Below the pieces are notes generated by a model. It saw only the letters and a list, made by a program, of their open reading frames with translations. It did no database searches and was not told the DNA's origin. A stretch of 34,706 nucleotides of DNA from Herminiimonas sp. (lineage in GTDB: Bacteria > Pseudomonadota > Gammaproteobacteria > Burkholderiales > Burkholderiaceae_D), in contig JAQGMO010000197.1 in assembly GCA_028292315.1 (NCBI GenBank), positions 1 through 34,706 of the forward strand, in the 5' to 3' direction. Shown one piece after another: positions 1 through 34,706 of this stretch. A program made the position numbers and the translations under genes. The stretch's first letter is position 1. Each line of letters opens with the position of its first letter.

Positions 1-72
1 CGACGATGATGTCCGTTATTAAATGGTCTGACCAGGAAGACCCTGCCAAGTCGCTGCCAATTATTGATTTTT

Positions 73-149
73 TGGTCGGGGTGAGAGGATTCGAACCTCC
101 GGCCTCTACGTCCCGAACGTAGCGCTCTACCAGGCTAAGCTACACCCCG
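73..149 (-). tRNA. proK: tRNA-Pro (anticodon CGG)
   Basis: Read on the minus strand this is a complete cloverleaf of 77 nt including an encoded CCA end. The 7-bp acceptor stem pairs 143-149 with 77-83. The anticodon arm has the stem CTACG/CGTAG around the loop TTCGGGA, giving anticodon CGG (proline, CCG codons). The T arm carries the GGTTCGAATCC signature. It matches the E. coli proK type. It lies beyond the 3' end of ispB on the same strand with a gap of 44 nt. No clear terminator is visible between it and the window start. The anticodon assignment is secure; the gene symbol is by analogy. Confidence 0.96.
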
Positions 150-193
150 ATTCCGATGTCACGTGGATGCCGAAAAACGTCCCTGAAAAACGG

Positions 194-1183
194 TCAGTGA
201 TTCCGGTCAACCGCGAAAGCCGCTAAGTTTACCAAAGAATTCTTGAATTCGCCATCTGCGAGAACAGCAATCGATGCGCCTGCCGTACGGGCTGATTCTT
301 CCGCTTTCCCCCTCGTATACGCGAGCGCGCCGGAATCCGTGATTGCAGTCAGGATGGCATCGAAATGCTGCTCATCGCCAGTTTCGATGCAAGCCCGCAC
401 CAGGTCGCGTTCAGCGCTTGTGCCGTTTTGCATTAAATAAATAAGCGGCAAGGTTGGCTTGCCTTCCCGCAGATCATCACCGACGTTCTTTCCAATGTCC
501 GCTGCATTGCCGGAGTAATCAAGTACATCGTCGATCAGCTGAAACGCGGTACCGAGCGAACGGCCGTATTCGGCCGCCGCATCGATCTGGGCATCCGAGG
601 CGCCGGCGATCAGTGCGCCGATCTGGGCTGCAGCCTCGAACAGCTTTGCCGTCTTGGAGCGGATCACCTGCAGGTAGCGTGCTTCGGAAACATCCGGGTC
701 ATGCATGTTCAGCAATTGCAGGACTTCACCCTCAGCAATCACATTGGTAGCGTCCGCCAGAATCCGCATGACGCGCATGTCGCCGATCGACACCATCATT
801 TGAAAGGCGCGCGAATAAAGGAAATCTCCTACCAGCACCGAGGCGGCATTGCCGAACAGGGCATTGGCCGTCTTGCGGCCGCGCCGCAGCGATGATTCAT
901 CCACGACGTCGTCATGCAGCAGGGTAGCGGTATGGATGAATTCGACAATGGCGGCAAGTTCATGGTGGGCTGTGCCCTGGAAGCCGTGAGCGTTGGCAAA
1001 TAACAACACCAATGCTGGGCGGATTCGCTTGCCACCGGCACCGATGATGTATTCCGCTATCTGGTTTACCAGGGATACATTCGAATGCAATTGCTGGCGA
1101 ATGACCAGATCAACCGCAGCCATGTCGGCTGTGACCGCATGATTGAGTGGGCTCGGCGCTGTGTGAAGGGGGATGGCAGACAA
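194..1183 (-). CDS. ispB: Octaprenyl diphosphate synthase (polyprenyl synthetase)
   Basis: This is a trans-polyprenyl diphosphate synthase that extends farnesyl diphosphate with isopentenyl diphosphate to build the ubiquinone side chain in the cytoplasm. The 329 residues match the usual IspB length. Diagnostic motifs are GGKRIRP at residues 50-56, the first aspartate-rich motif DDVVD at 91-95 followed by the LRRGR arginines, and the second aspartate-rich motif DDVLD at 218-222, followed by GKNVGDDLREGKPTLP. Both Mg-diphosphate sites therefore look intact. The gene is divergent from rplU, the standard arrangement in proteobacteria. On its own strand a TATAAT hexamer lies at 1217-1222, but I find no good -35 at the right distance, so the promoter is uncertain. 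Product chain length (C40) is inferred from family and context. Confidence 0.95.
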   Translation of the reverse strand: MSAIPLHTAPSPLNHAVTADMAAVDLVIRQQLHSNVSLVNQIAEYIIGAGGKRIRPALVLLFANAHGFQGTAHHELAAIVEFIHTATLLHDDVVDESSLRRGRKTANALFGNAASVLVGDFLYSRAFQMMVSIGDMRVMRILADATNVIAEGEVLQLLNMHDPDVSEARYLQVIRSKTAKLFEAAAQIGALIAGASDAQIDAAAEYGRSLGTAFQLIDDVLDYSGNAADIGKNVGDDLREGKPTLPLIYLMQNGTSAERDLVRACIETGDEQHFDAILTAITDSGALAYTRGKAEESARTAGASIAVLADGEFKNSLVNLAAFAVDRNH

Positions 1184-1313
1184 GATGGAACCCGATAATA
1201 ATCTCTGAGTGACGGAATTATACGACGACCGGCGCGAGTCGGCCGAGCAAGCATAATGTATTGATGATCGAACATCATGTGATCAATTTTGTGCTAGGTA
1301 ATTCATCAGGGTT

Positions 1314-1342
1314 TTGACCGAGCTGCTAAGTCCATGTATAAT
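1314..1342 (+). promoter_or_regulatory. Sigma70 promoter of the rplU-rpmA operon
   Basis: A TTGACC hexamer at 1314-1319 is followed after exactly 17 nt by a perfect TATAAT at 1337-1342. This is the strongest promoter-like match near rplU and predicts a start around 1349, leaving a leader of about 75 nt before the rplU ATG. Strength and position fit a ribosomal protein operon. Confidence 0.85.
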
Positions 1343-1423
1343 TTGAGGTTTTCCCGAATTGGCATGCCCTGATTCAAGCCTGTCGAAGGGAAAAAGTCCT
1401 TTAATCATTTGATGAGGTTTCAC

Positions 1424-1735
1424 ATGTACGCGGTCATAAAAACCGGTGGCAAACAATATAAAGTTGTCGCTGGCGAAAAATTCAAAGTAGAACAGATACC
1501 GGCAGACATTGGATCCGAAATCACTTTAGATCAAGTGCTCGCATTGGGCGCGGGCGACACCATTAAATTTGGTGCGCCGCTGGTCGAAGGTGCTACGGTC
1601 CTGGCTACGGTTTTGGCGCATGGTCGCCACGATAAGGTGAAAATTTTCAAGATGCGTCGCCGCAAGCATTACCAGAAGCACCAGGGCCATCGCCAGAATT
1701 ACACCGAATTGCAAATCGTCTCGATCAACGGCTAA
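1424..1735 (+). CDS. rplU: 50S ribosomal protein L21
   Basis: L21 binds 23S rRNA in the large ribosomal subunit. The protein is 103 residues, the same as E. coli L21, and starts [14 protein letters not shown], the conserved N-terminus. The C-terminal basic stretch [19 protein letters not shown] is typical for rRNA contact. I chose the ATG at 1424 rather than an in-frame TTG at 1409 because it gives the family N-terminus and has a GAGG ribosome binding site at 1414-1417 with good spacing. It is the first gene of rplU-rpmA, with 37 nt between the two. Confidence 0.97.
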
Positions 1736-1772
1736 TCGTTGACCGGGCTAACCAGGAACCAAGGAGTCTGAA

Positions 1773-2030
1773 ATGGCACACAAAAAAGGCGGCGGCACTA
1801 CGCGTAACGGTCGCGATTCCGAGTCGAAACGACTGGGCGTGAAAGTATATGGCGGCCAGGCGATCAACGCTGGCGGCATCATCATTCGTCAACGCGGCAC
1901 CAAGGTCCATCCGGGCGAAAACGTCGGTATGGGCAAAGACCATACCCTGTTTGCCTTGATCGACGGCAAAGTCCAGTTTGCAACCAAAGGCGCGTTGCAG
2001 CGTCATATGGTGATAGTGGTACCGGCCTGA
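1773..2030 (+). CDS. rpmA: 50S ribosomal protein L27
   Basis: L27 sits near the peptidyl transferase centre of the 50S subunit, its N-terminal tail reaching toward the P-site tRNA. The 85 residues equal the E. coli length, and the start [20 protein letters not shown] is the classic L27 tail with no Firmicutes-type cleavable extension. A strong AAGGAG binding site at 1760-1765 precedes the ATG. It follows rplU in the same transcription unit and precedes obgE by 86 nt, the widely conserved order rplU-rpmA-obgE. Confidence 0.97.
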
Positions 2031-2050
2031 TATTTACGGATGCAATGTAA

Positions 2051-3226
<1,176 letters not shown>

Positions 3227-3236
3227 GGCGAACGGG

Positions 3237-3340
3237 CAAGCGACCGAAGCAAGCGACCGAAGCAAGCAATCGAAGCAAGCAACCGAAGCAAGCAACCGAA
3301 GCAAGCAACCGAAGCAAGCAACCGAAGCAAGCAACCGAAG
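3237..3340 (+). repeat. 13-bp tandem repeat, eight copies, behind obgE
   Basis: Eight consecutive 13-bp units of consensus CAAGCAACCGAAG run from 3237 to 3340. Units 4 to 8 are identical; units 1 and 2 read CAAGCGACCGAAG and unit 3 CAAGCAATCGAAG. A ninth decayed unit follows. Because 13 is not a multiple of 3 and the array starts just after the obgE stop, it is non-coding; long open frames across it on both strands are by-products of the repeat. Confidence 0.95.
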
Positions 3341-3348
3341 CAGGCAAT

Positions 3349-3364
3349 CCGGACAGCGGTCCGG
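3349..3364. other. Short GC-rich hairpin after the 13-bp array
   Basis: CCGGAC at 3349-3354 pairs perfectly with GTCCGG at 3359-3364 around the loop AGCG. There is no T-run on either side, so it is not a standard intrinsic terminator. It may be a transcript-end or pausing structure between obgE and proB. Confidence 0.4.
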
Positions 3365-3463
3365 GGCGCTTGCTATCGATGATGCACCTGCGCTCGCGGG
3401 CAGGGTATGGCCGGTCCGGGCCTTTCATCGACTATAAGAATAGCTGTACGATCAGATCAAAAT

Positions 3464-4582
3464 ATGAATTCAGTCATTCAAAAAGCAAAGCGTCTGATTG
3501 TGAAGGTAGGCTCGTCGCTGGTTACCAACGACGGCCGGGGCCTCGATCATGCGGCGATCGCCAAGTGGGCAGCCCAGATCGCCGAATTGCGCGCGCTGGG
3601 GAAGGAAGTCGTGCTGGTCAGTTCTGGCGCGATCGCCGAGGGCATGCAACGGCTCGGATTTGAAAAGCGTCCGACCGGCGTCCATGAACTGCAAGCCTGC
3701 GCCGCCGTAGGACAAATGGGCCTGGCCCAGGTTTACGAGACCAGTTTTCGCGCCCATGATCTGCGCACCGCGCAAGTCTTGCTGACGCACGCCGATCTGG
3801 CCGATCGCGAGCGTTACCTGAACGCCCGTTCGACCCTGTTCACGCTGTTGAAATTCGGCGTTGTTCCGATCATCAATGAAAACGACACGGTCGTCACCGA
3901 TGAAATCAAATTCGGCGATAACGATACGCTCGGCGCGCTGGTGGCGAACCTGATCGAAGGCGATGCGCTGATCATACTCACCGATCAGGCGGGATTGTTT
4001 ACCGCCGATCCGCGCAAGGATCCCAGCGCACAACTGGTGCGGGAAGCAAAAGCCGGCGATCCATCGCTGGAAGCGATGGCGGGCGGCGCCGGTTCCGGCA
4101 TCGGCCGCGGCGGCATGCTGACCAAGATACTGGCCGCGCGGCGCGCCGCGATTTCCGGTGCGCATACCGTGATCGCATGGGGGCGCGAGGACCGGGTCCT
4201 TACCCGCCTCGCGGCGGGAGAGCCGATCGGCACCCAATTGACAGCGCAGACCGCGCAGCTGACCGCGCGCAAACAATGGATGGCCGATCACCTGCAGACG
4301 GCCGGCCGGGTGGTGCTGGATGGCGGCGCGGTGAAAAAGCTCAGCACCGAAGGGAAATCGCTGCTGCCGATCGGCGTGACCGGCGTGTCCGGAGAATTCG
4401 GCCGCGGCGACGTCATTACCTGTGTCGATGAAAGCGGACGGCCGATCGCGCGCGGCATGAGCAATTATTCAAGTTCCGAAGCGCGCCGCATCATGCGCCG
4501 GCCATCGGCGGAAATCCTGGCTATTCTAGGATTCGTGGAAGAGCCGGAACTCATCCATCGCGATAACATGGTGTTGATCTAG
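3464..4582 (+). CDS. proB: Glutamate 5-kinase
   Basis: This enzyme phosphorylates glutamate with ATP in the first committed step of proline synthesis in the cytoplasm. The protein is 372 residues with an amino acid kinase domain followed by a C-terminal PUA domain (roughly 278-355), the two-domain architecture of E. coli ProB. Visible motifs are the phosphate loop KVGSSLVT near 14-21, [10 protein letters not shown], the glutamate-binding [19 protein letters not shown] stretch, [13 protein letters not shown], and the [11 protein letters not shown] segment. I start at the ATG at 3464 rather than the upstream ATG at 3407, because the upstream 19 residues are unlike the family. No proA lies next to it. 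Its TAG stop lies inside the arm of the inverted-repeat element at 4579-4701. Confidence 0.95.
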
Positions 4583-4701
4583 AGCGGTTTGCGGACGCCC
4601 GTACCGGCGAATCCCGAGCCTGCGGTGTTCAGCGTACTAAAGACCGATTGCGCTTCTCGGCCCGACCTTGTCTCCGTACAGACATCCCTGAACCGCTCTA
4701 G
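4579..4701. repeat. Inverted-repeat-bounded intergenic element, copy A
   Basis: A perfect 11-bp inverted repeat, CTAGAGCGGTT at 4579-4589 and AACCGCTCTAG at 4691-4701, encloses about 100 nt. Read on the minus strand, 4580-4679 aligns with 20814-20914 at roughly 80% identity by hand, including a 21-nt identical block starting GTACGGAGAC. The arm CTAG sequences supply the TAG stops of both flanking convergent genes. No transposase is encoded, so it resembles a small non-autonomous or extragenic repeat. The family is not one I recognise. Confidence 0.8.
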
Positions 4702-5288
4702 CGACCACCGTCCGTCCTGCTGTTGATTGGCCGGTCTTCGCGTATCCGCGCAAGCATGGTCTCGGCATTTCCCGCCACCGACTTGCTCTCGCAAAAATAA
4801 TCCTGGGCGAGCGTCGCATGTTGCCGGTTCGCGGCATTGCGGACTATCGGTTCCCACTGGTCGCGACGCGAACGGGACCAGCGGCCTTCGCTATGACCGA
4901 CGGCGTACAGCTTTTTTTCAAATGATGCGCAGCGGATGCCTTCATAGCTGACGTTTTTCGCGCCCGCCGGACTGGTCGCTACCAGCGTGAAGCGAATCAC
5001 GCCGTCCGCGCCGACCGTAAGCGACCTGGCATCGATCGCGAACGATTGCGTTGCCGTCGCGCTTATATACACCGGAAGCAAGTTTTCCGGGAGCGGCGCC
5101 GGCGGAAGCTGCAGCGCGACTTCCTGCCACGACTTGTCAGCGTCATCAAAATCTTCTTCAAAGCGCGCCTGGCCGCAGGCAATCGATGCCGCCCCGGCCA
5201 GCACTATAAAAGCCGGCAACAAGCGGCTGAACCGATGCCGGTTTGAAGCCGGCGCCCCGGTTAATGTAACTAAATTACTTAAAGACAT
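4698..5288 (-). CDS. CNP1-like family secreted protein
   Basis: A 196-residue exported protein resembling the CNP1-like family of betaproteobacteria, function unknown. A basic start (RHRFSR near 17-22) is followed by a hydrophobic stretch LLPAFIVLAGAASIACGQA that looks like a signal peptide. The cysteine could suggest a lipoprotein, but the residues before it do not make a good lipobox. The mature part begins RFEEDFDDADKSWQE and contains the proline-rich QLPPAPLPENLLP, the segment that suggests the family. It starts 9 nt after the rppH stop on the same strand, so the two are probably cotranscribed. Its TAG stop lies in the arm of element copy A. Confidence 0.75.
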   Translation of the reverse strand: MSLSNLVTLTGAPASNRHRFSRLLPAFIVLAGAASIACGQARFEEDFDDADKSWQEVALQLPPAPLPENLLPVYISATATQSFAIDARSLTVGADGVIRFTLVATSPAGAKNVSYEGIRCASFEKKLYAVGHSEGRWSRSRRDQWEPIVRNAANRQHATLAQDYFCESKSVAGNAETMLARIREDRPINSRTDGGR

Positions 5289-5297
5289 GAAAGTGGT

Positions 5298-5888
5298 TCA
5301 CTTATTGTTCGGTTCAGCTTCGGCGGCGGCGGTCGATCCATCCAGCACCAACGTTTTGGCGGAGCGCGGCGGGCGCAGGTAACGGTTCAAGTGCCGCTGT
5401 CCGCCGGTCGGAACGGGCCGGTTCAGAAAGCGCGACAGTTCCTGCAATGCCCGCTGATACACATCGCGTTTGAACTCGATTACCACGTCCAGCGGTACCC
5501 AATAGTCATGCCAGCGCCACGCGTCGAATTCGGGATGGTCTGTCATCCGCAAATTGACGTCGCAATCACGGCCGACCATGCGCAGCAGGAACCAGATTTG
5601 TTTCTGTCCCCGGTAATGGCCGCGAATTTCCCGCTTGATGAAATGATCGGGCACTTCATAGCGCAGCCAGTCACGTGTTCTGCCAATAATCTTTACGTGT
5701 TCCGCCCTCAGTCCGACTTCTTCTTCGAGCTCGCGAAACATTGCTTGCTCCGGGGTTTCACCGAACTTGATCCCGCCTTGCGGAAACTGCCACGAATGTT
5801 CGCGCACCCGCTTTCCCCACCACACCTCATTCTGAGTGTTGAGAAGGATGATGCCGACGTTCGGGCGAAAGCCTTCACGGTCCAGCAT
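5298..5888 (-). CDS. rppH: RNA pyrophosphohydrolase (Nudix)
   Basis: RppH removes pyrophosphate from the 5' end of triphosphorylated mRNA, opening it to RNase E decay. The Nudix box fits perfectly: G38 to L60 reads G-x5-E44-x7-R52-E53-L-x-E56-E57-x-G59-L60. The N-terminus [13 protein letters not shown] and HSWQFPQGG are RppH hallmarks. I chose the ATG at 5888 because a GAGG lies 6 nt upstream and the family N-terminus begins there; an in-frame TTG at 5900 would add four residues. At 196 residues it exceeds E. coli RppH (176) by a basic, then acidic C-terminal tail (from about residue 160), a common betaproteobacterial extension. It is divergent from proS across about 197 nt. Confidence 0.95.
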
Positions 5889-6085
5889 GTTGCACCTCAA
5901 AATTTTCTGCGGCTAGGTGCGCCTTAATATAAATTCGATACGCAAATGCTATACCCTCGAACACTCCGCAACGCGACGGAAACAGGGGTTATCAATCAAA
6001 TGTGCAAAGAGTGGGCGCATCAGCCAGCTAATCCTTTAAAATTGAGTTGATTATAACCCTCTCTTTTTAAAAAGAATTCATCGTT

Positions 6086-7819
6086 ATGCGTGCCTCACGA
6101 TTTTTTGTTTCTACACTTAAAGAAGCTCCATCCGATGCCGAAATCGTCAGCCATAAATTGATGATGCGCGCCGGGATGATAAAACGGCTGGGTTCGGGAA
6201 TTTATACCTATATGCCGATGGGATTGCGCGTGATCCGCAAGGTTGAAGCAATCGTGCGCGAAGAGATGAACCGCTCCGGTGCGGTCGAGCTGCTGATGCC
6301 GCTGGTTCAGCCGGCCGAGTTGTGGCAAGAGACTGGCCGCTGGGACAAGATGGGCCCGGAACTGATGCGGGTGAAAGACCGGCACGGCCGCGAATACGCG
6401 ATTCAGCCGACTTCCGAAGAAGTCATCACCGACGTCGCGCGGACCGAACTCCGTTCATATCGCCAGCTGCCGATCAATTTCTATCATATCCAGACCAAGT
6501 TCCGCGACGAGCGCCGTCCGCGCTTCGGCCTGATGCGCGGCCGCGAGTTCACCATGAAGGATGCCTATTCCTTCGACCGCGACGCGGCCGGAATGGCGCA
6601 GTCGTACCAGATCATGTATGACGCCTATGTGAGGATCTTCAACCGGTTCGGCTTGCAGTTCCGGGCCGTGGCTGCCGACAACGGCGCGATCGGCGGCTCT
6701 GGTTCCCATGAATTTCACGTGATCGCCGATACCGGTGAAGACGCGCTCGTGTATTGCCCAAGCTCCGACTATGCCGCCAATATGGAAGCCGCGGAAGCGG
6801 TAGCGCCCGCTGGCGAGCGTGCCGCGCCGCAGCAGCCGCTGACCAAAACGCCGACGCCCGGCAAATCGCGCTGCGAGGATGTGGCGGCGCTGCTCGGCCT
6901 GCCCCTCGCTCAGACCGTCAAATCGATCGTGCTGACCGTCGAAAAGGACGAGCAGGGCGTGAAATCGAAGGAGGTTTGGCTATTGCTGCTGCGAGGCGAC
7001 CATGACTTGAATGAAGTGAAGGCCGCCAAGGTGCCGGGACTGACGGGCTATCGTTTTGCGACAGAAGCCGAAATCGTCGAGTGGTTCGGGACGCCGCCCG
7101 GTTACCTCGGGCCGATCGGCACGGTAAAACCGGTCAGGGTCGTGGCGGACCGGACAGTGGCCACCATGAGCGATTTCGTTTGCGGCGCCAACCAGGCCGA
7201 TTTCCATTACACCGGCGCCAACTGGGGCCGTGATATACCCGAGCCGCAGGTGTTCGACCTTCGCAATGTGGTCGAGGGCGATGCCTCGCCGGATGGCAAA
7301 GGCGTGCTCGCGATCCAGCGCGGCATTGAAGTCGGGCACGTGTTCCAGCTCGGGACCCGGTATTCCGAAGACATGAAGGCCACCTTCCTCGATGCCAACG
7401 GCAAGCCGCAGCTGATGCAGATGGGGTGTTACGGCATCGGGATCACGCGCATTCTCGGCGCGGCGATTGAACAGAATTTCGACGATAAGGGAATTATCTG
7501 GCCTACCTCGATCGCGCCGTTCGAGGTGGTGCTCTGCCCGATGGGATATGACCGCAGCGAAGCGGTGAAGGCTGAAACCGACAAGCTGTATGGTGCGCTG
7601 CAGGCGGCCGGCGTGGATGTCATCGTCGATGACCGCGGCGAACGCCCGGGCGCAATGTTCGCCGACTGGGAACTGATCGGCGTGCCGCACCGCATAGTAA
7701 TCGGCGACCGCGGGCTGAAGGAAGGAACGCTGGAGTACCAGGGGCGGCGCGAAACGGCGGCCACCGCGGTGCCGCTGGCCGAAATGACCAGCTTCGTTCA
7801 GGCCAAGCTGCGCGCGTGA
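6086..7819 (+). CDS. proS: Prolyl-tRNA synthetase (class II, bacterial type)
   Basis: Charges tRNA-Pro with proline in the cytoplasm. The 577 residues match the E. coli-type enzyme with the inserted editing domain (roughly 225-405), which clears misacylated Ala-tRNA-Pro. Class II motifs are visible: the TSEE stretch at 109-112, motif 2 [10 protein letters not shown] at 139-148 continuing into [15 protein letters not shown], and motif 3 [13 protein letters not shown] near 447-459. An anticodon-binding domain ends the protein. The start at 6086 gives the conserved MRASRFF beginning; no strong ribosome binding site precedes it. The stop overlaps the start of the next gene by 4 nt, so the two are translationally coupled. 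Confidence 0.97.
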
Positions 7820-8454
7820 CGGTGCGCCATCGCACCCTGGGCGCCACGTCCAGGGACCTGGCAAGCCGGCTGATCGTGGTCGCGGCGCTGTTCTGGAATG
7901 CCGACGCCATCGCCGGCAATCAGAAAGAGGAGGCGTTGGCCGTTTCGGTGCGGCTGGCGCTGTCCCGGGCCATCACCGATGCGCGGCCGCCCAAGGTCAG
8001 GCACGATGATATCGAGGAGCGCATCAAGTACCTGAAATGGCTGGGCGAGATGTCGGAGCGTCTCAAGCGCAAGCTGCCCGACGTCCAGGTGCGGCTGGAG
8101 TTCCTCGAAACGGTCTGGTATGAAGCAACCCGGGCAGGGGTCGATCCATCCATGGTGCTGGGCCTGGTGCAGGTCGAGTCGGCGTTCCGCAAGTATGCGA
8201 TGTCGCATGTGGGCGCGCGCGGCTACATGCAGGTGATGCCGTTCTGGACCCGCGTTATCGGCGATGGCGATCCAGGAAAACTGTTCCACATGCAGACCAA
8301 CCTGCGCTATGGCTGTTCGATTCTGCGGCTATACATCGATATGGAGCGTGGCAACCTGTATCTCGCGCTCGGCAGGTATAACGGCAGCCGCGGACGGCCA
8401 GAGTATCCGAATGCGGTGCTGGCGGCCTGGAAGCGGTGGGAGTACAAACCCTGA
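7816..8454 (+). CDS. Lytic transglycosylase, SLT domain
   Basis: A 212-residue exported murein hydrolase predicted to cleave the MurNAc-GlcNAc bond with formation of 1,6-anhydro-MurNAc. Residues about 14-33 are a hydrophobic signal segment. The SLT domain spans about 95-205, with the catalytic glutamate E121 in [13 protein letters not shown], followed by GYMQVMPFW at 136-144 (the G-L-M-Q-motif region) and LALGRYNGS near the end. It starts at a GTG that overlaps the proS stop (GTGA). The same gene pair is common in Burkholderiales. The murein product it makes is the substrate pool that AmpD and Mpl, also in this window, recycle. The exact subfamily is not assigned. Confidence 0.87.
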
Positions 8455-8470
8455 CCCGTCCCCCCTGCAG

Positions 8471-8506
8471 AAACAAAAACGCCCGCGTAAGCGGGCGTTT
8501 TTGTTT
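8471..8506. terminator. Bidirectional intrinsic terminator
   Basis: AAACAAAAACGCCCGC at 8471-8486 and GCGGGCGTTTTTGTTT at 8491-8506 form a perfect 16-bp stem with a GTAA loop. A-rich and T-rich stem ends give a U-tract in both directions. It sits between the convergent lytic transglycosylase and SWIB/H1-like genes and should end both transcripts. Confidence 0.93.
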
Positions 8507-8523
8507 GGCTTCTGGAAAGAAGA

Positions 8524-9003
8524 TTATTTCAGGTGACCCGAGATGAGTTTGGTCATCTCAAACATCGACACCTGCTTCTTGCCGCCAAAAACAGCTTTCA
8601 GCTTATCGTCTGCATTGATATTGCGTTTGTTTGCTTCGTCCTGCAGCTTGTTTTTCTTGATGTACTCCCAGACCTTCTTGGTGACTTCGGTACGTGGCAG
8701 CGGGCTGTTGCCGACGACTGCGGCCAACGTGTCCGATGGCGTCATCGGCTTCATGAACGCTGCGTTGGGCTGGCGTGGGGTAGTGGACTTGGCGGCTTTT
8801 TTGGCAACTGGCTTTGCTGCTGCTTTTTTAGCCGGAGCGGCTTTTTTCGCTACTGGCTTTGCTGCCGCTTTCTTTGCTGCTGGCTTTGCTGCTGCTGCTT
8901 TCTTGGCCGGAGCTGCTTTTGCAGCCGGTTTTTTTGAAGCTGCTTTTGCGGCTGGCTTCTTGGCGGCCGGTTTAGTGGCCGCGGGTTTTTTGGCTGTTGC
9001 CAT
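8524..9003 (-). CDS. SWIB/MDM2 domain protein with H1-like basic tail
   Basis: A 159-residue two-part protein. Residues 1 to about 75 are an almost pure Ala/Lys/Pro low-complexity tail (repeated KKPAAK, AAPAKKAAAK, KPVAKKAA) resembling histone H1 tails, so it should bind DNA non-specifically. Residues about 80-157 form a SWIB domain, with FMKPMTPSDTLAAVVG, LPRTEVTKKVWEYIKKNKLQD and the closing KKQVSMFEMTKLISGHL, known from eukaryotic chromatin complexes and from Chlamydia. The ATG at 9003 has GGAGG 7 nt upstream; an in-frame TTG two codons earlier is unlikely. It is monocistronic, ending at the bidirectional terminator. The role is probably in nucleoid organisation, but this is inference. A second H1-like protein lies at 21085. 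Confidence 0.88.
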   Translation of the reverse strand: MATAKKPAATKPAAKKPAAKAASKKPAAKAAPAKKAAAAKPAAKKAAAKPVAKKAAPAKKAAAKPVAKKAAKSTTPRQPNAAFMKPMTPSDTLAAVVGNSPLPRTEVTKKVWEYIKKNKLQDEANKRNINADDKLKAVFGGKKQVSMFEMTKLISGHLK

Positions 9004-9164
9004 CTTCAAACCTCCTTCACAGGTGTGTTGGGAAATTGCGCCAATTCACGCACCGCTAATAGTGGTAGCCTTTTGCCAGCTATGCAAGTGTTTTTTGTAA
9101 CTATTTTGCTGGAATCGTGGATAGACCGCCACGCCTTCTTCATAGAGGGAAAACAGGGGGAAAT

Positions 9165-10532
9165 TCAGCGCATCCCCGGCAGCATCCCCTTCATCCCGCG
9201 CATCATCTTCATCATGCCGCCGCCCTTGAGCTTTTTCATCATCGACTGCATTTGCTCGAACTGGCCCAGCATCCGGTTAACCTCCTGCACCTGCACCCCG
9301 GCGCCGGTGGCGATCCGGCGCTTGCGGGACGCCTTGATCAGTTCGGGTTTGGCGCGTTCCAGGGGCGTCATGGAGTTGATGATGCCTTCCATCCGGCGCA
9401 CCTGCTTCTCCGCCTGGTCCATATTGGCGCCACTGGCCGCCTGCTGGAACTGGGCCGGCAGCTTGTCCATCAGGTTCGACAGACCGCCCATTTTTTTCAT
9501 CTGGCCGAGCTGCGCCTTGAAGTCATTCAGATCGAACTTGCCGCCGCCCTTGATTTTTTGCGCAAGGTCCTGCGCGGCGGCGACGTCGACTCCCTTCCTG
9601 GCCTCTTCGACCAGGGCCAGGATATCGCCCATGCCGAGAATACGGTTGGCCATGCGGACCGGATCGAAGGCTTCCAGGCCGTCGAGTTTTTCAGCGACGC
9701 CGGCAAACTTGATCGGCTTGCCGGTGATATGGCGCACCGAGAGCGCGGCGCCGCCGCGCGCATCGCCATCGAGCTTGGTAAGCACGATGCCGGTCAGCGG
9801 CAAGGCATCGTTGAACGCCTTGGCGGTGTTAATCGCATCCTGTCCGAGCATGGCATCGACCACGAACAGCGTTTCGATCGGCTTGACCGCGGCATGCAGG
9901 GCGCTGATTTCCTGCATCATGGCTTCATCGATGCCGAGCCGCCCGGCGGTATCGATGATCAGCACGTCGTGATAGTGCCTTTTTGCATAATCGAGCGCGG
10001 CCAGCGCAATGTCGACCGGCTTTTCAGTGGTCTGCGACGGGAAAAAATCGGCGCCGACCTGGGTCGTGACGGTTTGCAGCTGGCTGATAGCGGCCGGCCG
10101 GTTGACGTCGGTCGACACGGTCAGCACTTTTTTCTTTTTCTGTTCACGCAAGTATTTCGCAAGCTTGCCGACCGTAGTGGTTTTACCGGCGCCCTGCAAT
10201 CCCGCCATCAGTATGATGGCCGGCGGCTGGGTGGCGAAACTGAGCTGGGAAGCTTCCGGTCCCAGGTCCGCGCCCATGATGGCCGCGAGTTCGGTCTGGA
10301 CGACGCCTACCAGCGCCTGTCCCGGCGAGAGGGAGCCGATGACTTCTTCGCCCATGGCCTTTTGCTTCACGCGCGCAATGAATTCGCGCACGGCGGGCAG
10401 GGCGACGTCGGCTTCCAGCAACGCCAGGCGCACTTCGCGCAGCATGTCGGCGGTATTGGTTTCGGTCAGGCGCGCTTCGCCGCGCATGGTTTTGACGGCT
10501 TTGGCAAGACGCTGGGTGAGATTGTCTAGCAT
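9165..10532 (-). CDS. ffh: Signal recognition particle protein Ffh
   Basis: The GTPase of the bacterial signal recognition particle, which binds 4.5S RNA and nascent signal sequences and docks with FtsY at the membrane. The 455 residues contain the N domain (1 to about 95), the G domain with G1 GLQGAGKTT at 111-119, DTAGR at 194-198 and TKLDGDARGG at 252-261, and a C-terminal M domain ending in a methionine-rich stretch (QMQSMMKKLKGGGMMKMMRG). All motifs are intact. It is divergent from ypjD, the same neighbour pair seen in E. coli. No distinct terminator follows it in the 160 nt before the SWIB gene. Confidence 0.97.
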   Translation of the reverse strand: MLDNLTQRLAKAVKTMRGEARLTETNTADMLREVRLALLEADVALPAVREFIARVKQKAMGEEVIGSLSPGQALVGVVQTELAAIMGADLGPEASQLSFATQPPAIILMAGLQGAGKTTTVGKLAKYLREQKKKKVLTVSTDVNRPAAISQLQTVTTQVGADFFPSQTTEKPVDIALAALDYAKRHYHDVLIIDTAGRLGIDEAMMQEISALHAAVKPIETLFVVDAMLGQDAINTAKAFNDALPLTGIVLTKLDGDARGGAALSVRHITGKPIKFAGVAEKLDGLEAFDPVRMANRILGMGDILALVEEARKGVDVAAAQDLAQKIKGGGKFDLNDFKAQLGQMKKMGGLSNLMDKLPAQFQQAASGANMDQAEKQVRRMEGIINSMTPLERAKPELIKASRKRRIATGAGVQVQEVNRMLGQFEQMQSMMKKLKGGGMMKMMRGMKGMLPGMR

Positions 10533-10625
10533 GGTGATTTCGTCTTAATAAGGGAGATTAAGCATTTTAACCGACAGCGACGTCTTGCTTGTTACTGGTA
10601 GGGTTACATGGTGTAAACTCGAACG

Positions 10626-11435
10626 ATGCTCAACACCTTTTTTTACCTGGCGGCGCTGATCTATGCCGTCTGCGCTTTTTTGCCGTCCCGGCAACCCCGC
10701 GCGATCGCCGCCGGCACCTTGCTCGGATGGCTGCTGCACGGCGGCGCGCTGGCGGCCGACATCATTGCTCCCGGCTCCCTGCGGCTTGGATTTGCCACTG
10801 TGCTGTCGGCCACCTTATGGGTGTCTGTCGCGGCCTACTGGCTTGAAAACCGCAATTTTTCCCTCGACGGATTACGTGTGCTGGTTTTGCCGTGTGCGGC
10901 AATCGCAGTCATTTTACCGGCGCTGTTTCCGGGCAGCGTCGTGCCGCTGCAAGGCAAGTCGGTCCTGTTTCCGTGGCATGTCGCGATTGCAACGCTGGCA
11001 TACAGCACACTCACTGTTGCCGCATTTCATGCAGTGCTGATGGCACTCCAGGAATCGCGCCTGCACACCCGGCCCCGGCTCCCCGGCGGCGGTTTGCTGG
11101 CCGTCGCGGTGGACCGTCTGCCTGCCTTGCTCACCATGGAAAAGCTATTGTTCCGCCTGATCGCGTTTGGTTTCGGCCTGTTGACGCTGACTGTGTTATC
11201 CGGCGTCTTTTTTTCCGAAGAACTGTTCGGGAAGGCATTCAAATGGGACCACAAGAACGCATTCACCATGCTGTCCTGGGTATTATTCGGCCTGCTCCTG
11301 GCCGGTCGGAAATGGCGCGGCTGGCGCGGCAAGACCGCGCTCCGGTTCACTTTAAGCGGGTTCGCCACATTATTGCTGGCCTATGTCGGCAGCCGGTTCG
11401 TGCTGGAAGTGGTGTTGCACCGGGGGCTGGCATGA
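10626..11435 (+). CDS. ypjD: Cytochrome c assembly-type membrane protein YpjD (CcsA/HemX-like)
   Basis: A 269-residue inner membrane protein of the CcsA/CcmC/HemX superfamily with about eight hydrophobic segments. The conserved stretch near 205-225 (FSEELFGKAFKWDHKNAF) corresponds to the tryptophan-rich haem-handling region of this superfamily. Position next to ffh, divergently oriented, matches E. coli ypjD. It is the first gene of ypjD-PP0621-pilS-pilR-ampD and overlaps the next gene by an ATGA. A role in haem handling is inferred from the superfamily; no cytochrome c genes lie nearby. No strong ribosome binding site is visible. Confidence 0.85.
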   Translation: MLNTFFYLAALIYAVCAFLPSRQPRAIAAGTLLGWLLHGGALAADIIAPGSLRLGFATVLSATLWVSVAAYWLENRNFSLDGLRVLVLPCAAIAVILPALFPGSVVPLQGKSVLFPWHVAIATLAYSTLTVAAFHAVLMALQESRLHTRPRLPGGGLLAVAVDRLPALLTMEKLLFRLIAFGFGLLTLTVLSGVFFSEELFGKAFKWDHKNAFTMLSWVLFGLLLAGRKWRGWRGKTALRFTLSGFATLLLAYVGSRFVLEVVLHRGLA

Positions 11436-11725
11436 AGTATTTGATCTGGATGGTGGTCGCGCTTGTCGTTGTGTTCTGGGTGGTGCGCGCGAACCGGATT
11501 TCGGCCAGGCCGGGAACGGGATCAGGACCGGAAACCGGAACAGGCGCAGCAGCGAGCGGCGGCAACATGCCCGGCGAGGCTGCGCGGCGCGCTGGAAGCG
11601 GCGCCGAAACGATGCTTGAATGTGCGCATTGCGGCGTGCATGTTCCCGCGTCCGAAGCCGTCATCGTCCGACCGGGCGCGGCCTTCTGCAGCAGCGAGCA
11701 TCGCGCCTTGCATGGCTCCCGGTAA
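11432..11725 (+). CDS. PP0621 family small membrane protein
   Basis: A 97-residue protein whose start ATG overlaps the ypjD stop by 4 nt and whose stop lies 3 nt before pilS, so it is clearly part of the operon. An N-terminal membrane segment (YLIWMVVALVVVFWVV) is followed by a Gly/Ala-rich linker and a cysteine-containing C-terminus, LECAHCGVHVPASEAV then FCSSEHRALHG, a likely small metal-binding treble-clef or zinc-ribbon with C-x2-C and C-x3-H. This matches the conserved PP0621-type proteins found beside pilS. Function is unknown. The longer open frame upstream in the same phase is ypjD out of frame. Confidence 0.82.
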   Translation: MKYLIWMVVALVVVFWVVRANRISARPGTGSGPETGTGAAASGGNMPGEAARRAGSGAETMLECAHCGVHVPASEAVIVRPGAAFCSSEHRALHGSR

Positions 11726-11728
11726 CGC

Positions 11729-13480
11729 ATGAACCAGCCCGTGGCGGCCCTGGCGGCCGAACATAAAGATACATTCTGGCGAACGCTCCAGACGTTTAAC
11801 ATTACCCGGGTCGCCATTGCCCTGGTGTTGCTGGCTTACCTGAGCATCAACAGCAAGAAGGGTTTCTGGGTCCTGGAATCTTTTCTGTACCTGGAAACCT
11901 GCGCCGTTTACCTGGCGCTCGCGGTGGGCTTTACCATCCTCACCGCGCGTTACAGGCATCGTCTCTTGCTTCAGCTTACAGGCCAGCTGGCGGTCGATGT
12001 GGCAGTCATTTCCGTCCTTTACGTGGCCGCCGGCGGCGCGAAAAGCGGCCTCGCCATTTTGTACCTGTTCCCGCTGGCCGGCAGCGCGATTCTGGCGCCG
12101 CTGCTGCTGGCCCTTTTTTTCGTATCGCTGGTCACCCTCATATTGCTGACCGAAAGCGCATTCCGGCTACTGGAATCCGCGTCCGAATCAACGATATCAG
12201 TGGCCGGCCTGTACGGCGCCGCGTTTTTTGCTGCGGTCTACATGATCAATCGCCTGGCGGCACGCCTGATCAGGCAAGAAAAACTGGCGGCCGAGCAGGG
12301 TCAGGATCTGCAGATTCAGCAGGCGATCAACCGGCTCGTGATTGCCGATATGGGCGACGGCGTATTGGTGGTGGGGCCGGATAGCACGATACAGACCGCC
12401 AACCCGGCCGCCGAACGCTTGCTCGGCATCGCGATTTCAGGGGAACAGTCGCGCTACAAGCTGAACGACATCCCTTTGCTGATGCCAATAGCGGAAGCGT
12501 TCTTTGCCTGGGCCGCAAAACATGCCGGCACAGCGGCGCAACGGATGCCGGACCAACTGCAACTGCCGGTCTTCGTCGTCATCAAGCCGGGCGACGAGGC
12601 CGTCATGCCCGGCGTTCCGGTCAGCTGGAGCGGTCGCCGCGATCTGATGCTGCATCTGAAACTGCAGTTTGCCACTGTCGTTACGACCGAGCTGACGGCA
12701 GAGCGGACCGTGATTTTCCTGCAGGACGTAGGCGAAATCGAAAACAAGGCGCAGCAGTTGAAGCTCGCTTCAATGGGGCGGCTGACCGCCAGTATTGCGC
12801 ACGAGGTCCGTAATCCGCTGTCGGCGATTTCGTATGCGGCAGGCCTGCTGGGTGAGGAATCGGTCAATCCGGTGCAGGCCCGCCTGCTCAGTATCGTCAA
12901 TGACAACGTGGCCCGGCTAAACCGGATGATTGAGGATATCCTGAAGCTGTCCCGCAAAGTCCAGTCGCCGGAAGAGCCGATCCCGCTGGAGGCGATCTTT
13001 TCTGAAATTCTTGAAGAATTCCGGGAAACGCACTCGGTGCGGGAGGGCTTGATTGAAGTCGGCAGGATGGCCGGACAACGGGTGGAGTTCGATCCCTTGC
13101 ACCTGCGGGAAGTGGTGGTCAACCTGCTGTCGAATGCCATGCGTTACGCCAGCGGGCGTGACGGCAGCATCCGGCTGTTCCTGGTGGAAGACGTGCCCGG
13201 CAGGCTGGAGCTGCATGTAAAGGATGACGGCGCGCCGATCACGCCGGAAATCCGGGCGCACCTGTTCGAGCCGTTTTATACCACGTCGAGCAAAGGCACC
13301 GGGCTGGGTCTCTACCTGGCGCGCGAGCTCTGTTTGAATAACAATGCGATGCTCGACTATGAATATCGCATGGATAGCTTCAACAACGGCTACGATGAGG
13401 CCAGCGGCAGGTTCGTGATCACCTTTGCGTTGACTTCCATCGATAAATCGGTCGACAAGCCGGTCGATAAAACTGACTGA
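11729..13480 (+). CDS. pilS: Sensor histidine kinase PilS
   Basis: A 583-residue membrane kinase of the PilS type, which in pseudomonads controls type IV pilin expression through PilR. About six transmembrane segments lie between residues 28 and 175 with almost no periplasmic loops. A PAS-like region follows (about 200-335, starting VIADMGDGVLVVGPDSTI). The dimerisation domain has the phospho-accepting H358 in SIAHEVRNPLSA. The ATPase domain has the N box NLLSNAMRYA and G boxes including FEPFYTTSSKGTGLGLYLA. All catalytic boxes are intact. It is followed 22 nt later by its cognate regulator. No pilin gene is in the window, so the pilus role is by homology and gene pairing. Confidence 0.9.
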   Translation: MNQPVAALAAEHKDTFWRTLQTFNITRVAIALVLLAYLSINSKKGFWVLESFLYLETCAVYLALAVGFTILTARYRHRLLLQLTGQLAVDVAVISVLYVAAGGAKSGLAILYLFPLAGSAILAPLLLALFFVSLVTLILLTESAFRLLESASESTISVAGLYGAAFFAAVYMINRLAARLIRQEKLAAEQGQDLQIQQAINRLVIADMGDGVLVVGPDSTIQTANPAAERLLGIAISGEQSRYKLNDIPLLMPIAEAFFAWAAKHAGTAAQRMPDQLQLPVFVVIKPGDEAVMPGVPVSWSGRRDLMLHLKLQFATVVTTELTAERTVIFLQDVGEIENKAQQLKLASMGRLTASIAHEVRNPLSAISYAAGLLGEESVNPVQARLLSIVNDNVARLNRMIEDILKLSRKVQSPEEPIPLEAIFSEILEEFRETHSVREGLIEVGRMAGQRVEFDPLHLREVVVNLLSNAMRYASGRDGSIRLFLVEDVPGRLELHVKDDGAPITPEIRAHLFEPFYTTSSKGTGLGLYLARELCLNNNAMLDYEYRMDSFNNGYDEASGRFVITFALTSIDKSVDKPVDKTD

Positions 13481-13502
13481 ACCATTTTTCTGTAAAAATT
13501 CT

Positions 13503-14969
13503 ATGACTGCTCCTCGCATACTGGTCGTCGACGATGAAGCGGATTTGCGTGAATTGCTGGAACTCACGTTCATCAAGATGGGGCTGGATATTGATACCGC
13601 CGACTGCGTCGCCGCGGCACGCGCCTTCCTGACGCAACATGAGTATGCAATGGTGTTGACCGACATGCGGCTGCCGGACGGCCTCGGCATCGAGCTGGTC
13701 CGGGAGGTGACGGCAAACCATAAAAATACCCCGATCGCCGTCATCACCGCTTTCGGCAGCACCGACAATGCGGTCGCCGCGCTGAAGGCGGGGGCTTTCG
13801 ATTACCTTTCCAAGCCGGTCGGCCTCGACCAGTTGCGCATGATGGTGCAGTCGGCGTTGCGTCTGAATCAGCTGGGCGGTACGGCGGGCCAGCGCGCCAG
13901 CCAATCCGGCGCCCCGGTCAGCCTGCGCCTGCTCGGCGAGTCCGCGGTAATGCAGGATGTGCGTGCCCAGATAGTGCGCCTGGCGCGCAGCATGGCGCCG
14001 GTTGCGATCACCGGCGAATCCGGGACCGGCAAGGAACTGGCCGCCCGCGATATCCACGGCCAAAGCGCGCGCGCCGACAAACCGTTCGTTGCGGTCAATT
14101 GCGGCGCCATTCCAGAGGCGTTGATGGAGGCCGAGTTCTTCGGCTACCGTAAAGGGGCGTTCACCGGCGCATCGGACGATCGCGAGGGTTTTTTCCAGGC
14201 GGCCAACGGCGGCACGCTGATGCTCGATGAAGTGGCTGACCTGCCGCTGGCGATGCAGGTGAAGCTGCTGCGCGCCATCCAGGAACGGCGGGTCCGGAAA
14301 GTAGGCGCCACCAGCGAAGAGCCGGTCGATGTGCGTCTTGTCAGCGCGACCCACCAGAACCTGGCCGAGTGCGTGGAAAAAGGGAAATTCCGTCAGGACT
14401 TGTATTACCGGCTTAATGTCATCGAATTGCGGTTGCCGCCGCTGCGCGAGCGTAAGTCGGACATCGGCCTGTTATCCGAAGGGGTCCTGCGGCGCCTTGC
14501 CGCCCCGGGTCAGGCGGTAGCGCTTGCGCCCGAGGCGCTGGCCGCATTGCAGGCCCATGCTTTTCCCGGCAACGTGCGCGAACTGGAAAATATTCTCGAG
14601 CGGGCGTTGGCGTTCGCCAACGGCGGCACAATAGAAGTCGCCGATCTCGCGCTCAGGCCGGCCGGCTTCCATTCCGTGCCGCCGCCCGACGAGGTCCGGC
14701 CGCAGCAGCCGGAACCAAGCCAGCCGGTGCGCCGCACCGAGCCCGCGCCGCCGGTCGCGGGCATGGCAGGCTCGACGGGCGCGGCCGAAGCGGACGACTT
14801 TCTACCGAAGTCGCTGCCGGATCATCTCGATAATGTGGAGCGCGAGATCATCCGCCGCGCATTGGCGAAGACCCAGTTCAATCGTACCCAGGCGGCGGAA
14901 TTGCTCGGCATTAGTTTCCGGCAGCTGCGGTACCGCATGCAAAGGCTGGCGATACATGAGCCGGAATGA
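13503..14969 (+). CDS. pilR: Sigma54-dependent response regulator PilR
   Basis: A 488-residue NtrC-type activator. The receiver domain has the acidic pair D10-D11, the phosphorylation site D54 in LTDMRLPDG and K104. The AAA+ domain has Walker A GESGTGKE at 171-178, the sigma54-contact loop GAFTGA at 218-223 and Walker B GGTLMLDEV at 236-244. After a Pro-rich linker (about 395-425) a Fis-type helix-turn-helix ends the protein (TQAAELLGISFRQLRYRMQRL). All elements for ATP-driven open complex formation with sigma54 RNA polymerase are present. It is the partner of the preceding PilS. Its last 14 nt overlap the ampD start. Confidence 0.92.
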   Translation: MTAPRILVVDDEADLRELLELTFIKMGLDIDTADCVAAARAFLTQHEYAMVLTDMRLPDGLGIELVREVTANHKNTPIAVITAFGSTDNAVAALKAGAFDYLSKPVGLDQLRMMVQSALRLNQLGGTAGQRASQSGAPVSLRLLGESAVMQDVRAQIVRLARSMAPVAITGESGTGKELAARDIHGQSARADKPFVAVNCGAIPEALMEAEFFGYRKGAFTGASDDREGFFQAANGGTLMLDEVADLPLAMQVKLLRAIQERRVRKVGATSEEPVDVRLVSATHQNLAECVEKGKFRQDLYYRLNVIELRLPPLRERKSDIGLLSEGVLRRLAAPGQAVALAPEALAALQAHAFPGNVRELENILERALAFANGGTIEVADLALRPAGFHSVPPPDEVRPQQPEPSQPVRRTEPAPPVAGMAGSTGAAEADDFLPKSLPDHLDNVEREIIRRALAKTQFNRTQAAELLGISFRQLRYRMQRLAIHEPE

Positions 14970-15588
14970 GTTGACCGCGCCCGACTTCCGGTTCGACGCC
15001 GATGGGTGGTGCAGCAATGTTCTGCGCGAGCCGTCGCCGAATTTCGATGTGCGGCCGGCGGGCGCAAAGGTCGAGCTGCTGGTGATTCATAACATCAGTT
15101 TGCCGCCGGGCCGGTTCGGCGGTCCGTATATCGCCGACCTTTTTACCAATCGCCTGGAGTATGATGCGCATCCGTATTTTGATCAGCTGCGATCGCTGCG
15201 GGTGTCGGCCCATCTGTTGATCCGGCGCGACGGCGCCGCCGTGCAGTTTGTTTCGGCCAATGATCGTGCCTGGCATGCCGGCGTCTCGTCGTTTTGCGGT
15301 CGCGAACGATGCAACGATTTTTCCATCGGCATCGAGCTCGAAGGCTCCGACTTCGAACCGTTTACCGACGCCCAGTACAGGACGCTGGCCGCGCTTACCG
15401 ATGCGCTTGAACAGGCCTATCCATTAATGGATGTAACCGGCCATCAGCATATCGCACCGGGACGCAAGACCGACCCTGGACCGTTTTTCGACTGGGGCCG
15501 CTATCAGTCGCTTTGCGGGAACGCGCCGCACCGGCATGAATCGCAAGCGCAGGACGAACACGCGCTGCGTTTCCACGCGCAAGTCTGA
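14956..15588 (+). CDS. ampD: 1,6-anhydro-N-acetylmuramyl-L-alanine amidase AmpD
   Basis: A cytoplasmic zinc amidase that removes the peptide from 1,6-anhydromuropeptides during murein recycling and thereby limits AmpC beta-lactamase induction. Of its 210 residues the likely zinc ligands are H45 (LLVIHN), H163 and D173 in TGHQHIAPGRKTDPG, with K171 in the position of the conserved lysine; the H-D spacing of 10 matches known AmpD. I chose the ATG at 14956, which overlaps pilR by 14 nt; a longer open frame upstream is out-of-frame pilR. No separate ribosome binding site is evident, so translation is probably coupled to pilR. Confidence 0.92.
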   Translation: MSRNELTAPDFRFDADGWCSNVLREPSPNFDVRPAGAKVELLVIHNISLPPGRFGGPYIADLFTNRLEYDAHPYFDQLRSLRVSAHLLIRRDGAAVQFVSANDRAWHAGVSSFCGRERCNDFSIGIELEGSDFEPFTDAQYRTLAALTDALEQAYPLMDVTGHQHIAPGRKTDPGPFFDWGRYQSLCGNAPHRHESQAQDEHALRFHAQV

Positions 15589-15640
15589 AAAGTCAATCAT
15601 CCCATGTTTGAAATATCTCTAATGTGAGATAAAAAAGCTA

Positions 15641-15669
15641 TTGCATACACGTCATTCAGGTACTAGAAT
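15641..15669 (+). promoter_or_regulatory. Sigma70 promoter of nrdAB
   Basis: TTGCAT at 15641-15646 and TAGAAT at 15664-15669 are separated by 17 nt. The predicted start is near 15676, giving a leader of about 250 nt. The -10 is inside the first NrdR-like box, which suggests repression by occlusion. Confidence 0.75.
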
Positions 15670-15706
15670 TAGTGTACAAGACGACGTAACGCACTATATC
15701 TAGTAT
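15660..15706 (+). promoter_or_regulatory. Pair of NrdR-box-like sites upstream of nrdA
   Basis: Two near-palindromes resemble the NrdR box ACACTATATATAGTGT: 15660-15675 (GTACTAGAATTAGTGT, 11 of 16) and 15691-15706 (GCACTATATCTAGTAT, 13 of 16). They start 31 bp apart, three helical turns, with 15 bp between them, the arrangement described for NrdR-regulated promoters. The first overlaps the -10, the second lies just downstream of the predicted start. Regulator binding is inferred; nrdR itself is not in the window. Confidence 0.75.
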
Positions 15707-15929
15707 TCGTCGACGCGAGACAGGTACTGTTTGAACGCTCCCTCAACCCGGGCGGGCTTCAGACAACGCCGGGTCCGCAATGCTCCATGTCGTCGCACAG
15801 GTGAGGATATAAACAGTATATCGGCGCGTGTGCGGCGCGGAATTACCAAGTTGAACCCTGATCGATTCAGGCGTTTTGATAACCAATAAGCAGCAACTCA
15901 GTTGCTCTCAATATAAGCCAGGAGGCTAA
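15676..15929 (+). other. Long nrdA leader without a recognised gene
   Basis: About 250 nt between the predicted transcription start and nrdA. It holds an ACCCGG/CCGGGT pairing (15746-15751 with 15769-15774) and a 15-nt palindrome AGCAACTCAGTTGCT at 15892-15906 shortly before the AGGAGG ribosome binding site at 15920-15925. I do not recognise a riboswitch class. Confidence 0.5.
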
Positions 15930-18851
15930 GTGCTCTCTACTCAAGAAACCGCCGTAAAATCTTCCAACGACTTTGGTGTCGCAACCTCCCAAGCCGGCAA
16001 TGCCGCTCTTTCCTCTGCGGTGAATTCATCCGCCGCGCTGGGCGACTACAGAATCATCCGCCGCAATGGCGCGGTGGTCGGGTTTGAACCTTCCAAGATT
16101 TCAATCGCGGTGACCAAGGCATTCCTGGCGGTCAATGGCGGTCAGGGCGCTGCGTCGGCACGCGTGCGCGAACTGGTCGAACAATTGACGGCCAACGTGG
16201 TGTCGGCGCTGGTGCGCCGCCAGCCGGCCGGCGGCACCTTCCATATAGAAGATATCCAGGACCAGGTCGAACTGGCGCTGATGCGTTCGGGCGAACATGA
16301 TGTGGCGCGGGCCTATGTGCTGTATCGCGCCAAGCGGATGGAAGAGCGCGCCCAGCAAAAGGCCGGCAAGCCGGATGGCGGCGTGGTGGCGCAGCTGCAC
16401 GTGATGGAAGACGGCCAGCGCCGTCCGCTCGACATGAACCAGGTGCGCGACCTGATTACCGCAGCCTGCATCGGCCTCGAAAAACATGTCGATGCCGACG
16501 CAATCCTGGCCGAGACGGTCAAGAACCTGTACGACGGCGTGCCGGTTGAAGAGCTGCACAAGTCGGCTATCCTGGCTGCGCGCGCATTGATGGAAAAGGA
16601 TCCGGCTTACAGCACGGTGACGGCGCGCCTGCTGATGCATACGATCCGCAAGGAAGTGTTCGGCCAGGAAGTGGCGCAAAAGGATGCGCAGGCGCATTAC
16701 CTGGATTACTTCCCGAAGTTCATCAAGAAGGGCATCGAAGCCGAACTGCTCGACCCGAAACTCGCGCAATTCGACCTGAAGCAGCTGGGCGAGGCGCTGG
16801 TGCCCGACCGCGACCTGCAATTCGGCTATCTCGGCCTGCAAACGCTGTACGACCGTTACTTCCTGCATATCCGCGACATCCGCATCGAGATGCCGCAGGC
16901 GTTTTACATGCGGGTGGCGATGGGGCTGGCCCTGAACGAGATCAACCGCGAAGCGCGCGCGATCGAGTTTTACAACCTGCTGTCGAGCTTCGATTTCATG
17001 AGTTCGACCCCGACCCTGTTCAATTCCGGCACGCTGCGTTCACAGTTGTCCTCGTGCTACCTGACCACGGTCGCCGACGACCTGGAAGGCATTTACGAAG
17101 CAATCAAGGAAAACGCCTTGCTGGCGAAATACGCCGGCGGCCTCGGCAATGACTGGACCCCGGTGCGCTCGCTCGGCGCCCATATCAAGGGCACCAACGG
17201 AAAATCGCAAGGCGTGGTGCCGTTCCTCAAGGTCGTCAACGATACCGCCGTCGCTGTTAACCAGGGTGGAAAACGCAAGGGCGCGGTGTGTGCCTACCTG
17301 GAAACCTGGCACATGGATATCGAGGAATTCCTCGATCTGCGCAAGAATACCGGCGACGACCGCCGCCGCACCCACGACATGAACACCGCGAACTGGATTC
17401 CCGACCTGTTCATGAAGCGCGTGATGGAAAAGGGCGAGTGGACCCTGTTTTCGCCGAGCGATGCGCCGGACCTGCACGACAAGGTCGGCCGCGCGTTCGA
17501 GGCGGCTTACCTCGGCTACGAAGCCCGGGCTGCGCGTGGCGAACTGCGCGTGTACAAGAAAGTGCAGGCGCTCGACCTGTGGCGCAAGATGCTGTCGATG
17601 CTGTTCGAAACCGGTCATCCATGGATTACCTTCAAGGATCCATGCAATATCCGGTCGCCGCAGCAACACACCGGCGTCGTCCACAGCTCGAACCTGTGCA
17701 CCGAGATCACCCTGAACACCAACGAATCCGAAATCGCGGTGTGCAACCTTGGTTCGATCAACCTGCCGGCGCACATGAAAGACGGCAAGCTGGACCAGAC
17801 CAAGCTGCAAAAGACGGTCCGCACCGCGATGCGCATGCTGGACAATGTGATCGACATCAATTATTACGCGGTCAAGAAAGCGCGCGATTCCAACCTGCGG
17901 CACCGGCCGGTCGGCCTCGGCATCATGGGCTTCCAGGACTGCCTGCACATGATGCGGGTGCCGTACGCCTCGAAAGATGCGGTCGAATTCGCCGATCGCT
18001 CGATGGAAGCGGTGTGCTATTACGCCTACTTCGCATCGACCGAACTGGCCGAAGAGCGCGGCCGCTACAATTCCTACCAGGGTTCGCTGTGGGATCGCGG
18101 TATTCTGCCGCAGGATTCGCTCAAGCTGCTGGCGGAAGAGCGCGGCGGCTATCTCGAAGTCGACAGTTCCGAAACCATGGACTGGTCGGCGTTACGCAGC
18201 CGCATCAAGCAGCACGGCATGCGTAATTCCAACTGTGTGGCGATCGCGCCGACTGCGACGATTTCCAACATCATCGGGGTTTCCGCCTGTATCGAGCCGA
18301 CTTACCAGAACCTGTATGTGAAGTCGAACCTGTCCGGCGAGTTTACGGAAATCAATGAATACCTGGTGCGCGACCTGAAGGCGCGCGGCCTGTGGGACGA
18401 AGTAATGATCTCCGACCTCAAATATTTCGACGGCAGCCTGGCCAAGATCGATCGCATTCCGCAAGACCTGCGTGAAATTTACGCGACCGCATTTGAAGTC
18501 GAGCCATCCTGGCTGGTCGAGGCGGCGTCGCGGCGCCAGAAGTGGATCGACCAGGCCCAGTCGTTGAATATTTACATGGCGGGCGCATCCGGCAAGAAGC
18601 TCGATGAAACTTACAAGCTGGCATGGCTGCGCGGTCTGAAGACGACCTATTACCTGCGTACGATCGGCGCAACGCATTCCGAAAAATCGACCACCAAGGC
18701 CGGCGCCTTGAACGCGGTGTCGGCCGACGGCGGTCTCAGCGGCGGCATGGCGGCGGCCGCGCCGGCAGCCGACTCGGTCGAGTTGTCGGGCCCGGCTTGC
18801 ATGATGCGTCCCGGCGATCCGGGATTTGAGGAATGCGAAGCCTGTCAGTAA
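15930..18851 (+). CDS. nrdA: Ribonucleoside-diphosphate reductase, alpha subunit (class Ia)
   Basis: The catalytic subunit that converts NDPs to dNDPs. At 973 residues it is about 200 longer than E. coli NrdA because the N-terminus appears to carry two ATP-cone regions: residues about 41-140 (IIRRNGAVVGFEPSKI) and a second, more diverged one at about 155-245. This matches the long Pseudomonas-type NrdA. Active-site residues are visible: C376 in QLSSCYL, N588-x-C590-x-E592 (NLCTE), and C605 in AVCNLGSINL. The tail ends in ECEACQ, the C969/C972 thiol pair that shuttles electrons from thioredoxin or glutaredoxin. The start is a GTG with AGGAGG 4 nt upstream. Regulation is probably through dATP/ATP at the cones and NrdR at the promoter. 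Confidence 0.96.
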   Translation: MLSTQETAVKSSNDFGVATSQAGNAALSSAVNSSAALGDYRIIRRNGAVVGFEPSKISIAVTKAFLAVNGGQGAASARVRELVEQLTANVVSALVRRQPAGGTFHIEDIQDQVELALMRSGEHDVARAYVLYRAKRMEERAQQKAGKPDGGVVAQLHVMEDGQRRPLDMNQVRDLITAACIGLEKHVDADAILAETVKNLYDGVPVEELHKSAILAARALMEKDPAYSTVTARLLMHTIRKEVFGQEVAQKDAQAHYLDYFPKFIKKGIEAELLDPKLAQFDLKQLGEALVPDRDLQFGYLGLQTLYDRYFLHIRDIRIEMPQAFYMRVAMGLALNEINREARAIEFYNLLSSFDFMSSTPTLFNSGTLRSQLSSCYLTTVADDLEGIYEAIKENALLAKYAGGLGNDWTPVRSLGAHIKGTNGKSQGVVPFLKVVNDTAVAVNQGGKRKGAVCAYLETWHMDIEEFLDLRKNTGDDRRRTHDMNTANWIPDLFMKRVMEKGEWTLFSPSDAPDLHDKVGRAFEAAYLGYEARAARGELRVYKKVQALDLWRKMLSMLFETGHPWITFKDPCNIRSPQQHTGVVHSSNLCTEITLNTNESEIAVCNLGSINLPAHMKDGKLDQTKLQKTVRTAMRMLDNVIDINYYAVKKARDSNLRHRPVGLGIMGFQDCLHMMRVPYASKDAVEFADRSMEAVCYYAYFASTELAEERGRYNSYQGSLWDRGILPQDSLKLLAEERGGYLEVDSSETMDWSALRSRIKQHGMRNSNCVAIAPTATISNIIGVSACIEPTYQNLYVKSNLSGEFTEINEYLVRDLKARGLWDEVMISDLKYFDGSLAKIDRIPQDLREIYATAFEVEPSWLVEAASRRQKWIDQAQSLNIYMAGASGKKLDETYKLAWLRGLKTTYYLRTIGATHSEKSTTKAGALNAVSADGGLSGGMAAAAPAADSVELSGPACMMRPGDPGFEECEACQ

Positions 18852-18991
18852 ATTTTTGAAGGCGGGACTGCCGGACAATCAGCGCCAGTTTTTAAGATTA
18901 AACAAACTCGGTTGCTTAAAGGTTCGGCAGTCAATGAACTATCTGGTATACATACCGTTTAAAGAAAAGACGGTAATAAAAGGAATAAGCA
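18852..18991 (+). other. nrdA-nrdB intercistronic region with paired segments
   Basis: In this 140-nt gap GACTGCCG (18866-18873) can pair with CGGCAGTC (18925-18932), and TACCGT (18953-18958) with ACGGTA (18970-18975). Neither is followed by a T-run. They may shape relative NrdA/NrdB expression or mRNA stability; this is inference. Confidence 0.4.
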
Positions 18992-20191
18992 ATGCTCTCT
19001 TGGGATGATGAAGTAACCCCGGCTCCGGCCCCGCGCGCACCACAGGCGCCTGTGCAAATTCAGCCTCAGCTGCAGACGGCCGTCCCGCCGTCGGGCCGGG
19101 CGCAACGGGAAAACGTGGCGCTCGATCCGGCGCTGGTCGCCAAGCCCGCCGACTCGGCCGCCGACATTGCGGCACGGCGCGTGAACGCCGCCGACAAACG
19201 CATCATCAACGGCAAGACCGACGTTAATCAGCTGGTGCCTTTCAAATACAAATGGGCATGGGACAAATACCTCGCGGGTTGCGCCAACCACTGGATGCCG
19301 CAGGAAATCAACATGCAGCGAGACATCGAGCTGTGGAAAAATCCTAACGGCCTGACCGAAGACGAGCGGCGCCTGGTAAAGCGCAACCTCGGGTTTTTCG
19401 TGACCGCCGATTCGCTTGCCGCCAACAATATCGTGCTTGGCACCTACCGCCACATCACGGCGCCGGAGTGCCGCCAGTACCTGTTGCGCCAGGCATTTGA
19501 AGAAGCGATCCATACGCACGCCTATCAATATATCGTTGAGTCGCTCGGCCTGGACGAAGGCGAAGTGTTCAATGCCTACCACGAGGTGGCATCGATCCGC
19601 GACAAGGATGAATTCCTGATTCCGTTCATCGACACGCTGACCGATCCGTCGTTCACCACCGGCACGACCGAGAACGATCAGACGTTGCTCAAATCGTTGA
19701 TCGTGTTTGCGTGCCTGATGGAAGGGCTGTTTTTCTATGTCGGCTTTACGCAAATACTTGCGCTTGGCCGGCAAAACAAAATGATGGGCGCTGCCGAGCA
19801 GTATCAATACATCCTGCGCGATGAGTCGATGCACTGCAACTTCGGAATCGATTTGATCAACACGATCAAGATGGAGAATCCGCACCTGTGGACGCCTGAA
19901 TTTCGCGACGAGATTAAATCGTTGTTTTTACGCGCGGTAGAGTTGGAATATCGCTACGCAGAGGATACAATGCCGCGTGGTGTGCTAGGTTTAAATGCGC
20001 CTATGTTCAAAGGCTACTTGCGATTCATCGCTAACCGCCGGGCACAACAGATTGGACTGGACCCGATGTTCGCGCAGGAAGAAAATCCATTTCCGTGGAT
20101 GAGCGAAATGATCGATCTGAAAAAAGAGCGAAACTTTTTTGAGACACGCGTCATCGAATATCAAACTGGTGGCGCATTGAACTGGGAGTGA
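18992..20191 (+). CDS. nrdB: Ribonucleoside-diphosphate reductase, beta subunit (class Ia)
   Basis: The di-iron, tyrosyl-radical subunit that partners NrdA. The 399 residues comprise a Pro/Ala/Gln-rich N-terminal extension of about 70 residues and the ferritin-like core. The first half of the metal site includes E171 and H174 with the radical tyrosine at Y178 in [12 protein letters not shown], the E-x2-H-x3-Y spacing of E. coli NrdB. The second half is [11 protein letters not shown]. Having the tyrosine indicates a class Ia-type enzyme rather than the Tyr-lacking class Ic. It follows nrdA by 140 nt with AAAAGGAATAAGCA before the ATG as ribosome binding site. No terminator follows directly; the next hairpins are nearly 400 nt downstream. 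Confidence 0.95.
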
Positions 20192-20227
20192 TTACCAGGA
20201 TGCGCAAAATCGGCGCGTGAATAAAAG

Positions 20228-20255
20228 TTGAACATGCGTCGAAATAAACTAGAAT
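20228..20255 (+). promoter_or_regulatory. Putative sigma70 promoter downstream of nrdB
   Basis: TTGAAC at 20228-20233, a 16-nt spacer, and TAGAAT at 20250-20255 make a good sigma70 match starting 37 nt after the nrdB stop. It points into a region without a plausible protein gene but with two terminators, so it is a candidate start for a small RNA beginning near 20262. Confidence 0.6.
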
Positions 20256-20308
20256 GAAATTTCGCTGCAGTCTGCGGAATGTCTGAAGCGAGAGATCTGG
20301 CTGTTTGA

Positions 20309-20491
20309 GAACTCGGGTTGGAAGCTCAGTTTGAGATCACGGTTTTAGATCAAGGTTTGAGAGCACAAGTTGAGATCGCAGATTCAGATCGAAGGTTTGG
20401 ATCGAAATTCAAGATCGCGGTTTTAGATCGAGAGTCTGAGATCATGCAGTCCGGGATAGACAGTCGATTCAGATGAACGATTCAGCTGAAC
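20309..20491 (+). repeat. Degenerate 13-bp tandem array, GATC-led
   Basis: About fourteen units of 13 bp, eight beginning with GATC at 20335, 20348, 20374, 20387, 20400, 20413, 20426 and 20440. The phase is held except for one 14-bp unit at 20426. Typical units are GATCACGGTTTTA, GATCAAGGTTTGA and GATCGCGGTTTTA; a GAGC replaces GATC at 20361, and the last two units are GATTCAGATGAAC and GATTCAGCTGAAC. The strict phasing despite divergence suggests an old tandem array. Function unknown. Confidence 0.85.
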
Positions 20492-20569
20492 GACGAAAGG
20501 CTGCAAAGACAGAAAGGCTATAACCAAATTTAATGGACAGTAGAAGACCTAATCAATCTTGTCTGCAAT

Positions 20570-20608
20570 CGCCGCTGCGCCCGATCCTGTCGGGCAAGGC
20601 GGCGTTTT
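20570..20608 (+). terminator. Two-tier hairpin terminator
   Basis: CGCCGC (20570-20575) pairs with GCGGCG (20599-20604), and inside it CCCGA (20580-20584) pairs with TCGGG (20590-20594). TTTT follows directly. It is the first plausible end for nrdAB or the candidate RNA. Confidence 0.65.
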
Positions 20609-20647
20609 CTTCGAAAAATGGTTTTTCTTTTCTGAAACACGATTCCG

Positions 20648-20675
20648 ACGCCGGCTTTGTTGCCGGCGTTTTTTT
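20648..20675 (+). terminator. Strong intrinsic terminator
   Basis: ACGCCGGC (20648-20655) and GCCGGCGT (20662-20669) form a perfect 8-bp stem with loop TTTGTT, followed by seven T residues. It is a textbook terminator on the plus strand and lies about 40 nt after the preceding hairpin. Confidence 0.9.
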
Positions 20676-20715
20676 GGGTTGCCGCCGCTTGCGATGCGGG
20701 CAGGCGCAATCCATC

Positions 20716-20914
20716 AGAGCGGTCTGCAAGGGCGTGGTCGCGAGCCAGGGCCAGGATGGTAAGCAAAACCGGCCACATCGGTACGGCGTGCTTCACCTGT
20801 CCGGGATTGGCCCGTACGGAGACAAGGTCGGGCCAAGAAGCGGAAGCGTACGTCGGTACGCTGAGCATCACCGGTCCGAGATTGGCCCGTACAGGCGCCC
20901 CGCCAACCGCTCTA
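20716..20914. repeat. Inverted-repeat-bounded intergenic element, copy B
   Basis: AGAGCGGT at 20716-20723 and ACCGCTCT at 20906-20913 bound this copy. Positions 20814-20914 align with the reverse complement of copy A (4580-4679) at about 80% by hand. Unlike A, it holds an internal duplication: 20780-20817 and 20855-20892 match at 32 of 38 positions, 75 bp apart, which explains the extra length. Open frames through it are not supported by start signals and differ between copies, so it appears non-coding. Confidence 0.78.
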
Positions 20915-21011
20915 TGGCTGAAGTGCTGCATAGTCGAGGAGATGCAGCAGTTCAGCTGGTGCCGAATTCATTAGCGCAAACAGAAGCATGCTTGCGCCGA
21001 TGAATAATCCG

Positions 21012-21035
21012 CCTGACTCATCGCGATGAGGCAGG
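21012..21035. promoter_or_regulatory. Palindrome upstream of the H1-like gene
   Basis: The perfect 14-bp palindrome CTCATCGCGATGAG is extended by CCTG/CAGG arms after one mismatch, giving a 24-bp dyad 50 nt before the H1-like start. There is no following T-run. It could be an operator or a leader hairpin. The rest of 20915-21084 shows nothing else I can name. Confidence 0.4.
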
Positions 21036-21084
21036 GGGGTTTCCATCTTGTAGCTTGATTTTCCATCACGTGAAGGAGAAACAA

Positions 21085-21426
21085 ATGGCAACAGCAGCAA
21101 AAAAAGCCGCAGCGAAGAAATCCGCAGCGAAGAAGGCCGCTCCAGCGAACAAGCCGGTAGCGAAAAAAGCAGCAGCTCCTAAGAAAGCAGCCGCTAAAAA
21201 GGCGGTAGCCAAGAAAGCAGCAGCTCCTAAGAAAGCAGCCGCCAAGAAAGCAGCAGCGCCTAAAAAGGCTGCCGCTCCAAAGGCCGCAGCTAAAAAGGCG
21301 GCAGCGCCTAAAAAGGCCGCTGCCAAGAAGCAGCCTGCAGCGAAACCTGCTGCAGCGGCTCCAGCAGTAAAAACGGTGTTGAACCCGGCAGCGGCATGGC
21401 CGTTTCCGACTGGCTCACGTCCGTAA
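21085..21426 (+). CDS. Histone H1-like DNA-binding protein
   Basis: A 113-residue, almost purely Ala/Lys/Pro protein made of repeats such as KKAAAPKKAAAKKA, resembling the H1-like/HctB-type basic proteins of betaproteobacteria. It should coat DNA through its lysine-rich tail. The last residues, VLNPAAAWPFPTGSRP, are a non-repetitive motif that I associate with this betaproteobacterial family. I start at the ATG at 21085, which has AAGGAGA 6 nt upstream, not the frame-extending codon at 21055. It ends in its own terminator and is probably monocistronic. The nearly repetitive codons make length variation between strains likely. Confidence 0.88.
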   Translation: MATAAKKAAAKKSAAKKAAPANKPVAKKAAAPKKAAAKKAVAKKAAAPKKAAAKKAAAPKKAAAPKAAAKKAAAPKKAAAKKQPAAKPAAAAPAVKTVLNPAAAWPFPTGSRP

Positions 21427-21467
21427 TTCCAGGTCCGTCTGGAAGCCTGATTAAGTTCGGGCACAAT

Positions 21468-21506
21468 CCCGCTGTACGACCTCGCGTCATGCAGCGGGTT
21501 TTTTTT
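21468..21506 (+). terminator. Intrinsic terminator after the H1-like gene
   Basis: CCCGCTG (21468-21474) pairs with CAGCGGG (21492-21498) over a 17-nt loop, followed by eight T residues. The T-run ends directly before the GGGAG that serves as the yggT ribosome binding site. Confidence 0.85.
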
Positions 21507-21519
21507 GGGAGATGTCGCT

Positions 21520-22062
21520 GTGCTGTATACCATTTTTATCTTGATCGTCGACACCATCGCCGCCGTCCTGGCCGGTATTTTATTGCTGCGATTCTGGATG
21601 CAGGCGGTCCGTGTCAGACCACCGTCTTCGATCGGGCAATTCATGTATCAACTGACCGACTGGATGGTTAAACCATTGCGCCGCGTGCTACCCGGGGTCG
21701 GCGGCTATGACTGGGCGAGCTTTGCCGGCGCCTTCCTGGTGGCACTGCTTTCGGTGGCGGTAGAGCTCATGCTGGCGCCTGCATTCTCGGTGCAGACGCT
21801 GTTGCTGCTGACCTTGCTCAGGCTTGCACAGTGGATCCTGTACGGTTTAATGGGACTGATCATCATTGAAGTGATTTTCAGCTGGGTGAATCCGCATGCG
21901 CCGCTCGCGCCCCTGATCGGCGCCTTGACCGATCCCATGATGCGGCCGCTGCGCAAGGTAATTCCCTTGATCGGCAGTATCGACCTGTCTCCGCTGGTGG
22001 CGTTCTTATTGTTGCGGATCGCGCTTTACCTGGTTAGTGCGCTGATCGTGCCGCTGCTATGA
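21520..22062 (+). CDS. yggT: YggT family integral membrane protein
   Basis: A 180-residue inner membrane protein with two YGGT repeats, each a hydrophobic pair around a conserved basic segment: LTDWMVKPLRRVLPGVGGYD (near 49-68) and LTDPMMRPLRKVIPLIGSID (near 140-159). The function is not well established; the family has been linked to osmotic or ion homeostasis. I prefer the GTG at 21520 with GGGAG 8 nt upstream; the upstream TTG at 21505 overlaps the terminator T-run. yggU follows after 16 nt, the usual pairing. Confidence 0.85.
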   Translation: MLYTIFILIVDTIAAVLAGILLLRFWMQAVRVRPPSSIGQFMYQLTDWMVKPLRRVLPGVGGYDWASFAGAFLVALLSVAVELMLAPAFSVQTLLLLTLLRLAQWILYGLMGLIIIEVIFSWVNPHAPLAPLIGALTDPMMRPLRKVIPLIGSIDLSPLVAFLLLRIALYLVSALIVPLL

Positions 22063-22078
22063 TTTATTGATCGCTGCG

Positions 22079-22396
22079 ATGAATCGGGAAACCGGCGAAT
22101 GGTGTTGTTCGGCGGCAGCCGGCGTTCGGGTAACGGTACAGATCCAGCCGAACGCCAGGAAAACAGAAGTTGTCGGCCTGGTCGGGGATGCGCTCAAAAT
22201 CCGGCTGCAGGCGCAGCCGGTCGACGGCAAGGCAAATGAAGCCCTGATTCGCGCGATCGCGGGCTATCTCGATGTGCCACGGAGCGCGGTGTTGCTCACG
22301 CATGGACAAACAAGCCGGCGCAAACTCCTTGAAATTCGCAGCCGGCTAAGCGCCGATGAAGTCATGCAGGCGCTGCTGAAGGCAATCACGGGGTAA
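22079..22396 (+). CDS. yggU: DUF167 (UPF0235) family protein YggU
   Basis: A 105-residue cytoplasmic protein of the small conserved DUF167 family. The family core is clear: VQIQPNARKTEVVG, then LKIRLQAQPVDGKANEALI and VLLTHGQTSRRKLLEI. Its biochemical function is unknown. I use the ATG at 22079; an in-frame TTG at 22067 would add four residues. It is probably cotranscribed with yggT and converges on the minus-strand lipoprotein gene 40 nt downstream, with no hairpin terminator visible between them. Confidence 0.85.
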   Translation: MNRETGEWCCSAAAGVRVTVQIQPNARKTEVVGLVGDALKIRLQAQPVDGKANEALIRAIAGYLDVPRSAVLLTHGQTSRRKLLEIRSRLSADEVMQALLKAITG

Positions 22397-22436
22397 GCGG
22401 GTCAGGAGGCAGGGCAGGTCGAAGTGCCGCAAGCGA

Positions 22437-22712
22437 TCAATGCGTCACCTGGATACGCCCGTTGGCGGAAATAACCCTTACCTTTTCGCCTTCCCGAAAG
22501 TTTTCATCAGGTCCGACTTCATGGCTGGCCTGCTCACCGTCATCGAATCCTACGGTCAACCGGCCTGCGCTAACCGCGGTCACAGTACCGATCCGCACCA
22601 AAGTGGTTCCCCGGGTAGTCGATGCCGGGATTAAAGCCGATGGCGGGCCCGATGCGCATCCGGCTACGACGGTGGCAAGCAATGCGGGCGCGAACCTCAG
22701 GTATACATTCAT
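22437..22712 (-). CDS. Small lipoprotein of unknown function
   Basis: A 91-residue predicted lipoprotein. The N-terminus has a hydrophobic core and the lipobox VAGC, with C19 as the acylated residue. The mature part is about 70 residues, with a predicted small beta-rich domain (RIGTVTAVSAGRLTVGFDDG, ending EKVRVISANGRIQVTH). CCTCC at 22717-22721 (GGAGG on its strand) supports the ATG at 22712. I cannot name the family; it recalls SlyB-type small lipoproteins but lacks their glycine zipper. A strong hairpin lies between it and the upstream kinase gene. Confidence 0.75.
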   Translation of the reverse strand: MNVYLRFAPALLATVVAGCASGPPSALIPASTTRGTTLVRIGTVTAVSAGRLTVGFDDGEQASHEVGPDENFREGEKVRVISANGRIQVTH

Positions 22713-22758
22713 GCTGCCTCCGTGCGCATTAGTAATCCGTCACGGCCTGATTGCCCGG

Positions 22759-22799
22759 TTCTGGTCCGTGCCGCGTTGCCGATGCGGCACGGACCAGAA
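22759..22799. other. Perfect 16-bp hairpin without U-tract
   Basis: TTCTGGTCCGTGCCGC (22759-22774) and GCGGCACGGACCAGAA (22784-22799) are perfectly complementary around a 9-nt loop. Neither side has a T-run. It lies between the stop of the kinase gene and the lipoprotein gene on the same strand, and may act as an mRNA-stabilising or factor-dependent end. Confidence 0.75.
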
Positions 22800-22812
22800 G
22801 ACTGCGCGGCGC

Positions 22813-23745
22813 CTAAAACCGGTATCCAAATTCCTTATGAAACCGTTCTTCGATTTCCGCAACCGACGGTGCGTGGTTCTGTCCGCCCTGATGCCCGATC
22901 TTGATCGCGCCCATCAGGCTGGAAAGCCGGCCGATCGTGGTCCAGTCCATATCCCTGCTCAAGCCATACAGCATGCCGGCGCGGAACGCATCGCCACAAC
23001 CGGTGGGATCGATCACCTGGTCGACGCTGACGCAGGGAATATCAATGCGCTGGCCGCCGGTGAAGATTTCAGCGCCCTGTTCGCCGCGGGTAACCACCAG
23101 CGCGGAGACGCGCTGCGCAATATTTTCCAGAGTCAGTCCGGTGCGTTCAGTCAATAACTCCGCTTCATAGTCATTGACTGCGACATAAGTGGCGAGTTCA
23201 ATGAAGTGCTCCAGTTCCGTGCCGCTGAACATCGGCAGACCCTGGCCCGGATCGAAGATGAATGGCACATTGAGCTCCGCACAGTCTTTTGCATGTTGCA
23301 GCATGCCGTCACGCCCGTCCGGCGCGACGATCGCAAGCTTGACGGCGCCCGCATCCGCGATCCGGTTCTGGTGCGACAGCGCCATGGCGCCCGGATGAAA
23401 TGCGGTGATCTGGTTATTATCGGCATCGGTCGTAATGAATGCCTGCGCCGTGTAGGAGGTGCCGATCGTCCGCACACAGCGGCGCGAGATCGACAATTGA
23501 TCAAGCCGCTCCAGGTAGGGCGCGCCGTCCTGGCCGATGGTCGCCATGATCAGCGGATCGCCGTTCAGCAGTTTCAGGTTATAGGCGATATTGCCGGCGC
23601 ATCCCCCGAATTCGCGCCGTAACGACGGCACCAGGAATGCGACGTTTATCTTGTGCAGCTGATCCGCCAGCAGTGCTTCGGAAAAGCGTCCGCCGAAAGA
23701 CATGATCGTATCGAATGCAAGCGAGCCGCAAATTAAGGAGGTCAT
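22813..23745 (-). CDS. PfkB family carbohydrate/adenosine kinase
   Basis: A 310-residue ribokinase-fold kinase. The PfkB signature 1 region is EFGGCAGNIAYNL at 45-57, and signature 2 is DPTGCGDAF at 246-254 with catalytic base D252 and the anion hole of the GCGD loop. N191-D192 in VNDYEAELL is the usual adenine/phosphate-binding neighbourhood. In betaproteobacteria close relatives are often annotated adenosine kinase, but the sugar-facing residues cannot settle the substrate from sequence alone. It starts 47 nt after the DUF3426 gene on the same strand and may continue that operon. No strong ribosome binding site precedes the start. Confidence 0.85.
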   Translation of the reverse strand: MTSLICGSLAFDTIMSFGGRFSEALLADQLHKINVAFLVPSLRREFGGCAGNIAYNLKLLNGDPLIMATIGQDGAPYLERLDQLSISRRCVRTIGTSYTAQAFITTDADNNQITAFHPGAMALSHQNRIADAGAVKLAIVAPDGRDGMLQHAKDCAELNVPFIFDPGQGLPMFSGTELEHFIELATYVAVNDYEAELLTERTGLTLENIAQRVSALVVTRGEQGAEIFTGGQRIDIPCVSVDQVIDPTGCGDAFRAGMLYGLSRDMDWTTIGRLSSLMGAIKIGHQGGQNHAPSVAEIEERFHKEFGYRF

Positions 23746-23792
23746 GAATTGGTACCGGTTGAATGAAGTAAATGGATAAGGGAAAGACGAAA

Positions 23793-25145
23793 TCAGGGAT
23801 AAAAAAGATAGACCCGGTAACCCGTGGCTTTTAATTGGGACAGGGTAAACACCACTCTGACCGGCTGTTCCGAATTCGGCGGCAAGCCGCGGGCGGAATC
23901 CTGCGTCTTCGACAGGTATTCGCGCGGCGTGAATACGCGTCGCACCACCGGCTTTTCCTCTGCATCATTCAGGGTCAATTCGATGTTCGGCCATGCCTGG
24001 CTGACACTGCTGCGGTTGCGTAACAGGGTCGCCAGCGCAAAGTTGTTCTGGCTATCAGCCAGCGCCTGCAGCTCACTTGATTCAACCGACACTGAATCGA
24101 TCTGCGCCGGCAGTCCCACCTGACAGCCGATCAGTCCGCACAGCTGCTCCAGGGCCAGCCTGGTCTGCGGCAGGCGGGCTGCGATCTGGTCGCGGAAATG
24201 ATAAGTCCCCTGTGCCAGCAAGGCCGCCAGCAGAAAACCGGAACCGACGCTCATCGCCATGCGCAGCATCCGGCCGAATCGCTGTTGCCGCCGGGCGCGC
24301 AAGACGAATTCCGGCTCGGGGGAATCGAATTCATCAAGGAAGTCTTCTTCCTCGTCCGGGCGCGGCTTCCTTGTGCCGCGCCACGGTTTGCTTTGCAAGT
24401 CCTCGATCGCGCGGCTCAGGTCGTCAGCGGAGCCGCCGGCCTCCTCGGCGGCCGGCCGGCCTGCGGCATGGCGGGTTTCGTAGTCGGGGGAAAAATCCAT
24501 CAATGTCATGCGCAGCAATGGATCGCTGGCTGCATTGTCTGGCACGGTATGGATCGGAGCGCTTTCGAGAGCGGTGCGCCACACGGCTGGCTGGGTCCGT
24601 AGCGCAGCGGCCGCTTCCGGCTGCGAGGTTCGCGCGCCTGAATCGCTCGCGGAAGGCGGGGGCGTTTCGGCAGAAGATGATGCCGCGGCAGACGCCGATG
24701 CGTCGGAAGAGGGACTGGCGTCGGACGAGGGGCTTGCTTCAGACGACGGGCTTGCTTCGGACCACGGGCTTGCTTCAGAAGACGGACTTGCTTCGGAGGG
24801 CGGACCTGCTTCGGAGGACAGACTTGCTTCAGCGGGCGGGCTTACTTCAGCAGACGGACCTGCTTCATAAAATGGACTTGCTTCAGAGGACCGCGGCGCA
24901 TCGCCTCCAGCCGGTACGTCGGCAGACGGTTGCCCCGATTGCGGCGGGGACGACGCCGGCAAACCCGGCGCCGGCGCCGGTGCTGCTTCCGGCTGCGCTG
25001 GTCCGCTTGGCGGCAACAGGTGTTCAACGCCGTTAAAAATTTCCTTGCAGGCGCCGCAGCGCACTAGTCCGGCGCGCAGCTTCAGTTGATCATGCGCGAC
25101 GCGGAAGGTCGTATGGCAATGCGGGCAGCGGGTCGCAAGCGCCAT
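23793..25145 (-). CDS. Zinc-ribbon and DUF3426 domain protein with hexapeptide repeats
   Basis: A 450-residue protein of unknown function, typically found after prmA in Burkholderiales. The N-terminus is an MJ0042-type zinc ribbon with C7-x2-C10 and C30-x2-C33. Next is a Pro/Ser/Ala-rich linker (about 46-170) with some thirteen six-residue repeats of SSEASP type at 86-163. A single transmembrane helix (about 294-313, MAMSVGSGFLLAALL) is followed by the C-terminal DUF3426 domain, presumably periplasmic. The linker would sit in the cytoplasm between zinc ribbon and membrane. It starts 5 nt after the prmA stop, so translation is probably coupled. Confidence 0.85.
   Translation of the reverse strand: MALATRCPHCHTTFRVAHDQLKLRAGLVRCGACKEIFNGVEHLLPPSGPAQPEAAPAPAPGLPASSPPQSGQPSADVPAGGDAPRSSEASPFYEAGPSAEVSPPAEASLSSEAGPPSEASPSSEASPWSEASPSSEASPSSDASPSSDASASAAASSSAETPPPSASDSGARTSQPEAAAALRTQPAVWRTALESAPIHTVPDNAASDPLLRMTLMDFSPDYETRHAAGRPAAEEAGGSADDLSRAIEDLQSKPWRGTRKPRPDEEEDFLDEFDSPEPEFVLRARRQQRFGRMLRMAMSVGSGFLLAALLAQGTYHFRDQIAARLPQTRLALEQLCGLIGCQVGLPAQIDSVSVESSELQALADSQNNFALATLLRNRSSVSQAWPNIELTLNDAEEKPVVRRVFTPREYLSKTQDSARGLPPNSEQPVRVVFTLSQLKATGYRVYLFYP
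24657..24890 (-). repeat. In-frame 18-bp repeats in the DUF3426 gene
   Basis: The coding stretch holds about thirteen tandem 18-bp units encoding SSEASP-like hexapeptides, with central units nearly identical (SSEASP, WSEASP, SSEASP, SSDASP). The frame is preserved across units, so selection at protein level tolerates copy-number change here. Confidence 0.85.
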
Positions 25146-25150
25146 TGCTG

Positions 25151-26095
25151 CTATTGCGGGCCGGCCGGTTGGCCTTCGTGCGCGCCCGCCATGGTTCCTG
25201 CCAGCGCAACCCAGCCATCCCGCTCAGCCCATACCGATAACTTGAGGAAAGGCGCATAAGCCGCCACCACCTCGTCAGCCTGCCGGTCCAGTACGCCCGA
25301 TAGCACCAGGGCGCCGCCCGGCGCAACCCGGCCAGCCAGCATCGGCGCCATCAGTTTTAGTGGACTGGACAAAATATTGGCAACCACGATATCGAATAAT
25401 GGGCGATCGGCGGCGTCGGCGGAATGGGCAAACTGGTCGGGTAAATAGTAATCGATTTCGCAGTGGTTGCGTTCGGCGTTGTAGTGCGCCGATTCAATCG
25501 CCTGTGGATCTATATCAATCCCGATCACTTTGGCGGCGCCGAGCTTTTTGGCAACCATCGCGAGTATGCCCGACCCGCAGCCATAATCGAGCACCGATGA
25601 GCCTTGCGGCGCATGCGTTTCCAGCCATTCCATGCACAGGCGGGTGGTAGGATGGCTGCCGGTGCCGAACGCGAGACCGGGGTCCAGCTCGAGCACCAGA
25701 GCGGCGGGATCGGGCGCTTCATGCCAGCTCGGCACCACCCAGATATTTTTGCCTATATGGATAGGTTCGAATTGCGATTGCGTCAGACGTACCCAGTCTT
25801 GCTCTGCAACCGGACGCAGCGTATAGGGAAGCTGGGGCAGCGCGCAGGCAGCCTGCGCCTGGGCCACGATAGCGGCATGGTCGGCGCCGGCTTCGGCGAG
25901 GGCGACCACGCGGCTATGCTCCCAGGCAGCTTCCGTGGGTTCCATGCCCGGCTCGCCGAACAGCGGTTGCTCGGCCTCAGTGCCTTCATCCGCATCTTCC
26001 ACCGACACCGAGAGCGCGCCCGATTCCATCAATGCGTCCGACAAGGATTCCGCGTGGCGGCGTGCGACTTCGATTACGATTTCAGTCCAGCTCAT
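25151..26095 (-). CDS. prmA: Ribosomal protein L11 methyltransferase
   Basis: A SAM-dependent methyltransferase that trimethylates L11. The 314 residues have an N-terminal L11-recognition domain (1 to about 60, [22 protein letters not shown]) and a class I methyltransferase domain. Diagnostic motifs are [14 protein letters not shown] at 138-151, the SAM-binding GCGSG at 172-176 with IGIDIDP after it, and VANILSSPL as the post-motif. It starts 9 nt downstream of the accC stop, and the DUF3426 gene follows after 5 nt, suggesting one accB-accC-prmA-DUF3426 unit, the standard Burkholderiales arrangement. Confidence 0.95.
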
Positions 26096-26104
26096 GGCGT
26101 CGCT

Positions 26105-27487
26105 TTATTTCTGAATGGGCTTGATTGACTCTTTCGGCAAACTCGGCCGGTTAGCCAGCTTTTGTTCCAGATAATGGATATTGGTTCCGCCTTCGATGAA
26201 GCGGGCATCCACCATCAGTTCGCGGTGCAATGGAATATTAGTGGAAATGCCTTCGACCACCATTTCCGACAGCGCGATCTGCATGCGCCGGATCGCCTGG
26301 TCGCGGGTTGCGCCATAGGCGATTACCTTGCCGACCATTGAATCATAATGCGGCGGCACATAATAGCCGGCATAGGCATGCGAATCGACCCGGATGCCGG
26401 GGCCGCCGGGTGGATGCCATGAACCGATCCTGCCGGGAGACGGCGTAAACTTGAATGGATCTTCCGCATTGATGCGGCATTCGATGGCATGGCCTTTCAA
26501 TTCGACGTCGCGCTGACGGAAGCGCAGTTTTTCGCCGGCCGCGATCCGGATCTGTTCTTGCACGAGGTCGATGCCGGTAATCATTTCGGTCACCGGATGC
26601 TCGACCTGGATACGGGTATTCATTTCAATGAAATAAAACTCGTTGTTCTCATACAGGAACTCGAAGGTACCGGCGCCGCGATATCCCATCTTGCGGCAAG
26701 CCTCGGCACAGCGGTCGCCGATTTTTTCGATCAGCTTGCGTGCGATGCCGACGGCCGGCGCTTCTTCGATCACTTTCTGATGCCGCCGCTGCATCGAACA
26801 GTCGCGTTCGCCCAGCCATACCGCATTCTTGAATTCATCGGCGAGAATCTGGATTTCCACGTGGCGCGGGTTTTCCAGGTATTTCTCCATATAGACTTCC
26901 GGATTGCCGAAGGCAGTGCCGGCTTCCGTCCTGGTCATTGTGACCGCGTTCAGCAGGGCCGCTTCGGTATGCACGACACGCATGCCGCGGCCGCCGCCGC
27001 CGCCGGCCGCCTTGATGATGACCGGGTAGCCGACCTTGCGCGCCACCCGGATGATTTCCTTCGGATCATCCGGCAACGCGCCATCGGAGCCGGGCACGCA
27101 GGGCACCCCGGCCTTGATCATTGCCTGCTTGGCCGATACCTTGTCGCCCATCAGGCGGATCGAATCGGAACGCGGGCCGATAAAGACGAAGCCAGATTGC
27201 TCGACGCGCTCAGCGAAATCGGCATTCTCGGACAAAAATCCATAGCCGGGATGAATTGCTTCCGCATCGGTCACTTCCGCAGCGCTGATGATGGCGGGCA
27301 TGCTGAGGTAGCTGAGAGCCGAGGGCGCCGGGCCGATGCAGACTGATTCGTCGGCCAGCTTCACATACTTTGCTTCGCGGTCGGCCTCGGAATGGACCAC
27401 TACTGTCTTGATGCCCATCTCGCGACAGGCACGCTGGATTCGAAGCGCGATTTCGCCACGGTTGGCGATGAGGATTTTTTCAAACAT
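26105..27487 (-). CDS. accC: Acetyl-CoA carboxylase, biotin carboxylase subunit
   Basis: Carboxylates biotin on AccB with ATP and bicarbonate, the first half of malonyl-CoA synthesis. The 460 residues have an N-terminal domain beginning [16 protein letters not shown], a central ATP-grasp with K116 and K159, the glycine-rich loop GGGGGRG from 162 on, and a C-terminal domain. Active-site segments such as [18 protein letters not shown] and [14 protein letters not shown] are intact, with numbering equal to the E. coli enzyme over this part. It follows accB by 141 nt, a longer gap than usual for the pair. Confidence 0.97.
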
Positions 27488-27628
27488 GGTCGGAAAATAG
27501 GAGCCGTTGTAAGGTAGGAAGGTCTAAACAGGAACGCCTTGGAAGCACGCGTCTGGCGAAAAAACCGGCGGCGCCACTGTGTCCCCGGCATCGTGCCGAA
27601 GTACTGGCTGGCGCTGGACGCGCACCGC

Positions 27629-28084
27629 TTAACCTATGACAAACAAGGGCTGGCCATACTCCACCGGCTGGCCGTTCTCGACCAGGATCTGGGTGATCAC
27701 GCCGGCGGTGTCGGCATCGATTTCATTTAAAAGTTTCATTGCTTCGATAATGCAAAGCGTGTCGCCTTCCTTTACCGTGGCACCGACTTCGACGAAGGGG
27801 GCGGATCCCGGCGCGGCTGAGCGGTAAAAGGTTCCGACCATAGGCGATTTGACGGTATGGCCGGTCGGTGCCGCCGCAATGACCGGCGCAGCTGCCGCCG
27901 GCGCGGAAGCGGGCGCCGGAGCAGGCGCTGCCGCTGCTTGCGGCTGCATCATCACTACCTGGTTTTGCGGCATCGGGGAAGATTTGACGATCCGGACTTT
28001 ACTCTCACCCTCGGTAACTTCGAGTTCCGCGATATCCGATTCGGCAACCAGATCAATCAGGGTCTTGAGTTTACGTAAATCCAT
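27629..28084 (-). CDS. accB: Biotin carboxyl carrier protein of acetyl-CoA carboxylase
   Basis: A 151-residue carrier protein. The N-terminus ([25 protein letters not shown]) is the usual AccB domain. A mobile Ala/Pro linker spans about 50-72. The biotinyl domain carries EAMKL at 114-118 with the biotinylated K117, and the preceding [18 protein letters not shown] thumb-type segment is typical. GAGGGAG immediately precedes the ATG as ribosome binding site. A perfect TATAAT on this strand at 28134-28139 could drive accBC. AccA and AccD are not in the window. Confidence 0.96.
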
Positions 28085-28118
28085 GTGGACTCCCTCGGAA
28101 TTATTTATGTAATAGGAT

Positions 28119-28147
28119 TAAAAAATCGACACAATTATATGTCGATT
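28119..28147 (-). terminator. aroQ terminator containing a candidate accBC -10
   Basis: On the minus strand AATCGACA (28147-28140) pairs with TGTCGATT (28131-28124) over the loop TATAATTG and is followed by four T residues. It fits an intrinsic terminator for aroQ. The loop itself holds a perfect TATAAT (28139-28134), about 50 nt before accB, but no good -35 is seen at 16-18 bp. Confidence 0.7.
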
Positions 28148-28165
28148 GTGAACAGATAATGGAAA

Positions 28166-28603
28166 TTAAAGCTTTTTAAGCGCGAAATCGATCGCAAAGC
28201 GATACCCCTCGACGCCCATTCCGCAGATCACGGCTACTGCAATAGCAGACAGATAAGAATGATGACGGAAAGATTCGCGGCTATGAATATTCGAGATATG
28301 CACTTCGACAAATGGGATCGCGACGCCGGCAAAGGCATCGCGCAAGGCGACACTGGTGTGTCCATAGGCAGCGGGATTGATTACGATTGCATCAACCCCA
28401 TCCCGTTTGGCGGCCTGGATGCGATCCACCAGCGCCCCTTCATGATTACTTTGGAAAGCATCCAGGCTGGCGCCTGCCGCACTTGCTTGCGCCCTTGCCG
28501 CCGACTCGATATCCGCCAGCGTGGTCGAACCATATACTGCCGGCTCACGCGTGCCGAGCAGATTCAAATTCGGGCCATTCAGCAAGAGAATTTTTGTTGC
28601 CAT
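28166..28603 (-). CDS. aroQ: Type II 3-dehydroquinate dehydratase
   Basis: Converts 3-dehydroquinate to 3-dehydroshikimate in the shikimate pathway. The 145 residues are the standard AroQ size, a dodecamer-forming flavodoxin-like fold. Family motifs are [15 protein letters not shown] at 7-21, catalytic Y24 in PAVYG, QSNHEG at 51-56, [10 protein letters not shown] at 76-84 and the catalytic histidine region [12 protein letters not shown] around H102. I start at the ATG at 28603; the upstream frame to 28666 lacks family similarity. No strong ribosome binding site is apparent. It ends 19 nt before the terminator at 28119-28147. Confidence 0.95.
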
Positions 28604-28685
28604 CGAGATACCGTTCCGTTTGACGAGGTTGGCCGCATTTTGCCGCCTAATCCTGTTGGTTGGCAAGAGGAAATCTTGCCTATTC

Positions 28686-29207
28686 TTACAAGCTACCTAA
28701 ATCCTTTCGTAATTCATCAAGCTTTAGTCGTCCCAGATAAGTTTTCCTGATGCGCCCATCGGCATCGATCAAGACCGTAAACGGCAAACCGCCGGCTTGA
28801 TTGCCAAACTGACGGGACAGCTCCGTGCCATTCATGCCAGATACATACAGTGGATAACTGATTTTATATTTTGATGAAAATTCGGCGACGTTGGATGGCG
28901 TATCTATGCCTATTCCGATAATTTGAATATTTTTTGGCGTCAGCTCCATTTGCAGCGCGGTCAGCTCCGGCATTTCTTCGACACAAGGTGCGCACCATGT
29001 TGCCCAAAAGTTGACGACCAGGGCTTTGCCTTTCCATTTCGATAATGCCTCCGGCTTTCCGGCCGCGTCATTCATGGTCTGTGCAAACATCTGCTCAACT
29101 GCATTCGTTGTGGCAGGAGCCGAGGCAAACTTACCTGAACCGACATAGACGCCGATGGCGCCGAACAGGACTGCCACCGCAACAAAGGGGAGAATTCTTT
29201 TTTTCAT
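28686..29207 (-). CDS. TlpA-like membrane-anchored thioredoxin family protein
   Basis: A 173-residue TlpA/ResA-type thiol-disulfide protein. An uncleaved membrane anchor spans about 5-24, placing the domain in the periplasm. The redox site WCAPC has C72 and C75 in [17 protein letters not shown], and the cis-proline is in GGLPFTVLI near 147. ResA/TlpA proteins usually reduce apocytochrome c or other cell-envelope proteins. It overlaps the preceding hypothetical gene by an ATGA, so they are cotranscribed. Its precise partner cannot be told from sequence. Confidence 0.9.
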
Positions 29208-29818
29208 TCGGAACCGGTTTCCTTAATCAGGGCGCGTACCGCTTCCAGGCTGGCCCGATCGGCTCGTCCCGAGTCCGTGCTCTTTTTGCCGGCCCGTAAA
29301 TCATCAAATTCATATAGTGCCAAGTGAACCCCCTCATTTTCCTGCATGAAGCTGACGGTCTCGACAGCCTCGCCGCGAGACCGGAAGTGCGGCGTTTCGG
29401 ATACTTCGAAGTTAATACCTTTATTCATTAAATAAACTTCAACATCTTTAGGGCTGTCGGCAAAAAGCTGCAAATGAATATCGGAATGCGCGCCCGCCGT
29501 GCCGTTTAACACTGCGCCAGTCAGATAAGGGGAGAACTGCGCCAGCTCCGTCATGACTTCCAGCGCAATGGTCCGCAGGCGTAGCAGGCGCGCCGGTTGC
29601 GTATCGCCGAAAAAAATTTCGTTATAAATCCGTACTTCTTCTTCGATCTGCGCATTATCGGGCAAAACATCGCCCCGCACCCTGACATCGCCGAGGATCT
29701 GGCGGGCGGCCTTGCGCTTTGCAGTGCCATAGTCAGCGCCGTCTTCCGCGATCATGCGGGCCGCGGCGGCGGCGATTTCAGCGCGCAGTAGTTCGGCGTC
29801 GTTGGAAGAATTCATCAT
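29204..29818 (-). CDS. Conserved hypothetical protein, nucleotidyltransferase-like motif
   Basis: About 204 residues of unknown function. The N-terminal part is helical and Ala-rich (LLRAEIAAAAARMIAED, then AKRKAARQIL). The central segment LTGAVLNGTAGAHSDIHLQLF resembles the nucleotidyltransferase motif G-S-x-x-x-x-S-D-I-D-L, but the second aspartate is His, so catalysis may be lost or altered. I start at the first of two adjacent ATG codons, 29818 or 29815; the frame upstream to 29854 has no support. It is divergent from mpl and translationally coupled to the TlpA-like gene. No gene name is assigned. Confidence 0.75.
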   Translation of the reverse strand: MMNSSNDAELLRAEIAAAAARMIAEDGADYGTAKRKAARQILGDVRVRGDVLPDNAQIEEEVRIYNEIFFGDTQPARLLRLRTIALEVMTELAQFSPYLTGAVLNGTAGAHSDIHLQLFADSPKDVEVYLMNKGINFEVSETPHFRSRGEAVETVSFMQENEGVHLALYEFDDLRAGKKSTDSGRADRASLEAVRALIKETGSE

Positions 29819-29901
29819 GATGTGTGGCAGTATCGTCGCCGCGTAACGGCGCAAGCCTGCGGCTCGGGTAAAATCTCGTTAATCCAATTTGAAATTGTAC
29901 A

Positions 29902-31302
29902 ATGCATATACATATTCTAGGCATCTGCGGCACCTTCATGGGCGGGCTCGCGGTACTGGCTAAACAAGCAGGCCATAAAGTGACCGGCTGCGATGCCAAT
30001 GTCTATCCGCCGATGAGCACCCAGCTCGAAGCGCAGGGCATTGCACTGGTTGAAGGCTTTGGCCCGGAACAGCTGAACCTTCAGCCCGATCTGTTTGTCA
30101 TCGGCAACGTGGTTTCCCGCGGTAATCCGCTGATGGAAGAGATTCTTGACCGCGGCTTGCCCTATGTTTCTGGCCCACAATGGATCGGCGACCATATTTT
30201 ACGTGATAAGTGGGTACTCGCTGTTGCAGGAACCCACGGCAAGACAACGACTTCCTCGATGCTGGCCTGGATTTTGGAAGATGCCGGCTATGATCCGGGC
30301 TTCCTGATTGGCGGGGTGCCCATGAATTTCGGTATTTCCGCCAGGCTTTCCGGCAAGGGCGAGGGTTCCGGATTTTTCGTGATCGAGGCCGATGAATACG
30401 ATACGGCTTTCTTCGACAAGCGCAGCAAATTTGTCCATTATCATGCGCGCACTGCAATCCTGAATAATCTTGAATACGATCATGCGGACATTTTCCCGGA
30501 CCTGGCGGCGATCGAGACCCAGTTCCACCACTTGGTGCGCACTGTGCCGCGCGTCGGGCGACTGATTGTGAACGGCCGCGAAGCGTCGCTGCAACGCGTG
30601 GTCAAACGCGGCTGCTGGAGCGAAACGGAATGGTTTGGCGGCGCGGACCGTAGCGAAAACGATAAAACTCATAAAGATTGGTCGCTGATCGAGCATGCCG
30701 ACGGCGGCTTCGATGTTTTCTTCGATGGTGATATGCAGGGGACGGTACAGTGGCAGCTATCCGGCGAACATAACCGGATGAATGCGCTTGCCGCGATTGC
30801 TGCCGCGCGCCATGTCGGCGTGCCCCCGGCCCAGGCAATCGGCTCACTGGCGAAATTTGAAAATGTGAAACGGCGGATGGAAGTGCGCGGCACGGTGAAC
30901 GGCATCACCGTGTATGATGATTTTGCCCATCATCCCACCGCGATCGCGACCACGGTCGCCGGCTTGCGCAAGAAGATCGGTTCTGCGCGCATCCTCGCGG
31001 TGCTTGAGCCGCGTTCCAATACCATGAAGCTCGGCACCATGAAAGAAGCGTTGCCAGGCAGCCTGGCCGACGCGGATCTGGTGTTCGGCTACGGCGCCAA
31101 AGGCGGCGGCAAGGATGGTCTCGGCTGGGATCTCGACGCGGCACTGGCGCCGCTCGGATCGAAGGCGCGCGCATTCGATGAACTCGATACCCTGGTGCAG
31201 GCGATCGCGGCGGCCGCCCGCCCCGGCGATCAGATCCTGGCGATGAGCAATGGCGGATTTGGCAATGTGCATCAAAAGATCCTGGACGCGTTGAACAAAT
31301 GA
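29902..31302 (+). CDS. mpl: UDP-N-acetylmuramate:L-alanyl-gamma-D-glutamyl-meso-diaminopimelate ligase
   Basis: Ligates recycled murein tripeptide to UDP-MurNAc in the cytoplasm, feeding it back to peptidoglycan synthesis. The 466 residues have an N-terminal MurC-like domain (MHIHILGICGTFMGG), the ATP loop GTHGKTTT at 110-117, EADEYDTAFFDKRSK and the later EHNRMNALAAI and DDFAHHPTAI segments typical of Mpl. No purine-rich ribosome binding site lies before the ATG; a TACAAT that overlaps the start codon cannot be its -10. It begins the mpl-yqiA-rnb strand and fits with AmpD in this window. Confidence 0.95.
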   Translation: MHIHILGICGTFMGGLAVLAKQAGHKVTGCDANVYPPMSTQLEAQGIALVEGFGPEQLNLQPDLFVIGNVVSRGNPLMEEILDRGLPYVSGPQWIGDHILRDKWVLAVAGTHGKTTTSSMLAWILEDAGYDPGFLIGGVPMNFGISARLSGKGEGSGFFVIEADEYDTAFFDKRSKFVHYHARTAILNNLEYDHADIFPDLAAIETQFHHLVRTVPRVGRLIVNGREASLQRVVKRGCWSETEWFGGADRSENDKTHKDWSLIEHADGGFDVFFDGDMQGTVQWQLSGEHNRMNALAAIAAARHVGVPPAQAIGSLAKFENVKRRMEVRGTVNGITVYDDFAHHPTAIATTVAGLRKKIGSARILAVLEPRSNTMKLGTMKEALPGSLADADLVFGYGAKGGGKDGLGWDLDAALAPLGSKARAFDELDTLVQAIAAAARPGDQILAMSNGGFGNVHQKILDALNK

Positions 31303-31898
31303 TCCTGTATCTGCACGGTTTTCGTTCGTCGCCGCTTTCATTCAAGGCGCGCCTGCTGGCGCAGCGGCTGCAGGAATCGGGCCGCGGCGATGACTACGTG
31401 TGCCCGCAATTGCCGGCCTCGCCGCGGCTGGCGATCGCGTTGGCGGCACAGCTGGCAAGTACAGCCGAGCCCGGCCGGCTTACCCTGATCGGCTCGTCGC
31501 TCGGCGGTTATTACGCAACCTGGCTAGCCGAGCAGATCGGTTGCCGCGCGGTCCTGCTGAACCCGGCCGTCAGGCCGATGCGCAGTCTGGAAAGCCATAT
31601 CGGGGTGACGACTGCCTACCATAGCGACGAACCGTTTGAATTCAGGCATGAATATATTGAAGAGCTGGCAGCGCTCGCGGTGGACCGGATCAGCTTGCCG
31701 GAGCGGTATTTCCTGGTTGCGGCGACCGGCGACGAGGTGCTCGACTGGCGCGAAATGGTGGCGCATTATCCCGGCGCGCGGCAACGCGTGATCGAGGGCA
31801 GCGATCACGGCATTTCCGATTTCGCGCACTATATGGACGAGGTCCTGGCTTTTTGCGATGCCGATGCGGAGCGCGGCCGAACCAACGCCCCTGAATAA
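31299..31898 (+). CDS. yqiA: YqiA/YcfP family esterase
   Basis: A 199-residue alpha/beta hydrolase of the YqiA family. HGF at 6-8 is the oxyanion region, the nucleophile is S67 in GSSLGG at 65-70, the acid is probably the Asp in GDEVLDW, and the histidine is in GSDHGISDF. All triad residues are therefore visible. YqiA cleaves short acyl esters in vitro; its physiological substrate is unknown. It overlaps mpl by an ATGA and is followed by the RNase gene 19 nt later, so mpl-yqiA-rnb is likely one operon. Confidence 0.88.
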   Translation: MILYLHGFRSSPLSFKARLLAQRLQESGRGDDYVCPQLPASPRLAIALAAQLASTAEPGRLTLIGSSLGGYYATWLAEQIGCRAVLLNPAVRPMRSLESHIGVTTAYHSDEPFEFRHEYIEELAALAVDRISLPERYFLVAATGDEVLDWREMVAHYPGARQRVIEGSDHGISDFAHYMDEVLAFCDADAERGRTNAPE

Positions 31899-31917
31899 AT
31901 TATTAAGCAAAGATCCC

Positions 31918-33966
31918 ATGAATTTATTTTTTGAAGAGTCCGGCGATTTCAAAGCCGGGGTGGCGCTATCCCAGCAAGGTGAGGCTTACCAGGTTGAAAT
32001 GCATACTGGCAAGCGCACCAAGGTGCGGGCCAAGGATGTGTTATTGCAGTTCGCGTCGCCGTCGCCTGGCGAAATGCTGGCTGACGCGCATGTCGTTGCC
32101 GATGAAATCGATCTCGATTTTTTATGGGAAGTCGCAGGCCAGGAAGAATTCGGCTTTACTGAATTGGGCCTTGAATATTTTGGCCAGCAGCCCAAGCCGC
32201 ACGAAGCGGCGGGCTTGCTGTTGAAACTGCATGCAGCGCCTATCTATTTTTACCGCAAGGGCAAAGGGCGCTACAAGGCGGCGCCGGAAGCCTCGTTAAA
32301 GGCGGCGCTGGCCGGGCTTGAAAAGAAAAGGCAGCAGGCGCTGGTGCAGTCCCGATATGTCGAGGAATTGAAAGCCAATCGTTTGCCGGAAGCGATGAAG
32401 CCGATCAGCCTGCAGCTGTTGTTCAAGCCGGACAAGAACAGTATCGAATACAAGGCGCTGGAGACTGCCAGTGCCGAACTGCACACGACACCGCAGCGCC
32501 TGATGCTGGCGGTGGGCGGCATTGCGTCGCCCAAGGACTTGCACCTGTCGAGGTTTTTGCTGGAAAATTTCCCGAAAGGCGTTGGCTTCCCGGCGGTCGC
32601 GCTGCCTTCGATGCCGGCGGGCGCGCTGCCGGTCGCCGATGTGCAGGCTTTTTCGATCGACGACGTCACCACGACTGAAATCGACGACGCGTTTTCGGTT
32701 GTCACGCTGGACGACGGCAAGATACGCATCGGTATCCATATCGCAGCGCCGGCGCTGGGCATTGCGCGTGATGATGCGATCGATGCGATTGCGCGGCAAC
32801 GGCTTTCGACGGTGTATATGCCGGGCGATAAAATCACGATGCTGCCGGATGCGCTGGTCGACGCGTTCACGCTGGCCGAAGGTAAAACCTGCCCGGCCCT
32901 GTCGCTGTATGCAACGCTCGATCCGCGCGACTGGACGGTGGTCAGCACCGAGACCAGGGCCGAAGCGGTGCCGATCAGCGCTAATCTGCGCCACAACGAC
33001 CTGGACGCGCTGGTCACCGAAGAAAACCTGGCGACCGAGGCCGGCGATTATCCGCACAAGCCCGAGATCGCGCTGCTTTGGCAATGGGCCCAGGTGCTTG
33101 AAAAAGGCCGCATGGCCAAGCGGGAAAGTTTCGGCCTCAAGCCGGAACAGAACAACCGCATCGATTTCAATTTTTATGTCGAAAACGATGTCGTCACGAT
33201 CACCCGCCGCAAGCGCGGGGCGCCACTCGACAAGATCGTTGCCGAACTCATGATCTTTGCCAACAGCAGCTGGGGCAAATTCATGCATGACAACGGCGTG
33301 CCCGGAATCTACCGCAGCCAGGGCGCTTCGGGCGGCGGCTGGGCTGCCAGGATGCAGGTCCGGATGGTGACGCACGCGGCCCCGCACCAGGGCCTCGGCG
33401 TGGATCAGTATGCATGGAGCACATCGCCGCTGCGGCGCTACACCGACCTGGTCAATCAATGGCAAATCCTGGCATGCGTGCAGCATGGCGTCGCCGCGCC
33501 GCTGGTCGCGCCGTTCAAGCCGAGGGATGCCGGACTGTTCGCAATCGTATCCGCATTCGACGCCGCGTATTCCGCCTATGCCGACTTTCAATCGAACATG
33601 GAGCGTTATTGGTGCCTGCGCTGGCTGGGCCAGGAAAATGCGCGGCAGGTCGATGCGGTCGTGCTGAAAGACGAGATCGTCCGCCTGGCCGATATTCCAT
33701 TGGTCATCAAGCTGCCGGGCATGACGCAGGTGGCGCGCGGCACCCAGGTCAGACTGGACCTGATCGGCTGGGACGAGGTCGACCTGACGGTGGAGGCGCG
33801 GCTGCTTGAAATCGGCGCGCCATTGGCGGCTTCCGCGGAAGAGGTGCAGGAAATCGATGACGAATTATCCGATGTGCTCGATGCGGCCGAAGGCGGCGCC
33901 AGCCCGGTTCCCGATGAAAATTCGGCAACTGGCGTCGCTATCGAAACACAGGCGGCGCCAGAGTGA
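31918..33966 (+). CDS. RNase II/RNase R-type exoribonuclease (RNB domain)
   Basis: A 682-residue 3'-5' exoribonuclease. I start at the ATG at 31918, which begins MNLFFEESGDFKAG; the frame further upstream overlaps yqiA and lacks support. After an N-terminal domain of about 240 residues without an obvious cold-shock motif, the RNB domain starts with SIDDVTTTEIDDAFS at 246-260, whose aspartates (D248, D249, D256, D257) are the usual Mg-binding set. Further RNB motifs are YMPGDKITMLPDAL and YAWSTSPLRRYTDLVNQWQ. A short C-terminal domain and acidic tail follow. Not assigned to rnb or rnr specifically. With RppH in this window it covers both ends of mRNA decay, though they are not linked in one operon. 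Confidence 0.88.
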   Translation: MNLFFEESGDFKAGVALSQQGEAYQVEMHTGKRTKVRAKDVLLQFASPSPGEMLADAHVVADEIDLDFLWEVAGQEEFGFTELGLEYFGQQPKPHEAAGLLLKLHAAPIYFYRKGKGRYKAAPEASLKAALAGLEKKRQQALVQSRYVEELKANRLPEAMKPISLQLLFKPDKNSIEYKALETASAELHTTPQRLMLAVGGIASPKDLHLSRFLLENFPKGVGFPAVALPSMPAGALPVADVQAFSIDDVTTTEIDDAFSVVTLDDGKIRIGIHIAAPALGIARDDAIDAIARQRLSTVYMPGDKITMLPDALVDAFTLAEGKTCPALSLYATLDPRDWTVVSTETRAEAVPISANLRHNDLDALVTEENLATEAGDYPHKPEIALLWQWAQVLEKGRMAKRESFGLKPEQNNRIDFNFYVENDVVTITRRKRGAPLDKIVAELMIFANSSWGKFMHDNGVPGIYRSQGASGGGWAARMQVRMVTHAAPHQGLGVDQYAWSTSPLRRYTDLVNQWQILACVQHGVAAPLVAPFKPRDAGLFAIVSAFDAAYSAYADFQSNMERYWCLRWLGQENARQVDAVVLKDEIVRLADIPLVIKLPGMTQVARGTQVRLDLIGWDEVDLTVEARLLEIGAPLAASAEEVQEIDDELSDVLDAAEGGASPVPDENSATGVAIETQAAPE

Positions 33967-34048
33967 TATCGAACTTGAAAGTCCGGTGGAAATTGCGCGG
34001 CTTTGACGTAGAATCGGTCATCCTTTGCAATCCACTTCCCAATTGCAC

Positions 34049-34706
34049 GTGAAGTCACTCTTTCAAAAATCCTCGCTCGCGATCGCGGTTGCGGTTTCGA
34101 TACTGGTGCATGGCGCATTGCTGGCGGTGCGGTTCGCCGCGCCGGATGCTTTTCGCTTCAAGCCGGCCGATCCGGGGCTGGAAGTCATTCTGGTCAACGC
34201 CAAACATGACAAAAAGCCGGTCAAGGCGGACGCGCTGGCGCAGGCCAACCTCGACGGCGGCGGCAATGCCGAGAGCGGCCGCGCCAAGTCGCCGTTGCCC
34301 GACTTGCGCAGGAGCGTGGATGGCGACAGCCTGAAGGCCAGCCGGCGCCGCGTCGCCGAACTGGAAGAGCAGCAGAAAAAAATCCTGGCGCAAACCGCCA
34401 AAAAGACGCCGCTGTCCGTGCCGCGCGACATGGAAAAGGATAAGCCGGCTGACATTCCGGTCCCGAACGGCACCGATGCGACCGATACCGCAAAAGAGCT
34501 GGCAAGGATGGAAGCGGAAATCAACAAGAGTATCGAGGATTACAACAAGCGTCCGAAGAAAACGCAGATTACGCCGAGCACCAGGGAGGTCGGCTATGCG
34601 ATGTATTACAGCGCGCTGCAAAAGAAGATTGAAAAGCTGGGCACGCTGAATTTTCCACAGCGTGACGGCACCAAGCTCTACGGCGAACTGGTGGTGTATA
34701 TCCCGG
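34049..34706 (+). CDS. TonB-like energy transducer, partial at window end
   Basis: A GTG at 34049 opens a frame that runs off the window; 219 codons are visible. The N-terminus has a signal-anchor, LAIAVAVSILVHGALLAVRF, placing the rest in the periplasm. A long Lys/Glu-rich region follows (RRRVAELEEQQKKILAQTAK, EINKSIEDYNKRP). The last residues, STREVGYAMYYSALQKKIE then GTLNFPQRDGTKLYGELVVYIP, resemble the start of a TonB C-terminal domain. An in-frame TTG at 34043 is an alternative start; no ribosome binding site decides between them. The 82-nt gap after the RNase gene shows nothing else. Confidence 0.75.
   Translation, partial: MKSLFQKSSLAIAVAVSILVHGALLAVRFAAPDAFRFKPADPGLEVILVNAKHDKKPVKADALAQANLDGGGNAESGRAKSPLPDLRRSVDGDSLKASRRRVAELEEQQKKILAQTAKKTPLSVPRDMEKDKPADIPVPNGTDATDTAKELARMEAEINKSIEDYNKRPKKTQITPSTREVGYAMYYSALQKKIEKLGTLNFPQRDGTKLYGELVVYIP

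Follow-up and report, generated by a model that had tools for sequence, protein, structure and literature searches.

A candidate translation-dependent transcription attenuator in the conserved leader of an HC2-type histone gene

In a window of 34,706 nucleotides from Herminiimonas sp. (contig JAQGMO010000197.1), the nrdAB genes are followed by an HC2-type histone H1-like gene, and we consider positions 20488-21084, with somewhat better than even confidence, to be the 5' leader of this gene, conserved across Burkholderiales and acting as a translation-dependent transcription attenuator. The leader combines a short open reading frame (uORF), two terminator-type hairpins (II and III) and a further RNA element, here called element B, and it probably makes HC2 expression depend on translation. 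The structures, the frame, the placement of its stop and the link to the HC2 gene were established by comparison among relatives; attenuation and regulation are what we infer from them.

Alignment with five related genomes divided the nrdB-HC2 interval into four blocks. Identity was 80-88% over the block that holds the terminators (20488-20680) and 88-97% over 20912-21084, and blocks 20192-20487 and 20681-20911 gave chance-length matches only. When 20192-20690 was used as query against 60 related genomes, every match began at query position 297 or later. The HC2 gene scored 46 bits against Pfam HC2, above the gathering score of 40, and 66.5 bits against NCBIfam NF038053, below that model's cut-off of 80. 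A sequence-only reading of positions 20228-20675, made before this analysis, mentioned neither this gene nor element B (20916-21042). The two 43-nt copies of the repeat in the non-conserved spacer span 20775-20892. In loci L128-L176 the downstream HC2-type protein ranged from about 90 to >240 aa through Lys/Ala-rich repeats, and its C-terminal end was usually NPAAAWPFPTG.

Table 1 Features of the nrdAB-HC2 locus, with positions in the window
Feature	Position	Strand	Basis and remarks
nrdA, ribonucleotide reductase large chain	15930-18851	+	ORF; Pfam PF02867 (7e-191), ATP-cone
nrdB, ribonucleotide reductase small chain (stop at 20191)	18992-20191	+	ORF; Pfam PF00268 (1.6e-89)
Promoter-like site TTGAAC-16-TAGAAT	20228-20255	+	Promoter scan; private to this genome
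Degenerate 13-bp array	20327-20493	+	TRF; private to this genome
SD-like AGAAAGG of uORF	20511-20517	+	Purine tract conserved in alignment; about 15 nt before ATG
uORF, 156 codons here	20533-21003	+	Conserved over about codons 1-30 (20533-20622), MDSRRPNQSCLQSPLRPILSGKAAFSSKN
Hairpin II, intrinsic terminator-like, then TTTTCTTC	20570-20604	+	RNAalifold compensatory pairs; fold; lies within uORF
U-rich linker between hairpins II and III	20605-20646	+	Complementary to uORF initiation region in many relatives
Hairpin III, intrinsic terminator with T7	20647-20675	+	Terminator scan; RNAalifold; stem 20647-20670
Non-conserved spacer, hairpin III to element B	20676-20915	+	84% direct repeat inside (43 nt, spacing 75)
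Element B, first hairpin (GGCTGAAGTGCTGCAT...ATGCAGCAGTTCAGC)	20916-20956	+	Fold; conserved in Oxalobacteraceae
Element B core: ATTCAT-UA-GCGCAA..TTGCGC-CG-ATGAAT helix and AATCCGCC..GGGGGGTT helix	20960-21042	+	Alignment, covariance model, pair counts
Shine-Dalgarno GAAGGAG of HC2 gene	21072-21078	+	Sequence; conserved in relatives
HC2-type histone H1-like gene, 113 aa	21085-21426	+	Pfam PF07382 (8.5e-12)

The two hairpin terminators that the sequence-only reading had placed at the end of its region were both borne out, with their T-runs, as conserved structures. RNAalifold, applied to 29 Oxalobacteraceae sequences, recovered exactly hairpins II and III (20 pairs), with compensatory, both-side changes in 13 of these pairs. 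The terminator part of the window also folded better than its shuffles (z = -4.34). A conserved terminator hairpin with a U-tract therefore lies 5' of the putatively regulated gene, as in known attenuators; in Burkholderia the stem matching hairpin II has no clear U-tract behind it, which makes it a weaker terminator candidate there. Several relatives have a linker complementary to the uORF initiation region, and in the window the linker can pair with the SD-like AGAAAGG. A duplex test of this pairing in 17 sequences gave a combined p = 2e-6, with shuffles that do not preserve dinucleotides and relatives that are not independent, and the strongest pairing, in leader L008, reached -29.4 kcal/mol.

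That no frame with a ribosome binding site lay between the promoter and the terminators, as first reported from the sequence, proved incorrect: a conserved ORF starts at ATG 20533 behind AGAAAGG, and an ORF beginning M[DN]S or similar was present at the counterpart of this ATG in every relative aligned. Among 28 sequences, codons 1-30 of the uORF contained no stops, compared with 21 and 25 in the remaining two frames; this count omits L019, L023 and L037, of which L023 and L037 have a broken frame. Neither the absence of stops nor the observed amino-acid similarity (z = 3.1) was matched by any of 1000 column shuffles of 18 non-redundant sequences, a test that does not model the tree and treats relatives that are not independent; for the segment before hairpin II by itself, 4 and 1 of 1000 shuffles did so. 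Indels within the uORF were of 3, 6 or 12 nt, with the sole exception of a frame-breaking 1-nt deletion in L037; L023 has acquired an early stop and has lost hairpin III. A second set of leaders, retrieved through element B rather than through the uORF and from genomes outside the first alignment, gave the same result, the frame being kept, with in-frame inserts, in 19/19 newly fetched Oxalobacteraceae nrdB-type leaders (L197-L214 and L216). L196 was not counted in this set because it comes from genome G032, already used as L015, and no counterpart of the uORF start was found in L215.

Third codon positions of the uORF showed no clear excess of variability over the other positions. The SD-like site in Oxalobacteraceae is weak and unusually distant from the start (about 15 nt), which counts against attenuation by uORF translation. 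An SD-like GGAG was seen 12-18 nt from the uORF start in L022, L025, L029, L031, L088 and the Burkholderia loci, and in two of these, L025 and L029, the GGAG could be brought closer to the start by a small intervening GCGAA/TTCGC hairpin. No repeated codon run was common to the leader peptides when nrdB-type and Massilia-type peptides were compared, so that an amino-acid sensor of the trp/his attenuator type was rejected.

The carboxy end of the uORF is not conserved, and in nrdB-type leaders its length ranges from 31 to 156 codons. In 44 of 45 such leaders, nevertheless, the stop is placed at most 16 nt ahead of the hairpin III base, within the loop or U-tract of that hairpin, or farther downstream, whereas the first stop in the other two frames is so placed in only 8/45 and 3/45; the exception, L023, is the leader that has lost hairpin III, and four leaders in which the script detected no hairpin III were left out of the count. 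This placement implies that a ribosome finishing the uORF would pass hairpin II and cover or pass the 5' arm of hairpin III. Massilia, Duganella, Janthinobacterium and their relatives have different uORF sequences (MHKTTPF..RLA, MLKDHTTTAKPLS, MCLNFCKRQSRTA and others). The Massilia-type uORF is 9-15 codons long, mostly 13, and stops inside the first hairpin; despite differing peptides, 17 of the 20 scored leaders have their stop 10-11 nt into the 5' arm of hairpin II, the exceptions being -3, +16 and one read-through. Janthinobacterium leaders, outside these 20, carry a 23-codon ORF running through the hairpin. In nrdB-type and Massilia-type leaders alike, the uORF thus generally extends up to or into an intrinsic terminator. 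An ORF that has an AGGAG site covers the whole leader in Burkholderia, Trinickia, Polynucleobacter and basal lineages, where it mostly ends 26-59 nt before the HC2 start codon. Judged from these alignments, it is the position of the uORF relative to the RNA that is preserved across lineages and not the peptide.

The conserved frame could also denote a functional small protein (about 30 to 130 aa) whose ORF shares a transcript with nrdAB and the HC2 gene, with the hairpins being ordinary terminators or overlapping it by chance. The peptide has a M[DNHQ]S start and an S-G-x-A-A-F core, its indels and amino-acid similarity would fit selection on a protein, and in Burkholderia the leader ORF encodes 105-110 aa behind a good Shine-Dalgarno site. 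Lengths and carboxy ends, however, differ wholly (9 to 156 codons) while the position of the stop relative to the hairpins is kept, Massilia-type peptides have no evident sequence likeness, and no match was found in Pfam or NCBIfam; we therefore regard a small protein as unlikely.

A free-standing, trans-acting sRNA running from the promoter-like site at 20228 to the terminators, with the ORF incidental, appears more improbable still. The TTGAAC-16-TAGAAT sequence exists and is followed by two real terminators, and in Massilia-type genomes a promoter-like box plus terminator could yield a short RNA of roughly 150 nt. The description of this site as a good sigma70 promoter needs qualifying: a scan of 3 kb found 2 sites compared with 1.4 +/- 1.2 in shuffles, a chance-level match. 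A matrix scan of the nrdB-uORF spacer gave p = 0.04 for this genome by itself, and only 3/30 relatives reached p <= 0.05; the median over these 30 was p = 0.55, so the spacers have no promoter in common. Conservation in relatives, one of the checks proposed with the sequence-only reading, came out for the terminators and against the promoter, which had no counterpart in the 60 related genomes. Against an independent sRNA stand also the conserved reading frame, the tie of the unit to the HC2 gene and the restriction of both promoter and array to this genome. An Rfam search of the region returned nothing near threshold. The main texts searched, among them papers on Burkholderia and Herbaspirillum, yielded no sRNA adjacent to nrdB, although supplementary tables could hold an unlabelled entry; identity with B. 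cenocepacia ncS06 or B. thailandensis BTH_s1 was rejected as those sit between other, convergent genes. Of the proposed non-coding RNA, a functional RNA element at this site stands; the unit of 350-415 nt, with its private promoter and array, does not.

An HC2-like ORF was found 50-105 nt 3' of element B in 43 of 49 inspected loci, most of the other six being cut by contig ends or missed by the script. The unit of uORF, hairpins and element B usually has nrdB upstream of it. In three Massilia-type loci (L159, L164 and L174), a promoter-like box, uORF, hairpin II and element B precede the HC2 gene with no adjoining nrdB; in genome G017 nrdB lies about 3.7 kb from the unit, and in Janthinobacterium nrdB carries its own terminator ahead of it. 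The nrdB-free Massilia-type units and the separate nrdB terminator in Janthinobacterium identify the unit as a leader of the HC2 gene, and on this comparison it is by ancestry that it adjoins nrdAB. The same two arrangements, together with a uORF that is open through the hairpins and would weaken a plain terminator, and a gap from hairpin III to element B of only about 50 nt with no obvious promoter in close relatives, make it very unlikely that the hairpins, although strong, in tandem and directly 3' of nrdB in most genomes, belong to a structured nrdAB 3' UTR (as had also been suggested) and end nrdAB transcription, with element B as a separate HC2 leader under its own promoter. A promoter-like box (GGTTGCGCAYYRAYAAGGTTTTCGTGTACTTTACG) is conserved about 90-105 nt 5' of the uORF in most Massilia-type leaders; leaders with the box are L177-L190, L192-L195, L159, L027, L052, L054 and L061, and it matches the sigma-70 -35 hexamer poorly at standard spacing.

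Element B, directly 5' of the HC2 gene, is more conserved than the terminator block. In the window it folded better than shuffles (z = -3.62) and matched its covariance model with E 3.1e-17. The core, aligned in 38 sequences over several families, comprises 22 pairs, 95.6% of which were formed, with both-side changes in 10; all measures lay above 500 shuffles and slid controls. In helix 1, 97% of cells were paired and covariation beat all 500 shuffles. With the covariance model, element B was detected as one copy per genome: within the family in 266 of 294 genomes, representing 38 of 44 genera, and outside it in 26 genomes from a 300-genome sample of the order. Being single-copy in each listed genome with a match, it was rejected as a member of a multi-gene regulon. 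An explanation by coding alone was likewise rejected, as element B is in the uORF frame in Burkholderia and in another frame in this window, which points to RNA structure as the shared constraint. Gathering and E-value scans of element B against Rfam found nothing near threshold. By these comparisons, element B is a previously undescribed and widespread conserved leader element without an Rfam entry. Its probable target is the HC2 message once read-through has occurred, and that it is bound by the HC2 protein itself is a guess.

We propose that transcription in this genome would arrive by read-through from nrdAB or start from the private promoter at 20228. Ribosomes trailing RNA polymerase through the uORF would block hairpins II and III and allow transcription to reach the HC2 gene; if uORF translation failed or lagged, the hairpins would form and transcription would terminate, and a short attenuated RNA with its 3' end at one hairpin or the other would be expected as a by-product. 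Once translation had failed, pairing of the linker with the uORF initiation region would keep the uORF off. Following read-through, element B may influence how well the HC2 message is translated or how stable it is, possibly through protein binding. Almost complete repression has been found for a terminator placed a few bp after a translated gene, and terminators within a coding region's first 100 bp can work efficiently (PMC4824070). The latter weakens the case for hairpin II and argues against the simple model, in that hairpin II may have an early role and hairpin III a later one.

In E. coli pyrE, translation of a leader ORF opposes an intrinsic terminator, the same principle as the one proposed here. 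The HC2 leader also resembles E. coli pyrBI, where ribosomes translate the leader ORF as far as an intrinsic terminator or into it, and coupled translation of the leader peptide is required to prevent hairpin formation and termination (PMC5021804). HC2 leaders whose uORF stops 8-16 nt before hairpin III resemble pyrE, and those with ORFs through the hairpin resemble pyrBI. Unlike in both systems, the gene downstream encodes an HC2 histone and no pyrimidine gene is present, and the leader often has two tandem terminators plus the conserved element B. The best reading of these likenesses is that the leader is a variant of translation-coupled, pyrBI/pyrE-type attenuation with an HC2 histone gene as its putative target. 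The DUF1127 uORF attenuator of Sinorhizobium meliloti, a proposed monitor of ribosome availability, likewise depends on uORF translation and has a ribosome binding site that can pair within the leader; there, however, uORF translation lowers expression of the downstream gene (PMC12218461), whereas in the HC2 leader it would raise it. Salmonella mgtCBR shares a long leader, short ORFs and tandem attenuation but has two ORFs, compared with one in the HC2 leader, and different structures and downstream genes (PMC3641672). Burkholderia cenocepacia ncS18 and ncS33 are 5' UTRs that also give short RNAs by attenuation or processing; they belong to other loci, and we found no mention of the nrdB-HC2 leader in that study's main text (PMC5688073).

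If the proposal is true, a large group of soil, plant and clinical bacteria has a conserved attenuator that makes production of a chromatin-condensing protein follow the state of translation. PHB granules of Herbaspirillum have been reported to carry HC2 homologues (PMC3783465), and in Burkholderia cenocepacia an HC2 homologue has been described as partner of a DNA-mimic regulator (PMC9060813); we found nothing in the literature on control of the HC2 gene, and none of the main texts searched describes the nrdB-HC2 leader. A bolder reading, which we offer tentatively and hold as possible rather than probable, is that two undescribed cis-regulatory RNAs act in series on a bacterial histone gene: a translation-gated tandem attenuator, in which the stop is fixed and the peptide free, and then element B as a protein- or ligand-binding element, so that nucleoid-protein synthesis would be tied to translation capacity beside ribonucleotide reductase. 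The leader alignment would also provide a natural series of uORFs bearing on the stop-to-terminator distance needed for silencing.

The 13-bp array that the sequence-only reading took as the body of its RNA is real. TRF detected 8.9 copies with 67% matches in the main array (20327-20443) and a further 2.2 copies at 20465-20493. It sits in an extra stretch of about 210 nt relative to the nearest relatives: the distance from the nrdB stop to the conserved ORF start is 341 nt here compared with 112-130 nt in those genomes, which marks the stretch as an addition in this lineage. Folding of the array RNA was not unusual (z = -1.46, many shuffles folding as well) and, with no conservation either, the array was rejected as a functional body. 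Within it, positions 20308-20460 contain 8 GATC sites in 153 bases, compared with about 0.6 expected randomly. Another 13-bp tandem array, at 3236-3347, is much cleaner (GCAAGCAACCGAA; 8.6 copies, 95% matches); it directly follows an Obg-like GTPase ORF (2117-3226), and its consensus is unrelated to that of the array at 20327. Repeats of 36/54 bp (TGCTTCAGAAGACGGACTTGCT...) were also seen at 24699-24891, within ORF-rich sequence.
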